This document shows positions 1 through 64,000 of a stretch of 64,000 bases of DNA, piece by piece. The notes under the pieces were generated by a model. It was not told the DNA's origin and did no database searches. It saw only the letters and a program-made list of their open reading frames with translations. The stretch spans positions 1,302,001 to 1,366,000 of the forward strand of contig CP085689.1 in NCBI GenBank assembly GCA_020683205.1. The letters run 5' to 3'. This DNA comes from Lentisphaerae bacterium WC36. GTDB taxonomy: Bacteria; Verrucomicrobiota; Lentisphaeria; Victivallales; SZUA-371. How positions within the stretch are numbered: position 1 is the first letter of the stretch; the number at the start of each line of letters is the position of its first letter. The position numbers and the translations under genes were made by a program.

Positions 1-64
1 TGTAGATCCGTCTTATCTAATATCGAGTTCTTATTTGTAACAAACTAATAAAAGGAGACATATA

Positions 65-1774
65 ATGAAATATTATAGTGTATTAATATTATTGCTATTA
101 GTGGTTTTGCACATTACTGGATGTTCTAGTGAGGAGAATCCTAAAAAATTACGTTCAGCTGATAATGTTAAAATTAATAGTATAACTTCTAAGGATAGAG
201 AAAAGTTAAAAAAACAAGTCCATCGTGAAACATTAACTGAATGCAAATTTAAAAGTGTTCCTGAAGGGCGAATTATGAAAAGAAAATTAGTGTGTTCCCA
301 GAAAGTTATTGTTGGTAACAGCAAAGGGATGAGAGCTGATAACTTTAATACTGAAACCTATGATAATATCGAGGAAAACAACTTGAAATTTGTTAAAGAT
401 GAGCCATTGTCAACTTTTTCAATTGATGTTGACACCGCCTCATATTCAAATATTCGTCGTATGCTTAATCGTGGAGAACTACCTCCGAAAGGAGCGGTTA
501 GAATTGAAGAAATGGTTAATTATTTTAATTATAATTACCCAAAAGTTATTAATGAAAATCAACCATTTGCGACGAATGTTACAATTGGTAGTTGCCCATG
601 GAATGATAAAAGTAAGTTGGTTCGTATTGCAATTAAAGGTAAAGAAATTCCAGCTGAAAGTCGCCCCAAGGCTAATTTAGTATTTTTGCTAGATGTTTCT
701 GGTTCAATGAGATCGCCAAATAAATTACCTTTGTTAAGAAATGCTCTTAAAATGTTGGTAAATAATTTAAATGATCAGGATCGTGTGGCAATTGTTGTTT
801 ATGCTGGCGCTTCAGGATTAGTTTTAGAGTCTACTGCATGTAATGAAAAAACAAAAATCATGGATGCCTTAAATCGTTTATCAGCTGGAGGGTCAACTAA
901 TGGCGCTGCGGGGATAACTCAAGCATATAAAGTTGCAGTTGCAAATTTTATTGAAGGAGGTATTAATCGAGTAATTTTATGCACTGATGGTGACTTTAAT
1001 GTTGGTACGACAAATCAAAGCGATTTGATTAATTTAATTCAAAAATCAGCTAAAAGTGATGTGTTTTTAACTGTTTTAGGATTTGGGATGGGTAATTATA
1101 AAGACAGTACACTTGAAAAATTAGCTGACAAAGGTAACGGTAATTATGGTTATATTGACGATGAAAAAGAAGCTCGTAAACTTTTGGTAAAACAAATTGG
1201 TGGGACATTAAATACCATTGCCAAAGATGTTAAAATTCAAGTTGAATTTAATCCAAGTCAAGTTCAAGCATACCGCTTAATAGGTTATGAAAATCGCAAA
1301 TTAAACAATGAAGATTTTGCGAATGATGAAAAAGATGCTGGAGAGATTGGGGCAGGGCACACGATAACTGCTTTTTATGAAGTTTTTGACAATAAAACTA
1401 AGTTGAATGCACCCGAAACTCCTCAAACAAAATATTCAAAAAATGTTGCATCCGACATAGCTCAAAATGAAATTCTTGAAGTGAAAATTCGCTATAAAGA
1501 ACCAAATGGTACTAAGAGTAAATTGCTGAAATTTCCATTAACTGGAAAAATTTATGACGCAATAACTTCTATTGATAATGATTTTAAATTTGCTAATGCT
1601 GTTATCATTTTTGGAATGTTATTAAGACATTCCAAAAATATTGGAAGTGTGAACTATAATACAGTTCTTAAATTGGCGCAAAATTCAGTAGATGATTGCA
1701 AAAATAAAAATTATGAACGTAGCGAATTTATAAATTTAGTAAAAAAAGCGCAACGCCTTACTGCTTTAAAATAA
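65..1774 (+). CDS. YfbK-type von Willebrand factor A lipoprotein
   Basis: This is a 569-residue lipoprotein of the YfbK/vWA family. A hydrophobic signal sequence ends in a lipobox (ITGC) with the acylated cysteine at about residue 20. A stretch near residues 115-160 (beginning DEPLSTFSIDVDTASYSN) is the characteristic N-terminal module of this family. The vWA domain follows, with the metal-binding MIDAS signature DVSGSM near residue 210 and TDGDFNVG near 306. The C-terminal third matches the domain that usually closes these proteins. Family members are thought to work as envelope scaffolds that bind ligands through a divalent cation; the ligand here is unknown. An AGGAGA ribosome binding site lies just before the ATG. 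The gene stands alone and ends at a hairpin shared with convergent ruvA. Confidence 0.88.
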   Translation: MKYYSVLILLLLVVLHITGCSSEENPKKLRSADNVKINSITSKDREKLKKQVHRETLTECKFKSVPEGRIMKRKLVCSQKVIVGNSKGMRADNFNTETYDNIEENNLKFVKDEPLSTFSIDVDTASYSNIRRMLNRGELPPKGAVRIEEMVNYFNYNYPKVINENQPFATNVTIGSCPWNDKSKLVRIAIKGKEIPAESRPKANLVFLLDVSGSMRSPNKLPLLRNALKMLVNNLNDQDRVAIVVYAGASGLVLESTACNEKTKIMDALNRLSAGGSTNGAAGITQAYKVAVANFIEGGINRVILCTDGDFNVGTTNQSDLINLIQKSAKSDVFLTVLGFGMGNYKDSTLEKLADKGNGNYGYIDDEKEARKLLVKQIGGTLNTIAKDVKIQVEFNPSQVQAYRLIGYENRKLNNEDFANDEKDAGEIGAGHTITAFYEVFDNKTKLNAPETPQTKYSKNVASDIAQNEILEVKIRYKEPNGTKSKLLKFPLTGKIYDAITSIDNDFKFANAVIIFGMLLRHSKNIGSVNYNTVLKLAQNSVDDCKNKNYERSEFINLVKKAQRLTALK

Positions 1775-1793
1775 TTTTTCTTAATAAATATCT

Positions 1794-1828
1794 AGCTTAG
1801 CAATTTTAATGTTGCTAAGCTTTTTTAT
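1794..1828. terminator. Bidirectional intrinsic terminator between vWA gene and ruvA
   Basis: A 10-bp inverted repeat (AGCTTAGCAA / TTGCTAAGCT, loop of about 7 nt) is followed by a T-run on the plus strand. It lies between the stops of the two convergent genes, so it probably ends the vWA transcript and may serve ruvA as well. Confidence 0.8.
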
Positions 1829-1850
1829 TTCAAATAACTTTTTTACTAAG

Positions 1851-2465
1851 TTAACTGTTTAATAACTTAAGCGATAATCGCACTAAGTTAGCTGTTGAAA
1901 GTTCATCTTCACCTAATGTTTTAATTAATTTCTTAAGAGCTTTTTTAACAGTTTCACGCTTAAAGCCAAGTTGTTCAAGAGCAAGAATTGCATCTTCAAT
2001 ATTTTGACCATATTCGGCAGGGATATCACTAGTAATTGAATTAGTTTCGACCTCGGCAGAAAGTTTACTAAGCTTATCTTTTAGCTCAATAATTAATCGT
2101 TCAGCGGTCTTTTTCCCAACACCACTAATTTTATTAATGACTGCAATTTCACTATTTAAAATTGCACTGCAAAATGAACTTACAGGCATTGTGCTTAAAA
2201 TATTGAGTGCCATTTTAGGTCCAATGCCATTGACAGTAATTAAAATTTTAAATAACTGCATTTCTTCAGGCGTACTAAAGCCAAATAATGTTAGTGCATC
2301 CTCACGAACATGAAGGTGAGTTTTAAGAGTAACTTTTTCATTAATTTCTGGTAACCGATCGAATGTGCTCATTGGTATTAATAACGAGTAGCCAACGCCA
2401 TTTACGTCAAGAATCACTTCCGTAAAATTAGTTTCAACTAATATCCCAGTTAATTGTCCAATCAT
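1851..2465 (-). CDS. ruvA: Holliday junction branch migration protein RuvA
   Basis: RuvA tetramers bind Holliday junctions and load the RuvB motor for branch migration. The 204-residue length is normal. The N-terminal OB-fold begins MIGQLTGILVE, as in most RuvA proteins. Two helix-hairpin-helix motifs follow (VNGIGPKMA near residue 79 and ISGVGKKTAERL near 110), then the small C-terminal RuvB-binding domain from about residue 155. A good AGGAG site precedes the ATG. The gene lies 30 nt downstream of nadC on the same strand; ruvB and ruvC are not in the window. Confidence 0.96.
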   Translation of the reverse strand: MIGQLTGILVETNFTEVILDVNGVGYSLLIPMSTFDRLPEINEKVTLKTHLHVREDALTLFGFSTPEEMQLFKILITVNGIGPKMALNILSTMPVSSFCSAILNSEIAVINKISGVGKKTAERLIIELKDKLSKLSAEVETNSITSDIPAEYGQNIEDAILALEQLGFKRETVKKALKKLIKTLGEDELSTANLVRLSLKLLNS

Positions 2466-2495
2466 AAAAATTACTCCTAAGTTTTAAATTTGAAA

Positions 2496-3362
2496 TTAAT
2501 CTAATGTGATGTCTAGTGAAATATCAGAAGCTTTAACTGAATGAGTTAATGCACCAACAGAAATAAAATCAACACCAATTTTAGCTATACTTGGAATACG
2601 TTCTAAAGTAATTCCGCCGCTTGCTTCTAACTTTGCTCGACCGTTGACAATTTTAATTGCCTCAGTCATTTGTTCATTTGTCATATTATCAAGCATAATG
2701 TAGTCCGCGCCAGCTTCAGCTGCTTCAGCAACTTCTTCTAAGGTGTCAGCTTCAACTTCAACCTCTAAATTTGGATACATTGCACGAGCTCTTTCGACTG
2801 AGCGAGTGATGCCTTTTTCTCCTTCAAGACCTGCTAGCTCGCGGTGATTGTCTTTAATCATAACCATATCATATAAACCAACACGATGATTTGTTGATCC
2901 GCCACAAGCTACTGCATATTTTTCTAAATTTCTCCATCCAGGAGTTGTTTTACGCGTATCAAGCATAGTTGTCACTGAATCAGCTGCTGCTTCGGCATAT
3001 TTTTTAGAAATTGTGGAAATTCCACATAGACGTTGAATGAAGTTTAATGCAGTTCTTTCTGCTGTTAATAATGCTTGAGCATTACCACGAATTTCAGCTA
3101 AAAACGTCCCTTTTGTGCAAAAGTCGCCATCTTTAACTAATGGTTTGAATTCGGCATTAATATCAAGAGTTTTGAAAACCATTTCAGCTACTTTAAGTCC
3201 GCAACATACTAAATCTTCTTTAGCTATTAAAACAGCTTTAGCTGTAATATCACTTGGAATTACTGATAAACTCGTAGTATCTCCAGCTTCAGCTAAATCT
3301 TCACTCAAAGCTAAATCAATTAATGTTTCAATTCTTTTAAAATCTAATTTTGGTAAATCCAT
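2496..3362 (-). CDS. nadC: Nicotinate-nucleotide pyrophosphorylase (carboxylating)
   Basis: NadC (quinolinate phosphoribosyltransferase) joins quinolinate and PRPP to give nicotinate mononucleotide, CO2 and pyrophosphate in de novo NAD synthesis. The 288-residue protein shows the family signatures LDTRKTTPGWRNLEKYAV and GGSTNHRVGLYD near residues 136-165, VEVEADTLEE near 200 and the C-terminal EASGGITLERI that binds the phosphate. AGGA lies about 9 nt before the ATG. It sits between ymdB and ruvA, all on the minus strand with gaps of 64 and 30 nt, so the three may be co-transcribed. nadA and nadB are not seen here. Confidence 0.95.
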   Translation of the reverse strand: MDLPKLDFKRIETLIDLALSEDLAEAGDTTSLSVIPSDITAKAVLIAKEDLVCCGLKVAEMVFKTLDINAEFKPLVKDGDFCTKGTFLAEIRGNAQALLTAERTALNFIQRLCGISTISKKYAEAAADSVTTMLDTRKTTPGWRNLEKYAVACGGSTNHRVGLYDMVMIKDNHRELAGLEGEKGITRSVERARAMYPNLEVEVEADTLEEVAEAAEAGADYIMLDNMTNEQMTEAIKIVNGRAKLEASGGITLERIPSIAKIGVDFISVGALTHSVKASDISLDITLD

Positions 3363-3426
3363 TATTGTAATTATCCTGTCTTATTTTAATTTTATATTTT
3401 ATTTTTAAATTAGAGCTATATTATAT

Positions 3427-4215
3427 TTAAATTTCAGTCATAAATGATAATGATGTAATACTTGATGCTTTGCCGCTTTCATTATCAAATTTCACCACCA
3501 CCGCATCAAGGCGAATTCCTGATTCTTCAACTGGCATACGCATTGGCATTCCGCTACGAAATTTTTGTACAACCGCTTCAACATTGCGCCCCAAAACCGA
3601 ATATTCGGCTCCAACCATGCCTAAATCCGTAATGTAAGCAGTTTGTTGTGGTAAAATTTTTGCATCTGCAGTTTGCACGTGTGTGTGTGTGCCGACCATC
3701 GCTGTTACTTTGCCATCAAGAAAATATCCCATCGCAATCTTTTCACTTGTAGCTTCAGCGTGAAAATCAACAAAAATATTTTTGACACCAATGATTTTTT
3801 CGCTGTTAAGAATTTTTTCAACCGTTTCAAATGGGCAGTAAGCGCTATCACGAACAAAAACTTTACCTAATAGGTTAATCACGGCAATTTTTGTACCATT
3901 TTCTGCTGTAAAAACATCCCATCCTTTGCCAGGTTGCATATTGCTTAAATTAGCGGGGCGAATTACATTGTTAAACTCATTTATCTCATATTCAAACTTT
4001 TTTTGATCCCAGATATGATCTCCTGTTGTAATAACGTCAACAGTTTCAGACAATTCTCTAGTGCATTTGTACGCCAACCCTGAGCCATTGGCAATGTTTT
4101 CACCGTTGGCAATAATAAATTCGCAATTGTATTGCTTTTTAATTTTTGGTATTTGGCTTAATACTGCTTTTCTGCCACCCTTACCAACAATATCGCCTAT
4201 AATTAATATTTTCAT
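3427..4215 (-). CDS. ymdB: YmdB-family metallophosphoesterase
   Basis: A 262-residue protein of the TIGR00282/YmdB family. Members bind two metal ions and hydrolyse cyclic nucleotides; Bacillus subtilis YmdB cleaves 2',3'-cyclic AMP and affects multicellular behaviour. Visible metal-site motifs are GDIVGKGGR at the N-terminus, NGENIANGSG near residue 40, TTGDHIWD near 64, VDFHAEATSEK near 150 and GTHTHVQTAD near 175. The family end motif DLGMVGAEYSVLG is also present. No clear Shine-Dalgarno sequence precedes the start. ymdB is often beside rny (RNase Y), which is not seen here. The biological substrate in this organism is unknown. Confidence 0.88.
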   Translation of the reverse strand: MKILIIGDIVGKGGRKAVLSQIPKIKKQYNCEFIIANGENIANGSGLAYKCTRELSETVDVITTGDHIWDQKKFEYEINEFNNVIRPANLSNMQPGKGWDVFTAENGTKIAVINLLGKVFVRDSAYCPFETVEKILNSEKIIGVKNIFVDFHAEATSEKIAMGYFLDGKVTAMVGTHTHVQTADAKILPQQTAYITDLGMVGAEYSVLGRNVEAVVQKFRSGMPMRMPVEESGIRLDAVVVKFDNESGKASSITSLSFMTEI

Positions 4216-4471
4216 AAATAAAATTCTTTTTGTTAATTAGTATCTATATTGTTTGAAGTTTTCTTGCATACTTTGTTTTGAAAAAAAGTTTGTTATAGAC
4301 AACCTCAAATGATAATTTAAAACATTTCTCTGTAATTGGCAAATTATATATTGATTTTTATTAAAAGAAAAATTGGATATTACATTAAATATAAGCTAAA
4401 TTAAAAATTGAGTGTGTTGCTCATGTATGTAAAGTTAAAATTTAAAATTATATAATTAGTCGCAGGTTGAT

Positions 4472-5521
4472 ATGGAAGACAATCAAATAGAAGTAAAAAA
4501 TGTTGGTCAGAAAATTAAAAAATTACTGTTTTTTTTATTTAGAATTGCATTAGCAGTCGGAGTAATTTTTTATTTAATTTATAGTTTAAAAGATGACCAA
4601 AAAAGAGCTTTTCTCGAAGGAATTAAAAATTATAACCTCTGGTGGTATTTACCTGCGGCATTACTCTACTTAATCCATTTAATTTATGGTGCGTGGCGCT
4701 GGAATTTATTGTTGAAAATTCAAAATATTAAGTTAAGTTTTTTTGAGGCCTTTGCCTTAACAATGAAAAGTTTCTTTTTATCGTTGGTTATTCCAGGCGG
4801 GGCTTTGGGAGGAGATTTAGCAAAAATTGCTTTTATTGCTAAAAGAGTTGATGCTGGAACAAAGGTTGAAGGTGCTTTTTCAATTATTATTGATCGTATT
4901 ACAGGTATGATTGCATTGTTTGCTACAAGTATTATTGTCTGTCTTTTTAATATTGATTTATTGACTCAGATTATTGAAAATAATAAAAATTTAGCGTTAG
5001 GGGTGTTTTTATTAATTTTTATAAGTATTTTTGGTCTAATCGCCGGAATTGCAGTCTTTTTCCATCGTCAGTTTGAAAAAGTTAAGTTGTTTAAGTTTTT
5101 CATTGATTTGGCAGATAAATATTCAAAGGGCACTGTCAAGAGATTGTTTAATGCATTAGATTTATACAAAGAACAGCCTAAAATTATTATTTTAACAACT
5201 ATTGGTAGCGTATTTTTTATCCATTTAATTATGCCGTTATTAGTTTTTTGTCTGATGCAAGGGATTGCTGGAGTTGTAAATATTAATATTGGCGAATGTT
5301 TGTCGGCAATTATTTTGGGTAATACTGCTGGCGTTGTGCCGCTTTTTCCAGGTGGAATCGGTTTAAGGGAGTTGATTGTGACTGAAATTTTTTCTGCGGG
5401 TGATGTTGCAAAGAATGTCGCAACTTTGACCGCATTGTTATATTTAAGTGTGATTTTACTTTTTAATTTAATGGGTGGGATTTTTATGATTATTGATTTT
5501 GGACCTAAAAAGAAAGCGTAA
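4472..5521 (+). CDS. Flippase-like integral membrane protein (LPG synthase TM / UPF0104 family)
   Basis: A 349-residue polytopic membrane protein with about eight predicted hydrophobic segments. It matches the family of lysylphosphatidylglycerol synthetase transmembrane domains and AglD/YbhN-type flippases (PF03706). Typical features are RWNLLLKIQ near residue 75, the SLVIPGGALGGDLAK loop near 105, and a late GLFPGG-like loop (VVPLFPGGIGLRELI) near 290. The family moves or modifies lipids and lipid-linked glycans; the exact substrate cannot be told from sequence. The ribosome binding site is weak (CAGG). A glycosyltransferase gene follows after 111 nt, which supports an envelope role. Confidence 0.85.
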   Translation: MEDNQIEVKNVGQKIKKLLFFLFRIALAVGVIFYLIYSLKDDQKRAFLEGIKNYNLWWYLPAALLYLIHLIYGAWRWNLLLKIQNIKLSFFEAFALTMKSFFLSLVIPGGALGGDLAKIAFIAKRVDAGTKVEGAFSIIIDRITGMIALFATSIIVCLFNIDLLTQIIENNKNLALGVFLLIFISIFGLIAGIAVFFHRQFEKVKLFKFFIDLADKYSKGTVKRLFNALDLYKEQPKIIILTTIGSVFFIHLIMPLLVFCLMQGIAGVVNINIGECLSAIILGNTAGVVPLFPGGIGLRELIVTEIFSAGDVAKNVATLTALLYLSVILLFNLMGGIFMIIDFGPKKKA

Positions 5522-5632
5522 ATTTTGATTGAAGATTGTCTTTTTTTGAGAATGTATATATATTGTATGTAATACATAGCAAAGAGCTAAATTTAATTTA
5601 TTGTAGAAAACTATTGTGAGGTTTATTAAACT

Positions 5633-6745
5633 ATGAAAGTTGTTTTTGATTTTAATCCTATACTACAAAATAGAAATTATAATAACAATGCAGTTGGGAC
5701 AAAATTGCTTTATAATATGGCAAAAAATGAAAAATGCCCTGAAATAAAACTTTTTTATAATCAAAAATATAATGAAGTAATGAGTGCGTTGCGTAGTAAA
5801 TTGTCAACGCGTTTTAGACTTTGCCCTGATCATGGGAATAGTGCAATGCGGCGGTTTTCGTGGCAATTTTTCAATACGCCAGATTTAACAACTTATACAG
5901 GTCGGTTTGATATTTTTCATTCTTTTGATACTTTTCGCCCACCAATTGGTCGACGTCCATTTCTGTTTAGTGTTTTCGATTTAAGTAGTTTTATGTTGCC
6001 ACGTTTGTATACGAATAGTGAACGTGAAAAATTGCGCTATACAATTAATGTAGCAGACCATATTATAACAGTTTCAGACACCATGTCATTACAAATTATG
6101 GAGCTGTTCGATGTTCCAGAAGATAAGATTACAAGGGTTTATTTAGCTCCAGATAGCAATCTACAAAATATTTCAACCGATAAAGTTGATGCAGCACGTG
6201 AAGCTGTAGCGCAATTAACTAAGTGCTATTGTGATTATTTTTGCGTGGTTGTAACACCCCAAGTTGGTAAAAATTTGAAAAACATTATTAACGCCTTTTT
6301 AAGCGTTAAATTTCCTCCTAGTGTACGATTGGTTTTAGTAGGTCAGTTGCCTCACGATCGAGATTTGATGAAGATAATTGTTGAAAATTCAGAACAAATT
6401 GTTGCAACAGGAGAGGTTGAAGATTACAACGCAATCATTGCTGCCTCTCGTGGCTTAATTTACTTGCCATATTACGATGCTGTGGCTTTGCCAGTATTAA
6501 ATTCACTACGCTTGAGTGTGCCAGTTCTTGCTAGTGATATTCCTACATTACATGAAATCACTAACGATTTAGCATTCTTTGCTAGACCTGATGATGCTGA
6601 AGAGATTGCTAATGGCTTTAGGTCGTTAGCTACTGACCCAAATCAAGTTAAAGAATTTAAAGAAAAAGGTTTTTGGCACTCTTTGGAATTTCATTGGAAA
6701 TATTCAATTCAGGAGACTATTGATATTTATCATGAATTGATGTGA
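5633..6745 (+). CDS. GT-B fold glycosyltransferase (family 1/4)
   Basis: A 370-residue protein with the layout of GT4-type glycosyltransferases. An N-terminal acceptor domain includes IFHSFDTFRPP near residue 100 and the hinge sequence HIITVSDTMSLQI near 140. The nucleotide-sugar domain includes GEVEDYNAIIAASRGLIYL near 260 and PVLASDIPTLHEI near 300. It lacks a signal peptide and membrane segments, so it acts in the cytoplasm. GAGG lies about 12 nt before the ATG. With the upstream flippase-like gene it may build a surface glycan or glycolipid; donor and acceptor are unknown. Confidence 0.88.
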   Translation: MKVVFDFNPILQNRNYNNNAVGTKLLYNMAKNEKCPEIKLFYNQKYNEVMSALRSKLSTRFRLCPDHGNSAMRRFSWQFFNTPDLTTYTGRFDIFHSFDTFRPPIGRRPFLFSVFDLSSFMLPRLYTNSEREKLRYTINVADHIITVSDTMSLQIMELFDVPEDKITRVYLAPDSNLQNISTDKVDAAREAVAQLTKCYCDYFCVVVTPQVGKNLKNIINAFLSVKFPPSVRLVLVGQLPHDRDLMKIIVENSEQIVATGEVEDYNAIIAASRGLIYLPYYDAVALPVLNSLRLSVPVLASDIPTLHEITNDLAFFARPDDAEEIANGFRSLATDPNQVKEFKEKGFWHSLEFHWKYSIQETIDIYHELM

Positions 6746-6804
6746 TATAAATAAAAAAATATTTTAAAAATTTTTTGTAAAAAATAATAGGAAATGAAGG
6801 AGAA

Positions 6805-7600
6805 GTGAAATGCTTTTTGGAGCAAATAAAAAATTTAAAATTAGAATATTGCTTTAGTTATGCTTTTAGTATAATTCAATTAGTTAATGCCTCTATAGAT
6901 AGTTCTCCTCAGGTTAAAAAGAATGAAAATGAAGTGAAAAAATATTACACTCTTGTTGAAATGAAAGATTCTTTTGAAAAATTAGATTGTCAAGAATAGT
7001 GTAATTTTACAGAATTTTATATGTATAATAGTGGATATAAAAAAGCAAAATTTTTATATCAAAGAGCAATGATTTTATCAGAAGGTTTACCATTTGAAAA
7101 AATTAAATTTATTTACTTTAGTTTTAGAAATTGTTTAAGAAATGCTGGTGATAAAATCGAGTTAATAAATCTACAAGAAACCATGCTTAAAAAACAATTT
7201 GATACTTCTATAGTTAAAGATTTGATTAAAAATTACAAAAAATATGGAGATTATCCCAAAGCAATTAAATGGTATAAAAAGGCAATAAGTAAAGGTCATG
7301 AGCAGTTTACTATTAAGTTCGCGAAATTTTACGAAGATATGGGAAGTTTAAACGATGCTGAAAGATATTTTAAGTTAGCTGTTGAAAAAATATAAAAGGC
7401 AATGTTCAACAGTTAGTTTATTTTTATAGAGAATATCAAAAATATGATTTAGCATTATCAATTATCCAGAATTATTCACAAAAAAATATCAAGTCAACAA
7501 AAAAAAGTTATAAAAATTTGTATGCGTGAGGGGAAAATTCGTGAAGCTATTGAAATAGCACTTTATCAAATTAAGCAAGGACATTTATCTTATTGTCATC
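6805..7600 (+). pseudogene. Decayed secreted TPR-repeat protein, broken by one stop and several frameshifts
   Basis: Fragments of one former gene can be followed in two reading frames. Translation probably began at ATG 6810, 7 nt after an AGGAG site, with a signal-peptide start (MLFGANKKFKIRILL). A shift near 6850 leads into FSYAFSIIQLVNA in the other frame. That frame hits an in-frame TAG at 6997-6999, then continues with TPR-like helices (KAIKWYKKAISKGHEQFTIK and DAERYFKLAVEK) to TAA 7393. The next piece (GNVQQLVYFYREYQKYDLA) is in a different frame at about 7395-7505, and the first frame resumes after an A8 run near 7500. Two shifts lie in or beside A-runs, so sequencing error could explain some of them, but the stop and the enolase join argue for real decay. 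Confidence 0.8.
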
Positions 7601-7602
7601 AA

Positions 7603-7954
7603 TTAGATGATATTTATTTGACTACCACTAAATATACTGCGCGTGGAATTAGAGAACAAACTATAAATGCCGCACTTATAAAGTTAAATCAAATAGGTAC
7701 TGTTACTGAAACTATTGAAGTTGTAAAAATGTGTTATAGTGCGGGTTTGAAATATTTTTTATCGCATCGTAGTGGCGAGACCAAAAATTCATTTTTAGCT
7801 GATTTTGCAGTAGCAATGGGTAGTGGACAATTAAAAACTGGTTCGTGTTACCAAGGTGAAAGAATTGCTAAATATAACAGCTTATTAGAAGATTGAGGAT
7901 GAGTTAAGGTATAAAAGTCCATTTGAAAATATTTTAAAAGTTGTTTGTGAATAA
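7603..7954 (+). pseudogene. Enolase C-terminal fragment fused to the TPR relic, frameshifted near its end
   Basis: The downstream part of the open frame (codons for DDIYLTT onward, to 7896) matches the last quarter of enolase. Recognisable motifs are AALIKLNQIGTVTETIE, the substrate loop SHRSGET, GSGQLKTGS and RIAKYNSLL. Residues equivalent to E. coli Lys341, His369-Ser371 and Lys392 are present. The first three quarters of enolase, including its metal-binding aspartate and glutamate, are missing. The frame ends early at 7896, but IEDELRYKSPFENILKV continues in another frame to a stop at 7952-7954, so one indel lies near 7888. It cannot be an active enolase. A full eno gene must be elsewhere if glycolysis runs. 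Confidence 0.85.
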
Positions 7955-7962
7955 TAGTCTAA

Positions 7963-7992
7963 AAAGGACTTAAATAAAAATTTAAGTCCTTT
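7963..7992 (-). terminator. Intrinsic terminator of the sphingomyelinase-like gene
   Basis: A perfect 12-bp inverted repeat (AAAGGACTTAAA / TTTAAGTCCTTT, 6-nt loop). On the minus strand the stem runs into a run of five Ts, and the stop codon of the minus-strand gene lies about 50 nt upstream. On the plus strand there is no good T-run. Confidence 0.75.
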
Positions 7993-8039
7993 AGTATTAT
8001 TATAAAAAGTTAAAATCAAACTATCTTTTGAATCTGAAG

Positions 8040-9401
8040 TTATTTTACAGTAAAACGAGCATTCGCCCAGTCTGCATGATCATAGTTATGACCATCAACG
8101 TTTAACACTTTTAATTGTAAAGAATTTACATTATTAATGTTGATGTTTACAGTTTGAGTCGCGCTATATGGATCCATATCGCCACTATCGAAAACTTTTG
8201 TTCCATCTGTGTAAACTTGGAAACGCATTTTTTTACCTTTTGAGCCAACTTCTTCATCAACTCCTACATCTGCAGTAAAACTTGAATATTTTTGATTTAC
8301 ATTAAAAGTTAAATTACTGTCAGTGTGAACTCCTAAACCATAATCATAAATAACACCGTTTAAATTTTGTTTTCCGCCATCACCTTCAGGTTGTTCACCA
8401 ATTGCTTGATTTATTCCTAAAGGTCCGTTCACGAACCACACGCTGTTATTTGTATTATCAACTTTTAATTCTGAAAGATAAACAGTATCGCCAGTTTGTT
8501 TCTTTTTGTTGGCGCTTATTACATAATTGAAATTAGCGAATGCAGGATTATGATCAGATAATCTTTCTCCATCTTTATGAAAATGATTTACAAAGCGAGC
8601 AGCCCCAGGTGCGGCTTCTCTAGTAATATCTTCATAGTGTTCCAATGTCAACTGAATATCAGCCCCACTGCGATAAAGAATGTGGTCTATTGAACCATTC
8701 CAAGTATTGTATTGTTGGAATGCTTCTTCTCGTGAATCTAATAGATTGCATTTTGTCATCAAGTTTGGTCTTAGACCGTGATTAGATTGTATCGGATGAC
8801 AGTTTAAGTCACCGATCACAATTACTGCTCTATCTGCAGGAGTATTTGCAGTGATATAGTCACCTAATTCGTTTAATTGATCAAAAATAATTGTTGCATC
8901 ATTATCGGCATCACCTGTATGTGTATTGTATACATCAATATATACTCCAGGGTAAATTGTTACAGTGTTTTTAGAGAAACCCTTATTTACATAAAATGGA
9001 TGGCGATCATAAGTTTTTCTAAATGTTGTTGACATGGGAAATTTTGATAATAAGTCTACACCACTGCCACCGCTATATAGCGTTTCTTCAATAGAAAAGA
9101 ATGGATGGTGAGTATATTGTCTAAATGTATCAATGTAAGCAAACTGCTCTTGCACACCGACAATATCAAATGGAGTTAATCTTGCACCAATATGTTCTAC
9201 GCGACCACTAGGTTTGCCTGCATCATTTGATAGATATGCTGGCCAAGGTAAAGATGCAATATTGTAAGTTAAAACATTGAAAGATCCATCGTACTGTGTA
9301 TTAGCTTGAGTTGTGTTTGCAGAAAAGCTCACCATTGTTGCAATTGCCCCACAGGCTAAAGCTAATAATTTTTTTAAGTCCTTAAAATTTGTTTTTTTCA
9401 T
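8040..9401 (-). CDS. Secreted sphingomyelinase/DNase I-like phosphodiesterase with C-terminal NPCBM domain
   Basis: A 453-residue secreted enzyme. A signal peptide (MKKTNFKDLKK then a hydrophobic stretch, cleavage near NTTQA) is followed by an endonuclease/exonuclease/phosphatase fold at about residues 38-295. Conserved elements are LTYNIASLP, VGVQEQF (metal-binding Glu), SNKGF-like NKGFSK, VYNTHTGD, GDLNCHP, SIDHILY and the catalytic LSDHNP. The layout resembles bacterial neutral sphingomyelinases more than DNases. Residues 305-453 form an NPCBM/NEW2 carbohydrate-binding domain (YLSELKV, YDYGLGVHTDS, GVDEEVGSKG, ADWANARF). Substrate is inferred only: a phospholipid or nucleic acid, with glycan targeting. 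AGGAG lies 12 nt before the ATG. Confidence 0.85.
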   Translation of the reverse strand: MKKTNFKDLKKLLALACGAIATMVSFSANTTQANTQYDGSFNVLTYNIASLPWPAYLSNDAGKPSGRVEHIGARLTPFDIVGVQEQFAYIDTFRQYTHHPFFSIEETLYSGGSGVDLLSKFPMSTTFRKTYDRHPFYVNKGFSKNTVTIYPGVYIDVYNTHTGDADNDATIIFDQLNELGDYITANTPADRAVIVIGDLNCHPIQSNHGLRPNLMTKCNLLDSREEAFQQYNTWNGSIDHILYRSGADIQLTLEHYEDITREAAPGAARFVNHFHKDGERLSDHNPAFANFNYVISANKKKQTGDTVYLSELKVDNTNNSVWFVNGPLGINQAIGEQPEGDGGKQNLNGVIYDYGLGVHTDSNLTFNVNQKYSSFTADVGVDEEVGSKGKKMRFQVYTDGTKVFDSGDMDPYSATQTVNININNVNSLQLKVLNVDGHNYDHADWANARFTVK

Positions 9402-9918
9402 TTTGTTTTGAAACTCCTAAAATTTCTTTGTTTTGGTGAAGTTGATTTTAACATTTTTATTAATCAAATAAGTGTCTGTTATTATATATTTATATATCAA
9501 TATGATTAATAAAGCAATAGTTTTATAAAAATAATTGCCTAAAAATTTTTAGTGTTTATAATTATAACTAATTGTCATATTATTTGATATTAATGAGATA
9601 GCATTTTGAGTATTAGTTTTAAATTATTAAGATAATTGACTTAAACAATTTTTTGCTCAATAGTAGCCTATATTGTTGAAAAATTTTCTTTTACAATTAA
9701 TATAATAATAAATATATTGTTTTTTTAAAGTGAAAATTATAGATACTTTTGTCATGATTGTTTGAAGTTTGCTTTTTTAAAGTTAAATTTGCTTTGTTAT
9801 TGTTTAAATAACGTTAATTATTTTTTTAATTAAAAAAGTAATTAAATTGTCATAGCAATTATAAGATTAAATAATAAACAAGATTTTTAAGAATAGTTAA
9901 AATAACCAGAGGACAATT
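9402..9918. other. 517-bp AT-rich intergenic region between divergent genes
   Basis: No open frame of note or RNA gene was found. It must hold the promoters of the exoenzyme gene and of the small lipoprotein gene. A weak candidate for the latter is TTGTCA at 9847-9852 with an AT-rich -10 about 17 nt on. A 14-bp palindrome (CTAAAAATTTTTAG, 9539-9552) is visible but may be chance in such AT-rich DNA. Confidence 0.6.
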
Positions 9919-10299
9919 ATGAAAAAATTAATCTTTAGTCTAATTATTGGGGCAAGCTTAGTGTTGATTGCTACAGGTTGCGGAGAGCCAAGCAAACCAA
10001 AAGTTTCAGCTAATGAAAAATTAACTTCTTCGTCAAGCAAAATTACTAAAACAAGACTTGAAGAGTTCTTAGGAACTTATGTTAACAATGCAGGTATTAT
10101 GCTGGATATCAAAAAAAATGGTAAAAGCATTTATCCTCCAACTGGACCTATGGATGCCGATTTAGTAAAACTTTTAGAAAAACAAGCATCTTTCACATTG
10201 CCAGCTGGTATTACAGCATCAGAATTAGCGGCTTTGATTGCAGAAAAATATGAAGTGAATGCATCCTTTAATAATGGTTCAATTGTCATTAATTTATAG
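9919..10299 (+). CDS. Small lipoprotein of unknown function
   Basis: A 126-residue predicted lipoprotein. The signal peptide MKKLIFSLIIGASLVLIATGC carries a clear lipobox with cysteine 21. The mature part is short and polar, with TKTRLEEFLGTYVNNAG near residue 45 and a C-terminal segment predicted to be helical then strand (ASELAALIAEKYEVNASFNNGSIVI). I do not recognise a family. AGAGGA lies at a good distance from the ATG. It is flanked by a long regulatory gap and a strong terminator, so it is probably a single-gene unit. Confidence 0.8.
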   Translation: MKKLIFSLIIGASLVLIATGCGEPSKPKVSANEKLTSSSSKITKTRLEEFLGTYVNNAGIMLDIKKNGKSIYPPTGPMDADLVKLLEKQASFTLPAGITASELAALIAEKYEVNASFNNGSIVINL

Positions 10300-10312
10300 G
10301 TGCTAAGGATAT

Positions 10313-10355
10313 AAAAAAAGTCGTTACAAATAAATCATTGTAACGACTTTTTTGT
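10313..10355. terminator. Bidirectional intrinsic terminator between lipoprotein gene and greA
   Basis: A 16-bp stem (with arms AAGTCGTTACAA and TTGTAACGACTT at its core) and an 8-nt loop, with A-run before and T-run after. It lies between two convergent stops, so it can end transcripts from both sides. Confidence 0.9.
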
Positions 10356-10376
10356 CATAAAGCTTAATTAGGTATG

Positions 10377-12482
10377 CTAAGCAAGCTTTTCAAGAATTTC
10401 TGCATCTAATGTTGAAACATCTTTAATAGTTGCTTCTGTATCATCAGGCATCTCTACTTTATCGCCAGCTTTTTTGCATAGTAATAATTTTCCTAAACGA
10501 GTTTTATATGAAATATAATTCTTTTCAGGATCCCCATCCCATGCTCCAAGTACGTTGTATACTAATTCACCTTTTGGTGAGTCTAAAATAACTTTACATC
10601 CAACAGTAATGCCGCTTGATAAATCCACATTTTGGAAATCTGTAGCTTGAATATTTACCAAATCGCGTTCGAGTTCTGAACGACGTTTTGATAAGAAATT
10701 ACGGCGTTCTTTAGCTGCGTCGTATTCAGCATTTTCTCTAAAGTCACCGTGAGCACGAGCAACTTTTAACGATTCACGGTTTTCTGGAATCTGTACTTTT
10801 AATAAATCATCTAATTCTGCTAATAAACGACGGTGAGACGCATTTGATGAAATTGTTGGACCATTAAGAATAGCATTAACAATGCTATTGCCATCATCTG
10901 CTTTCTTTGCCATTAATTTTTGTGCTTCGCCGCCTTCTAAGAGAGCTTTTAGTTCTGGAGATAAACGAGTTAATTTAATTAGTAAGCTTTGTTTTTCGCC
11001 AGTAATAAAGAATTTTGCTAATTGCAATGCAAAAGTAATTTGTGAAATATCATTTCTTGCAGCATCAATAATTTGTTGTTGGAAATCAGCTTTATCCATT
11101 AACTGCTTTTTTAATTCGCGATGAGCTGGCTGCCATACACTTGGTAATTGAGTTGTATTTAATGCTGTGATAACATTTGTTAAGTTTAAGTCATCTAATA
11201 AATGTTGTGAAACAACTTTACGGTTACGCCAAATCCATAACAAAATATCACAGTTAATATTGCGAACAGACTTAATTTTTTCTGCCAGAATATCGTTGTC
11301 AACTTCTGCACAGAATGAATTTAAACATTTTAGAGGTAAGTGAGTGATAAGTTCTGAACTATAAATATCGCCAAATAAATCTACTGTAGCTTTCGCTAAA
11401 GGAGGAAGTTGTTTTACTGCAATTTTACCCCAAACTTCTAAGTCTTCAAAGTTGAAGTTTTGAACATCTAAAGGCCAGAAAACAGCTTTTTCTTTTAATG
11501 GCTCTAACATTTCAACCATTTGATCTTCATTAAAATATGCAGATAACATTGAAATAGAATCAAGAAGTAATTTGTTGTTTTTAACTCCTTCTTGAGGACG
11601 CATTTTAGTGAAAAATGCTTTTAATAAATCCACATCTTCTTCAGTAAATTCATACCCTTCAATTTTATTTGTTTCAACAATTAAATCGTGTAGTTCATGA
11701 ACACTTCTTGCTTCACTTGCTTTACGTTTTAAATTATCGGCGCCATTTGCATTAACGTCGTCTTCACAGCTCCACCATTCATCAAATTTTTCAGCAGTCA
11801 TCTTGTTAGGAACTAATGCATGTTGAGCAATTGCATGAAATAAACGCTCATTTGTTGGAGTTAATGAACGATTATTTAAAGTTGCTTTAAACTCTGCTGA
11901 TGGAATTATTTTTCTACATAGCTTAGCTGCTTTTTGAATGTCTGGACCTGGAGCGAATAATTTTACATCTGCAAGTACTTTTTCAATTGATAGAGAAAAA
12001 GAACCTGGAGCATTATATTCTACTAAAGCTACAGAGGACGTGAATTCATCAACACTAATTACTGTTCCCCAGCGTTGTACATCTGTTTGATATGCGTAAA
12101 CACCACCTTTTAATGCTAATAATGCATGGTAACGTTTAGCAATTTCTGCAACTGTACAACTAGAATCGCGTAGGCCTAATGCTCTTAAATAGCTAGGTTT
12201 TGCCAAGAAAGGAGGCAACAACGCTTTTAGCGACATTAATAAAGTTTTACGAAATAGAGGTGTATCTTCTGGACTTAATGATGCTAAGCTAATAATAAAA
12301 TTTGCTTGAGTTGCGTCAACTTCTGCATTCCAAGAGTCAATTAAAAAATCAACATTTTCAGATAACTTACTATTAGCTAAAGGACGGTGTTCGTTTAGGA
12401 GTTCAAATAGTTCATTTAGGGCTTTTGCTGTAGGATTCTCAGCGACGTTTACAAAAAGTTCTTCAAAATTTACTTCACTCAT
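10377..12482 (-). CDS. greA: Long-form transcription elongation factor GreA
   Basis: GreA rescues backtracked RNA polymerase by stimulating transcript cleavage. The C-terminal 160 residues are a complete GreA: a coiled coil with the acidic tip GDFRENAEYDAAKERR near residue 585, followed by the FKBP-like domain (GITVGCKVIL, DGDPEKNYISYKTRLGKLLL). The remaining 540 N-terminal residues are helical and carry no motif I know. Normal GreA is about 158 residues; a long form of about 715 residues is known from Chlamydia, so this architecture is a PVC trait. The ATG has no strong ribosome binding site. The role of the extension is unknown. Confidence 0.9.
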   Translation of the reverse strand: MSEVNFEELFVNVAENPTAKALNELFELLNEHRPLANSKLSENVDFLIDSWNAEVDATQANFIISLASLSPEDTPLFRKTLLMSLKALLPPFLAKPSYLRALGLRDSSCTVAEIAKRYHALLALKGGVYAYQTDVQRWGTVISVDEFTSSVALVEYNAPGSFSLSIEKVLADVKLFAPGPDIQKAAKLCRKIIPSAEFKATLNNRSLTPTNERLFHAIAQHALVPNKMTAEKFDEWWSCEDDVNANGADNLKRKASEARSVHELHDLIVETNKIEGYEFTEEDVDLLKAFFTKMRPQEGVKNNKLLLDSISMLSAYFNEDQMVEMLEPLKEKAVFWPLDVQNFNFEDLEVWGKIAVKQLPPLAKATVDLFGDIYSSELITHLPLKCLNSFCAEVDNDILAEKIKSVRNINCDILLWIWRNRKVVSQHLLDDLNLTNVITALNTTQLPSVWQPAHRELKKQLMDKADFQQQIIDAARNDISQITFALQLAKFFITGEKQSLLIKLTRLSPELKALLEGGEAQKLMAKKADDGNSIVNAILNGPTISSNASHRRLLAELDDLLKVQIPENRESLKVARAHGDFRENAEYDAAKERRNFLSKRRSELERDLVNIQATDFQNVDLSSGITVGCKVILDSPKGELVYNVLGAWDGDPEKNYISYKTRLGKLLLCKKAGDKVEMPDDTEATIKDVSTLDAEILEKLA

Positions 12483-12676
12483 AATTACTCTGTAATATTT
12501 TATCGGTTATATTTATTATTATTATTATCTTATTTAATTCTCTGTCAATCAATAAAAATAACAGTTAAAGCAACAAAAATCAATGAATAACTTTAAATTA
12601 TTATTATTAAATTTCTGAATGATACTATTATTAGTATGAAATACACCTTGTGAAGCTTTATAAAATTGCAAAATAA

Positions 12677-13900
12677 CTAATTATTGAAAGATTTTAATTT
12701 TTTTTGTACAGTTGAAACTGTCGGAAAATCTCGATAAAGAAAAAAACGGTGTTTAACCTCTTTGTGTTCTTCAAGTTTGTTTAAAATATCCTTGTGCTTT
12801 TTTGTAATAGCCCTATCAATACCAATGAAAATATTTTCAGGTAATTGTCCTGAAATAAGTGATTGGAGACGGTTGATCAATTCTTTGTGGTGCCAACGGT
12901 GAAACAGCTCAAGGAATACCACATTGTTGTCATTAATGAATTTAAAGTCAGGAAAAATTGATTGCTCGTTATTAATGTGAAATATTTCAGTTGGTAGCAT
13001 GATTTTCCATGGTGAATTTTTTTCTTTAAATTGTTTGCCAAATAATCTAATTTCTTGAGGTATATAGTCGTTTTGGTGACGATAAAAAGGTCTTAGTTTT
13101 AAGTCGCTATTGGCCGTTAAGGTGTAATTTTTTTCTTGGAAATTAATTTTTGCTTTTAAGCTCCAGTCTTCAAATTGATAAACGTATGGTAAGATAATTG
13201 CCAGTTGCATGCCATATTTTTGTGAATTTTCAAAAATATTTAATGGTCCATCAATCATGATCTTGATACAATCATTTGAATTTTTTTCATGGCGGCATAG
13301 TAAACGATGAAATCTTAACTTGCCAATAAAATTTCTCAATAATTTTTGGTTTGGTTTTGTGAATGTTAACTCAACTAGGTTGCTGTATATTATTAAAGAT
13401 TGGATTAATTGACTGTTATATTTATTGATGATAAATTCGGCAGTTATTTTTGTCTTAAAGTTATTAAGTATTTCATAATCTGGGTGATCTGAAAATAATC
13501 CTGAATTAATTAATTCATTTTGTGTATTAGTTAATTTTTTTAAGACCTTTTCGCGATAGCATTCAAGAGAAGTTTCGCTATTAAGTGTTTCTAATGAAGT
13601 ATTAGCGATGCGAAAGATCTCTTTTCGCTCGTTTAGAAAATCAAAATTATCATCATTACTAAAAATACACTCACTATAGATTGTTTTAATAATTCCTTTG
13701 CTTAGTTTTAAATCTTTTTGCGAATAAAGTAACATTTGAACTTCTTTTTCAAGTTCTTTTTTAGTCTTTCCTAAATTTGAATTAAGTACTTGCAATAGTT
13801 GATTGCACAAAAACAGGATATTTTTATCATCAATTTTAAGGTATTTAGGGATTATTTTTCCGCTGGCTCTTTTGAAACGTAATAGATCTTTTGATAACAT
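12677..13900 (-). CDS. DUF790/Bax1-like putative nuclease
   Basis: A 407-residue protein that starts MLSKDLLRFKRASGKIIPKYL, matching the first residues of the DUF790 family. An upstream TTG would add four residues, but the ATG has a GAG 7 nt before it and fits the family start. The C-terminal part has FPDFKF followed by VVFLELFHRWHHKELINRL near residues 325-350, resembling the PDF...lEi.gfW motif of the PD-(D/E)xK-like nuclease core in Bax1. Archaeal Bax1 pairs with the XPB helicase in DNA repair. No helicase gene is beside it here, so partner and role are inferred. The sequence is divergent; confidence in the family is moderate. Confidence 0.68.
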   Translation of the reverse strand: MLSKDLLRFKRASGKIIPKYLKIDDKNILFLCNQLLQVLNSNLGKTKKELEKEVQMLLYSQKDLKLSKGIIKTIYSECIFSNDDNFDFLNERKEIFRIANTSLETLNSETSLECYREKVLKKLTNTQNELINSGLFSDHPDYEILNNFKTKITAEFIINKYNSQLIQSLIIYSNLVELTFTKPNQKLLRNFIGKLRFHRLLCRHEKNSNDCIKIMIDGPLNIFENSQKYGMQLAIILPYVYQFEDWSLKAKINFQEKNYTLTANSDLKLRPFYRHQNDYIPQEIRLFGKQFKEKNSPWKIMLPTEIFHINNEQSIFPDFKFINDNNVVFLELFHRWHHKELINRLQSLISGQLPENIFIGIDRAITKKHKDILNKLEEHKEVKHRFFLYRDFPTVSTVQKKLKSFNN

Positions 13901-14124
13901 TAAAATACTCAATATTTTGGAATTGTTTACTTTGAATTAATTAAATAAAATTATCTTCTCTAAGGCTTTATTGCTAACTGTAACAATAAAAAAATGTTAA
14001 TTTTATTATTTTTCCGTTAATAGGGAGTCGAAGTGTTGATTTTTTTCTTTTGATAATATAATATCATTAATGTAGCAATTAAAAATAGTTAATTTATTTA
14101 TAGGAAAATAACTGGAGTTGTATC

Positions 14125-15144
14125 ATGAGAAATCACAAAAAAATTGTAAAAGTTATTGGTGCAGTTGCGCTTTTGGCGTATGCTACAGTTCTTTGGAGTG
14201 TGGATGTTAAAACTATTCATGGTCGAGAATATAAGAATATTAGTGTTATTGATTATAACGCTTATAACTTTGATTTTTCTTATGAAGACAGTAATGGAAA
14301 AATTGCTATTGGAAATTTAAGCTACGCTATGCTAGATGAAAAGAGTCTTAAAGCACTAAAAGTAGAATCTCGCATGTGTCCAGACTTGGAAAAGAAGGAG
14401 CAATATTATCGTAGTATGAGTTTTGAGTCTTTGGTAAAAGAGAATGAAAAACTATTAATTGAAGACTTAAAAGGTGATGGTAAAGTTGTTTTGAGTAAAC
14501 ATTTAAAATGTCAAGTTTATTCTCATCGCCGTCAAGTGAAACTTAAAAAACATGAAAATATGCTTGGTGGGACAATTTATCAAATTATTGCTGAAAAAAA
14601 ATTCATACCTCTAGTTGACGTCAAAGATAATGAAGATTACTCAGATCCTGATGATATAGATGATAAAAATGCCACAAAACTTGAAGAATTAGCTGATAAA
14701 GATGCCGCAACGAGTAAATCTCCTGAAGAAAAAATAAAAGAAGGGACTCCAGGCAGCTATGTGTATATACCAAGTGCAGTTTCAATTGGTCCAGAATTAG
14801 GTCTTGAAAAACACTTTACAACTATTTATCCTACAGGAATGAATTTTCATACAAAAAAATATGGTGAAATTGCTATTTTTGAATTGAGCTTGCATCAGGC
14901 TGTGCATATCCTTCATGCGCATTTGATTTCACGACTTGTAATGCTAAATGCTGTTAATAGATATAAAAATAAAGCGCATATTAAACATGATGTTAGTGAT
15001 GCTTTAACTAAAGCGGATAAAGATAAAGAAGTTGGCGAAAATTTTTATCCTCAGGTCGAAAAGATTAAAATTTTAGAAATTGAGCCTTACGTACCATTTT
15101 TTGACTTTTCAAAAGATAACCCAATTCCAGAGGAGTTGAGGTAG
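14125..15144 (+). CDS. Exported protein of unknown function
   Basis: A 339-residue protein with an N-terminal signal sequence (MRNHKKIVKVIGAVALLAYATVLWS). The next 60 residues (VKTIHGREYKNISVIDYNAYN, then IGNLSYAMLDEKSLK) look like a small beta-rich module frequent at the start of exported PVC proteins, where a line such as tldGktYkn...v.. is followed by a hydrophobic strand; this comparison is from memory. The rest (charged DDIDDKNATKLEELADKDAA, later LSLHQAVHILHAHLISRLVM) is not recognised. GGAG precedes the ATG. It is divergent from the DUF790 gene and upstream of the oxygen-defence locus but probably separate from it. Confidence 0.75.
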   Translation: MRNHKKIVKVIGAVALLAYATVLWSVDVKTIHGREYKNISVIDYNAYNFDFSYEDSNGKIAIGNLSYAMLDEKSLKALKVESRMCPDLEKKEQYYRSMSFESLVKENEKLLIEDLKGDGKVVLSKHLKCQVYSHRRQVKLKKHENMLGGTIYQIIAEKKFIPLVDVKDNEDYSDPDDIDDKNATKLEELADKDAATSKSPEEKIKEGTPGSYVYIPSAVSIGPELGLEKHFTTIYPTGMNFHTKKYGEIAIFELSLHQAVHILHAHLISRLVMLNAVNRYKNKAHIKHDVSDALTKADKDKEVGENFYPQVEKIKILEIEPYVPFFDFSKDNPIPEELR

Positions 15145-15176
15145 TTAAATAAAAATAAAAAAAAATGCAAATTCGT

Positions 15177-15204
15177 TTGAATTAGTAAAAAAACCGCTTA
15201 TATT
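15177..15204 (+). promoter_or_regulatory. Predicted sigma70 promoter of the PerR-like gene
   Basis: TTGAAT (15177-15182) and TATATT (15199-15204) with a 16-nt spacer. The transcription start would be near 15211, at the edge of the PerR-type operator. Confidence 0.55.
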
Positions 15205-15211
15205 TAAAAAG

Positions 15212-15226
15212 TGATAATGATTATTA
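15212..15226 (+). promoter_or_regulatory. PerR-type operator (Per box)
   Basis: TGATAATGATTATTA is a 7-1-7 inverted repeat that matches 12 of the 14 defined bases of the Bacillus Per box (TTATAATNATTATAA). It overlaps the predicted transcription start of the Fur-family gene, which would give autorepression relieved by peroxide. Confidence 0.7.
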
Positions 15227-15280
15227 AATTTTAATAAGGAACAATTTTTTTACAAAAAGCAACCATATATAGGCCGAAAA

Positions 15281-15673
15281 ATGACTATCAAATTAAGCAA
15301 CACTAACCAAAGAAGAGTTATTATTGAAGAACTTAAAAAATTAACTTCGCATCCAACAGCTGATGAATTATATGAAATTGTTAAAGAGCGTTTACCAAAA
15401 ATTAGTTTAGGAACAGTTTATCGTAATTTAGAACAGTTATCTGCAGCTGGTTTGATTTGGAAATTAGAGCTTAGTGGTAGTCAAAATCGTTTTGATGGGA
15501 ATGTCGAAAAACATTTTCATAAACGTTGCCCAAATTGTGGAGCTGTAGAAGATATTGAATATCATGCTTTCGCAGAGGCAGATCGTCATTTGACGAATGC
15601 TTGTCAAAATTATGCAATAGAAGGTTATACCTTAGAGTTTCGAGGTTTATGCTACTGTTGCCAAAGTAGTTAA
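15281..15673 (+). CDS. perR: Fur-family metalloregulator, probably PerR
   Basis: A 130-residue repressor of the Fur family. The winged helix is clear: HPTADELYEIVKERLPKISLGTVYRNLEQLSAAGLI at residues 25-62, with the TVYRNL recognition helix. The dimerisation domain has FDGNVEKHFH, CPNCG near residue 85 and a closing CYCC pair, which form the structural zinc site. The Per box at its promoter and the neighbouring peroxide and superoxide genes favour PerR over Fur or Zur. PerR senses peroxide through iron-catalysed oxidation of histidines. No strong Shine-Dalgarno precedes the ATG. The downstream defence genes are its likely regulon. Confidence 0.82.
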   Translation: MTIKLSNTNQRRVIIEELKKLTSHPTADELYEIVKERLPKISLGTVYRNLEQLSAAGLIWKLELSGSQNRFDGNVEKHFHKRCPNCGAVEDIEYHAFAEADRHLTNACQNYAIEGYTLEFRGLCYCCQSS

Positions 15674-15775
15674 AATAAATTTAATTAAAAGTAGTAAAAA
15701 AATTATAGTTAAAGAATTTTAAAAATTTAATCTAAAAATTTTAAGATAAAATCAGTTAAATTTTAATATATTTAG

Positions 15776-15781
15776 TATAAT
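15776..15781 (+). promoter_or_regulatory. Candidate -10 element of the desulfoferrodoxin operon
   Basis: A consensus TATAAT lies 74 nt before the desulfoferrodoxin start; the matching -35 is poor. A loose Per-box-like sequence (15804-15818, TTATAATTAATTAAA, 11 of 14 positions) lies just downstream and could let PerR control the operon, but it may be chance in this AT-rich stretch. Confidence 0.4.
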
Positions 15782-15854
15782 TTAAAAATGTGCTAAAAAA
15801 TATTTATAATTAATTAAATAAAATTAAAATAAAAACTAGAGGAGATAAATAGTT

Positions 15855-16235
15855 ATGAGTCATACAAAAATCTATAAATGTGGAACAGAAAGTGATATGG
15901 TTGTTGAAGTTTTATCTAATAACTGCAATTGCACTTTAAGTTGTTGTGGTGAAGAAATGACTTTAATGGAAGAAAATTCTGTTGATGCTGCTGTTGAAAA
16001 GCATGTGCCGATCCTTTCCGAACATGCAAATGGCGTAAAGGTTGTAGTTGGTAGTGTAGCTCATCCTATGACTGATGACCACTATATCCAATGGATTGAA
16101 GTTGTTAATGGACCTTGGGTAAATCGTAAGTATTTGAAACCAGGTGAAGCTCCTGAGGCTGAATTTTATGTGCCAAATAATGGGCATTTAGAAGTTCGAG
16201 CATACTGTAATTTACACGGATTATGGAAAGGATAA
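15855..16235 (+). CDS. dfx: Desulfoferrodoxin (superoxide reductase) with altered N-terminal iron site
   Basis: Superoxide reductase turns superoxide into hydrogen peroxide without making oxygen, using electrons from rubredoxin. The 126-residue protein has the catalytic Center II intact: E48-K49-H50, H70, H76, C118 and H121 (the CNLHG motif). The N-terminal desulforedoxin domain should supply four cysteines (pattern CxxC...CC). Here C9 and the C30-C31 pair are present, but the second ligand of CxxC is replaced (E12), while extra cysteines occur at 24 and 26. Center I is therefore absent or rebuilt. AGGAGA precedes the ATG. Ferritin, erythrin, FprA and rubredoxin genes follow on the same strand. 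Confidence 0.93.
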   Translation: MSHTKIYKCGTESDMVVEVLSNNCNCTLSCCGEEMTLMEENSVDAAVEKHVPILSEHANGVKVVVGSVAHPMTDDHYIQWIEVVNGPWVNRKYLKPGEAPEAEFYVPNNGHLEVRAYCNLHGLWKG

Positions 16236-16255
16236 GATAAAAAGGATAAGGTAAA

Positions 16256-16774
16256 ATGTTAGATAAACAGCTGGAGCAAGCTTTAAATGACCAAATAAAT
16301 TTTGAATTTTATTCATCTTATTTGTATCTAAATATGTCAGCACAGCTTGCGGCAATGAATTTGGACGGAGCGGCACACTGGATGAGAGTGCAGGCTCAAG
16401 AGGAAGTGACTCATGCAATGAAAATTTACGATTTTTTAATTGATCGTGATGCAGAGGTTTGTTTGCAAAATATTGAAACTATTGGAGAAAAATATAACTC
16501 TTTGGTAGAAATATATGAGGTTACTGTTGGTCACGAAAGAAAAGTTACATGCAGGTTCAATGATTTAATTGATTTAGCGCTTGAAAAACGCGATCATGTG
16601 ACAAATTCATTACTCCAGTGGTTTATTAGTGAGCAGATTGAAGAAGAAGCGAATGTGAGAACAATTTTAGAAAAAGCAAAAATGCTGTCAAGTTCTCCAG
16701 ATAGCCTCTATTTATTAGATAAAGAACTAGGCGCTAGGGTGGCAAGTGCTCCAATAGCAGAAAAAATTAATTAG
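16256..16774 (+). CDS. ftnA: Non-haem ferritin
   Basis: Ferritin stores iron as a mineral inside a 24-subunit shell after oxidising it at a diiron centre. The 172-residue protein has the typical four-helix pattern: NFEFYSSYLYLNMS near residue 14 (first Glu ligand), QAQEEVTHAMKIYDF near 47 (Glu and His), a middle Glu in VGHERKV, and WFISEQIEEE near 123. The AAGGATAAGG site is close to the ATG. It starts 20 nt after desulfoferrodoxin, so the two are co-transcribed. Sequestering iron limits Fenton chemistry, which fits the surrounding defence genes and likely PerR control. Confidence 0.94.
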   Translation: MLDKQLEQALNDQINFEFYSSYLYLNMSAQLAAMNLDGAAHWMRVQAQEEVTHAMKIYDFLIDRDAEVCLQNIETIGEKYNSLVEIYEVTVGHERKVTCRFNDLIDLALEKRDHVTNSLLQWFISEQIEEEANVRTILEKAKMLSSSPDSLYLLDKELGARVASAPIAEKIN

Positions 16775-16867
16775 TTATTTGTATTCTTTAATCAAAGCTT
16801 TTATATTAAAAAAAGTTAGAAGTTTATAGATAATGGCAATGAAAGTTTCATATTGGAGATTTTGTTG

Positions 16868-17362
16868 ATGGGATACTGTGTTAATACGTATGAAGTGTTT
16901 GAGATGGCTGAACAAGTTGAGCGTAATGGTCTTGAATTTTACCAACATGCTGCTGAGGTAGTCAAAGATAAAAGTGTAAAAGATTTACTTCTTGAATTAG
17001 CTAAAATGGAAAGTGATCATGAAGAAAAATTTTTTAATATCAAAAAACGACTCGAACTATCTGAACATAGTATTTTTCCGGACTTAGATGATTTAGTAGT
17101 ATCTAATTTAAGAGCATTAGCTACAGGAAAAGTTTTTAAAAATAGTCCTGAAGATGTTCTTGTTTCTGATGAAACAACTGTTGAAGATATTTTAGATGTC
17201 GCCTTAGATTTTGAGCGTAATACGATAGTTTTTTTCTCGTCATTAAAGACGATGATGAAAGATTGTGAAGAGCAAAAAATCATAGATTTATTAATAAAAG
17301 AAGAAGTGGATCATATTGCGATCCTCATGGAAAAGAAAGGTAAGTTAGACAAAAATGGATGA
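16868..17362 (+). CDS. Erythrin-type ferritin-like diiron protein (rubrerythrin family without rubredoxin domain)
   Basis: A 164-residue ferritin-like protein of the COG1633/rubrerythrin group. Two half-repeats of a four-helix bundle carry the diiron ligands: AEQVERNGLEFYQHAAE near residue 15 and AKMESDHEEKFF near 48, then DVALDFERNTIVFF near 117 and IKEEVDHIAILMEKK near 146. The rubredoxin domain that ends true rubrerythrin is missing. Family members reduce hydrogen peroxide. The ATG at 16868 follows GGAG by 9 nt and is preferred to an upstream TTG at 16853. The stop overlaps the fprA start by 8 nt, which indicates translational coupling. Confidence 0.85.
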   Translation: MGYCVNTYEVFEMAEQVERNGLEFYQHAAEVVKDKSVKDLLLELAKMESDHEEKFFNIKKRLELSEHSIFPDLDDLVVSNLRALATGKVFKNSPEDVLVSDETTVEDILDVALDFERNTIVFFSSLKTMMKDCEEQKIIDLLIKEEVDHIAILMEKKGKLDKNG

Positions 17363-18578
17363 ATTTTTAAAAGCTGTTAAAATTAGCGAAAAAGTCTATT
17401 GGGTAGGTGCAATAGATTGGAATATGCGCTATTTTCATGGCTATACAACAACTCGTGGTACAACCTATAACGCATATTTGATTTTAGATGAAAAAATAAC
17501 ATTAATTGATACTGTTAAAAAACCATTTTTAAATCATTTAATTGCTAGAATTAAATCTGTTATTGATCTTGAAGATATTGATTATATTATTTCAAATCAT
17601 GCAGAATTAGACCACTCTGGATGCATTCCTGACATGATTGAGCTTTGTAAACCAGAAGCTGTCTATGCTTCAGTTATGGGAGTAAAAGCATTAAATGATC
17701 ACTTCAGTTTACCAATGGATTTAACTCCTGTAAAAACTGGTGATCGTGTTTCTTTAGGCAAAGATTCTTTATATTTTGTTGAGACAAAATTAATTCACTG
17801 GCCAGATAGTATGTTTAGTTTCTTGGAAAATGAGCAAATTTTATTTAGTCAAGATGGATTTGGTTGTCATTATGCAACAAATAATATGTTTATGGATCAG
17901 TGTCCATCTGATGAGACACTTTGGGAACAGGAAAAGTATTTTGCAAATATTTTAATGCTTTATGGTCCGAAAATTAAACAATTAGTGGCGCAAATGCCTG
18001 AAGTTGGTCTGCCATTAGAAAAAATCAAGATGATTGCACCTGATCATGGTCCAATTTGGCGCGAAAATATTAGCTTTATTGTTGAAAAATATTTAGAGTG
18101 GAGTGATATGCCGTTGTACAACCGTGCTGTTGTTGTTTATGACACAATGTGGGGAGCTACTGAAAAAATGGCATATAGTATTTGTGAAGGTCTTCGTGAT
18201 AGTGGAGTTGAAGCAATTCCTATTTCTTTACAAAATTCAAATCGTAGCCATATTGCAACTCAAGTATTGCTTTCAGGAGCTGTTTTATTCGGCTGTTCAA
18301 CCATGAATAACAATATGATGCCATCAATGGCTGATATTTTATGTTATATAAAGGGATTAAAGCCTAAAAATCGTATTGGTACAGCATTTGGTTCATTTGG
18401 TTGGAGTGGTGAGGCTGTTAAGCAGATGCGTGCGGAAATGACTGAGGCTGGCTTTGAGTTAATTGGCGAAGGATTACGTAATAAATATGCCTTAAAGCTT
18501 GAAGGCGGAGAAGAATGTTACAAACTTGGTCAAGCTGTTGCTGAAGAATTAAAAAACCGTATAGCAGGACAAGGATAA
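17355..18578 (+). CDS. fprA: Flavodiiron protein FprA (A-type flavoprotein)
   Basis: Flavodiiron proteins reduce oxygen to water, or nitric oxide to nitrous oxide, with electrons from rubredoxin. The 407-residue protein has a metallo-beta-lactamase-like domain with the diiron ligands NHAELDHSG near residue 81, LIHWPDSM near 146, SQDGFG near 164 and PDHGP near 225. A flavodoxin domain follows from about residue 255 (VVYDTMWGATEKMA, then FGSFGWSGEA). No fused rubredoxin is present; a separate rubredoxin gene follows after 66 nt. The gene overlaps the erythrin gene by 8 nt. In a strict anaerobe it is the main oxygen-removal enzyme. Confidence 0.94.
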   Translation: MDEFLKAVKISEKVYWVGAIDWNMRYFHGYTTTRGTTYNAYLILDEKITLIDTVKKPFLNHLIARIKSVIDLEDIDYIISNHAELDHSGCIPDMIELCKPEAVYASVMGVKALNDHFSLPMDLTPVKTGDRVSLGKDSLYFVETKLIHWPDSMFSFLENEQILFSQDGFGCHYATNNMFMDQCPSDETLWEQEKYFANILMLYGPKIKQLVAQMPEVGLPLEKIKMIAPDHGPIWRENISFIVEKYLEWSDMPLYNRAVVVYDTMWGATEKMAYSICEGLRDSGVEAIPISLQNSNRSHIATQVLLSGAVLFGCSTMNNNMMPSMADILCYIKGLKPKNRIGTAFGSFGWSGEAVKQMRAEMTEAGFELIGEGLRNKYALKLEGGEECYKLGQAVAEELKNRIAGQG

Positions 18579-18644
18579 AATATAATTTAATAGGTTGCAA
18601 AAAAGCAATTTGTTTTTAAAAATATAAAATGAGGATAATTAATT

Positions 18645-18806
18645 ATGCAAAAATATGTATGTGATGTATGTGGATATGTTTATGACCCAGCAATTGGTGA
18701 TGAAGAGAATGGAATTTCTCCAGGAACTGCATTTGCAGATTTACCAGAAGATTGGGTTTGTCCTGATTGTGGAGTAGGTAAAGAAGACTTTTCACCTGCT
18801 GATTAA
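18645..18806 (+). CDS. Rubredoxin
   Basis: A short gene encoding 53 residues with the standard rubredoxin pattern. [19 protein letters not shown] carries the first CxxCG pair and [17 protein letters not shown] carries the second; the four cysteines hold one iron atom. GAGGA lies 10-15 nt before the ATG. It is the last gene of the oxygen-defence series and ends at a terminator. It is the likely electron donor for the flavodiiron protein next door, and possibly for desulfoferrodoxin. Confidence 0.96.
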
Positions 18807-18853
18807 TTAAATTTTTTTCGAAATTAATCGAAATAAATTGTGATTAAAGAAAT

Positions 18854-18890
18854 AAAAAGTAGCTCTAGAATTTATGGGGCTACTTTTTTG
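18854..18890 (+). terminator. Intrinsic terminator after rubredoxin
   Basis: Stem AAAAAGTAGCTC / GGGCTACTTTTT (one G-T pair) with a loop of about 11 nt and a T-run. It closes the desulfoferrodoxin-to-rubredoxin operon. Confidence 0.85.
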
Positions 18891-19028
18891 CTTTTATGGT
18901 ATTTTAATGCTATATTTTTATTAGTGATAGGTAAAAAAATAACGTTGTTAAAAAACTAATTGTGACATTTTTACGGTGGATTTAGTTAAGAAATATTTTT
19001 ATGTAGCGGTAAATAATGGAGTTAAATA

Positions 19029-21221
19029 ATGAGTCAGAAAATCAAAGATATTGATGATAAATGTGTGAGTATTGTAATTCCGTTATTTAATGAAGAGAAA
19101 ACGATTAAAGTTCTTCTTGAAAAGTTAGTCAGAATAATACCGAAAAGCCACAAAGAAATTATTGTGGTGAATGATGGTTCAACTGATGATTCTTATAATT
19201 CAGTAAAAGATTTTATTACAAACTTTTGCTCCAATATTGATAGTAATAGTAGTTATTTTTATGGAGAGAACTCTCAAGAAAACTTAGAATTTAAATTATT
19301 TACCAAAGAAAATGGTGGAAAAGGTTCAGCTGTAAAATTAGGATTTAAAAATAGCACTGGTAAAGCAGTAATAGTTCAGGATGCTGATCTTGAATATGAT
19401 GTTAATGACATAGAAGCATGTGTGACGCCTATTATAAGTGATGATTCATTGGTTGTCTATGGATCACGAGAAACTGGAGACCGTGAAAGATTTTCGCATT
19501 TAAGATTTTACTTGGGTGGTTTAGCTGTTACGGCAGTGATGAATTTATTATTTGGAAGTGAATTAACTGACGAACCAACTTGCTACAAGGCTTTTAATGG
19601 AGAATTAATTCGTAATATACAGCTTAAAGGAAATAGGTTTGACTGGGAGCCTGAAATTACGGCAATAATTTTAAAGTTAGGAATTACAATTGAAGAAGTG
19701 CCAATTAATTATTTTCCGAGAAGTTTAGATGAAGGAAAAAAAATTCGTTGGTATGATGGCTTGATGGCTTTTTGGGTAAGTTTTTTACAACTTTTTATTT
19801 CTAATCGTCGACATTACACTGTAATAAAAAATAATTGCAAAAATCTCCAAATTGTTAAGACCATTCAACTGCATTTTACGAAAATGATTTGGTTGATGAT
19901 TATTTTTAATGTTGCATTTGGTGTGCGTTTATTTTTTGGGTTTAAATCTTTTAGCAACCTTAAGTTATTATTTAGACCAGATTCGTTAGGATATTTGCAG
20001 CCTGCAATTTCTTTAGCGCGCGATAATTTATATAATGAGTCATTACATAGTACAATTGCAGAAACTACTAGAGCGGTGGGATTTCCGTTTTTTATGAGTT
20101 TATTCTTTAGGTTTTTTGAAGATAATACTGCTTTAATAATTGCTTCAATTGTTTTGATGTTGCTGAGTGCATTGGGAGTTTTTTATGTTTATGCAGCAGC
20201 TCGATTATTCAAGTGCAGTTATAATTGGTCGTTGTTTGCAGCTTGTTTATATGCCTTAAGTGCAACAAGTGTTGCTAATGCGCCAATGATGTTAAGCGAT
20301 ACGCTACACACTTTTTTTACTACACTTTTATTTTACTTTTTTACGAGGTATTACATTGCCAAAAATCCTTTATATGCAGTCATAGCAATCTTTTATTGTG
20401 GAATTGCGACGTTGATTAGACCTGTAAACTTAGTATGGATTATTCCTGCAGTATTTTTAATTTTAATTAATAACCATCATGTATTTAAGATTAGAATTAT
20501 GACTGCATTAAGCTGCATAATTGTTTTCGCTGCAGTTATTACACCTTGGATGGCAAGAAATTATTGCTCAGGAAGCGGATTTGTTATTGATGATAATTAT
20601 GGAAATATGTTGTATCATAATGGTGCCGTCTTACTGGCAAAAATAGAAGGTCGTGATAGTGGTAAAATTCGTCGAGAATTGATTGCTAAAACAGAAAAGC
20701 ATTTTGTTGATAATTCAGATGTTTTTGCAAATAACAAACGTGCGCAATATCAATATAAAACTAATGAATTAAAAAAGTTAGTTTTAACACATCCAGTCCA
20801 GTATATTAAATTGCATTTTCGCCCATGGGTTTTGGTGCCTGATTTACCAGGATTGCTTGAATTGCAGGAAGTTACAACTAGTAACCGTGGGACATTTGAT
20901 GTATTAAATAAATCTGGTTTTTTTGCTGCAGTAAAACATTATTTGAATGGCAATTATTTGTTGATAATTTGGTTGTTCCCATTTATTTTAGTAACTTTTT
21001 TTAGTTACTTTGGGACTTTAATTACTATTTTAAAATGGATTTTTACTAAAAAAATATTTTGGCTTTTTTATGCTTTGGCATTTATTGAATATTATTTAAT
21101 TTTACCAGGTCCAATTACCATGCCACGTTATATTATGCCGGCATTGCCAGTATTTTGCGTTTTTGCAGCAATTGGTTTTAGCAATTTGAAAAACTTTTTA
21201 TTGAAAAAAGATTATTCTTGA
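19029..21221 (+). CDS. Fused GT2 glycosyltransferase and GT39/ArnT-like membrane glycosyltransferase
   Basis: A 730-residue two-part protein. Residues 10-260 are a DPM1-like GT2 domain (VSIVIPLFNEEKTI, VVNDGSTDDS, the metal-binding VQDADLEYD, and the late RSLDEGKKIRWYDG), which normally makes a polyprenyl-phosphate sugar. Residues 290-730 hold ten or more hydrophobic segments in a GT39/ArnT-like pattern (RPDSLGYLQPAISLARD in the first loop, ATLIRPVNLVW near 470, MARNYCSGSGF near 515). The second part would use the lipid-linked sugar outside the membrane, so one protein may make and use the donor. GGAG precedes the ATG. Product unknown. Confidence 0.85.
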   Translation: MSQKIKDIDDKCVSIVIPLFNEEKTIKVLLEKLVRIIPKSHKEIIVVNDGSTDDSYNSVKDFITNFCSNIDSNSSYFYGENSQENLEFKLFTKENGGKGSAVKLGFKNSTGKAVIVQDADLEYDVNDIEACVTPIISDDSLVVYGSRETGDRERFSHLRFYLGGLAVTAVMNLLFGSELTDEPTCYKAFNGELIRNIQLKGNRFDWEPEITAIILKLGITIEEVPINYFPRSLDEGKKIRWYDGLMAFWVSFLQLFISNRRHYTVIKNNCKNLQIVKTIQLHFTKMIWLMIIFNVAFGVRLFFGFKSFSNLKLLFRPDSLGYLQPAISLARDNLYNESLHSTIAETTRAVGFPFFMSLFFRFFEDNTALIIASIVLMLLSALGVFYVYAAARLFKCSYNWSLFAACLYALSATSVANAPMMLSDTLHTFFTTLLFYFFTRYYIAKNPLYAVIAIFYCGIATLIRPVNLVWIIPAVFLILINNHHVFKIRIMTALSCIIVFAAVITPWMARNYCSGSGFVIDDNYGNMLYHNGAVLLAKIEGRDSGKIRRELIAKTEKHFVDNSDVFANNKRAQYQYKTNELKKLVLTHPVQYIKLHFRPWVLVPDLPGLLELQEVTTSNRGTFDVLNKSGFFAAVKHYLNGNYLLIIWLFPFILVTFFSYFGTLITILKWIFTKKIFWLFYALAFIEYYLILPGPITMPRYIMPALPVFCVFAAIGFSNLKNFLLKKDYS

Positions 21222-21248
21222 AAAAGTACTAAGAGGAGGTAATTAATA

Positions 21249-21752
21249 ATGAGTGATAAAATATTTTATACAACTTTTAAAACTACTTTTTGTAATATAA
21301 CATTAGTTGGAAATCACGATGGATTAACTAATCTTGAAATGTCTCATACCGATGGCAAAAGAATTTTTGAAATCGACTCTAATTGGATTAAAAATGATGA
21401 TTTTTTTGTTGACATAAAAAAACAATTATGTGAATATTTTGCGGGAAAAAGAACCTCTTTTACTAATATTAAATTAAATATTAATGGAACAGATTTTCAA
21501 AAAAAGGTTTGGAATACATTGCAAAAAATTGATTATGGGGCCGTGGTTAGTTACAAAACTATTGCTGAAATGATTAATAAACCTAAAGCTTCTCGAGCGG
21601 TTGGAATGGCAAATAGTAAAAATAAAATTCCAATTATTATTCCATGTCATCGAATCGTTGGTAGTAATGGACAGTTGACAGGATTTGCTCATGGGTTACA
21701 GTTAAAGAAAAGACTGCTAAATTTAGAGCGAGGAAAAGAAAATGTCATTTGA
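21249..21752 (+). CDS. ogt: Methylated-DNA--protein-cysteine methyltransferase
   Basis: Ogt repairs O6-alkylguanine by moving the alkyl group onto its own cysteine. The 167-residue length is normal. The active site PCHRIVG is near residue 137, preceded by SRAVGMANSKN and the helix FQKKVWNTLQKI that contacts DNA. GAGGAGG is a strong ribosome binding site. Its stop overlaps the start of the next gene by 11 nt, so ogt, the methyltransferase and the PEP-mutase family gene form one operon. Confidence 0.94.
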   Translation: MSDKIFYTTFKTTFCNITLVGNHDGLTNLEMSHTDGKRIFEIDSNWIKNDDFFVDIKKQLCEYFAGKRTSFTNIKLNINGTDFQKKVWNTLQKIDYGAVVSYKTIAEMINKPKASRAVGMANSKNKIPIIIPCHRIVGSNGQLTGFAHGLQLKKRLLNLERGKENVI

Positions 21753-22509
21753 ATTTATAGAAAAAAATCAGAGAGAATTTACCAAACAAGCCGAAAAGAT
21801 TCTTCAATCAAAAATTTTTAATGATCAAGTTATTAAAGATGAAATTATTAGAATTGCAAAATTTTCGTCTAATGATATTATTTTAGATTTAGCTTGTGGT
21901 CCAGGTATAATGACTGAAGCAATTTCACCGTTGGTAGCAAAAATTTGCGCTGTTGATGTTACAAGTAAAATGGTTGAATTATGTCGCGAACGACATCTAA
22001 AAAATGTTCAAACAATTCAATCTCCTGCTGAAAAATTGCCATTTAAAGATAACATGTTTGACGTTGTTGTGACTCGCCTGGCAATTCATCATTTTGAAAA
22101 TCCAGAAGTGGTAATTCGAGAAATAAAACGAGTTCTAAAAGATAATGGTAAAATTATCATTGCTGATGTTTATAGTAGCAATAATATCGATGAGGCTCAA
22201 TTACATAATTCTCTTGAATTTTTTCGAGATCCTAGCCATAGTAAAATGTTATCACTAAATCAATTTAAAGAGCTTTTTTTGAATAATTCACTGATTGTAC
22301 AAACTGAGGAAAAGTTAGCTCAAAATCAAGAATTTAATCAATGGTTGGCTATTGTTGATGATTATCAACGTAAAAGAGCTTTGGAGTGCATTATTAAAAA
22401 TTTGATTGAATGTGGTAAAAAAGCTGGAATTAACTTACAAATTAATGATAAAAATAAAATATTATTCACCCATCATTGGGTTATTTATAAACTAGGAGTG
22501 AAATATTAA
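21742..22509 (+). CDS. Class I SAM-dependent methyltransferase
   Basis: A 255-residue methyltransferase of the UbiE/Methyltransf_11 type. The SAM-binding signature LDLACGPGIMTEAI is at about residue 50, the acidic residue after strand 2 is in AVDVTSKM, and the later motifs PFKDNMFDVVVTRLAIHHF and VLKDNGKIIIADVY are clear. The substrate cannot be told from sequence. The start overlaps ogt by 11 nt and the next gene starts 6 nt after its stop, so all three are translated from one message. Confidence 0.87.
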   Translation: MSFEFIEKNQREFTKQAEKILQSKIFNDQVIKDEIIRIAKFSSNDIILDLACGPGIMTEAISPLVAKICAVDVTSKMVELCRERHLKNVQTIQSPAEKLPFKDNMFDVVVTRLAIHHFENPEVVIREIKRVLKDNGKIIIADVYSSNNIDEAQLHNSLEFFRDPSHSKMLSLNQFKELFLNNSLIVQTEEKLAQNQEFNQWLAIVDDYQRKRALECIIKNLIECGKKAGINLQINDKNKILFTHHWVIYKLGVKY

Positions 22510-22515
22510 AATATA

Positions 22516-23379
22516 ATGACAAACTTGCTGAATAAATCACAAAAAATTTCTAATGCAAAAAAATTTAAAGAATTACATCGAAATGATAGAGGGTTGTTTT
22601 TATTGCCAAATGCATGGAATGGCGGTAGTGCTAAAGTTTTTGCTAAACAAAATTTTTCAGCAATTGGAACAACTTCTGCTGGGATTGCTTATTCCTTAGG
22701 ATATAGTGATGGCGAAAATATTCAATTTTCTGATATTATTCGTGTAACAAAAGAGATTGTTAATGTTGTTCAAAATGTCCCATTGACAGTTGATGTTGAA
22801 CGAGGATATAGTGGTACTGAATCGTTAAGCGAAGTGGTTGACAATGTAGGAAAACTTATTGATATAGGTGCAGTAGGAGTTAACATTGAAGATGGACTGC
22901 CAGATACTTTTTCAGTTGATAATCAAGATAGATTTTGTGAAAAAATTGCTAAAGTTGCAGAATTGAAAAAACAACTTGAAATTCCATTTGTTATTAATGC
23001 TAGAACCGATATTTATTTACTACAAGTTTTTAGCCACAGAGATGAATTATTTAATCGCACTGTTGAGCGCGCCAAAGCATTAAAAGATTGTGGAGCCGAT
23101 TGTATTTTTATTCCTGGAGCTCTTGATAAAGATACAATTGTTAATTTGAGAGCGAGTATTGAGTTACCGATAAATTTATTTGTTCATCCTCAGTTCTATG
23201 ACGTTAAAGAATTGGATAAGATTGGTATAAACCGCTTAAGTAGTGGTTCAGCTCCAGTAAGAACTGTATTTAATCAGTTAAAAACGGTTAGTGATGAATT
23301 TAGTAAATTAAATTGTAACGAGATGTTAAATCATCCATTTAATTATGCTGCTGCAAATGAATATTTTCAGAATTGTTAG
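22516..23379 (+). CDS. Isocitrate lyase/PEP mutase superfamily protein
   Basis: A 287-residue TIM-barrel protein of the PEP mutase/isocitrate lyase superfamily (COG2513 type). Seen: LLPNAWNGGSAKVF near residue 30, the GTTSAGIAYSLGY loop, the metal-site VDVERGYSG near 95, GVNIEDGL near 120 and INARTDIYLL near 157. Members cleave or rearrange C-C or P-C bonds of small carboxylic acids; many, including this group, have no known substrate. The cysteine of the isocitrate lyase KKCGH motif is not evident. It ends the ogt operon. Genes of this family near alkylation-repair genes are familiar to me, but the functional link is unexplained. Confidence 0.83.
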   Translation: MTNLLNKSQKISNAKKFKELHRNDRGLFLLPNAWNGGSAKVFAKQNFSAIGTTSAGIAYSLGYSDGENIQFSDIIRVTKEIVNVVQNVPLTVDVERGYSGTESLSEVVDNVGKLIDIGAVGVNIEDGLPDTFSVDNQDRFCEKIAKVAELKKQLEIPFVINARTDIYLLQVFSHRDELFNRTVERAKALKDCGADCIFIPGALDKDTIVNLRASIELPINLFVHPQFYDVKELDKIGINRLSSGSAPVRTVFNQLKTVSDEFSKLNCNEMLNHPFNYAAANEYFQNC

Positions 23380-23748
23380 ATTTTTTTCAAATTATAAAAA
23401 ATCGTTGAAGTGTTGAAAAGATTAATTTGCTAAACATAAAAAGCAGTAGTAGGATCATATTTTTAGTGACATGAGTATAAATAATTTATAGCTTTAAAAT
23501 ACCTCTGACAATAATTACATTTAATAATAAAAAATGAGCTATTATTGTAAATGAATATTTTTTTATCAAATTTAGTATTAATTATTAATATTTACTTGTA
23601 AAAAAAGTTTGGTAATGCTTTATTAAATGCGAAAATTATATTTATTACAAAGGTAAATATTATTACAAATAATAATATTTTTTTAATAAATTAAATAAGC
23701 TTATAATTAAGTATTTTTTTAACAAAACAAAATCGGTGAGGAAATTTT
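23380..23748. other. 369-bp AT-rich intergenic region before alkaline phosphatase
   Basis: No gene is seen. The region should contain the alkaline phosphatase promoter. An inverted repeat ACAATAAT / ATTATTGT (about 23508-23551) is visible, with a 28-nt interior, but no Pho-box-like direct repeats could be identified with confidence. Confidence 0.5.
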
Positions 23749-25248
23749 ATGAATTTATTTGCACAAAGCAAAATAAAGTTAACTTCTTTGGTATTATCTT
23801 CTTTATTATTGATTGTTGGTTTAACTTCAGCATCAAGTTATGCGGCGCCGGCCAATAACAAAACTGCTAATAAGTCAGTTGCTAAAAATAAAAAATCTGT
23901 TAAATATGTCTTTTTAATGATTGGCGATGGCATGGCTGCGACTCAAATTAATGTAACAAGAAAATATAAAGAGAAGCCCTTAAATATTGATAAGTTGAAT
24001 GTAAAAGGATTAACTTATACTGGAAGTCAGAATAAAAGTGTAACTGATTCTGCTGCCGCAGCAACTGCAATTGCCTGTGGTAAGAAAACTGCAAATGGTA
24101 TGGTTGGGGTTAGTGCACAGGGGGAAAAATTAGTTTCAATTGCAGAAAAGGCTAAAAAGTATTCAAAGAGAAAGGTCGGCATTGTTTCTTCTGTTAGCTT
24201 AAATCATGCAACTCCTGCCGCTTTTTATGCAAAAAATACTAATCGTGGTGAATATTATGAAATCGGTTTAGATCTAGTTAAGTCTGATATAGATTTTTAT
24301 GGTGGTGGTGGTTTAAATGAAAAATCTGGGGATAAAGGTGACCTTTATGAGTTAGCTAAAAAACGTGGTTTTAAATTTGTTGATTCAAAAAAAGATTTTG
24401 AGAAATTAAAAAATGGTGAAAAAAAGAAAATTTTAGCAATTGCGCCACGTTTGAATGATGATGCTTCTATGCCAAAAAGTATTGATCAGCGCGAAGGTGA
24501 TATATCTTTGGCACAATTTACTCAAAAAGCAATTGATGTTTTAGATAATGATAATGGTTTTCTTATTGTTGTCGAGGGGGGGCAAATTGACTGGTCATGT
24601 CACGAAAATGATGGAGCAACAGTGATTAAAGAGCTTTTGGCTTTTGATGAAGCAGTAAAAGTAGCTTATGATTTTGCTCAAAAACATCCAGAAGAGACTT
24701 TGATTGTGGTTGGAGGGGATCATGAAACAGGTGGTATGAAAATGGGATTATCTGGATCTCAATATCGCACTTATCGCAGTGTTTTATCAAAGCAAAAAAA
24801 TTCTGCAAAGGTTTTTAATGCAGAGTTTGATAAAAAAGCTTCATCTTTTAAATATAGTGAAGATAAAAAAGTTATGGGACAGCAATTTAATGAAATGATG
24901 AAATTGGTAAAAAATGTATTTGGTACAGATTTTACGATTTCAGAAAAAAATCAAATTAAAAAAGGTTTTTATGCATTTTTAGATAAAAAAGCAAAAGACC
25001 CAAAATTGAAAAATAAATATGGTAATATGAAGTTTGGAAAATATAATCCTGTTACTGTTGCAGTACTACATACTTTAAATAAAAGAGCAGGGGTTTCATG
25101 GACGTCATTTGAACATACAGCAACTCCAACGACAGTTTTTGCTTATGGGAAGAAGGCTGATATTTTTGCTGGAAGTTATCAAAATACAGAGTTGGGTATT
25201 AAATTAATGTCAGTTATTGGTGTGCCCGCTAGAGTTGAATATAAATAA
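23749..25248 (+). CDS. phoA: Alkaline phosphatase (PhoA family), exported
   Basis: Alkaline phosphatase frees phosphate from phosphomonoesters outside the cytoplasm. The 499-residue protein has a signal peptide ending near SSYAAPA. Zinc and magnesium site motifs are MIGDGMAATQI near residue 57, the nucleophile serine in VTDSAAAAT near 103, EGGQIDWSCHEND near 278, VGGDHETGG near 322, and EHTATPT near 453. The insert between residues 170 and 270 is lysine-rich. GAGGAAA lies 7-10 nt before the ATG. It appears to be a single-gene unit. Confidence 0.93.
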   Translation: MNLFAQSKIKLTSLVLSSLLLIVGLTSASSYAAPANNKTANKSVAKNKKSVKYVFLMIGDGMAATQINVTRKYKEKPLNIDKLNVKGLTYTGSQNKSVTDSAAAATAIACGKKTANGMVGVSAQGEKLVSIAEKAKKYSKRKVGIVSSVSLNHATPAAFYAKNTNRGEYYEIGLDLVKSDIDFYGGGGLNEKSGDKGDLYELAKKRGFKFVDSKKDFEKLKNGEKKKILAIAPRLNDDASMPKSIDQREGDISLAQFTQKAIDVLDNDNGFLIVVEGGQIDWSCHENDGATVIKELLAFDEAVKVAYDFAQKHPEETLIVVGGDHETGGMKMGLSGSQYRTYRSVLSKQKNSAKVFNAEFDKKASSFKYSEDKKVMGQQFNEMMKLVKNVFGTDFTISEKNQIKKGFYAFLDKKAKDPKLKNKYGNMKFGKYNPVTVAVLHTLNKRAGVSWTSFEHTATPTTVFAYGKKADIFAGSYQNTELGIKLMSVIGVPARVEYK

Positions 25249-25250
25249 CA

Positions 25251-25311
25251 TTTTAAGGACCTCTTTATATATTTTGTTTACAAAAAAAAGCGCTTAAAGT
25301 TGTCCTTAAAA
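25251..25311 (+). repeat. 10-bp inverted repeat between phoA and the YibE/F gene
   Basis: TTTTAAGGAC (25251-25260) is repeated as GTCCTTAAAA (25302-25311), enclosing 41 nt that include AAGCGCTT. There is no strong T-run after it, so it is a weak terminator at best or a structured leader of the next gene. Confidence 0.45.
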
Positions 25312-25363
25312 ATTTATAAAACAATAAGGAATTAACTATTTTCTTTTTAAAAGGTAAGTTATT

Positions 25364-26539
25364 ATGAAGAAGTTTTTCAAAAGAATTTTTTGTAAAAAAG
25401 ATGTCATTATGACAGTTTTTTTTCTAATATTATCAATTTATTTATATTTTATGCCTTCTTTGCATGAAAACTATGATAAAGGTTATATTTCAGAAAGCTG
25501 TAAAGCTGAAGTATTGAGTGTTGATAACTCTAATTTAAGAGTGTTGGGGATTCTCGCAAATGGTGAACAAAATCTGCAAATTAAAATACTTGATGGTACT
25601 TTAAAAGGACAAACAGTGCCAGCAATTAATCAATTAACCGCGAAAAAAGGTGATGATAAAATTTTTAAAGAAGGAGACACTGCCTTTGTTGTTTTAACTA
25701 AAAATAAGGAAGGTGGGTTAGTTTTAGCAGTTGCGATGGATTATTACCGACTTGACTTGACTTTTATTTTAGTATTGCTGTTTTCTATATTATTGATTGC
25801 ATTTGGTGGGACTGTCGGAGCAAAAGCATTGATTTCCTTTATTTTTAGCTGTTTGATGATTTTGAAGATCATTGTTCCATTAACTTTACAAGGATATGAC
25901 CCTATTTGGCTAGGTTTTGTTGGAGTTGTTATTTTAACTGCGGTGATTATTTTCTTAGTTACTGGATTAACTCGTTGTGGAATTAGTGCTTTTTCTGGCG
26001 CTATTGCTGGGGTTTTGACAACATGCGTTTTAGCGAGTGTTTTTACCGATTTGTTCAAAATTAATGGTGCAGTGATGCCGTTTAGTGAAATTCTTCTTTA
26101 TAGTGGTTATTCAGGGTTGAATTTAAATCATATTTTTATTGCTGGAGTTTTCTTTGCTTCTTCTGGAGCAGTGATGGATTTAGCTGTTGATATTTCGACT
26201 GGTATGTCTGAAATTGTTGAAAAACGTCCTGATATTAGTCGCGTTCAACTTGGCTTATCAGGAATAAAAATTGGTCGAGCAGTAGTTGGAACCATGACTA
26301 CGACATTGTTGCTAGCGTACTCTGGAGGGTACTTTACATTATTGATGGCATTTCAAGCTCAAGATATTCCAGTTTCTACATTTCTAAATTATAACCAAAT
26401 TTCTGCAGAGATTGTTAAAACTTTGGTTGGTAGTTTAGGATTGGTTCTGGTTGCGCCATTTACTGCATTGATTGCTAGTTTGATTTTAAAAAATAAGAGC
26501 AATACTGTTGCTACAGATGCAGCTGAAATTGAAAATTAA
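25364..26539 (+). CDS. YibE/F family membrane protein
   Basis: A 391-residue membrane protein of the YibE/F family (PF07907). One N-terminal hydrophobic segment is followed by an extracytoplasmic domain at residues 35-125 (AEVLSVDNSNLRVLG, GDTAFVVLTKN) and then about seven membrane segments. The family motifs GFVGVVILTAVIIFLVTGLT and SSGAVMDLAVDIS are present, the latter near residue 265. Function is not established for the family; a transport role is guessed. AAAGG lies before the ATG. A terminator follows. Confidence 0.85.
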   Translation: MKKFFKRIFCKKDVIMTVFFLILSIYLYFMPSLHENYDKGYISESCKAEVLSVDNSNLRVLGILANGEQNLQIKILDGTLKGQTVPAINQLTAKKGDDKIFKEGDTAFVVLTKNKEGGLVLAVAMDYYRLDLTFILVLLFSILLIAFGGTVGAKALISFIFSCLMILKIIVPLTLQGYDPIWLGFVGVVILTAVIIFLVTGLTRCGISAFSGAIAGVLTTCVLASVFTDLFKINGAVMPFSEILLYSGYSGLNLNHIFIAGVFFASSGAVMDLAVDISTGMSEIVEKRPDISRVQLGLSGIKIGRAVVGTMTTTLLLAYSGGYFTLLMAFQAQDIPVSTFLNYNQISAEIVKTLVGSLGLVLVAPFTALIASLILKNKSNTVATDAAEIEN

Positions 26540-26574
26540 TTATAGCTGATTTTTTGAGTTATATCTAAAATAAA

Positions 26575-26626
26575 AAGTTGTCGTTGTTTAAAACTCTGTT
26601 AAGAGGTTATGAATAACGACTTTTTT
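26575..26626. terminator. Probable bidirectional terminator between YibE/F gene and tsaE
   Basis: GTCGTT (26580-26585) pairs with AACGAC (26615-26620), flanked by an A-run and a T6 run, with a smaller CTCT/AGAG pairing inside the loop. Two convergent genes end on either side. Confidence 0.65.
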
Positions 26627-26629
26627 ATT

Positions 26630-27139
26630 TTAACTATCAATAAATTTTAAAATTATTAGGCGGCTATTTTCGTTAATATGAGTAATTTTAATGCTTAAAA
26701 AATTATTTTTAAGTAACTCTTTAATGCGCACAGGCCATTCTATTAAAGTAAATGCGCTAGGTTCATTTAAAAATTCTTCAATCCCAAATGCTAAAGCTGC
26801 ATGATATCCATCAATGCGATATAAATCTAAATGAAAGAACCATGCTGATCTTTTTGAATAATTTTCTAATTTATACTCTTGAACAATTGTAAATGTTGGG
26901 CTGGATATTGGCTCTGTGATATTTAGTCCACGGGCAAAACCACGGCTGAAAACCGTTTTTCCAGCACCTAAATCACCATCTAAAGTTATTACAGTTCCTA
27001 ATGGTAAAATTTGAGCTAAAGTTTGCGCAAAAAGTTCAGTGTCTGCTTCTGAATTGCTTTCAAAAGAATAATTGACTGTTTTATAATTAAAATTTTTGCT
27101 ATTAGAAAAAATTAAAAAATCATTAATATTTTTAGTCAC
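26630..27139 (-). CDS. tsaE: tRNA threonylcarbamoyladenosine biosynthesis ATPase TsaE
   Basis: TsaE is the ATPase of the TsaBDE complex that makes t6A37 in ANN-decoding tRNAs. The 169-residue protein has Walker A GDLGAGKT near residue 55, SSPTFTIVQEY near 80, the FHLDLYRI motif near 103 and a late IEWPVRI. A 25-residue N-terminal stretch is longer than usual, so an internal start is possible. It overlaps thiL by 8 nt and is the last gene of the antiporter-thiL-tsaE run; tsaB and tsaD are not in the window. Confidence 0.92.
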   Translation of the reverse strand: MTKNINDFLIFSNSKNFNYKTVNYSFESNSEADTELFAQTLAQILPLGTVITLDGDLGAGKTVFSRGFARGLNITEPISSPTFTIVQEYKLENYSKRSAWFFHLDLYRIDGYHAALAFGIEEFLNEPSAFTLIEWPVRIKELLKNNFLSIKITHINENSRLIILKFIDS

Positions 27140-28067
27140 GGTGTATAAATCCTATATTGTCGTTTTCTGATAAAATAGCGCCATTTTCATTTATAACAAC
27201 TTTATTTGGGTATTTTTTAGGTTGTTCTTTTATAATTTTACCAATTTTAGTTAACTCTGTATGAGGGAATGCTTGAGCCCATTTTGTAACAAATTTGGTA
27301 ATTTTATGTGGGGAAATAGTGAAAATTAATTCGTAATCTTCACCATCAGTTAATGCCATTTGAGTTGATGCTTCTTTTCTCAATGGCAATGACTTTTCAT
27401 CAATTTGCAAAACGCAATTTGAAGCAACAGCAATACGTTTGGCATCTAAAATCAAACCATCACTAATATCCATCGCACATTTTGAAAAATTATTTTCCGC
27501 TAAAAATAATCCTTCTTTAAGTCTAGGAGTAAATGTTAAGTGATGATTACTGTGAAATGAGTTTCCTAATTTTCCTGTTACAAAAATAATATCATTAGCT
27601 TGTGCATTATTGCGTAGTAAAATATTTTCAGTTGTCATTTTGCCATAAATTGTTATCGTACAAACTTCAATAATACAGTCATTTTCTGAAACCTTAGCCG
27701 TAGATTTTGCTAAATCTCCGCCCACCATTGCAATATTAAATTTTTGACAACTATTTGCCATTGCTTGATAAAATTGATAGTACCATTCGTTTGCAGAACG
27801 ATTTGAAGCAATTGTCATTACGGCATGAGTTGGAACTCCTCCCATTGCAGCAATATCACTTAAATTTCGTTTTAATAACTTTTCCGCAATTAGTTTAGCA
27901 TCGGTTTCAGGAGTATAATGTACTGTTGATATAACTTGATCAACAGCCATCAAGACATTTGTATTATCGATTTTAACAACCGCGCAATCATCGCCAGGAG
28001 GTACGATAACATCATTGCTTTGTGCCATTTTTGGTATTAAAAATTTTATTAAATTATTTTCATTCAT
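27132..28067 (-). CDS. thiL: Thiamine-monophosphate kinase
   Basis: ThiL phosphorylates thiamine monophosphate to the active cofactor thiamine diphosphate. The 311-residue protein shows the family features PPGDDCAVV near residue 23, the AVDQVISTVHYTP segment, LSDIAAMGGVPTHAVM near 69, VGGDLAKS near 115, and CAMDISDGL near 200. It lies 15 nt downstream of the antiporter gene and overlaps tsaE by 8 nt. No terminator separates it from the antiporter, so its message may share the fluoride-responsive leader unless an internal promoter exists. Confidence 0.93.
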   Translation of the reverse strand: MNENNLIKFLIPKMAQSNDVIVPPGDDCAVVKIDNTNVLMAVDQVISTVHYTPETDAKLIAEKLLKRNLSDIAAMGGVPTHAVMTIASNRSANEWYYQFYQAMANSCQKFNIAMVGGDLAKSTAKVSENDCIIEVCTITIYGKMTTENILLRNNAQANDIIFVTGKLGNSFHSNHHLTFTPRLKEGLFLAENNFSKCAMDISDGLILDAKRIAVASNCVLQIDEKSLPLRKEASTQMALTDGEDYELIFTISPHKITKFVTKWAQAFPHTELTKIGKIIKEQPKKYPNKVVINENGAILSENDNIGFIHRD

Positions 28068-28082
28068 TATAAAAAATATTTG

Positions 28083-29297
28083 TTAAGTGTTTTTTTTGTT
28101 GCACTCAAGAAATCTTTCACCCGTAAATTTAATTAAAAAAGAGCCTAGAGGTGCAGTTACAATAATACTTAAAACTGCAATTGCCAAAATTTTATCGCCA
28201 TATTCGACTCCTTCTGACAAAGGAATTGCTCCAATTGCAGCTTGAACTGTTGCTTTAGGTAGATAAGCAAATGCGCAAAATAATTTCTCTTTTTTATTTA
28301 ATTGACTGCCTATTAAGGCGATGTAAACTCCAATGCTACGTGCTAATAAACCAATAATAATGATTATTAAACCAATAAGTCCTGCGTTAAACATAACTTT
28401 TATGTCAACCGCTGCACCAATTAAGACAAATAGCACCACTTCAGCTAAAATCCATGCCTTGTTGAATTTATTGGCTAATTCATTCGCAATTTTTGAATCT
28501 AATTCTAAAAGGATAAAACCAACCGCCATAATTCCTAATAAACTTGCAATAGGAAAAATTTCTATATGCTCTAAATTATTAAATAAAATTGCTACGACCA
28601 TAAATAATATTGCTTTTTTTGTAGCTCGCATTGGAATAAATTTAAATAAATAATGTAGCGCAAAACCGATTGTTGTTCCAATTAAAACACCAGTAAAAAT
28701 ACTTAGCGGAATGTTTCCTAACTGTAAAATCAAATTATCTGATGCTCCTAACTTCATTGCTAGTAATGATGAAAATATAGTGATTGCAAAAACATCATCA
28801 ACTGATGCTCCTGCTAAAATTAAAGTTGGAATTTCTTTACGTTGACCAAATTTGCGTTCTTTTAGATCTAACATTTGTGGAACCACCACTGCTGGAGATA
28901 CTGCGGCAATAATAAAACCTAAAATCCCTGAGGTAATAAAATCCATTTTTAATAAGTAATGTGCTACTATTGTAATTGTAGCACCTTCAAAAATTCCTGG
29001 AATACAACTCATTGTTGCTGCAGGAATGCCAACTTTATTTAATGTTTTTTTGCTGATGCCTAACCCGGCACGAATCAAAATAATAATCAAAGCAGCATTA
29101 CGTAAATCTTTTGAAATCCCTAATTCATCATTTAATATTGATGCATCAATATAATTAATACAATGAGGGCCTAATAAAATTCCTACCAAAATCATTCCCA
29201 ATATTCCGGGAATTTTTATTTTTTCAAATAATGCTCTGGCAATTAAAGCAATAATAACGACAATTGAAAAATTAACTAGCATCTTAATCTTCTCCAT
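28083..29297 (-). CDS. Cation:proton antiporter (CPA family), under a fluoride riboswitch
   Basis: A 404-residue membrane protein with about 12 hydrophobic segments, of the Kef/NhaP-like sodium-proton exchanger superfamily. Residues near 55-80 (NDELGISKDLRNAALIIILI) and the ASVDDVFAITIF segment near 175, with its paired aspartates, match the ion-binding core of these antiporters. There is no C-terminal TrkA domain. The leader carries a fluoride aptamer, so the physiological task is probably coping with fluoride, either by exporting it or by correcting ion and pH balance. Ribosome binding site GGAG is close before the ATG. thiL and tsaE follow. Confidence 0.88.
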   Translation of the reverse strand: MEKIKMLVNFSIVVIIALIARALFEKIKIPGILGMILVGILLGPHCINYIDASILNDELGISKDLRNAALIIILIRAGLGISKKTLNKVGIPAATMSCIPGIFEGATITIVAHYLLKMDFITSGILGFIIAAVSPAVVVPQMLDLKERKFGQRKEIPTLILAGASVDDVFAITIFSSLLAMKLGASDNLILQLGNIPLSIFTGVLIGTTIGFALHYLFKFIPMRATKKAILFMVVAILFNNLEHIEIFPIASLLGIMAVGFILLELDSKIANELANKFNKAWILAEVVLFVLIGAAVDIKVMFNAGLIGLIIIIIGLLARSIGVYIALIGSQLNKKEKLFCAFAYLPKATVQAAIGAIPLSEGVEYGDKILAIAVLSIIVTAPLGSFLIKFTGERFLECNKKNT

Positions 29298-29317
29298 AAA
29301 ATTTGCTGAATTGAAGC

Positions 29318-29344
29318 AAAAAAAAAATCGCCCAAATCGGCGAT
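29318..29344 (-). terminator. Intrinsic terminator in the antiporter leader (riboswitch expression platform)
   Basis: On the minus strand ATCGCC and GGCGAT pair around a 6-nt loop and run into nine Ts, 20 nt before the antiporter ATG. Its position between aptamer and gene indicates premature termination as the control step. Confidence 0.85.
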
Positions 29345-29432
29345 GAAATCATATATATTTTTGATGACTCACCACAATTAACAACTTTTAATTAATTGTT
29401 TTAATACAATTAATTAATTCAAAAATTAACTA

Positions 29433-29490
29433 CAGTAGGAATCATCAGCCACTTAGGCAGTTCTTTTACAAGGGAGAAATCCATTCCCTT
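29433..29490 (-). ncRNA. Fluoride (crcB) riboswitch aptamer
   Basis: The minus-strand RNA reads AAGGGAAUGGAUUUCUCCCU, then UUGUAAAAGAACUGCC, a short loop, and GGCUGAUGAUUCCUAC. This matches the crcB/fluoride aptamer: a GG.GAUGG-like 5' side, CUCC closing the first stem, a purine-rich linker, a GC stem, and the near-invariant GCUGAUGA.nCCUAC 3' side. The P. syringae and T. petrophila aptamers, from memory, align along the whole length. One U-U mismatch occurs in the stem formed by GGAUU and AUUCC. A segment downstream (GAGUCAUCA, about 29364-29372) can pair with UGAUGAUUC of the aptamer, a possible switch. Confidence 0.85.
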
Positions 29491-29500
29491 AATGTTAACA

Positions 29501-29529
29501 ATTATACATTGAGAATTTGAAAATTGCAA
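29501..29529 (-). promoter_or_regulatory. Sigma70 promoter of the riboswitch-antiporter operon
   Basis: TTGCAA (29524-29529) and a perfect TATAAT (29501-29506) with a 17-nt spacer on the minus strand. Transcription would start at about 29494, a few bases before the aptamer. Confidence 0.85.
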
Positions 29530-29546
29530 ATTATCTTTTACTTTAT

Positions 29547-29574
29547 TTGATTTTTATTATTATTTTGTTATACT
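29547..29574 (+). promoter_or_regulatory. Predicted sigma70 promoter of the GyrI-like gene
   Basis: TTGATT (29547-29552) and TATACT (29569-29574) with a 16-nt spacer, about 38 nt before the GTG start. It diverges from the riboswitch promoter. Confidence 0.6.
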
Positions 29575-29612
29575 TAAGTAATTATTAAAAAAAATAAAAA
29601 GAGGTGTAACTG

Positions 29613-30119
29613 GTGAAAAAAATTGAAATAAAAGAATTAACAGGAATGAAGTATATTGCAATAAAAAAATATATTCCCGTTTATAAAATGCCATTTTTCT
29701 TTAAAAAATCATTTAAAATTTTACAAAATACTATCAAAGATATTTCCGCCGATAATAAATTTTTTGCTCGTTATTCAAATATTGATTGGGATACTGTTGA
29801 GTGTCAAAAAGGTTTTTTAGGTGCGTTAAAAGGGATATTTAAAAAATTTGATATTGAAGTTGCAATTTCTTTCGCAGAAAAACCTGATAATTTAGAGTCT
29901 AGTATTATTTGTTCTGAGTTTGAAACAGTTCCTAAGTCCTTGCAGTGTGTTCATGTTGGACCATATCATAAAATCGCCGATACTTATAAAATTATGATGG
30001 AATTTGCTCAACAAAATAATTTAATAATAGAAAATGAAACCTTTGAAATTTACTTAAATGACCCTAAAATTGTTAAGGCCGAAAATTTAGAAACTTTAGT
30101 TATTTTGCCTTTGAAGTAG
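29613..30119 (+). CDS. GyrI-like small-molecule-binding domain protein
   Basis: A 168-residue stand-alone effector-binding domain of the GyrI/SBMC (COG3449/COG4978) type. It has the expected repeat of a beta strand plus helix, with LQCVHVGPYHKIADTYKIMM near residue 110 and a C-terminal FEIYLNDP...ETLVILPL. Such domains bind or hydrolyse small hydrophobic compounds and are often fused to AraC regulators; here no DNA-binding part is present. The start is GTG with GAGGTG 6 nt upstream. It sits alone between a divergent promoter and a strong terminator. Confidence 0.83.
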   Translation: MKKIEIKELTGMKYIAIKKYIPVYKMPFFFKKSFKILQNTIKDISADNKFFARYSNIDWDTVECQKGFLGALKGIFKKFDIEVAISFAEKPDNLESSIICSEFETVPKSLQCVHVGPYHKIADTYKIMMEFAQQNNLIIENETFEIYLNDPKIVKAENLETLVILPLK

Positions 30120-30145
30120 TAGCTTTTAGTGAATATTTATTACTA

Positions 30146-30180
30146 AAAGAAGAGGAGTTACAACTCCTCTTCTTTATTTT
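30146..30180. terminator. Strong bidirectional terminator between GyrI-like gene and trmB
   Basis: A perfect 14-bp stem (AAAGAAGAGGAGTT / AACTCCTCTTCTTT, nominal 2-nt loop) flanked by A and T runs. It lies between two convergent stops. Confidence 0.9.
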
Positions 30181-30210
30181 TAATATGGTAATGTTCTTTA
30201 AAGTATAAAG

Positions 30211-30828
30211 TTAAAATGCTTTGTTTTTTACCCATGCAACATGGTGAACTTTTTTTCCTTGTTCATTCCAGCGAATTTCAAAATCACTTTTAATTCCAGC
30301 AATGTCGGCTAATTTATCATCATTACGAGTAAACAATGGGGTTTTGTCCATAATGCGGCATACAGCTTCAAAATATGGTTCGTCATCAGATGAAAAGTGA
30401 AAAATTCCATCTTTTTTTAGTACACGATTAATTTGCATTAAAAAATCTGAACACATTAAACGATTGCCACGATGGCGCTCCTTTGGCCATGGATCAGGGC
30501 ATAGAAGGTGGACTCGTTCTAGCATTTCATCGCCAATAATAGACGCTAGAAGGTGACGTGCTTCGACCCTTAAGGGGATAATATTATCCACATCTTCACG
30601 CAAGTTACGCTTGGTTAATTTTCTTAAACGCCCAATCATCACGTCGGCTGCTAAAATAGTTTTATTCGGAAATAATTTTGCTAAACGAGTTGTGAAACTA
30701 CCTTTGCCACAGCCTAAATCTAGTTCAATAGAACGATCCCGAGCATCTTCTAAACCTTCAATATCTGTTAACTTGCAATATGATTGCGTCAAAATTTTTA
30801 TATATTTATCTTCTGGTTTATCTAACAT
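30211..30828 (-). CDS. trmB: tRNA (guanine-N7)-methyltransferase
   Basis: TrmB makes m7G46 in the variable loop of tRNAs with SAM. The 205-residue length is normal. Motif I is ELDLGCGKGSFTTRL near residue 37, and the family signature LLCPDPWPKERHRGNRL is near 130, followed by VLKKDGIFHFSSDDEPYFE. The C-terminal part has SDFEIRWNEQGKKVHHVAW, as expected for the substrate-binding end. It is divergent from the rpiB-glyA fusion gene and ends at a shared terminator. Confidence 0.95.
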   Translation of the reverse strand: MLDKPEDKYIKILTQSYCKLTDIEGLEDARDRSIELDLGCGKGSFTTRLAKLFPNKTILAADVMIGRLRKLTKRNLREDVDNIIPLRVEARHLLASIIGDEMLERVHLLCPDPWPKERHRGNRLMCSDFLMQINRVLKKDGIFHFSSDDEPYFEAVCRIMDKTPLFTRNDDKLADIAGIKSDFEIRWNEQGKKVHHVAWVKNKAF

Positions 30829-31058
30829 TGTTATTTTTATCCATAATTTATTGTCTTTTTATATGTAAAATCTTAAAATATGTGTTAATTTACCATTTAA
30901 CAATATACTATTAGTTTAAATTTGCAAAAAAATATTTGCGATTTTAATTTAAAGATTTAATTTAATATGATAATATTGTTTTAACAATAAAATAAAAATA
31001 ACAAAATTAAAAATATTTTAAATAATTATAATAATTTTTATCGGAGGATAAAGACGTT

Positions 31059-32780
31059 ATGAGTCGTATTGTAGACTGGACAAAGAATGAAAATTTAACT
31101 GTTGCGATCGCTTCTGACCACGGTGGTTTTGACGTAAAAGCAAAAGTTGTCGAATTTTGTAATAGTAAAAATTTAAACGTTGTAGACTGTGGACCTACTC
31201 TTTTTGATGCAGAGGATGATTATACAGATTTTGCAACAGTTGCTGCAAGAAAAGTTTCATTAGGTGAGGCTGATTGTGGTATTTTGATTTGCCGTTCAGG
31301 AGTTGGAATGGCTATTGCTGCAAATCGCTTTAATAATGTGCGTGCTGCATTATCAATTAAAGAAGTTGTTGCAGAAAAAAGTCGTGACCATAACTGTAGT
31401 AATGTGCTAGTTTTAGGTGCTGATGAATGTAGTGAAGAAGAGTTGTTTGCAATTATTGAAAAATGGTTTGCTACTCCTTTTGACGGAGGTGATCGTCACG
31501 TTCGTCGTTTGGAAAAAATTGAGGTTCAATCTTATGATGATATCGCAGCAATTCGCTCTGCGGATCCAGCTATTGCAAAAATTATTGATAAAGAGGCGGT
31601 TCGTCAAGATGAAGGTATCGAACTAATTGCGTCTGAAAATTTTACAAGTTGTGCAATTCGTGCGGCTCAAGGTAGTGTTTTAACGAACAAATATGCTGAA
31701 GGTTACCCTGGTAAACGTTACTACAATGGTTGCGAATATGTTGATGAAGCCGAACAATTAGCAATTGACAGAGCATGTGAATTATTTGGTGCTGAGGCTG
31801 CGAATGTTCAAGCTCACTCTGGTTCTCAAGCAAATATGGCTGCATATTTTGCGTTGGTTGAGCCAGGTGACACTGTTTTAGCAATGAGCTTAGATCATGG
31901 TGGTCACTTAACTCACGGTCACAAAATGAATTTCAGTGGTATGTTATACAATATCGTTGCTTACGGTGTAGATAAAGAAACTGAAGCTATTGACTATGAC
32001 GAAGTAGAGCGTTTAGCTTTAGAATGTAAACCAAAAATGATTGTTGCTGGTGCAAGTGCTTACCCTCGTGAGTTAAACTTCCCACGTTTACGTGAAATCG
32101 CTGATAAGGTTGATGCAAAATTATTTGTTGATATGGCTCACATTGCAGGTTTAGTTGCTGCTGGTGTTCACCCAAGTCCAGTTCCTTATGCTGATATTGT
32201 AACAAGTACTACTCACAAAACTTTACGTGGACCTCGTTCTGGTCTTATTCTTTGTAAGGAGGAGTATATTAAGAAGATTAATTCAAAAGTTTTCCCTGGC
32301 TTACAAGGTGGTCCTTTAATGCACGTTATTGCTGCAAAAGCAATCTGTTTCAAAGAAGCGATGAGTGAAGATTTCAAAACTTATCAGCAACAGGTTAAGT
32401 TAAATGCGGCGAAATTAGCTGATGAACTAGCTCAACGTGGTTATAGAATTTGCTCTGGTGGTACTGATAATCACTTATTATTGGTTGATTTACAGCCTAA
32501 AGGTGTAACGGGTAAAGAAGTTGCAACTATTTTAGACAAAGCAATGATTACTGTTAATAAAAATATGATTCCATTTGACCCAGCAAGCCCATTCGTAACA
32601 AGTGGTATTCGTATTGGTACACCAGCTGTTACAACTCGTGGTATGAAAGAAGCTGACATGGTGAATATCGCTGACTTTATTGATCGTGCTATTACTGCGG
32701 GCGATAATGAAGACGCATTAAAGTCAATTGCTAAAGAGGTATGTGAATTTACTCGTGCATTCCCAATGCCACAATTTTAA
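31059..32780 (+). CDS. glyA: Fused ribose-5-phosphate isomerase B and serine hydroxymethyltransferase
   Basis: A 573-residue fusion. Residues 14-150 are RpiB ([14 protein letters not shown], the catalytic-cysteine loop [27 protein letters not shown]), which interconverts ribose-5-P and ribulose-5-P. Residues 165-573 are a complete SHMT, which turns serine and tetrahydrofolate into glycine and methylene-THF: [20 protein letters not shown], the [13 protein letters not shown] aspartate region, and [13 protein letters not shown] with the PLP lysine at about K387. The RpiB loop has CRSG where CGTG is usual. GGAGGA precedes the ATG and no internal ribosome site is evident at the join. serS follows after 24 nt. 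Unfused rpiB and glyA are neighbours in many bacteria. Confidence 0.95.
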
Positions 32781-32804
32781 TTTGTACATTAAGGAATTTT
32801 TAAA

Positions 32805-34052
32805 ATGATTGATAGAAAAATTTTACGTGAAAATCCAGAAGTTGTTATTGAGTCATGTAAGCGTCGTGGTGATGATATTGATGTAATGGAAATGGTTGCG
32901 TTAGATAAGAAAGAACGTGAGCTGAAGACTAAAGTTGAAGAACTTCGTGGAGAGCGTAATCGTTTGAGTAAAGAATGTCGTACCAACCCGGAAGCTCGTG
33001 AGCAAGTTAAAGAATTAAAAATTACTTTAGGTGCTTTAGAGCATGAATTGAATGACGTTGAAGCTTCATTAACTGAAAAAATGGGTTGGTTGCCAAATTT
33101 AATTGGTGATGATGTACCAGATGGTAGTGATGAAGATTCTAATGAAGAATTACGCAAAGTTGGTGAAATTCCCAAATTTGATTTCAAGGTTCGCGATCAT
33201 CAAGAATTAGGCGAATTATTAGATATTATTGATACAAAACGTGGTGCAAAAGTTGCTCAAAGTGGTTTTTACTACTGGAAAGGAAAGGGTGCACAGCTTT
33301 GCAATGCATTGTTTTTCTGGGTTCAAATGGAGTTATGCAAACGCAATTTTACCTCTTTTATTACTCCATGTGCTGCTAAAGAAAAAACTTTATATGGTAC
33401 GGGATATTTGCCATTTTTTGCCGATCAGACTTACTCTTTAGAGAATGAAGACTTAGCATTGATTGGGACAAGCGAGCAAACTTTAGTTGGTTATCATGCT
33501 GATGAGGTTTTACCTAAAGAGCAATTGCCATATTGTTATACTGCTTTTTCACCATGTTTTAGAACAGAAGCTGGTAGTTATGGTAAAGAATCTCGAGGCA
33601 TTTTCCGCGTGCACCAATTTCATAAAGTAGAGCAAATCGTTTTCTGTGCTCCAGAGGATTCTCCGAAAATGCATCAAATGTGTTTAGAGAATGAAGAATA
33701 CTTATTGCAACAATTAGGTATTCCATATCGTGTTGTTAATGTATGCATTGGAGATATGGGAGCTCCAGGATTTAAGAAATTTGATATTGAAGCATGGTTT
33801 AGTGCATACAATGGCTATCGTGAAGTGACTTCAAATACTAATTTAACTGAATTCCAATCTCGTCGTCTAAATGTTCGTTACAAGAGTAAAGATAATGAGC
33901 GTGGCTATGTTCATACAATTAGTGCTACTGCAGTTACTGATCGTGTGGCTATTGCAATTATTGAAAATAATCAGCAGGAAGATGGTACAATTATTATTCC
34001 TGAAGTTTTAAGGCCATTTACAGGTTTCGATAAGATTGAACCAGTAAAATAA
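32805..34052 (+). CDS. serS: Seryl-tRNA synthetase
   Basis: SerRS charges tRNA-Ser, and on special tRNAs provides the serine for selenocysteine. The 415-residue protein has the N-terminal antiparallel coiled coil (residues 25-100, KKERELKTKVEELRGERNRL) and class II motifs: motif 2 in CFRTEAGSYGKESRGIFRVH near 262 and motif 3 in GSG-like TDRVAIAIIENNQ near 388. The TSEQT and EVTSNTNLTEFQSRR signatures are present. It starts 24 nt after the rpiB-glyA stop and so probably shares its message, linking serine metabolism with serine charging. A terminator follows. Confidence 0.96.
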   Translation: MIDRKILRENPEVVIESCKRRGDDIDVMEMVALDKKERELKTKVEELRGERNRLSKECRTNPEAREQVKELKITLGALEHELNDVEASLTEKMGWLPNLIGDDVPDGSDEDSNEELRKVGEIPKFDFKVRDHQELGELLDIIDTKRGAKVAQSGFYYWKGKGAQLCNALFFWVQMELCKRNFTSFITPCAAKEKTLYGTGYLPFFADQTYSLENEDLALIGTSEQTLVGYHADEVLPKEQLPYCYTAFSPCFRTEAGSYGKESRGIFRVHQFHKVEQIVFCAPEDSPKMHQMCLENEEYLLQQLGIPYRVVNVCIGDMGAPGFKKFDIEAWFSAYNGYREVTSNTNLTEFQSRRLNVRYKSKDNERGYVHTISATAVTDRVAIAIIENNQQEDGTIIIPEVLRPFTGFDKIEPVK

Positions 34053-34072
34053 TAACTGGCAATTTTATGATT

Positions 34073-34109
34073 AAAAAGACATTCATTGTATAATGGATGT
34101 CTTTTTTTT
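34073..34109 (+). terminator. Intrinsic terminator after serS
   Basis: AAAAGACATTCATT pairs with AATGGATGTCTTTT (one G-T pair) around a 3-5 nt loop and runs into eight Ts. Confidence 0.88.
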
Positions 34110-34257
34110 GTGCTTTAGTGATTTTATTAAAAAGTTAACGTGAATTTTATTCTGCTATAATTATTGTTTAATTGTTTGCTAATAAAAGAGTTGTATTTTT
34201 ACTAGAAAGTTGGCATTTTATTTGCTATATGTTTTTTAAAAAACAACGAGGTTTATT

Positions 34258-36126
34258 ATGCAAGCACAATTACAACAACAAAATGCAAGTTTAAAATTAG
34301 AAAATAATAATAATGTCATTAGTAATAAGATTGGTCGAGTCGTCGCATCACAAATTAGTTTTCCATTACCAAAAGTGACTGGACCTTTGTTAAAAAAAGT
34401 TTCTGGATTGAGAAAATTAGATCCGCTTTATAATGAAATTTTTGGCACAAATCAACCATTTAATCATAATTTTTTAGCACAAAAAATTCTTGACACCATG
34501 AATATCAATTTAGAGATTTCAGTCGAGCAGTTAGATCATATTCCTAAGGATGGTCCGTTGATTGTCGTTTCAAACCATCCATATGGAGGATTGGATGGAA
34601 TTGCGTTGCTGGCAATTTTAAAACGAGTGCGCCCAGATGTAAAATTAATGGCAAATTACTTATTAGGAGAAATTCCAAACTTAGAAAATGATTTGATTTC
34701 TGTTGACCCTTTTGAACATAAAAATTCATTAAAAAACAATCTTAATGGAATGCGTGAAGCAAAAAATTGGGTAAAAAATGGTCATGTTTTAGGTATTTTC
34801 CCTGCCGGTGAAGTTTCAAGCTATAAACGTCAAGAAAGACGAATTGCTGATAAAAAGTGGGCAACAAACATTGGTTCTTTGGTGAAAAAATCAAATTGCA
34901 GTGTTATTTGTATTAATTTTGATGGGCATAATAGAATGATGTTTCAATTAATGGGGTTGATTCATCCATCATTACGAACTTTGATTTTACCACGTGAATT
35001 TATGCATGTAGCTAACCATTCATTAAAAGTGAATATTAGTTCGGAAATTAAAGATAAGAAAATTGCCAAATTAAATAATTCTCAAGAAATAATTGATTAT
35101 TTGCGAATGCGTTGTGAAATTTTAGCTGAGAATATGGTTGCAAAGAAACGTCAAAATTATTCATTGAAGTTGTTGAAGTATTTTAAAGAACACGCAAAAA
35201 AACATGAGAAAATTGAAGAGATATGTGCACCAATAAATTCCGTATTAATTGCGGACGAGTTTGCAAAATTGCCAGCTCAAAAAGTTATGAAAAGTAGTGG
35301 GGATTACACTGTTTATTGCGTGGATTCTACTGATATTCCTAATGCATTGCAGGAATTGGGTCGATTGCGTGAAACAACTTTTCGAATTGTAGGCGAGGGG
35401 ACGAATAAAGCATGTGATTTAGATTGGCGAGATCATCACTATAAGCATTTGATTTTATGGAATAATGCGGAAAAGGAAATAGTTGGAGCATATCGTATGG
35501 GGTTGATTGATAAATTAGTTGAAGAATTTGGTTTTTCAGGAGTTTATACTTCAACATTATTTAAATTTTCAAAAAATATGAAAAAAGAATTGCATAATGC
35601 AATTGAATTAGGGCGTTCATTTATTCAACAGAAATATCAAAAAAATCCAATTGCCTTAGGGTTGTTATGGAAAGGAGTAATGGCATTTGTTGCTCAAAAT
35701 CCTCAGTATTGTAAATTGTTTGGTCCTGTGTCAATTAGTAATGATTATCAAGATTTAAGTAAGTTTATGATTATGGATTATTTAAAAAATAATCATTATA
35801 ATAGTGAATTAGCTTCGCAAATAAAAGCTAAACATCAACCTAAAATAAAAGTAAAAAATTTTAATTGCGCAGGTAAAACATTTTTAAGTTCAATAAATGA
35901 TATTGATGAATTAATTGCTGATATTGATCCAAAATGCCCTCATGCTCCAGTTTTGATTCGTCAATATATTCGTTTAAACGGAAAATTTTTATCATTTAAT
36001 ATTGACCCAGATTTTAATGACTCAATAGATGCGTTAATTTTAACTGATTTAAGAGAAAAATCTGCAACTACCAGTCGCTATATGGGAAAGGAAAAATATC
36101 AAAAATTTTTAGCAAAACACTCCTAA
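34258..36126 (+). CDS. olsF: OlsF-like bifunctional acyltransferase (PlsC-type plus OlsB-type domains)
   Basis: A 622-residue fusion. Residues 60-290 are a glycerolipid-type O-acyltransferase with VVSNHPYGGLDGIALL near 101 (the HP.GG.DG form of the catalytic histidine-aspartate motif) and GIFPAGEVSSY near 178. Residues 350-560 are a GNAT-like N-acyltransferase of the OlsB/hemolysin type (LGRLRETTFRIVGEG, LILWNNAEKEIVGAYRMG, ELGRSFIQQKYQKNP, FGPVSISNDY). The same order of domains is known in OlsF, which makes ornithine lipid from ornithine and two acyl chains. Another head group such as glycine is possible. It would act at the inner membrane. GAGG precedes the ATG. Confidence 0.8.
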   Translation: MQAQLQQQNASLKLENNNNVISNKIGRVVASQISFPLPKVTGPLLKKVSGLRKLDPLYNEIFGTNQPFNHNFLAQKILDTMNINLEISVEQLDHIPKDGPLIVVSNHPYGGLDGIALLAILKRVRPDVKLMANYLLGEIPNLENDLISVDPFEHKNSLKNNLNGMREAKNWVKNGHVLGIFPAGEVSSYKRQERRIADKKWATNIGSLVKKSNCSVICINFDGHNRMMFQLMGLIHPSLRTLILPREFMHVANHSLKVNISSEIKDKKIAKLNNSQEIIDYLRMRCEILAENMVAKKRQNYSLKLLKYFKEHAKKHEKIEEICAPINSVLIADEFAKLPAQKVMKSSGDYTVYCVDSTDIPNALQELGRLRETTFRIVGEGTNKACDLDWRDHHYKHLILWNNAEKEIVGAYRMGLIDKLVEEFGFSGVYTSTLFKFSKNMKKELHNAIELGRSFIQQKYQKNPIALGLLWKGVMAFVAQNPQYCKLFGPVSISNDYQDLSKFMIMDYLKNNHYNSELASQIKAKHQPKIKVKNFNCAGKTFLSSINDIDELIADIDPKCPHAPVLIRQYIRLNGKFLSFNIDPDFNDSIDALILTDLREKSATTSRYMGKEKYQKFLAKHS

Positions 36127-36463
36127 TAATTATATATACTATTCAAAAAAAAGGTGCAACTACAAGAGAGGGCGTAGTTGCACAATTAACACAAAATATG
36201 TTAAGGAAAAGTAATTAATTAAATTTAGCTCTTAAATAGACATTTTACAATAATATAAAATTATCAAAAATAATCATAAAGTTACTATTTTTTATCATGT
36301 TTGCCAATCTTATTTGTTATCAATACAAATTATATTTCTTTAAAAATAATAGTAAAAAGTAGTCATAAAAATTTTATAAATCGCTGTAGTGGCTATATAT
36401 TAACTTTCTTAAAGTAAAATAATTAATGTTTGATATTCCGGTAAATAAATAGGATACAGCGTT
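36127..36463. other. 337-bp intergenic region between the two acyltransferase-type genes
   Basis: It holds one stable hairpin near its left end (listed separately) and otherwise AT-rich DNA. No open frame or RNA gene was found. The promoter of the large hydrolase-acyltransferase gene is probably here but has no clear consensus. Confidence 0.5.
36154..36183 (-). terminator. Hairpin oriented as a minus-strand terminator
   Basis: A perfect 10-bp stem (GTGCAACTAC / GTAGTTGCAC) with a 10-nt loop. On the minus strand it is followed by eight Ts; on the plus strand it is preceded by As and followed by no T-run. Both neighbours are plus-strand genes, so the apparent orientation is odd. Confidence 0.5.
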
Positions 36464-39178
36464 TTGAAAAAAAATATTTTGAATATAAATAATTGTAAGC
36501 TTGCAGTCTATGAAGATGGCAAAGTCGATGGTGATATAATTTTATTTTTGCATGGATTTGGGTCGTATTCGTACACTTGGGAACGATTAATCCCGTTCTT
36601 AGCTCGAGATTATAAGATAGTTTGTATTGATTTAAAAGGCTTTGGAGCAAGTGAATGTGAAAACTCAGATACCCCAAATGTTAGCCCTCTTGATAATGTT
36701 AATTTAATTAAGGAGTTAATAGTTCAAAGAAATTACAAAAATATTAATATTGTTGGTCATTCTTTGGGTGGGCTGATTGCCTTTTTATTGGCTTTTGACG
36801 AAGAAATAAAGCCTAGAATTAACAAAATAAATTTAATTGCAAGTAGTGGATATTTTTACCATTTGCCTGATTTTATTAATGAATTACGTTCGACAGTTGC
36901 TAAGAAAATTTTTGTAAAATATTTGAGCAATGAAGTGTTGGTTAGGATCGTTCTTAATCAGTTAATATTCGATCGCACTAAAATTACTTCTGAAGATATT
37001 GAAAATTACGCAAAACCATTAAAAGTTAAAAATTCACGTCGTGTAATGATTGAAGCAGCCAAGCAAATTGACTTGGGAAATATTGCAATTAAGAAACAAA
37101 ATTTAGAGTCTTTAGATATTCCTATTTTAATCACTTGGGGAGAAAATGATAAATTTTTGAGTTTAGATGATGTTAAAAATATTACTCAAATTTTACCTTC
37201 ATGCCGAGTTGTTGCTATTAGTAATTGTGGTCATGCTCCCCAATTTGAAAAAAGTGATGAAACAGCGATTATTTTAAGATCATTTATTGAAGGGGCTTTA
37301 GAAAAAGTTACAAATTTTTACGAAGAAGAAAATTTAGAAAATCAACGATATTCATTATATAAATTCAAATATAATATTTCAGAAGGAGCAAGCGTTGATA
37401 ATGATGAAAAAATGACTGGAACAATTCATGATATTGTTTTAACTGCGTCTCAAAAAGAGCCTATCGATTGGGATTTTGGTAATAAAACTTCAATTACAAA
37501 TAAGGGGAAAATTGATCATGATATGCCAAAAGTTAAACTAAGAAATTTGGTAGATAAGTGGTCAATTTCAGTTTTTGTATTATTAGTTTTTTTGAAAATT
37601 TTACAAATAATGCGTAAAATTGGTTTTCGTGCTGAAGAAACTGGTTGGCGTAAAGCGACGGGAATTTATTTAAGAAATGAACATTCTAAATTTTGTTTGG
37701 CAACATTTAGACTTAAGATTCCACAAAATGTTAAATATAGTGAAAATTTAAAAATTTACGATCGTCAGTGTCAAAATATTATTCATAATTTAGCATATAT
37801 GATTCGCCGTACACCAGAGTTTCATTGGCGCTTAGATTGGAGATTATTTAGAGTTAAACGTCTTCGGCACTATTTTGTTGACATTGTGCAGGCTGAATAT
37901 GATGATAGCGGCAAATTAGTAGGGCTTGAAACATTTTTAGAAAATGAAAAACATACTTTTACAGGTATGAGTGATGAATTCAAAAAAGCAGGACTTAATG
38001 CTTTTATAAAATTTTACAATAAAAGTTTAAATTTACATGACAAACGTCGTCCAATGAAGTTAAAAAAAGATTTACATCGATGGATTAAAAAATTTAGACC
38101 TAAGTTAGCATTTTTACAACGTACTGAAATGCACGATTTTTTGATGCGTGTTATGAGTGCAACATTCATTAGCTTTGATGTTTTAGCAAAAGAAGATAAA
38201 AATTCTAAAATTCATAAAAATTATGAAAGATTAAGCACCCCATTGTTTTCAAAACTAAAACACCCTGGTGCAGGGTTATTGAATTTGAAATGTCGTTTAA
38301 CACATGATTTGCGAGAGGCTGATTTATGGTTTCAGTATCATCATATGCCAGTTGATGGGCAGCCGATGCAAGAAGTACTGGATAATTTAAAAAATCAGTG
38401 GGGTAGTTGGGGTGTTATTGAATTTCCAGTTACTCAATACTCTGAATGCAACAATGATAAGGGTGTTTGTTTAGAAGAAAGTAGTTTTAAAAATTATGAA
38501 ATATTTCAAACTGAAAGTTACGGTAGAAGTTTGTGGTATGGTCGATTTTTTGTAGATTTTTCTAAAATTTTAGAGTTAAGAAAGAAAATTAATGCTCAAT
38601 ATTATGATAAAATGGGTGGTAACTGCACATTAGTTGGGCTTTTAATTTGGGGAATGGGACAATTTCGAGAATATCACGACAAGAAATTTTTGATTCCTGT
38701 TGATTTACATGAACTAGAGGAGCATCATACTGAACGTGATTTAAGCTTGGTAGTTATAAGACCAACAAAATTTATCGATGAAACTAAAGATTTGGATGGT
38801 TTAGTTGAATTTCAGAGAGAATTCAATTTACGAATGCGTGCAACACAGTTAGGTTTAAGTGCAAGTTATGAATTAATTGAAATTTTTGCATTAAGTACAC
38901 CATTATTGTCAACACTGGTGCAGAGAATTTTGCCTAAGGCATTTTCTGAGTTTGTTGGGACAACGGGTGTTTCAGTTATTCGTAATGCAGAAGTTTTCGT
39001 TGCTCCATTGAGTGAATTTCATTCTGATGGATTTATTGCTGTAGGTAATGTGTCGATGCCGTGTTCAAATGGGTCTTTGTGCGGTTCGGTGAGTGTAAGA
39101 GGATCTCAACAGCGTGTAGAGCATTTTTATTCGATAGTTGGTAAAGTTTTAGATTATTATGACAAGTTAGAAATTTAA
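36464..39178 (+). CDS. Fusion of alpha/beta hydrolase and HHxxxDG condensation-type acyltransferase
   Basis: A 904-residue protein. Residues 22-290 are a full alpha/beta hydrolase: LHGFGSYSYTW oxyanion loop at 29, nucleophile S100 in VGHSLGG, acid in TWGENDKFLS near 227 and histidine in NCGHAPQFE near 258. A linker with a hydrophobic segment (SISVFVLLVFLKILQIM, about 365-382) leads to residues 395-900, a large domain carrying HHMPVDG (H626-H627...D631-G632). That is the HHxxxDG catalytic motif of the condensation/chloramphenicol acetyltransferase superfamily. Together they suggest transfer and release of an acyl group. The start is TTG with AGGA 9 nt before it; an in-frame stop lies just upstream. 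Substrate unknown. Confidence 0.75.
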   Translation: MKKNILNINNCKLAVYEDGKVDGDIILFLHGFGSYSYTWERLIPFLARDYKIVCIDLKGFGASECENSDTPNVSPLDNVNLIKELIVQRNYKNINIVGHSLGGLIAFLLAFDEEIKPRINKINLIASSGYFYHLPDFINELRSTVAKKIFVKYLSNEVLVRIVLNQLIFDRTKITSEDIENYAKPLKVKNSRRVMIEAAKQIDLGNIAIKKQNLESLDIPILITWGENDKFLSLDDVKNITQILPSCRVVAISNCGHAPQFEKSDETAIILRSFIEGALEKVTNFYEEENLENQRYSLYKFKYNISEGASVDNDEKMTGTIHDIVLTASQKEPIDWDFGNKTSITNKGKIDHDMPKVKLRNLVDKWSISVFVLLVFLKILQIMRKIGFRAEETGWRKATGIYLRNEHSKFCLATFRLKIPQNVKYSENLKIYDRQCQNIIHNLAYMIRRTPEFHWRLDWRLFRVKRLRHYFVDIVQAEYDDSGKLVGLETFLENEKHTFTGMSDEFKKAGLNAFIKFYNKSLNLHDKRRPMKLKKDLHRWIKKFRPKLAFLQRTEMHDFLMRVMSATFISFDVLAKEDKNSKIHKNYERLSTPLFSKLKHPGAGLLNLKCRLTHDLREADLWFQYHHMPVDGQPMQEVLDNLKNQWGSWGVIEFPVTQYSECNNDKGVCLEESSFKNYEIFQTESYGRSLWYGRFFVDFSKILELRKKINAQYYDKMGGNCTLVGLLIWGMGQFREYHDKKFLIPVDLHELEEHHTERDLSLVVIRPTKFIDETKDLDGLVEFQREFNLRMRATQLGLSASYELIEIFALSTPLLSTLVQRILPKAFSEFVGTTGVSVIRNAEVFVAPLSEFHSDGFIAVGNVSMPCSNGSLCGSVSVRGSQQRVEHFYSIVGKVLDYYDKLEI

Positions 39179-39190
39179 GATATTGAAAAA

Positions 39191-39925
39191 ATGAATTTAA
39201 TAAAATTTTTAAATAGTGATTGGTATGAAAAAATTGCCAGTTATTTACCTGTAAATTGGTTTGAAATTCAAAGTGAATTTTTGACGAAAGAGTATAAAAA
39301 TTATACAATATATCCAACTTTAGAAAATATCTTTAATGCTTTTAATAGCACTAAATTTTCTGATGTAAAAGTTGTAATTTTAGGGCAGGACCCTTATCAT
39401 GGTGAAAATCAGGCTCATGGATTAAGTTTTTCCGTCGATCACAGTCAAAAAAAATTACCTCCGTCGCTACGTAATATTTTTAAGGAATTAAATGATGATT
39501 TAAATATTGATAATCTAAGTGTTAGACACGGCTGTTTGCAAGAATGGACGGAGCAAGGGGTATTGTTGATTAATGCAGTTTTGACGGTACGAGCATCAAA
39601 GCCTAATTCTCATTCAAAAAAAGGATGGGAAATTTTTACTGACGCAGTGATAAAAGCATTAAACGATTTGCATGAACAAAAGATAATTTTTGTTTTATGG
39701 GGTAATTTTGCTCAAAGCAAAAAAAGTTTAATAAATACTCAAAAGCATCATGTCATTGAATCCGCACATCCATCTCCATTGTCTGCACGTCGAGGTTTTT
39801 TTGGTAGTAAAGTTTTTTCAAAAATTAATGAAATTTTGCAAGATGAAGGATATAAACCAATTAACTGGCAGTTGAAAAATGGTGTAAACGATGATAGTTT
39901 ATACGTTCAAGAAAAACTTTTTTAA
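39191..39925 (+). CDS. ung: Uracil-DNA glycosylase
   Basis: Ung removes uracil from DNA. The 244-residue protein has the catalytic VVILGQDPYHGENQAHGLSF near residue 60, SLRNIFKELNDD near 92, LLINAVLTVRASKPNSH near 120 and the DNA-binding SAHPSPLSARRGFFGSK near 193. All active-site residues of family 1 UDG are present. It begins 12 nt after the previous stop with no clear Shine-Dalgarno, so it probably depends on upstream translation. There is no evident functional link with the acyltransferase gene. Confidence 0.95.
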   Translation: MNLIKFLNSDWYEKIASYLPVNWFEIQSEFLTKEYKNYTIYPTLENIFNAFNSTKFSDVKVVILGQDPYHGENQAHGLSFSVDHSQKKLPPSLRNIFKELNDDLNIDNLSVRHGCLQEWTEQGVLLINAVLTVRASKPNSHSKKGWEIFTDAVIKALNDLHEQKIIFVLWGNFAQSKKSLINTQKHHVIESAHPSPLSARRGFFGSKVFSKINEILQDEGYKPINWQLKNGVNDDSLYVQEKLF

Positions 39926-39948
39926 CGATTAACAATGAGTAAGAATAT

Positions 39949-40506
39949 ATGGTAGCAGAATATAATACTGAAAATAATAGTGATAATGACAATAAATATT
40001 TAGAAATAGCTGAAGCAATGGTTGCGACTGCTCAAGATAATGATTTTTTGCATGATAGTATGGGATTTATTCCTGAAATTTTTGCCTCAGAAAAGGATTT
40101 AATATCAGCGATTAGTAGTCGTTTGCGTGAATATATTGAAATGAAAGGAACTGAAGAACTTAGCGAAGATGATTTATTGAGTATGTTTAGCTTTGTAGTT
40201 GCCAAGAGCGCTGAAGTTATAAGCAAGTGGCGTTGCAATCAAGAGTTTGATTTTAACACAAAAGGTCTTTTTAGTGGTAGTCATGAACTTTATGCTGATG
40301 GTGATTTATTAAGAGTTTTAAAGAGTGTGCCTGTTGCTGAAACATTATTCAGTGCTTTTAGTGAATGGCATTCGGAACACCCCGAGTTTTGTACGCAGAA
40401 TAATGTACATCCAATTTTACCTGTACTTGAAGCCTTAAAGTGGACATATCGCATTGCTGTAAATATGACTTTAGAATTTTTTGAGCGACAAAGTAGTAAT
40501 AATTAG
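39949..40506 (+). CDS. Hypothetical protein
   Basis: A 185-residue acidic, soluble-looking protein without signal peptide or membrane segment. It is mostly helical by eye (KYLEIAEAMVATAQDN, SAISSRLREYIEMKGTEELS, FSFVVAKSAEVISKWR, VLEALKWTYRIAVNMTLEFF). I do not recognise a family. It starts 23 nt after ung and the ribosome binding site is poor, so it is probably read from the same message. It has the codon and base style of its neighbours. Confidence 0.75.
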   Translation: MVAEYNTENNSDNDNKYLEIAEAMVATAQDNDFLHDSMGFIPEIFASEKDLISAISSRLREYIEMKGTEELSEDDLLSMFSFVVAKSAEVISKWRCNQEFDFNTKGLFSGSHELYADGDLLRVLKSVPVAETLFSAFSEWHSEHPEFCTQNNVHPILPVLEALKWTYRIAVNMTLEFFERQSSNN

Positions 40507-40533
40507 TAAAGATTATTAAAAATATCCAAAATT

Positions 40534-40574
40534 ATAGCTTTTTAGTAGAAATAATAGCTTTTTAATACTATACT
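40534..40574 (+). promoter_or_regulatory. Promoter region with an 11-bp direct repeat before the nickel SOD gene
   Basis: ATAGCTTTTTA occurs at 40534-40544 and again at 40554-40564, exactly 20 bp (about two helical turns) apart. A TATACT -10 element is at 40569-40574. The second copy covers the expected -35 zone, so a regulator bound to the repeats could control transcription. Confidence 0.5.
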
Positions 40575-40631
40575 TATATCTAATAGATGTTAAATTATTT
40601 TAAGAAAAAAATTAACAAAAGGATTAGAAAA

Positions 40632-41177
40632 ATGAAGTATTTAAACTCAAAAAGTACGATTATTATTTTGTTATTAAGCTGTATTGCCGTTTTTCAAATT
40701 TATTCTCATTGCCAAATGCCATGTGCAATTTACCATGATGAGGCAAGGTTTGATGATTTTGATGAAAATATCGAAACTTTGTCAAAGGCTATGTCTGAAA
40801 TTCAGCGTTTGCAAAAGATTTCAAACAAATCAGTAACTGATGTAAATCAGTTAGTTCGTTGGATTGATACTAAAGATGATCACGCGGAATTAATACAAGA
40901 TATAGCCACAGAATATTTTTTGACACAACGAATTAAAATGCTACCAAAGGGTGAAAAAGATGAAAAAAAAATCACTGAGTATTTTATCAAGTTGAGATTA
41001 CTTCACGAAATTATGGTAAAATCAATGAAATGCAAACAAACAGTTGATTTAGCAAATGTACGCTCTTTAGCAGATTCTATTGAAGCTTTTGAATATATTT
41101 ATTTAGGTAAAGAAAAGCACGAAAAAATGCATAAACACAAAGCACACGATCATAAAGATCATGACCATAGCCATTGA
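40632..41177 (+). CDS. sodN: Exported nickel superoxide dismutase with His-rich tail
   Basis: NiSOD converts superoxide to oxygen and peroxide with nickel bound in an N-terminal hook. The hook HCQMPCAIYHDEARFDD follows directly after a signal peptide (MKYLNSKS then a hydrophobic run). Cleavage after IYS would leave H26 as the mature first residue, with ligands C27 and C31, as required by the enzyme. The four-helix core spans about residues 40-160. The C-terminus is a run rich in histidine (HEKMHKHKAHDHKDHDHSH), a likely metal-binding tail. The ATG at 40632 with AAAGGA is preferred to 40587. No SodX-type processing protease is nearby, consistent with signal peptidase doing the cut. Confidence 0.9.
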   Translation: MKYLNSKSTIIILLLSCIAVFQIYSHCQMPCAIYHDEARFDDFDENIETLSKAMSEIQRLQKISNKSVTDVNQLVRWIDTKDDHAELIQDIATEYFLTQRIKMLPKGEKDEKKITEYFIKLRLLHEIMVKSMKCKQTVDLANVRSLADSIEAFEYIYLGKEKHEKMHKHKAHDHKDHDHSH

Positions 41178-41193
41178 TAAATTATTTGTCAAT

Positions 41194-41231
41194 AAAAAAG
41201 CACGTTAAAATTCATAACGTGCTTTTTTTTT
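41194..41231. terminator. Bidirectional terminator between sodN and eda
   Basis: A 14-bp stem (AAAAAAGCACGTTA / TAACGTGCTTTTTT) with a 7-nt loop and T-runs on both strands, between convergent genes. Confidence 0.9.
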
Positions 41232-41255
41232 GTTAAGTAAACATAGCATTTGAAC

Positions 41256-41915
41256 TTAGAATTTTTCAGCTAATTTCACTGCATTTTGAACTAGTTTTGT
41301 AATTTCATCCCAGTTGCCAGCTTCAATATCTGTAGACTTGCCTAACCAAGTTCCGCCAGCAGCGGGAACTTCACTGATTGATAAATAATCGCCAATATTT
41401 GTAGTATTTAAACCACCTGTTGGCATAATTTTGATACCTAAATGTTTATAAGGAGCTAATAATGATTTTAAAAATGGCACCCCGCCAGCTTGTTCTGCTG
41501 GGAAAAATTTGAACATTCTCACTCCTAATTCATAAGCTTGTTCGAATTGAGAAGGATTCGCAATTCCTGGGAAAAATGGGTAATTATTTGCAACAGCTTC
41601 TTTCACTACAGTTGGGTTAAACCCTGGAGCAACAGCAAATTTTGCACCAGCGTTAAATGCACGGTGTAAATCTTCTTTATTTAATACCGTACCAGCGCCA
41701 ATTACCATTTCTGGGAACTTTTTGCTAGCTTGGCGAATAATCTCTTCTGCAGCATCTGTTCTAAAAGTGATTTCAGCGGCTTTAAGATTATTATCATTTA
41801 AAATTTCACACATTTTAATTCCGTCTTCAACGCTTTCAATCGCTAAAACTGGAACAATTTTAATTTTTCCTAACTTGCTTACGCAATCTTCAACTATTTG
41901 ATTATATGAACTCAT
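41256..41915 (-). CDS. eda: KDPG/KHG aldolase
   Basis: Eda splits 2-keto-3-deoxy-6-phosphogluconate into pyruvate and glyceraldehyde-3-phosphate, and also acts on 4-hydroxy-2-oxoglutarate. The protein, 219 residues from the chosen start, has the active-site Glu in AAEITFRTDAA, GAGTVLNKEDL, PGFNPTVVKEA, the Schiff-base Lys in FKFFPAEQAGG and MPTGGLNTTN. A reading frame extends 17 codons further upstream, but the ATG at 41915 with GGAG 11 nt before it matches the family start. It stands alone, so sugar-acid catabolism genes must be elsewhere. Confidence 0.92.
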   Translation of the reverse strand: MSSYNQIVEDCVSKLGKIKIVPVLAIESVEDGIKMCEILNDNNLKAAEITFRTDAAEEIIRQASKKFPEMVIGAGTVLNKEDLHRAFNAGAKFAVAPGFNPTVVKEAVANNYPFFPGIANPSQFEQAYELGVRMFKFFPAEQAGGVPFLKSLLAPYKHLGIKIMPTGGLNTTNIGDYLSISEVPAAGGTWLGKSTDIEAGNWDEITKLVQNAVKLAEKF

Positions 41916-42030
41916 TAGTTGTTCTTCTCCATGTTTATTTTTTATGTTTCTATACAATAAAAACAAAGAGAATATTTATCAAGTTTAAAGGCTAAATTAT
42001 GATGAAAAAAGTGGTGAATTACTGAAAATA

Positions 42031-42465
42031 CTATTTTTTAATGAGACTGGACTCTATATTAATATCGAAATTTAAAGTGTTGTTTTGAGCTGTTATTTTT
42101 GAAACTTTGTAATTGTGCATAAAATTATAACGATGTGATAATTTTAATAGATTAAGTGATATTCTGTTAGTTGAATTTTTTTCTAAAATACCATCACTAA
42201 TTTTAACAAGGTAATCTACTACACTTTTACCGCCAAAGCCAGCAATTAAAGAACTTAATTGAAGAACATAATTATTTAATTTAACCTCAAAATAGATAAT
42301 TTGTCCATTCCCGCCACTTTTTATAGGTTTAATTAAAATAATTATATTTGCAACTTTTAAGTAAATAGTATTATTTTTTATATGACTAACGCTGACAGCG
42401 TATTTTTTCTTTGTAATCTCCGCAATCAAAAAGGAAAGATCTTGTTTATTAAAAGAAATTTTCAT
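42031..42465 (-). CDS. Hypothetical protein at the end of the zinc-ribbon/hydrolase operon
   Basis: A 144-residue protein with no signal peptide. The pattern is alternating hydrophobic strands (VSHIKNNTIYLKV, IILIKPIKSGG, QIIYFEVKL) with a central helix, which suggests a compact beta-rich domain. I do not recognise the family. It starts 3 nt after the stop of the upstream alpha/beta hydrolase-like gene, so it is translated from the same message. Its function may be tied to that of the two upstream genes. Confidence 0.75.
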   Translation of the reverse strand: MKISFNKQDLSFLIAEITKKKYAVSVSHIKNNTIYLKVANIIILIKPIKSGGNGQIIYFEVKLNNYVLQLSSLIAGFGGKSVVDYLVKISDGILEKNSTNRISLNLLKLSHRYNFMHNYKVSKITAQNNTLNFDINIESSLIKK

Positions 42466-42468
42466 CAG

Positions 42469-43347
42469 TTATACAAAATTGTTATTTTTTAAAAAATCTT
42501 CGATATATTTTACCATTTCCATTGGAGAATCTTCCATTGGTAATGCACCTGATTCTTTAAGTAGTTTGACTTTTGCTTGCGGATAAAACTGTTTCCAGTG
42601 CTTAAGTGTGCTTAATGGGAAACGCCAATCTAAGACACTCCAAATGATTAACACTGGGTGTTCTTTAAACATCCATAGTCCATGTTCAATTTCTAGCATG
42701 ATTTCATAGGAATAGTGTGTTAAATCCATCGGTACATCTTTTATGAAGGCATCAATTCCAATGCGATGTTCTGGACAATCAAAAGGTTCCATGTATTGTT
42801 TGCGAATTTCTTTCGGTAGTTTTTTACTCCCTGTAAAATTTAAGCAACATTTTTGATATAGGTTAAATTTTCTTATAAGGTAACTACCTATTTTAGGAAT
42901 TCTAAAAAGAGAAACTCGCAATGGCAGGTAATCAACAGCAAACGCTGCAGAATTAAGAAAGATAATACCACTAATGCGGTGAGGATGACGTTGTGCAAAT
43001 CCCATGCCTATTGGTGCCCCCCAACCATGCATAACCAGTGTAATTTCTTCTAAGTTTAATTCAAAAATTATGCGCTCTAGATTATCAATATGATTTTCAA
43101 GGTTGTATTGATAAAGTTGTGGTTTGTCAGAAAGTCCCATGCCCATATAGTCAGGCGCAATAACCCTATGATTTTTTGTTAGCTCGCTAATCACTTTGCG
43201 GTAACAAAAACTCCAGTATGGATTGCTAGGTAAAAGTACAATAACAGGACCATCTCCTTCATCAAAATAATGTATTCTATTACCACGAATAGTAATGAAG
43301 TGTGACTCAAAAGGAGTATTATGATCTTGTTTTTTGTTTTTAAACAT
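42469..43347 (-). CDS. Alpha/beta hydrolase fold protein lacking catalytic residues
   Basis: A 292-residue protein aligning along its length with haloalkane-dehalogenase/epoxide-hydrolase-type enzymes (YRKVISELTKNHRVIAPDYM, GMGLSDKP, VLIIWSVLDWRFP). The residues needed for catalysis are changed. The nucleophile elbow, usually VxDWGG or VGHSxGG, reads LVMHGWGAPIG, with Gly at position 108. The catalytic His position in ESGALPMEDSP is Ala268. The HG oxyanion pair near residue 40 reads PSNP. Only the acid D240 is kept. It is therefore probably a non-enzymatic scaffold or binding protein. It lies 23 nt after the zinc-ribbon gene and 3 nt before the hypothetical gene. Confidence 0.85.
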   Translation of the reverse strand: MFKNKKQDHNTPFESHFITIRGNRIHYFDEGDGPVIVLLPSNPYWSFCYRKVISELTKNHRVIAPDYMGMGLSDKPQLYQYNLENHIDNLERIIFELNLEEITLVMHGWGAPIGMGFAQRHPHRISGIIFLNSAAFAVDYLPLRVSLFRIPKIGSYLIRKFNLYQKCCLNFTGSKKLPKEIRKQYMEPFDCPEHRIGIDAFIKDVPMDLTHYSYEIMLEIEHGLWMFKEHPVLIIWSVLDWRFPLSTLKHWKQFYPQAKVKLLKESGALPMEDSPMEMVKYIEDFLKNNNFV

Positions 43348-43370
43348 AGCAATTACTCTTGATTATTTGG

Positions 43371-44051
43371 TTATTTTAAAGTTATTTCATACTTTCCGCG
43401 TTTATCTTTATCTTTTGATTTACTAATTTTAATTGATTCAATCATTTTAGCAGTTTTATATAAATTCTGATAACTTTGAGTCCTTTTTAGAAATTTCCAT
43501 TTATCATCAACAATTTTTTGTAACCCGAAAATTGCTGGAAAATAACCTACTTTTGTACCAGTAAATTTTGGTTCTTCACCTGAAAAATCAACTTTTGCTG
43601 CAAATCTAAGATTTATTACACTATAGTATTGAGCTATTACTCCAATAACTGGCTTGCCAAATTCTAAATTAAATAAAATTCTTTTGTCGCCAGATATTCG
43701 TTTAAAAATTACTTTTAATTCATAGCCATTGATATAGAATTTTTTCTTTTCACCAACTTCGCCTGATTTCAAGATGTTACTCAATTCTGTAGCATCAGGG
43801 TTTTCTAGTACTGACCCAGATGGATCATTAGGCATAAACGGGAAAAATATTGATACTGCTGGAATTGATATTAAGAAAAAAACAATTACTACAATAATAA
43901 AAGGTAATTTTTTTACAAATTTTTGCCATTTAGTTTCTTGGCCTGCAATTAGTGCTTCATCAAGTTCAAAAATAAGTTTTTCACCACATTCGCGACAGTG
44001 CACCGCACCCATAATATTTACTGCACCACATTTTGAGCAATCGACATCCAT
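43371..44051 (-). CDS. Zinc-ribbon membrane protein
   Basis: A 226-residue protein with an N-terminal zinc ribbon (CSKCG at residues 5-9 and CRECG at 19-23), then a single membrane segment near 49-70 (FIIVVIVFFLISIPAVSIFF) and a 150-residue C-terminal domain that should lie outside the cytoplasm. That domain has strands such as GYELKVIFKRISGDKRILF and no motif I know. It is the first gene of a three-gene minus-strand operon with the defective hydrolase and a small hypothetical protein. Topology suggests it transmits or anchors something at the inner membrane. Confidence 0.8.
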   Translation of the reverse strand: MDVDCSKCGAVNIMGAVHCRECGEKLIFELDEALIAGQETKWQKFVKKLPFIIVVIVFFLISIPAVSIFFPFMPNDPSGSVLENPDATELSNILKSGEVGEKKKFYINGYELKVIFKRISGDKRILFNLEFGKPVIGVIAQYYSVINLRFAAKVDFSGEEPKFTGTKVGYFPAIFGLQKIVDDKWKFLKRTQSYQNLYKTAKMIESIKISKSKDKDKRGKYEITLK

Positions 44052-44158
44052 AATATTGACTCTAACCTTCTATTTTGTTAAAATTATTTACTCTTAAACT
44101 TATATTTAATTACTATATCGTTGTTTTTAGTAAAAAACCACTATTTTTTTTAATTTAT

Positions 44159-45241
44159 TTATAAAAAAGGATAATTGATTTTTTTATTATTTATTCCCAG
44201 AAATTTACCATTATAAAAAAAATTTGGTTGTAAATTTACTTTTCCACCGCCTTCAGGTAGATCAATTGCAAATGTTGGTGTGGCTAGTGAGCTAGTTTTG
44301 CTTCTTAATTCTGACATTAATTCAAGACCTTTCTCGACGCCTGTTGCAAAATGTTCAACAGATTTTATTGGATCGATGTGGAAAAGGTATAATGGGATAA
44401 TTTTGTTGGCAATCAATTCTTTGAATAGTTTTTCAAGTTCGCTTGTAGAATCATTAACTTCTTTTAATAATACGCTTTGGTTTAAAACATTAATACCATT
44501 TTGAATTAACATATGGCATGCTTTTAAGGATAGAGGTGTTAACTCATTGCAATGGTTGAAGTGAGTTATAATCCAAACTTTAGAGCGTTTAGCTAACTCT
44601 TTTGCGAAGTTTTCAGTCATTCTATGTGGCAAGGTCACTAGCATTCTGGTACAAATTCTAATCACAGAAATATTTTGACATTCTGAAATTTTATCTATGA
44701 TTTTTAGAATTTTTTCATCACTCATGATTAATGGATCTCCGCCAGTTAAAAGAACTTCGCTGATTTCAGGAGCTTGTTGTAAATATTTAACAATATTATC
44801 AACTTCTTCCAATGAAATATTTTGACATTTTTTATTACTGTTCCACTGTCTTTTTCTAAAGCAAAAGCGGCAATGCATAGCACATTCATTGCTGGTTAAA
44901 ATTACGACTCGGTCATTATATTTGCGAATAACACGCTTGGTCGGCATTAGTTCAGTTTCATTTAAACCATCAAGCGATAACTCTTTTTTAGGAGTTAATT
45001 CCGCAGCGCTTGGAAAACATTGCTTGAAAATTGGATCATTAAAAACATCTTCTTTGTTTATTAAATCTGCGTAATATTTTGTTACTAAAACGGGATATTC
45101 TTTTGCAACTTTAGAAATTTTGCCATCAATTTCAACGTTTAGGTATTCAGCTAAAGATTGCAAATCAGAAAAAGAGTCGGCAAAGATTTTTTGCCAACCC
45201 TTTTTGTTAATACAATTATCAATTAATTGAGTTTTATTCAT
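44159..45241 (-). CDS. kamA: KamA-family radical SAM aminomutase
   Basis: A 360-residue radical SAM protein of the lysine 2,3-aminomutase/EpmB family. The iron-sulfur cluster cysteines are in ECAMHCRFCFRKR near residue 118, with LLTGGDPL near 164 and IRICTRMLVTLPHRM near 195. The C-terminal DLPEGGGK, near residue 327, resembles the PLP-lysine motif of KamA (D.PGGGGK). It is shorter than clostridial KamA (about 416) and close to EpmB (about 342), so either lysine to beta-lysine conversion or beta-lysylation of elongation factor P is possible. No efp or epmA gene is in the window. It starts 3 nt after pgi, so they share a message. Confidence 0.85.
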   Translation of the reverse strand: MNKTQLIDNCINKKGWQKIFADSFSDLQSLAEYLNVEIDGKISKVAKEYPVLVTKYYADLINKEDVFNDPIFKQCFPSAAELTPKKELSLDGLNETELMPTKRVIRKYNDRVVILTSNECAMHCRFCFRKRQWNSNKKCQNISLEEVDNIVKYLQQAPEISEVLLTGGDPLIMSDEKILKIIDKISECQNISVIRICTRMLVTLPHRMTENFAKELAKRSKVWIITHFNHCNELTPLSLKACHMLIQNGINVLNQSVLLKEVNDSTSELEKLFKELIANKIIPLYLFHIDPIKSVEHFATGVEKGLELMSELRSKTSSLATPTFAIDLPEGGGKVNLQPNFFYNGKFLGINNKKINYPFL

Positions 45242-45244
45242 AAA

Positions 45245-46831
45245 TTATTTGATATTGTAGATATACTCGTTGTCAACGAATTCACGCTCTACTGTGTATG
45301 GTAAATCACGTTTATCGTTGTTTAAAGATAATTTATTTAAAATATTTGCAACGTTAACTTCATTATCGGCACATCCTAGAGCAGCTGCAATCTCGGTTGC
45401 TGTTTTGCTTGAGCCTTTTAAAGTCTCTAAGTCTTTTTCAACTTTAATGATCAAGTTAATGATATCACTGCTAGCTAATTTATAAGCTTGTACACCTGGT
45501 TGGTGGAATGCATTGATATTAATGTATTCAGCATACATTGCGGTTGCGCGCTCATATAATGCAATAATCATGCCAAGATTAAATTCATCAACACGCTCAA
45601 TTGTAATGCTCATTACTTGACGGCCTTTATTGCGTAACGCTGCAGATAGACCAGCTTGGAAACCATGTAAGTAATCACCCATTGTGATAGTGCCTTCAAC
45701 AGGTAATTTCATTGTATCTTCTAATGATTCTATGAATGTTACAAAAAAGTCGTCACGACCATCATTTAATTGTTGGATAAATGCATGCGCATCAGTTCCG
45801 CCTTTGTTGCCAAAAACATTGATACCTTGGTATACTTCTTTGCCATCTAAGTCAAACTCTTTACCTAGGCTTTCCATGATTAATTGCTGGAAATATCTGC
45901 TTAAAAGTAATAAGCGATCAGAATAAGGAACAATTACCATGTTTTTATCGCCTTTTCCTTCGCCAGCAATATACCACATAGCTGAAAGCATTGCTGCAGG
46001 GTTTTCTAAAACATTCTCTTTGCGAGTCCAGTCGTCCATGTAGCAAGCACCCGCTAGAAACTTTTTGAAGTTAACGCCACTAAGAGCTGCAGGAAGGTGT
46101 CCAACAATACTTGTTTCACTTGTACGTCCACCAATTGACTCAGCCATTTCAAAAACTTTTAACCAGTTGTTGCCTTTTGCCAATTTATCTAATTGGCTGT
46201 CAAGCATTGTGATTGCTACAGCGTGTTTAGTGAAATCAATGCCTGCAGTTTTGTATGCGTCTTCAAATGCTAAAAGATTATTTTTGGTTTCTTGAGTTCC
46301 ACCTGATTTAGAGATGTTAACGACAAGAGTTTGTTCTAAATTAACGATATTTGTTACATCACTAAATCCAGATGAATCAGTATTATCTAAAAAGTAAATT
46401 TTTAAGTAATCATTGCGTTTTGCGCCACTTAATTCATTGTAATAAGGACCATTGATAGCATATTGCATTAATTGAGGACCAAGTGCTGACCCACCAATGC
46501 CGTTGATTACGGCGTATTCAAATTTTTTCCCATTGCTACCAGTGATTTTTCCAGTACGAACATCTTCAACAAATTGTTCAACATCAGCAAAAAGTTCACT
46601 TTTAGGGTATTCAATACGGTCAGTAAAGTGAGTGACTTGACGATTTTCATCAGGGTTTTTGATTTCTCCTGCTTCAAGTTTTTTCATCTCAGTAAAGGCA
46701 CGTGATAATTTATCATTCATGTTTTCAAGACTTTGTTCTGAAAATTTCATGCCTGCGAAATTAATGCTGAAGCCACTTTTACCATCTGTAATAGTGTATT
46801 TATTGACTCTGTTAGTCCAATCTGAACTCAT
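45245..46831 (-). CDS. pgi: Glucose-6-phosphate isomerase
   Basis: Pgi interconverts glucose-6-phosphate and fructose-6-phosphate. The 528-residue protein has the phosphate-binding NISKSGGTQETKNNLLAF near residue 173, GKEFDLDGKEVYQGINVFGNKG with the catalytic Glu near 323, TDAHAF with the His near 347, and QAYKLASSDII with the Lys near 447. A Ser-Asp-rich region DNTDSSGFSDV near 149 is also conserved. It is the first gene of a two-gene minus-strand unit with kamA. A 350-bp gap separates it from the tRNA cluster. Confidence 0.95.
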   Translation of the reverse strand: MSSDWTNRVNKYTITDGKSGFSINFAGMKFSEQSLENMNDKLSRAFTEMKKLEAGEIKNPDENRQVTHFTDRIEYPKSELFADVEQFVEDVRTGKITGSNGKKFEYAVINGIGGSALGPQLMQYAINGPYYNELSGAKRNDYLKIYFLDNTDSSGFSDVTNIVNLEQTLVVNISKSGGTQETKNNLLAFEDAYKTAGIDFTKHAVAITMLDSQLDKLAKGNNWLKVFEMAESIGGRTSETSIVGHLPAALSGVNFKKFLAGACYMDDWTRKENVLENPAAMLSAMWYIAGEGKGDKNMVIVPYSDRLLLLSRYFQQLIMESLGKEFDLDGKEVYQGINVFGNKGGTDAHAFIQQLNDGRDDFFVTFIESLEDTMKLPVEGTITMGDYLHGFQAGLSAALRNKGRQVMSITIERVDEFNLGMIIALYERATAMYAEYININAFHQPGVQAYKLASSDIINLIIKVEKDLETLKGSSKTATEIAAALGCADNEVNVANILNKLSLNNDKRDLPYTVEREFVDNEYIYNIK

Positions 46832-47184
46832 TGTAAATTCTCCAAATTTAGTTCTTGGTTATATTCTTTTAATATTTTATAATTTTAAATTTAATATAAG
46901 TTTATATTTTCTAAGTATACGTTACATAAAAAATATTTGAAGTAATAAATTTCCCATAAAATTGTAAAAAATCAAGTTATAACGTTAATAAATTTATAAA
47001 TTAGACATGAAAAAAGTAGTTAATTATTTAATCTGTAAGAGATTAGGCTAAAAATTAAGAAATGTTGCTTAATTTTTTTTAATTTTTTTTAATTTTTTAA
47101 CTTGTAAAATGAAAAAAACTGAGTAATTTAATGCTACAACGAAAACATAAGTTGTTAGTTAATTCAAAATTGAATAGACAAGTT
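46832..47184. other. 353-bp AT-rich gap before the tRNA cluster, with phased T-tracts
   Basis: No gene is seen. It should hold the pgi promoter and the tRNA promoter. A run of three AATTTTTTTT-like units in exact 10-bp phase (47071-47098) predicts intrinsically curved DNA. A weak promoter match, TTGTAA (47102-47107) with TAATTT (47125-47130) at a 17-nt spacing, follows it. Confidence 0.5.
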
Positions 47185-47258
47185 GCGAGTATGGCATATC
47201 GGTTGTGCACCAGCCTTCCAAGCTGGTTAGAGGGGTTCGACTCCCCTTACTCGCTCCA
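47185..47258 (+). tRNA. tRNA-Gly (UCC), copy 1
   Basis: A full cloverleaf: acceptor stem GCGAGTA/TACTCGC, D arm GCAT/GTGC, anticodon stem CCAGC/GCTGG with loop CTTCCAA (anticodon UCC), T arm AGGGG/CCCCT with loop TTCGACT, discriminator U and an encoded CCA. It is followed by tRNA-Tyr after 3 nt. Confidence 0.97.
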
Positions 47259-47261
47259 TGT

Positions 47262-47346
47262 GGTGGGATTCCCGAGCGGCCAAAGGGGGCAGACTGTAAA
47301 TCTGCTGCGGAATGCTTCGGTGGTTCGAATCCACCTCCCACCACCA
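47262..47346 (+). tRNA. tRNA-Tyr (GUA), copy 1
   Basis: A class II tRNA of 85 nt with acceptor stem GGTGGGA/TCCCACC, anticodon stem GCAGA/TCTGC with loop CTGTAAA (anticodon GUA), a long variable arm (TGCGGAATGCTTCGG region) and T loop TTCGAAT. A73 and CCA are encoded. Confidence 0.97.
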
Positions 47347-47440
47347 TTTTTTTTCTTAACTAAATTCGTTGTAGCTCATAAAATTGTTTATTAAAAGATT
47401 GAGTTTTTCAACCTGTAATATGCAATGACTCAAGATTAGT

Positions 47441-47514
47441 GCGAGTATGGCATATCGGTTGTGCACCAGCCTTCCAAGCTGGTTAGAGGGGTTCGACTCC
47501 CCTTACTCGCTCCA
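47441..47514 (+). tRNA. tRNA-Gly (UCC), copy 2
   Basis: This is identical, base for base, to the tRNA-Gly at 47185, including CCA. It lies 94 nt after the first tRNA-Tyr and 24 nt before the second. Confidence 0.97.
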
Positions 47515-47538
47515 TTTTTTAATATGAATTATACTTTT

Positions 47539-47623
47539 GGTGGGATTCCCGAGCGGCCAAAGGGGGCAGACTGTAAATCTGCTGCGGAATGCTTCGGTGG
47601 TTCGAATCCACCTCCCACCACCA
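47539..47623 (+). tRNA. tRNA-Tyr (GUA), copy 2
   Basis: This is identical, base for base, to the tRNA-Tyr at 47262. The flanking bases differ, so identity stops at the tRNA ends. hpt follows 36 nt later. Confidence 0.97.
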
Positions 47624-47659
47624 TTTTTTACAAAAAATAATAATAAAATGAAATAAAAT

Positions 47660-48199
47660 ATGAATGTACCAAATATCGAAAATGTAATCGTTCGGTTTTC
47701 TGAAGAGGAAATTGCAACGAAAGTTTCTTTTTTAGCGGATCAGATTAATAAATACTACCAAGATAGTGGAGTTTTAGATGTAATATCTTTAGCTAATGGT
47801 GCACTTATATTCACTGCAGATTTACTTCGCCAAATAAATGTTCCTTTACGTTTACATACAATCAAGGCTTCATCGTATTTTAATGAAATGAAAAGCTCTG
47901 GAAAAGTTACTGTTACAAGTTTAAATTTAGAAGCTTTTGACGAAGCATCAAATCTTTTAATTATTGATGATATTCTTGATACAGGTAATACTATGCAAAA
48001 GTTAAAAGATATTTTCAGTGAGGCAGGTCTTGAAAACTTTAAAATTTGCACATTGCTTAATAAACGTGAAGCTCGTCAGCAAAATATTGATGCAGATTTT
48101 TCTGGATTTGATGTTCAGAATGAATTTTTAATTGGCTACGGTTTAGATTTTCAAGGATTTTTTAGAAATCTAAAGTATATTGGTGTTTTAGAGAATTAA
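47660..48199 (+). CDS. hpt: Hypoxanthine phosphoribosyltransferase
   Basis: Hpt salvages hypoxanthine and guanine to IMP and GMP with PRPP. The 179-residue protein has the PRPP-binding LLIIDDILDTGNTM near residue 105, SLANGALIFTADLLRQI near 43 and the C-terminal FLIGYGLDFQGFFRNLKYIGVL typical of this subfamily. There is no clear Shine-Dalgarno; the ATG is preceded by AT-rich bases only. It lies 36 nt downstream of the tRNA-Tyr copy and may be read through from it. Confidence 0.93.
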   Translation: MNVPNIENVIVRFSEEEIATKVSFLADQINKYYQDSGVLDVISLANGALIFTADLLRQINVPLRLHTIKASSYFNEMKSSGKVTVTSLNLEAFDEASNLLIIDDILDTGNTMQKLKDIFSEAGLENFKICTLLNKREARQQNIDADFSGFDVQNEFLIGYGLDFQGFFRNLKYIGVLEN

Positions 48200-48237
48200 A
48201 GCTTTAGTGTGACAATAGTGTTCAAATGGTTAAATTT

Positions 48238-49680
48238 ATGAAAAAAATTCTCTTTTTGACACTTTGTTGTTTTGTAACGTCTTGTTCATCAATAGTAGAT
48301 TCACATAAACAAAAAAAAGAATTGCTCAGGGATTTTGAAAAAGCAAAGTCTAAAAGTACTACTAAAAAAATTACAGATAAATTAAAATCAACAAAAAATA
48401 GTGGTGATCAGCTAATGTGGAATTTAGAGGCTGGAACTAATTATTTTATCAATTATGATTATAAAAACAGCCTAGTGCAATTTTCGACGGCTGAGAAAAT
48501 TATTAATGATTTTGATTCACGTGCAGTGATTAATGCACGTGGGATTTCTTCAGAAATTGCCGTAAGTGTAACAAATTTAAATGCTTTACCATATGATGGT
48601 TTTGGGTATGATAGAATTATGGTGAATTGCTATAAAGCATTAACTTATTTTGCTTTAAACAATACAGAAGCTGGTTTAGTTGAATTAAGAAGGTTGCGTA
48701 ATACTCAGAAAATAATTGAGAAACGTCATCAATCGCAAATTCTAGCTGATCGTAAAAAAATTGAAAAAGAAAACCTCCAATTAAAAAAAACAGTTTCAGA
48801 AGATTCTATTAATTCAAGTGATAATATGAAAAATATTGCTATTGATCTCAAAAAAAATTGTGAAAAGAAATATGGCAATTTGATGAACCCTTTTGCAACA
48901 TATCTTTCAGCGATTGGTTATTTGTATGAAAATAATAGCTCTGAGGCATTAGTTGATTTTAAAAATTTGTATCGCATTGAAAAAAATAATGATTATGTGA
49001 ATAGTCATTATGTTGAATTGTTAAATAAATTTGGTGAAAAAATTCCAAAGGATTTAGAAAAATACAATTTACAGAAACCTGATGACAAAAAGGTATACAT
49101 AATTTTTGCAAATGGTCGCTCTGCTGCTTATGAACAACAAAAATTTTGGTTAATTTTGCCTTATGTTGGCTATACAGGTTTGGCGTACCCAAAGATTATT
49201 TTTTATAATAATAACATTAAAGGAGCAGTCATCAAAACTGATTCTCAACAGTATAAATTACAAAAAATTGCCAGTATGGACGCTGTTATTGCCGAGGAAT
49301 ATAGTGATCGTTTAGCACCAATGATAACGCGAATTGCGGTTTCTTATGTGGTTAAAGAGCTTGCCAGTTATACTGCGGTGGAGGCTACTAGAAACAAGGA
49401 TAACTCAAATGATCTAGGTGTTATTGCTACGTATATTGGAACGGGAATTTATAAATATATATTTAATACTGCAGATACTAGATCGTGGGAACTATTGCCT
49501 AAAGAGTATTTGATTGCCAATATTCCATGTCCAAAAAGTAAAAAATTAGAATTGCAACCTTTACCGACTGGTGATAAATTAAATATAAAGATTGATAATA
49601 TTAACGCAAAAATTATAATTGTTTATTTGCGCAGTAATTCAAATCAAATAATATCGAGTAATGTATTTTATTTAAAATAG
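48238..49680 (+). CDS. COG3014-like lipoprotein, partner of LpoB
   Basis: A lipoprotein of 480 residues from the chosen start (MKKILFLTLCCFVTSC, lipobox VTSC). An ATG four codons upstream is also possible, and neither has a clear ribosome binding site. Residues 40-290 look like helical repeats (LMWNLEAGTNYFINYDYKNS, CYKALTYFALNNTEAGLVEL, FATYLSAIGYLYENNSSEAL). The C-terminal half has RLAPMITRIAVSYVVKELASY and RSWELLPKEY. This pattern fits the uncharacterised COG3014 family, which I recall beside lpoB in other Gram-negatives. Here lpoB follows after 13 nt. A role in controlling peptidoglycan synthesis at the outer membrane is inferred from that pairing. Confidence 0.8.
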   Translation: MKKILFLTLCCFVTSCSSIVDSHKQKKELLRDFEKAKSKSTTKKITDKLKSTKNSGDQLMWNLEAGTNYFINYDYKNSLVQFSTAEKIINDFDSRAVINARGISSEIAVSVTNLNALPYDGFGYDRIMVNCYKALTYFALNNTEAGLVELRRLRNTQKIIEKRHQSQILADRKKIEKENLQLKKTVSEDSINSSDNMKNIAIDLKKNCEKKYGNLMNPFATYLSAIGYLYENNSSEALVDFKNLYRIEKNNDYVNSHYVELLNKFGEKIPKDLEKYNLQKPDDKKVYIIFANGRSAAYEQQKFWLILPYVGYTGLAYPKIIFYNNNIKGAVIKTDSQQYKLQKIASMDAVIAEEYSDRLAPMITRIAVSYVVKELASYTAVEATRNKDNSNDLGVIATYIGTGIYKYIFNTADTRSWELLPKEYLIANIPCPKSKKLELQPLPTGDKLNIKIDNINAKIIIVYLRSNSNQIISSNVFYLK

Positions 49681-49693
49681 GGAATAGTTTATT

Positions 49694-50305
49694 ATGAAAA
49701 AAATTATTTACATTGGTTTAGTTTCGACAATGTCTTTAATGTTTAATGGTTGTGGTTCTGCTCCAAAAAGAATTGACCCCAAAGGGGATGAAACATTAAC
49801 TACAACGGATGGTGTGAATGTAAAAGACTGGCATATTGCTGCTGATAAGGCAATTAAATCTTTACTTAGTTCTGGTGTTTTAAATCGCAATGATGGTAGA
49901 AAAAATATTGTAATGGTTAGTTTAGTAAAAAATGAAACAACTCAGCACATTAATACTGATATTTTAACAAATAAGATTCGCCGTGCAATTTTACAAAGTG
50001 GTTTGGCTATGACAACTACGGCTATTAGTGCAAATGGTATGGAAGACAAAGCGACTAAGCAGGTGAGAGATCTTTCAAAAGATAAAATGTTTGACCAAAA
50101 AACAGTGCAGAAAAATGGTACCGTTATTGCACCCGATATGAGTTTAGCTGGGAAAATTATTCAGCAGCAGACAACTCAAGGTCGTGATAAAGAATCATAT
50201 TTCTTTTTTCATATAACTTTAACTGACTTAAAAACAGGTCTTGCTGTTTGGGAAGATAATGTTGAAGTGGTAAAGCAGGAAACAAAGCCTTTGTTAGGTT
50301 GGTAA
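49694..50305 (+). CDS. lpoB: Penicillin-binding protein activator LpoB-like lipoprotein
   Basis: A 203-residue outer-membrane lipoprotein (MKKIIYIGLVSTMSLMFNGC, lipobox cysteine 20). The mature part matches LpoB/COG3417: NVKDWHIAADKAIKSLL near residue 47, IVMVSLVKNETTQHINTDIL near 75, MSLAGKIIQQQT near 155 and TDLKTGLAVWEDNVEV near 180. LpoB activates the peptidoglycan synthase PBP1b from the outer membrane, which supports a two-membrane envelope. It is transcribed with the COG3014-like gene and ends at a strong terminator. Confidence 0.88.
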   Translation: MKKIIYIGLVSTMSLMFNGCGSAPKRIDPKGDETLTTTDGVNVKDWHIAADKAIKSLLSSGVLNRNDGRKNIVMVSLVKNETTQHINTDILTNKIRRAILQSGLAMTTTAISANGMEDKATKQVRDLSKDKMFDQKTVQKNGTVIAPDMSLAGKIIQQQTTQGRDKESYFFFHITLTDLKTGLAVWEDNVEVVKQETKPLLGW

Positions 50306-50325
50306 TCATTAAGTAATAAAAATAT

Positions 50326-50361
50326 AAAAACTCCTATCATCTAAGTTGATAGGAGTTTTTT
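50326..50361. terminator. Bidirectional terminator between lpoB and the PA14 exoprotein gene
   Basis: A perfect 14-bp stem (AAAAACTCCTATCA / TGATAGGAGTTTTT) with a 7-nt loop and T-runs on both strands, between convergent stops. Confidence 0.92.
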
Positions 50362-50365
50362 AGTT

Positions 50366-53300
50366 TTAATTGATTTGTTGAATATATTTTCCATCGACAA
50401 TTAAGAATATATCACTGTTATTAGTAGTTTTTGGTGTTGATGATGGTTTTAAGAAGTTTAATACTGCTGTACCAGTTTCATCAAAATTACCAGCCTTCAA
50501 TAGTTTGACTCTTAGACCATTTTTAAACGTCAAACCATTAAGGTAGATGTTATATTTGATAATCATATTATCTGCAATTGGATAACAGATAGAGTGGTAT
50601 TCTATAAGTTGTACAGTGCCATTGTCTTTGCTTTTTACAAAAAACTTGTTAAATAAGGTGTTATAGAATCTAATAATTTTTAAAGGCAATGTTGCAATGA
50701 TTTTATTATTTGATTTCGCTCGTATAAAAACAAGTTGTTTCTTATTCCATTCACGGGAGTCTAAATAAAGCGTTTTGCCATTGACAATGAATTTTACATC
50801 TTTACTACTTGTTGTTAAGTAACATCCACTTGGAATAGTTGGAATTGATGTCTTGACAATAGAGTTTGTAGTAAAAGTTAACAATTTTTTATCAAAGTTA
50901 TAACTATGAACATTAATAACAAATTTGTTTTCAATCAATTCATTTGCTGAGTTTTTATAACTACCTGTGATTTGGTAAAATCCTGGAGTATCAAATTTAT
51001 ACTTAATATATTCAGAATTTAAATCATGCACTTGACCATTAATTACAATCTTTTTATCCTTGGTGATAGGATCTGCGTTAACTAAATTTTTGATGGTCAA
51101 CAATAATGAATCTCCTACTCGTAGATCAATATTATTTTTTTCAGTCATAATATTAGTTGTTGTCCACTTAATAGTTTTAGTTACTTTGTTAATATCATTT
51201 TGAAATTTAAAAGTAAATTTATTTTTTTTGTTATCTTCAGATAAAGCTACTTTTTTAAACCACTTATTATTATCATATGAATCAACTTTTTTATTGTTAA
51301 TTGTAATTAATTCAGCAAAATTATTTTTTCCTTCCAAGAATAAAGGTGAAACTTTTGATTCATCTGGAATAAAATCTAATTTACTCATATTAATTGCGTG
51401 TTCGCGTTGCCATTTTTTAATATTTGGTCCATCAGGTAACAAAAATTTAATACTAGAAACTTTTAAAATATTTCTTGTTGTTGGGTTATCTAAAAAAAGC
51501 TTAAGAGTATGTTTGCCAGGTTTTAAAAATTGTGTAAAAGTTTCAATGTTTAATGCCTTAGCCTGATCTGTAATATCATACTTTTTCGAAAAAATTAGCA
51601 CTTTATCACAGTATAAGTCAACCTTATAATCTCTGATATCTTTTAATTGTCCATTTAATACAACTTTAATATTAGAGTTTGTTGTAGTGTTAAATTTAAA
51701 CTCTAAGCTACCAATTGCACACCTTGATTCAACACTAGAGTCAATTTTAGTCCATTTACCCATTTTAGAGGAATATTCACTGCCATCGAATTTTTTAATA
51801 GTCTTGAAACTTTCTATAGCTAAATTTTCTTTAATAGGGTTGCTGTTAAAAATGTTTACTTCATCTCCATCGGAAATGCCATCTCCATCAGAATCTTTAT
51901 ATGTTGGACTAGTTTTATATACATAAATTTCATCGTAGTCACTAAGGCTATCACCATCAGTGTCTATAGAGTGAATATTTGAACCATATTCAAGCTCAAT
52001 ACGGTTTGATAAGCCATCATTGTCAGAATCTTTATTCCAAGTTATAGCTTCATTTAATTCATTTTCGAATTTTTTTACGTGCCAGAATGCATTTTTATCA
52101 ATCGTTTTTAAACTTTCGCCAGGAGGTGCCCATTTAAGGTCAAGTAGTGCAGCACCTTTATTTTCTGAATATGCTACTTCAATTAAGTGAACACCTTTAT
52201 CAAGTTTTTTTTGCCAAATCCTGCCAGCTTTATTCCAACATTTATCCTCATAAACAAGTACTTTGTCAATATAGACTTTTATTGAATCGTCATGAGAGAT
52301 TAAGAATTTATACAAACCAGCTTTTGGAGCTTCAAAATAACCTTTAAATAGAATCCCTAAACCATCTTTTTTCCCACTATCTAAAACTTCGCCTTCACCT
52401 GCATCAAATGCTAGTGTTTCAACAACGCCCGTTTTGAATGCATCAATATTATTAAAGCTGCTAGGTGACCACATTGCATTGTAGTATGTAGCAAAAAATC
52501 CTGGATATTTTTTTAAACGTTTAATAGTGCTAATAGGAGCAACTTCAGGATTGCTATCAAGCGTGAATTCTTGATACTTATTACGATTATCATTATCAGA
52601 ATCATTTTCGTAAGTAGCGCTAAGTGGAAGTTTTTTCTCTGCTTTCCAATCTAAATAATTAAGCTGATCTCTAGTTAATTTAAGTGGACCAACTTTTGTA
52701 TAACTTTTGCTTCCATCATTATCCACCGCTACCAAATAGTAAACATCATTTGCTGATATTATTGGTAATTTGATCATATTATTTTGCACTGTTTTTACAT
52801 GGTTGAAATTACGGTAAACTTCAACATTATTAACAGAATCTCTTAAAAGATTCCACGATATTGACAAAGCATCATGTTTAACACTTTTTTTAATATTGGA
52901 AAAAACTTTTTCAGCAGCAATTATGTTATCTTTTTTTAATAAATCTGTAAGTAATATTTTAGCCTCTATACCATCAGGAATACCATCTCCATCGGAGTCA
53001 ACTTTGTTTGGGAGAGAGTTATACTTCATAATTTCTTCATAATCAGTTAGGCCATCATTGTCAGTGTCCCATGAATGGTTGCTCGAAAGCTTTTTCTCCT
53101 CAAGAGAGTCTAAAACACCATCAAAATCAGCATCTAATTTTAAGTAATCTTTGGTTTTATCACTTAACTGGACAAAATGGAATCCATCAAGCGGTTGAAA
53201 ACGAAAACGTGGACCACTCCATTGCATTAAAAGAGTTGATTTAACCCCACTAAATTCATAATAGGTAATTTTTACAGGGTGAATACCGCTAAATAATTTA

Positions 53301-54055
53301 ATTTTTTTAACAGTATGGTCATCTCTATATCTAAATTTCATAACATTGACTTGCTCTTTATTATCAATGTTTAAGATATAAGAGTTGTCATGTTCAGTTT
53401 TAAAAGTATATTCTCCTGTTTCTTGGATAACTAAAAAACCTTCAAATGTAATAGCTAAAAATTTATCTTTGTCACTATTTAAAACTTTTTGAAAACCATC
53501 TTCATAAAAATTGAAGTTTATGCTGTTACGGATTTCCGTTCTATACGGTTTGCGTGCATCAATGTTATATGAATTATACCATTTGCTTGGATCATCATAC
53601 TTTCTATAATAGTCCTCTGGATTTGGATATAATTCATCAACAGTATCCATAACTCCATCAAAATACTTTGTTAATATCCCTAGTCTCTTATAAGGATAAT
53701 GGCGAAGTAATGAAAAATTGCTTTTGTTACTATTTAGAGTTCTTAAAGTAATGCTTTTAGAATCAATTTCGCTATCATATTTATCAATTGCCTTAACAGT
53801 AAAATTATAAGTCTGGTTAGGTGCAAGACTATTATGGATAAACTCCATATTTGGAGTTGTTGCAATTAAAACATTATCGCAGTAAATTTTAAAGTTTTGC
53901 ACTTCAGTATTAGATTCTGTTTCCCATTTAATTGCTGCTGAGCTAGGGGTAACATTTTGGTAGCTAAATTCTAAAAAAGATTTATTTGATGCAAATAGAT
54001 AATTTGTTAGTAAAGCTAAGTAAAAAATCAAAAAATATTTAATATTCGAATTCAT
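50366..54055 (-). CDS. Giant secreted protein with fibronectin III, two PA14 and thrombospondin type 3 repeat modules
   Basis: A 1229-residue exported protein. The ATG at 54055 with GAGG 8 nt before it gives a clear signal peptide (MNSNIKYFLIFYLALLTNYLFA); an in-frame GTG three codons earlier is less likely. In order: a fibronectin III domain (about 25-110), a PA14 domain (about 120-305, GEYTFKTEHDNSYILNID), calcium-binding type 3 repeats (DADFDGVLD, DTDNDGLTDYEE, DSDGDGIPDGIE), a second fibronectin-like domain, a second PA14 (about 515-660, GLYKFLISHDDSIKVYID), a second set of repeats (DSDNDGLSN, DTDGDSLSDYDE, DSDGDGISDGDE), then beta-rich C-terminal domains. PA14 binds glycans. No catalytic domain is seen; adhesion or substrate binding is inferred. 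Confidence 0.88.
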   Translation of the reverse strand: MNSNIKYFLIFYLALLTNYLFASNKSFLEFSYQNVTPSSAAIKWETESNTEVQNFKIYCDNVLIATTPNMEFIHNSLAPNQTYNFTVKAIDKYDSEIDSKSITLRTLNSNKSNFSLLRHYPYKRLGILTKYFDGVMDTVDELYPNPEDYYRKYDDPSKWYNSYNIDARKPYRTEIRNSINFNFYEDGFQKVLNSDKDKFLAITFEGFLVIQETGEYTFKTEHDNSYILNIDNKEQVNVMKFRYRDDHTVKKIKLFSGIHPVKITYYEFSGVKSTLLMQWSGPRFRFQPLDGFHFVQLSDKTKDYLKLDADFDGVLDSLEEKKLSSNHSWDTDNDGLTDYEEIMKYNSLPNKVDSDGDGIPDGIEAKILLTDLLKKDNIIAAEKVFSNIKKSVKHDALSISWNLLRDSVNNVEVYRNFNHVKTVQNNMIKLPIISANDVYYLVAVDNDGSKSYTKVGPLKLTRDQLNYLDWKAEKKLPLSATYENDSDNDNRNKYQEFTLDSNPEVAPISTIKRLKKYPGFFATYYNAMWSPSSFNNIDAFKTGVVETLAFDAGEGEVLDSGKKDGLGILFKGYFEAPKAGLYKFLISHDDSIKVYIDKVLVYEDKCWNKAGRIWQKKLDKGVHLIEVAYSENKGAALLDLKWAPPGESLKTIDKNAFWHVKKFENELNEAITWNKDSDNDGLSNRIELEYGSNIHSIDTDGDSLSDYDEIYVYKTSPTYKDSDGDGISDGDEVNIFNSNPIKENLAIESFKTIKKFDGSEYSSKMGKWTKIDSSVESRCAIGSLEFKFNTTTNSNIKVVLNGQLKDIRDYKVDLYCDKVLIFSKKYDITDQAKALNIETFTQFLKPGKHTLKLFLDNPTTRNILKVSSIKFLLPDGPNIKKWQREHAINMSKLDFIPDESKVSPLFLEGKNNFAELITINNKKVDSYDNNKWFKKVALSEDNKKNKFTFKFQNDINKVTKTIKWTTTNIMTEKNNIDLRVGDSLLLTIKNLVNADPITKDKKIVINGQVHDLNSEYIKYKFDTPGFYQITGSYKNSANELIENKFVINVHSYNFDKKLLTFTTNSIVKTSIPTIPSGCYLTTSSKDVKFIVNGKTLYLDSREWNKKQLVFIRAKSNNKIIATLPLKIIRFYNTLFNKFFVKSKDNGTVQLIEYHSICYPIADNMIIKYNIYLNGLTFKNGLRVKLLKAGNFDETGTAVLNFLKPSSTPKTTNNSDIFLIVDGKYIQQIN

Positions 54056-54279
54056 ATAGGACACCTCGAAAAAAAATTAAATTACAGTCAAACAACTTGT
54101 ACTAAATTGTTTCATATATTTATATACATACTTTATATAAAATAAGGGAAATTTGCTATTAATACAATATTAAAGACTTAAAAACAATGAAATTTATCTT
54201 TAATTAGCAGAAATAATTTTTAAAAAGCTATTTTTATTTAGCTTTATTTACTGCTTAAAAAGATAACTATGCAGGTAAA

Positions 54280-55134
54280 TTATTGGAGTAACTCATCCAA
54301 TTTTTTTCTCATTAACTCTATATTTGGTTCTAACCCAGTCCAAATACGAAAAGACTCAGCTCCTTGATGCAATAACATTGAGCGCCCATCAGCAATCTTC
54401 ATATTTTTAGCTTTAGCAGCTTTAACCATTTTTGTCTCTTTGTAGATAGTTTCGTAAAAATTTTTGCCTTTTGGTAATAGCTCGACATTAATTGGAGATG
54501 GATCATTCTCTTTTAAGCCTAAAGAGGTCCCTTGAATGATAACGTCACTGTTGGCAAAATTTTCTTTAATCGAATTTTCATCACTGATGCTAAATGCAGA
54601 AGCTTTACATTTTGGAAAATTATCATTAATTTTTTGTGCTAACTCTTCAGCTGAGGCAACTGTACGGTTGAAGAACATTAATTCTTTAGCACCTTGAGTT
54701 GCAAAATAAAATGCTACAGCTTTAACTGCTCCTCCACACCCAATAAAGCTAAATTTGCCATTTTTTACGTCAATATTAAACGCTTCTTTGAAAGCTGTTG
54801 CTAAACCATAACCATCGGTTGAATATCCATAAAGTTTTCCATCACGATTAATAACAGTATTAACGCTACCAGATAGCTTGCATTCATCACTTATTTCGTC
54901 AAGACAACTAATTATGGCGTTTTTGTGCGGCACTGTAACATTAAACCCTTTGATACCTTCGCGAGCAAAACAACAAAATGCTTCTAGTAGATCACTCGGA
55001 ATATGAATTTTAGTATACGGTTCTCCTAGATTTGCATCTTTAAAAGCAATATTTTGCATTTCAGGTGACAAAGAGTGTTTAATTGGGTCACCAATTACTG
55101 CGTATGTTTTTTCTGAATTGAATTCGATAGGCAT
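54280..55134 (-). CDS. aroE: Shikimate dehydrogenase
   Basis: AroE reduces 3-dehydroshikimate with NADPH in the shikimate pathway. The 284-residue protein has the substrate-binding GDPIKHSLSPEMQN near residue 16, the catalytic Lys in FNVTVPHKNAI near 65, the Asp in STDGYGLATAF near 105, the nucleotide-binding GCGGAVKAVAF near 127 and MLLHQGAESFRIW near the C-terminus. It starts 25 nt after aat on the same strand, so the two may be co-transcribed. Confidence 0.95.
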   Translation of the reverse strand: MPIEFNSEKTYAVIGDPIKHSLSPEMQNIAFKDANLGEPYTKIHIPSDLLEAFCCFAREGIKGFNVTVPHKNAIISCLDEISDECKLSGSVNTVINRDGKLYGYSTDGYGLATAFKEAFNIDVKNGKFSFIGCGGAVKAVAFYFATQGAKELMFFNRTVASAEELAQKINDNFPKCKASAFSISDENSIKENFANSDVIIQGTSLGLKENDPSPINVELLPKGKNFYETIYKETKMVKAAKAKNMKIADGRSMLLHQGAESFRIWTGLEPNIELMRKKLDELLQ

Positions 55135-55159
55135 ATTTTAACTCCTTCAAAATTTGTAT

Positions 55160-55810
55160 TTATTGTGGCTGTAAAAAATTGCAACCATTAATTTTATCAA
55201 CGAACTTTTCTCGTGAAACTTCATAAACTCCAAAACGCCCTAAAAAAGGATTTAGCACTTGGCAATCAATCCATGAAATATCATAATTTTCCTTGAGGTA
55301 TTCTACCATGTTTACCAAAGCAAACTTTGCCGCATGGTCAACCGTGTTAAACATACTTTCGCCAGCAAAATAATTATTATTTAACAATACTCCATAAAGT
55401 CCACCTACTAATTTATCGTTATTGTCAACATCTAAAACTTCACAGCTAACAGCAAAGCCCAGTTTATGAAATTCTTTATAGCATTCAATAATTTTTGGCG
55501 TTATCCATGTGCCTTCTTCATTGCGACGTTTGAGTTTAGAACAGTGTTCTATAACATTATCAAATTGTTGATTAAAAGTGAACTTAAAATTGCACTTTTT
55601 TAGTTCACGTTTAACTGTTTTGGGAATCCTAAAATTATCAAAATGAACAATTGCACGTGGATTTGGGGAAAACCAATACACATATTCGTCATCAATTGGC
55701 CAGGGGAATATTCCGCTACAATAAGCATTGTAGACCATATTAGGTGTGATTTCTTCACTAACAGCAACTAAACCATCATCATCAGCTTCAAGAGGATTAG
55801 GAAACTGCAC
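55160..55810 (-). CDS. aat: Leucyl/phenylalanyl-tRNA--protein transferase
   Basis: Aat adds leucine or phenylalanine to proteins with N-terminal Arg or Lys, marking them for ClpS/ClpAP. The 216-residue protein has FPNPLEADDDGLVAVSEEI at the start, YCSGIFPWP near residue 31, WFSPNPRAIV near 46, GTWITPKIIECY near 97, LVGGLYGVLL near 133 and FAGESMF near 148. Two usual positions are altered: the AHSVE-type stretch reads AVSCEVLD, and the late cQv..HL.slG stretch reads CQVLNPFLGRFG. It is probably functional but divergent. No clpS or clpA is in the window. Confidence 0.88.
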   Translation of the reverse strand: MQFPNPLEADDDGLVAVSEEITPNMVYNAYCSGIFPWPIDDEYVYWFSPNPRAIVHFDNFRIPKTVKRELKKCNFKFTFNQQFDNVIEHCSKLKRRNEEGTWITPKIIECYKEFHKLGFAVSCEVLDVDNNDKLVGGLYGVLLNNNYFAGESMFNTVDHAAKFALVNMVEYLKENYDISWIDCQVLNPFLGRFGVYEVSREKFVDKINGCNFLQPQ

Positions 55811-55943
55811 TTTATGAAAAATATTAATAATGATACCTCAATATTTTAATTTACATTTTAAGATTAATAGTTATATTATATTTTATTAAGAACTTAAAGC
55901 AAATAAAAACAATAAAAAACAGCACATTAATATATTAAAGAAT

Positions 55944-57968
55944 ATGAGTTTATTTCAATTAAAATCAGAATATGATCCTGCTGGAGATCAAATCAAGGCG
56001 ATTGCTGAGTTAAAACAAGGGCTGCAAAAGGGTGAAAAATTTCAAACACTTCAAGGTGTAACCGGATCTGGCAAAACATTTACATTAGCTAATGTTATAA
56101 AAGATTGGAATGCACCAGTTTTAATTTTATCGCATAATAAAACATTGGCTGCACAATTATATAGTGAATTTAAAACATTTTTCCCAGATAATGCGGTGGA
56201 GTATTTTATTAGTTATTACGATTATTATTTACCTGAATCATATATCCCTCAAACAGACACTTACATAGCCAAAGATGCCAGTGTTAATGAAAATATAGAA
56301 AAGTTACGGTTGAGTGCTACGGCATCTCTTTTAGAGCGCCGTGATGTTATTGTGGTTGCGAGTGTTTCGTGTATTTATGGATTAGGTTCACCTGATGATT
56401 ATACTGATATGTGTGCAGTTTTAGAAGTAGGTGAAACCATTGAACGTAATGATTTTTTGCAACGTTTAGTTGAAATTCAGTATGCTAGAAATGATACAGC
56501 TCCTGAAAAAGGACAATTTAGAGTTCGTGGTGACTGTGTTGATGTTTTTTCCCCTCAAAAAGATGACTTTATTAGAGTTGAATTTTGGGGAGATTCAGTT
56601 GAAGCATTAACGCGTCATAATTTAGTTACCGAGAATGTCACCCACTCGATGGAAAAAACGGTGTTTTTTCCATGTAAGCATTTTGTATTACCTCAAGAAA
56701 GAATTGAAAGCGCCGTTGAGTCCATAAAAAAGGAAATGATAGGGTGTGTTAAGCAGTTTGAAAAAGACGGTCGTTTGGTCGAAGCACAACGCATTTATCA
56801 ACGTGTTAATTATGATATGGAAATGCTTCAAGAGATAGGTTATTGCAGTGGAGTAGAAAATTATTCGCGTTATTTGTCACACCGTTTTCCTGGGCAACGT
56901 TCATATTGTTTATTTGATTTTTTCCCTAAAAATTTTTTAATGGTAATTGATGAATCACACGTTACAGTGCCTCAAGTTGGCGCGATGTATAAGGCTGATC
57001 GAAGTCGTAAAGAGACGTTGGTTGATCATGGATTTAGATTGCCTTCGGCGCTTGATAATAGACCATTAAAGTTTAATGAATTCGAAGAAATGTTAAATCA
57101 AACCGTTTTTGTTTCTGCTACACCTGGAAAGTATGAGGATGAAGTTGAATCACCTGTGGTTGAACAAATTATTCGCCCGACTGGATTATTGGATCCAGTA
57201 ATTGAAATTCGTCCATTAGATGGACAAATTGATGATGTTATTGCCGAAGTAAATGAATATGCGAAGCGTAATGAACGGGTAATTATTACTACATTAACCA
57301 AGAAAAGTGCTGAACGTTTAGCGGAGTATTTTCAGGAATTAGAGATAAAGGCTAAATATTTGCATTCAGAACTTGATGCACTTGAGCGTGTTAAGATTTT
57401 AAGCGAACTTCGTCGTGGTGATTTTGATTGTTTAATTGGGATTAATTTATTGCGTGAGGGAATTGATTTACCTGAAGTTTCATTAATTACTATTCTTGAT
57501 GCTGATAAAGAGGGATTTTTACGCAGTGAGCGTTCATTGATACAGATTGCGGGAAGGGCTGCTCGTAATGAAAATGGTAAAGTAATTTTATACGCAAATA
57601 AACAAACTGATAGTATTAAACGATTATTGACTATTTCGCAATATCGCCGTGAAAAACAGCAAAAGTATAATTTAGAGCATAATATTACCCCACGCACGGT
57701 TAAGAGTGCAATTAAAGAAACAATTGCTGATATTGTTGGAGGCGGTTTAAAAGATAAAGCTAATATATTAGAAGTTGGCGGAAAACAGATTAAATTAAAA
57801 ACATCTCAAAGCAAAGATAGCGTTGAATTTGTTGACGCAAATATAGATTTTGATGATTTGATTATAGAATTAGAAAAAGAAATGCTTGAGGCTGCTGAAA
57901 ACCTTGAATTTGAACGTGCCGCTGAACTCCGTGATAAAATTAAAGAATTATCAGTTGGCAAAATTTAA
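55944..57968 (+). CDS. uvrB: UvrABC excinuclease subunit B
   Basis: UvrB is the damage-verifying helicase-like subunit of nucleotide excision repair. The 674-residue protein is complete. Walker A GVTGSGKT is near residue 38, the beta-hairpin YDYYLPESYIPQTDTYIAKD near 95, DESH near 338, VSATPGKYE near 390, and the helicase motif QIAGRAARNENGK near 540. The C-terminal UVR motif (LEAAENLEFERAAELRDKI) binds UvrC. No Shine-Dalgarno is evident before the ATG. It is divergent from aat. Confidence 0.97.
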   Translation: MSLFQLKSEYDPAGDQIKAIAELKQGLQKGEKFQTLQGVTGSGKTFTLANVIKDWNAPVLILSHNKTLAAQLYSEFKTFFPDNAVEYFISYYDYYLPESYIPQTDTYIAKDASVNENIEKLRLSATASLLERRDVIVVASVSCIYGLGSPDDYTDMCAVLEVGETIERNDFLQRLVEIQYARNDTAPEKGQFRVRGDCVDVFSPQKDDFIRVEFWGDSVEALTRHNLVTENVTHSMEKTVFFPCKHFVLPQERIESAVESIKKEMIGCVKQFEKDGRLVEAQRIYQRVNYDMEMLQEIGYCSGVENYSRYLSHRFPGQRSYCLFDFFPKNFLMVIDESHVTVPQVGAMYKADRSRKETLVDHGFRLPSALDNRPLKFNEFEEMLNQTVFVSATPGKYEDEVESPVVEQIIRPTGLLDPVIEIRPLDGQIDDVIAEVNEYAKRNERVIITTLTKKSAERLAEYFQELEIKAKYLHSELDALERVKILSELRRGDFDCLIGINLLREGIDLPEVSLITILDADKEGFLRSERSLIQIAGRAARNENGKVILYANKQTDSIKRLLTISQYRREKQQKYNLEHNITPRTVKSAIKETIADIVGGGLKDKANILEVGGKQIKLKTSQSKDSVEFVDANIDFDDLIIELEKEMLEAAENLEFERAAELRDKIKELSVGKI

Positions 57969-57981
57969 ATAAATTCAGCTT

Positions 57982-57996
57982 AAATAATGATTATTT
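57982..57996. promoter_or_regulatory. Fur-superfamily-type palindrome upstream of rtcB
   Basis: AAATAATGATTATTT is a perfect 7-1-7 inverted repeat between uvrB and rtcB, with the same core (ATAATGATTAT) as the Per box at 15212. It matches 10 of 14 Per-box positions. A hairpin is impossible with a 1-nt loop, so a protein-binding site is more likely. Confidence 0.4.
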
Positions 57997-58045
57997 ATTT
58001 TTTAATGTTAATGGAAGTGAAGTAATTTGAAGGAGAAGTTTTGTT

Positions 58046-59263
58046 ATGGAATGGATTAAGAGTGATAAAAATTGGTTGGTGCCAGTTAAGTCGTGGTGTG
58101 ATGACCTTGAAGAAAGTGCAATGAAACAGGCGATTAATTTAGCGCAGCACCCTACAATTTTTAAGCATGTTGCGTTAATGCCTGACTGTCATGTTGGTTA
58201 TGGTATGCCAATTGGAGGAGTTATAGCTTGTAAAGATGCTGTGATTCCAAATGCTGTTGGCGTTGACATTGGTTGCGGTATGGTCGCTGTTGAAACTAGT
58301 TTAGATGCTGAAATTTTTACTGAAATGGCTGACCGTCGTAAATTTTTAAATCAAGTTAAAGAATTAATTCCAGTGGGTGAGGGGGCTTCGCATAAAGAAG
58401 AGCAATCATGGAGTGGTTTTGAAGAATATTTAGTAGAACACTCTGAAATAGCTGAAAAATGGCCAAATAGTTTGGATCGTAAAAATTTAGGGACGTTAGG
58501 CGGTGGAAATCATTTTATTGAACTTCAAATTGATACTGACAATAAAATATGGTTAATGATTCATTCTGGATCACGAAATTTGGGCTATAAAGTTGCTTCC
58601 TTTTATCACAAAATAGCATTGGAGCTAAATCAAAAATTTCACTCTAAAATTCCATCTTATGATTTAGCATTTTTGCCAACTAATAGTAGTGAAGGTCAAA
58701 GTTACATTCGTGATATGAATTTTGCGTTAAATTACGCATATGAAAATCGTCAACGCATGATGACTAATTTTCAGTTAGCGATTAAGGAATTTGTCTCTCA
58801 TGTAGAGTTTAAAAAAGAAGTAAATATTCATCATAATTATGCAGCATTAGAAGAGCATTTTGGCGAAAAAGTTTGGGTGCACCGTAAAGGCGCGACTTCA
58901 GCAAAAAAAGATGAATGGGGTATTATCTCAGGGAGTATGGGGACAAATTCATATATTGTTAAAGGGTTAGGCAATTGCGAATCATTTTGTTCATGTTCGC
59001 ATGGAGCTGGGCGTGTTTTGGGTCGTAGGCAAGCGAGTAAAACTTTAAGTGTTGAGGATTGCAATAAAGCTATGGAGGGAATTGCCTTTGACCGCTGGAG
59101 CAAATTTAAAAATAAATGGAAAAAAGGCAAACAAACTCAAAATCTTTACGACTTAAGCGAAGCGCCACTTGCATATAAAGATATTGATAAAGTTATTGCT
59201 GATGAATTAGATTTAATTATAGTAAAAGTTAAGTTAAGACCATTGGGAGTTATTAAAGGTTAG
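58046..59263 (+). CDS. rtcB: RNA-splicing ligase RtcB
   Basis: RtcB joins RNA ends carrying 2',3'-cyclic or 3'-phosphate to 5'-hydroxyl ends, using GTP and manganese. The 405-residue protein has MPDCHVGYGMPIGG near residue 45, the metal-binding Cys in VDIGCGM near 73, GGGNHFIELQ near 152, IHSGSRNLG near 174, VHRKGATSAKKDEWG near 278 and the guanylated His in CSCSHGAGRVLGRRQASK near 320. Length fits the short bacterial RtcB2-like form (E. coli 408). AAGGAGA lies 11 nt before the ATG. No rtcA or rtcR is next to it, so repair of damaged RNA rather than an rtc operon is likely. Confidence 0.95.
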   Translation: MEWIKSDKNWLVPVKSWCDDLEESAMKQAINLAQHPTIFKHVALMPDCHVGYGMPIGGVIACKDAVIPNAVGVDIGCGMVAVETSLDAEIFTEMADRRKFLNQVKELIPVGEGASHKEEQSWSGFEEYLVEHSEIAEKWPNSLDRKNLGTLGGGNHFIELQIDTDNKIWLMIHSGSRNLGYKVASFYHKIALELNQKFHSKIPSYDLAFLPTNSSEGQSYIRDMNFALNYAYENRQRMMTNFQLAIKEFVSHVEFKKEVNIHHNYAALEEHFGEKVWVHRKGATSAKKDEWGIISGSMGTNSYIVKGLGNCESFCSCSHGAGRVLGRRQASKTLSVEDCNKAMEGIAFDRWSKFKNKWKKGKQTQNLYDLSEAPLAYKDIDKVIADELDLIIVKVKLRPLGVIKG

Positions 59264-59384
59264 TTTGTAATTTTTTTTAACTGTATTAAATTAGTAAATA
59301 GTTATCTTCTAAAGAGAAACATTTTATTTAGGCTTTTTAGAAAAATATTCAGTAGTAGTAGGTTAAAATTACGGGGTTTTAATT

Positions 59385-62300
59385 ATGAAGAAAGTATTTT
59401 TTGTTGGGCAGGTTTTATTATTGGTTAGTTTATTAAGTTCAGTTAGTTATGGAAAAAATAAAAGAAATGTAAATACTGGATTTTCTAAATCGTTTGCCGT
59501 ATACAAGGCAGAATGGATTTCAACAAAAGGAGTAAAAAAACTTTATGAAACTCCACTGGGTCATTTGTATAAATTTGAAAAAATTCATGTTGATGACTTT
59601 TGTTTGCCGACTATAAAAAGAGCTCTTGACTACAATTCTGAAAAAAATTTACCAACTTTACAATTTGAACTTTATAAAAATAGAAAAGATAAAGAGAAAT
59701 TTAAACGCTATATTGTTGTAGACATTAAACTTAGAATGTTTCCTGCTATTGATAAAGAAGAGGATCCGAGTCTTCATTTTGATTTTTTTTCAACAAAACT
59801 TGGAGCTAATAATAGCTATAAAAATAAGAATTTTGAACATTTTAGTTTTTTATCAACTAATATTCCAACTCCACATTTTAAATTTCCCCCATACTCTATA
59901 ATTAGTAATGTAAATTTAAATAATATCAAGTCTATTCCAATCATGTATGCAAAAAATAAAACGCATTATTGCTTATATGCTTATCGACCAGTAAACGTTA
60001 GACTTATCTTTGATACATTTTGTAAAGATAAAAGTATTCTTGGGAAAAAAATGTTCAATGCTAAGCCAATGGAGGTTATTGAAAAAACTTATTTTAATTC
60101 TATTAACACTAATGGCGGTGTAGATGTTTATCCAAATTTTACTCTTTTTGATAATTCAGGACAATTTATTATTAGAAGTCTTGGTTTTTTGCTTGAAGCG
60201 CCACCAATCTATTCTGTAGGCAGAAGATTTATTTACAAGTTACCTCAACCACGGCAATATATAGAATTAGCTGATCCAGTAATTTACACTACCGATGAAA
60301 AAGAGGATTTACAACTATTACCTGTCGTTAAAACTACGGAGTACCCTTATGAAAGTTATACTTTAAAATATAAGCCTGATGAAACTAATGAACAGCGATA
60401 TAAGAGAATTAGAAAACTGGATAACCCTGATGAAATTTATGCTCATGCATTAAAATATTTAGAGGGTTTGAATTTAGTTTATGGAGCTAAACTTATGAAA
60501 CAATTAGCTAAAAATGAAAATCATGCTTTAGCTATGTTACAATATGGTATATGTTATTTACATGGCTATGGAGTTAAAAAAAATATTTATGAAGCGTGTA
60601 AATGGTTTAAAAAAGCAAAAGATTTCGGTGTACAGGATGCCTTTGCATATTTTCATTTTACTAAAATGTTAATTTACAATAGACCTTTTTTAAGAGAAAC
60701 TGAGTCTGCATTCTTAATTAAACAATATAATAATATGACTAGAAAAGATGATACTGCCACAAAGTTTTCGCCAACTTATTCTCAACAATTTTACCATAAT
60801 AGATTGCTAAATCCTGTAGCAAAGTTTTGTCACGAAACTAATAATGAATTAAAGTTGATTTCAGAGGTGTTACGTTTTGTAGGTTTTTTCAAAAATATGG
60901 TTTATCTAGAATTTGATCCCATTCAAAAAACTATTGATATTAATCGAAAATCAAAAGATGGCAAAATAATAAATAGTTTTGTAAATATTTCTATGTATGA
61001 TAAAAGAAGTTTTGGGTTTACTATTAATCATCTTGATCCAAATAGACAAACGAATGAAAAATACCTAAATAGTTATATTGCTGAAGCAATTTTTAAAAAA
61101 TATAAATATAACAAACCCAGTTATTATCTTTTAAAAGGACACTCAAAAATTAACTTAGGATTGTCAAGTTCTAAAAATTTTGAAAAAGCGGTAAAAGATG
61201 CTTTGGTTGACTTTAAATTAGGTGCTAAAATAAATGACAATAAGGATTGTCTTTTAGAAATCATGCATTGCCAGGCTCGATTAGGTGAATTAACTATTGA
61301 GGATTTTACTGAGCAAACTGATGTTAAGTTTGGTGATTATCCACTTTATTATCTACTTAAATTTGCAGTTAAAAATCCAGAATATCCAGGGATTAAAGAA
61401 TTTTTGACACGTAAAAATTATGATGCTCGCATGATTTGGTTAAAACGAAACAAAACTTTAGATAAATATTTAATAGCTCTTGAGGGGCTTTATGTTTACT
61501 ACCATTATGGTTTTTTTATTCATAAACATCACTCATTGAAAGCAAAACACTACCAAAAAGATTTAGATAAAGTTTTTCAATTTTTAAAAATTGCTGCAGA
61601 TGAGAACATACCTGAAGCTATGTATTTGCGCATTTCATTGATTATGCAAAAAAAATATAATAGTATAGTTTTTAACGATCAATCATTTAAAGTAACTGAA
61701 ATTCTTAATAAATTGGTTAAGCAAAAACATAAACTGGCTATTTATCATCAGGTTAGATTACAGTTTGAAAAAACTTTTAGTAACAAGCAGATGTTAATAG
61801 ATTTGCAGCCGTTATTAAAGATGAACTATGCTCCAGCATGGGTTCTTGCTAGTAAGATTTACCATAAGATGAATAAAGGAAACCCTAAAAAAATGCCAAA
61901 AATTATTAATTTTTATCGCAAATCTGCAAAGCTTGGAGCAAATTCTGCCAATAATGATTTAGGTTATATTTATAGTAATTTAAAGGGCGAAAAATATGAT
62001 GGTAAGGCAGCTGAGCATTGGAAAGAATTTGTTAGGAATGACGTACTTAAACGTTATTATGAATACTACGAATCTCATGATGAAACTATTGAAGAACCAA
62101 AAGCAGTTCTTTGGTCTGCTTTAAAGAGGTGTAAAAAACAAAAAGATATTCCATGTTCAATGTTTTTACTTTTGCCAAGTAAAAAAAGAAAATTTATAGA
62201 ATTGCTGATAAAATACAGTCTTGAAACATCTTTTAACCATTATTATTTCATCGATAATATGACAATGATTGACGAGTCTGATCCTAAAAGTGAAAAGAAT

Positions 62301-62429
62301 ATACAAATTTTCCGTAATGAATTAGAATGGCGTAAAATCAAGCCTCCAAAATATCTAGAGGTAAATGAGGATAAACTAAATTTTGAGAATGGAAAAAAAG
62401 ATTCAGATAAAAATGAAGATTTTTTTTGA
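59385..62429 (+). CDS. Large exported Sel1/TPR-repeat protein
   Basis: A 1014-residue protein with a signal peptide (MKKVFFVGQVLLLVSLLSSVSYG). The first 300 residues are beta-rich and unrecognised. Sel1-like repeats begin near residue 360: AKLMKQLAKNENHALAMLQY, GICYLHGYGVKKNIYEACKW, then others around 600-640, 730-760 and 835-870 (YRKSAKLGANSANNDLGYIY). Such repeats mediate protein contacts. It resembles the broken secreted TPR gene at 6.8 kb in general type, though no close identity is seen. The stop lies 10 nt from that of the convergent lyase-like gene. Function unknown. Confidence 0.82.
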   Translation: MKKVFFVGQVLLLVSLLSSVSYGKNKRNVNTGFSKSFAVYKAEWISTKGVKKLYETPLGHLYKFEKIHVDDFCLPTIKRALDYNSEKNLPTLQFELYKNRKDKEKFKRYIVVDIKLRMFPAIDKEEDPSLHFDFFSTKLGANNSYKNKNFEHFSFLSTNIPTPHFKFPPYSIISNVNLNNIKSIPIMYAKNKTHYCLYAYRPVNVRLIFDTFCKDKSILGKKMFNAKPMEVIEKTYFNSINTNGGVDVYPNFTLFDNSGQFIIRSLGFLLEAPPIYSVGRRFIYKLPQPRQYIELADPVIYTTDEKEDLQLLPVVKTTEYPYESYTLKYKPDETNEQRYKRIRKLDNPDEIYAHALKYLEGLNLVYGAKLMKQLAKNENHALAMLQYGICYLHGYGVKKNIYEACKWFKKAKDFGVQDAFAYFHFTKMLIYNRPFLRETESAFLIKQYNNMTRKDDTATKFSPTYSQQFYHNRLLNPVAKFCHETNNELKLISEVLRFVGFFKNMVYLEFDPIQKTIDINRKSKDGKIINSFVNISMYDKRSFGFTINHLDPNRQTNEKYLNSYIAEAIFKKYKYNKPSYYLLKGHSKINLGLSSSKNFEKAVKDALVDFKLGAKINDNKDCLLEIMHCQARLGELTIEDFTEQTDVKFGDYPLYYLLKFAVKNPEYPGIKEFLTRKNYDARMIWLKRNKTLDKYLIALEGLYVYYHYGFFIHKHHSLKAKHYQKDLDKVFQFLKIAADENIPEAMYLRISLIMQKKYNSIVFNDQSFKVTEILNKLVKQKHKLAIYHQVRLQFEKTFSNKQMLIDLQPLLKMNYAPAWVLASKIYHKMNKGNPKKMPKIINFYRKSAKLGANSANNDLGYIYSNLKGEKYDGKAAEHWKEFVRNDVLKRYYEYYESHDETIEEPKAVLWSALKRCKKQKDIPCSMFLLLPSKKRKFIELLIKYSLETSFNHYYFIDNMTMIDESDPKSEKNIQIFRNELEWRKIKPPKYLEVNEDKLNFENGKKDSDKNEDFF

Positions 62430-62439
62430 ATAATAATAT

Positions 62440-64000
62440 TTAATCCTCATTATCAAAAATAGTTAATTGTTTGATGTGTTGGGCATCTTCAACCATGTCC
62501 AATGGTGTTCCATAGTCAAAATGGTCTAAGTATTCACCCGTGCCGCCTAATACACGTGCAAAAGCAAACATTAACAATGGAATATTATAAACGCGTTTTT
62601 TGGTAATTTTCTTTTCGCATAAACGTTCCCAGAAAATACCTGCGCAGATTGCTGCCGCTACTCCATCAATATTGATAGCTAATTGATTTGGAGTGATGCG
62701 TTCAAGGAATAAAAATTCGACCAATTGTTGATAAAAATTAATAAATCCATGATAAATATTATTATTAAATAAATAATCAAAAATTACCTGACAACGTGGG
62801 TCAACATTGCGTGTTGCATCTTTAAATAAAGGGTGACCAATACCTGGAACTTTTTCATAAGAATCTAAATTATCTTCAGCATTAACTTTATATAATCCAA
62901 ATTCACGAGCAGCTTTTTGTGCTAAATTTGAAATTATTTTACTGTTGTTGCTATCATAGACATCAATTTCATACGAGTCAAGTTCATGGAATTTGTCAAT
63001 CAAAAATTTAATTGCGCGATAACTGCTTGAGCTATAATCATTGCCCATACAGCTTAACGAACTAATCATTGCATTTAGAGGAGTCCCCCCTGCAGATGCC
63101 GTTAGTTTTGCCGCCTGTGCAGTTAAGCCATTAGCGCCATTAGTTAAAAGTCCAATCATGACACTTTCAAGTAATTTTACCTCAAAATCATATTTAGGAG
63201 TAAACCCAGTCCATGTCAAAAACATTGTGCTGATAAATGATCCATGTTGCATTTGATTACTAACTCGACGACCATAAATACGCAAGTTTTTGCCATCTAA
63301 GGCCGCTACGTGACTTGCATTTTTCATATTTCTACGCAACGCCATTTTGCCAAATTTATCTGCATTGACTTTGCGTAATTGTTTTGCATAAGGTTCTGGA
63401 GCATGACCCTCTGGTAACTGAATTTTTGGTGGAATTAATTTGCCTAGTTCTCCAAAATTCTTTAGCCATGGATTCAAACGTGGAGGTCGATATTCATTAA
63501 AGTCACGTTTTAAATTTTTTGAATCAAATATAAAGCGTGCTGCCATTGGTAAATCATGAAGGACTTCAATTCTAAATCCTCTAGTAACCTTAATATTGCG
63601 ATGATAACGACGCTTAAAAGGAGGAACATTAAAATAGTTATCAAAAATTTCAACTTTATCTGAAAAAGAGGTGCCAAAACCTTCTACAACTGCCCCAGCG
63701 TGCCCCAACTTAACATTCCCCATTTTTTGCGTAAATGATCCACCAATATAAACAATAATAGGTTTTGATGTTTTAATAGATTTTAAATAATTGACTGCAT
63801 CAAGCTCATATAACCCGCCTGGTTCAACATAGAGCATGATTAATTTTGTTTTGCGGTCGTTAAGCGCTAATTTTAAATAATCTTTAATTGAAGTTAGAAT
63901 TAATTTATCTTTACCTGTTGAAATTCCATAACGCACCCCAATACCAGCACCTTTTAAATAACTAGCAATCGTATTTACCATATTGCCACTATTTGAAATA
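62440..64000 (-). CDS. ATP-citrate lyase alpha-like protein (C-terminal part; cut by window edge)
   Basis: The frame is open through the right edge (last visible residues ISNSGNMVNTIASYLKGAG), so the apparent Met at 63981 is internal and the N-terminal CoA-binding domain lies outside. The visible part begins with a succinyl-CoA-synthetase-alpha-like ligase domain (the SNSGN motif, VEPGGLYELDAV, and GHAGAVVEGFG with the phospho-histidine). A citrate-synthase-like domain follows from about 270 residues before the end, with KVPGIGHPLFKDATRNVDPR and NIDGVAAAICAG. This order is that of ATP-citrate lyase AclA, which splits citrate to acetyl-CoA and oxaloacetate. Another acyl-CoA ligase-lyase of this family is possible. 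Confidence 0.78.
   Translation of the reverse strand, partial: ISNSGNMVNTIASYLKGAGIGVRYGISTGKDKLILTSIKDYLKLALNDRKTKLIMLYVEPGGLYELDAVNYLKSIKTSKPIIVYIGGSFTQKMGNVKLGHAGAVVEGFGTSFSDKVEIFDNYFNVPPFKRRYHRNIKVTRGFRIEVLHDLPMAARFIFDSKNLKRDFNEYRPPRLNPWLKNFGELGKLIPPKIQLPEGHAPEPYAKQLRKVNADKFGKMALRRNMKNASHVAALDGKNLRIYGRRVSNQMQHGSFISTMFLTWTGFTPKYDFEVKLLESVMIGLLTNGANGLTAQAAKLTASAGGTPLNAMISSLSCMGNDYSSSSYRAIKFLIDKFHELDSYEIDVYDSNNSKIISNLAQKAAREFGLYKVNAEDNLDSYEKVPGIGHPLFKDATRNVDPRCQVIFDYLFNNNIYHGFINFYQQLVEFLFLERITPNQLAINIDGVAAAICAGIFWERLCEKKITKKRVYNIPLLMFAFARVLGGTGEYLDHFDYGTPLDMVEDAQHIKQLTIFDNED

Follow-up and report, generated by a model that had tools for sequence, protein, structure and literature searches.

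Catalysis by WS/DGAT enzymes has been assigned to the second histidine of their motif, and archaeal wax ester synthases in which that motif reads NHXXXDG appear functional (PMC11948995). Acyl groups are reduced in Synechococcus by an acyl-ACP reductase whose catalytic residue is Cys294 (PMC9743570). OlsI of planctomycetes, a protein of the alpha/beta-hydrolase fold, O-acylates ornithine lipid (PMC12493201); it is encoded in one operon together with OlsH, and no CAT domain has been described for it.

Here we analyzed a stretch of 64,000 nucleotides from Lentisphaerae bacterium WC36 (the window) which carries a gene joining an alpha/beta-hydrolase to a C-terminal domain of the CAT superfamily (C-domain). 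We propose, with a probability of about 0.5 for the reading as a whole, that the product of this gene is an acyltransferase which forms lipid esters, belongs to an undescribed family of the CAT superfamily and is fused to a hydrolase of the esterase/lipase type; the C-domain is best read as wax-ester-synthase-like in its logic, though not as a member of WS/DGAT. The family so defined has no name, occurs in about half of one order, nearly always in single copy and with clear genetic partners, and its two carrier phyla are ones whose lipids are poorly known.

Two further features of the window were recorded: the frame at 31059-32780 (+), of 573 aa, looks by reading like a fusion of ribose-5-phosphate isomerase B and serine hydroxymethyltransferase, and a tRNA-Gly(tcc)/tRNA-Tyr(gta) pair is duplicated in tandem at 47185-47623 (+).

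The fused gene and its domains

The frame is single and uninterrupted, with a TTG start. Since independent genomes carry the fusion, with C-domain identities of 32-43% and open frames mostly of ~820-910 aa, the fusion is neither a random reading frame nor a product of misassembly; these genomes belong mainly to Lentisphaerota. The joining of a hydrolase to a HHMPVDG domain, which had been proposed from the sequence alone, is thus real, and so is the complete Ser-Asp-His hydrolase claimed by the same reading, the residues S100, D229 and H257 being intact in the window's protein.

Table 1. Positions of the fused gene, its parts and related features (window coordinates unless a locus is named)
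Feature	Residues	Position	Strand	Basis or remark
Fused gene, alpha/beta-hydrolase and CAT-superfamily acyltransferase	904 aa	36464-39178	+	open frame; fusion kept in relatives
Alpha/beta-hydrolase domain	2-280	36467-37303	+	PF00561 E 5e-24; Foldseek matches
Nucleophile elbow GHSLGG (S100)	98-103	36755-36772	+	Ser in 33/38 complete fusions
Triad acid	D229	37148-37150	+	29/30 aligned relatives, remaining one a gap
Triad histidine	H257	37232-37234	+	29/30 aligned relatives, remaining one a gap
Linker, mostly disordered	281-357	37304-37534	+	low pLDDT; length differs between relatives
CAT-superfamily C-domain	358-904 (547 aa)	37535-39175	+	AlphaFold2 model; CAT-superfamily structure matches
Hydrophobic first helix of C-domain	366-388	37559-37627	+	both models; hydropathy; conservation
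HHMPVDG motif, catalytic candidate H627	626-632	38339-38359	+	invariant residues in relatives
OlsF-like bifunctional acyltransferase		34258-36126	+	NF052615 E 8e-115, 385 bits vs cut-off 620
Hairpin		36154-36183		eleven pairs; T-run on minus strand
LCAT-like lipoprotein gene, window's genome		G000:C1:3336763-3338229		
Lipoprotein, Omnitrophota L196		3105-4577		same strand as next two
Reductase, Omnitrophota L196		4706-5887		
Fusion, Omnitrophota L196		5978-8491		
Stand-alone C-domain, Archangium L104		2073-3665		

The N-terminal domain is an alpha/beta-hydrolase by its triad and by the match of residues 25-263 to Abhydrolase_1 (PF00561; 85.7 bits against a cut-off of 25.8), and Foldseek placed it with BphD/CumD-type hydrolases as well as with the monoacylglycerol lipase ABHD6 and the phospholipase A PlaF. 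The domain is accessory: several lineages have either lost it or replaced its nucleophile. Of 38 complete fusions, 5 have Gly or Phe in place of the nucleophile Ser, with an intact CAT motif; the tested genomes of genera g26 and g30 were without a close fusion-type hydrolase, and in G022 the hydrolase is a separate gene. In a FastTree tree these losses fall inside the Lentisphaerota clade, which argues for descent from a fused ancestor.

Four of the fusions (L090, L094, L095 and L097) keep the rest of the hydrolase domain and have Gly as nucleophile, and are therefore probably hydrolase-dead; a gene for the LCAT-like lipoprotein described below adjoins at least three of them.

From 46 aligned sequences AlphaFold2 built a model of the full protein with two domains (mean pLDDT 80.6), for which the Foldseek matches were swamped by hydrolases; the C-domain was therefore modelled separately (pLDDT 85.8, pTM 0.88). 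With this second model all top matches from Foldseek and VIA-align were CAT-superfamily chains, the closest at full length being choline/carnitine acyltransferases (Z up to 17.1 over ~420 residues), followed by NRPS condensation domains (Z up to 15.5), the wax ester synthase/DGAT 6chj (Z 13.7, 318 residues), E2 acyltransferases (Z ~13) and PapA5 (Z 12.9); CAT-fold proteins other than plain acyltransferases (CER2, AzeD dehydratase and epimerization domains) were matched as well. H627, D631 and G632 were invariant in all 57 relatives compared, from several phyla, and position 626 was S, N or Q in 14 of them and H in the rest. By its predicted fold and by HxxxDG with its invariant histidine, the C-domain is a member of the CAT superfamily, in agreement with the CAT/condensation fold expected by the sequence-only reading.

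That reading also knew of no named family for the C-domain, and this held: the window's C-domain had no match among Pfam, NCBIfam or PDB sequence profiles, a PDB sequence search with it gave nothing meaningful, and literature searches for the family gave nothing. Condensation (PF00668) matched weakly in 2 of 46 members (best E 0.002) and not in the window's protein, and a profile comparison with the condensation domain of E. coli EntF aligned at the motif and nowhere else.

The hydrophobic linker described earlier turned out differently: the linker is predicted to be disordered (~285-354; pLDDT <50 at 285-298 and 301-354 in the full model), and the hydrophobic stretch is the first helix of the C-domain. 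This helix (best 19-residue hydropathy 1.93) was placed with high confidence, its residues W366, K378 and Q381 are highly conserved, and contact with the membrane is possible.

Distribution and gene neighbourhoods

Within the window's order (Lentisphaerota, Victivallales) the C-domain was found in 52 of 100 genomes, mostly fused and nearly always in single copy, and no biosynthetic cluster surrounds it; a sample of the phylum (288 genomes) had 38 carriers, all from this order. Named records, among them Victivallis vadensis DSM 14823 (L086), are mainly of Lentisphaerota (Victivallales), with a few under other labels such as Kiritimatiellota. Outside, the C-domain occurs in 10 of 285 Omnitrophota, in one Dehalococcoidia MAG and in one Archangium MAG, the latter being the only match among 195 genomes of its phylum. 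FastTree placed the match in a Desulfomonile MAG (L099) within a branch of Lentisphaerota; it may stem from wrong binning. The Archangium copy is a stand-alone C-domain lying right behind a polyketide-synthase-type ketoreductase protein and ahead of a P450.

Upstream of the fused gene, 337 bp apart, lies an OlsF-like gene, with a hairpin between the two, just 3' of the OlsF-like gene. Its product is, judging from its profile match, a relative of OlsF, probably for an amino lipid. The two genes had been taken for a pair, and this pairing was not sustained: in a whole-genome search OlsF-like matches were found in 3 of 100 genomes of the order, the window's own counted, and the other two cover the N-terminal half only and lie away from the fusion. 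Adjacency is thus not conserved, and the OlsF-like gene was rejected as functional partner and is regarded as an incidental neighbour. It was perhaps acquired horizontally, as a full-length copy is absent from all the others of the 100 genomes.

Clustering of neighbour genes yielded a single recurrent partner. It encodes a predicted ~500-aa lipoprotein with LCAT-like sequence (PF02450) and adjoins the C-domain gene in about 15 loci. Among the 100 genomes both were present in 49, the C-domain only in 3, the lipoprotein only in 1 and neither in 47, so that 49 of the 53 genomes having either one have both (Fisher p 2e-23 by genome and 3e-11 by genus, values which partly ignore shared ancestry). 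In variable genera the two are mostly present or missing jointly, fully so in genera 19 and 32 and in 5 of 7 genomes of genus 5. The lipoprotein gene and the fusion of the window's genome are about 2 Mb apart. The lipoprotein shares with the LCAT family the PF02450 match (up to E 4.6e-9), a nucleophile elbow (HSMGG) and a His motif at the C-terminal end, both conserved, and differs in being a ~500-aa predicted bacterial lipoprotein of putative function; no solved structure is clearly related to it (best PDB E 1.5e-4). The LCAT-like lipoprotein is the conserved genetic partner of the C-domain in the window's order, and none of the other gene families tested tracks the C-domain as it does.

Three other links were examined and rejected. 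The nearest thioester reductase in Victivallales is present in 91 of 100 genomes irrespective of the C-domain, and none lies beside the fusion there; a dehydratase marker of polyketide synthases was found in 2 of 100 genomes; and the C-terminal domain of squalene-hopene cyclase, as a sign of hopanoids, was found in 13 of 60 genomes with weak scores, and not in the window's genome.

The loci of Omnitrophota are of two architectures. Four genomes have the same hydrolase with the C-domain, fused in three and as neighbouring genes in one, and in 4/4 of these loci a PF07993 gene of the "male sterility"/thioester-reductase type, related to TIGR01746 below its cut-off, is adjacent or a few genes off; in L196 lipoprotein, reductase and fusion follow one another. 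In the second architecture an SDR (HpnA-like) takes the place of the hydrolase, fused to or beside the C-domain, and 5/5 such loci (L191, L192, L194, L195 and L197) encode a fusion of an SRPBCC domain with an acyl-ACP reductase of the cyanobacterial type (PDB 6jzq, E 2e-50; a TIGR04058 relative, below cut-off), the invariant Cys464 of which aligns with Cys294 of the Synechococcus enzyme. Acyl reductases beside an ester-forming fold follow the logic of wax ester synthesis.

Proposed ester formation and its alternatives

In the mechanism we propose, H627 would be the general base, and the C-domain would probably transfer a long acyl chain, donated by acyl-ACP or acyl-CoA, to a hydrophobic alcohol, acylating its hydroxyl at the cytoplasmic membrane; the hydrolase domain may edit or turn over the resulting ester, and the LCAT-like lipoprotein could act in the cell envelope, either on this lipid or on one linked to it. 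In Omnitrophota the alcohol would probably be a fatty alcohol provided by the neighbouring acyl-thioester reductases, with a wax-ester-like product; as the SDR is HpnA-like, this alcohol could be something other than a simple fatty alcohol.

Several lines of evidence support an ester synthase: the CAT fold with its full-length match to carnitine/choline acyltransferases and its matches to 6chj and PapA5; the invariance of HxxxDG together with a variable first histidine, as in the functional archaeal enzymes; the linkage to the LCAT-like lipoprotein; and the acyl reductases in every Omnitrophota locus of both architectures. Against it, reductases in Victivallales do not follow the C-domain in their occurrence, and the WS/DGAT profiles are without a match among the sequences searched. 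Of the earlier suggestion that an unusual acylated lipid is assembled together with the OlsF-like protein, or that the fusion makes and edits an ester, the formation of an ester or lipid stands as the best reading while the pairing was dropped.

A wider proposal is put forward tentatively, that Lentisphaerota and Omnitrophota have an independently evolved wax/lipid-ester pathway with a carnitine-acyltransferase-shaped synthase, a fused hydrolase, a supply from acyl-ACP/thioester reductases and a coupling to the LCAT-like protein in the envelope. If true, it would combine ester synthesis with LCAT-type remodelling in bacteria; the linked lipoprotein suggests that ester chemistry takes place at the envelope of the bacteria.

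Alternatively, the C-domain could O-acylate a phospho-, amino- or glycolipid, with no wax ester in Lentisphaerota; the hydrolase would then either deacylate or act as a second, OlsI-like acyltransferase, with the remodelling of membrane lipids completed in the envelope by the LCAT-like lipoprotein. The tight link to this lipoprotein fits such a scheme, as do the occurrence of PlaF and ABHD6 among the structural matches of the hydrolase, the absence in Victivallales of a fatty-alcohol-forming gene that tracks the C-domain, and the weak match of the window's hydrolase to the OlsI model (E 1.5e-11); this last score is, however, 44 bits, far under the cut-off of 385, and the acyl-thioester reductases beside the C-domain of Omnitrophota are left unexplained. 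We consider remodelling somewhat unlikely overall; because thioester reductases in Victivallales are present regardless of the C-domain, it stays a serious rival in that order.

A role in secondary metabolism, in which the C-domain would release or decorate a polyketide or peptide, is improbable: PapA5 and condensation domains are among its CAT-fold matches and the setting of the Archangium copy is suggestive, but polyketide dehydratase domains are rare in the related genomes and the C-domain is widespread in the order, nearly always in single copy and outside any biosynthetic cluster. Slightly less probable still is a C-domain that only binds acyl chains, with the hydrolase as sole enzyme, which the matches to CER2, AzeD dehydratase and epimerization domains would allow and against which stands the CAT motif, kept more strictly (57/57) than the hydrolase nucleophile (lost in 5/38) or the hydrolase domain as a whole.

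Comparison with known families

The hydrolase shares with OlsI its fold class and the weak profile match, and OlsI acylates a lipid in bacteria of a related superphylum (PMC12493201); its low score keeps the two apart.

With NRPS condensation domains and PapA5 the C-domain shares the CAT fold and HHxxxDG; unlike NRPS proteins, the fusion and its usual neighbourhood are devoid of carrier and adenylation domains, and PF00668 did not reach its cut-off. ChAT, CrAT, COT and CPT2 are the best full-length structure matches (Z 14.5-17, ~420 residues, N-terminal helix included), and the overall fold agrees over model residues 1-547 (Z ~17); they differ in their identity of ~10%, the fused hydrolase and the gene partners, and none of 46 members matched the carnitine/choline acyltransferase Pfam profile at E up to 1.

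WS/DGAT (6chj) has in common with the C-domain the CAT fold, the [H/N]HxxxDG motif with its invariant second histidine and, in Omnitrophota, the reductase partners, which are adjacent there and unlinked in Victivallales. It differs in that its Pfam and NCBIfam profiles matched neither the full protein nor the stand-alone relatives nor the 46 C-domains, in that carnitine/choline acyltransferases give the better alignment over the first helix and N-terminal region of the C-domain, and in the fused hydrolase and LCAT-like partner of the window's protein. As the profile tests of WS/DGAT, carnitine/choline acyltransferases and NRPS condensation domains failed, the C-domain is kept apart from these three families on sequence grounds. 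It may well work like WS/DGAT, and if wax-like esters are made it would form its own class of ester synthase, distinct from WS/DGAT.
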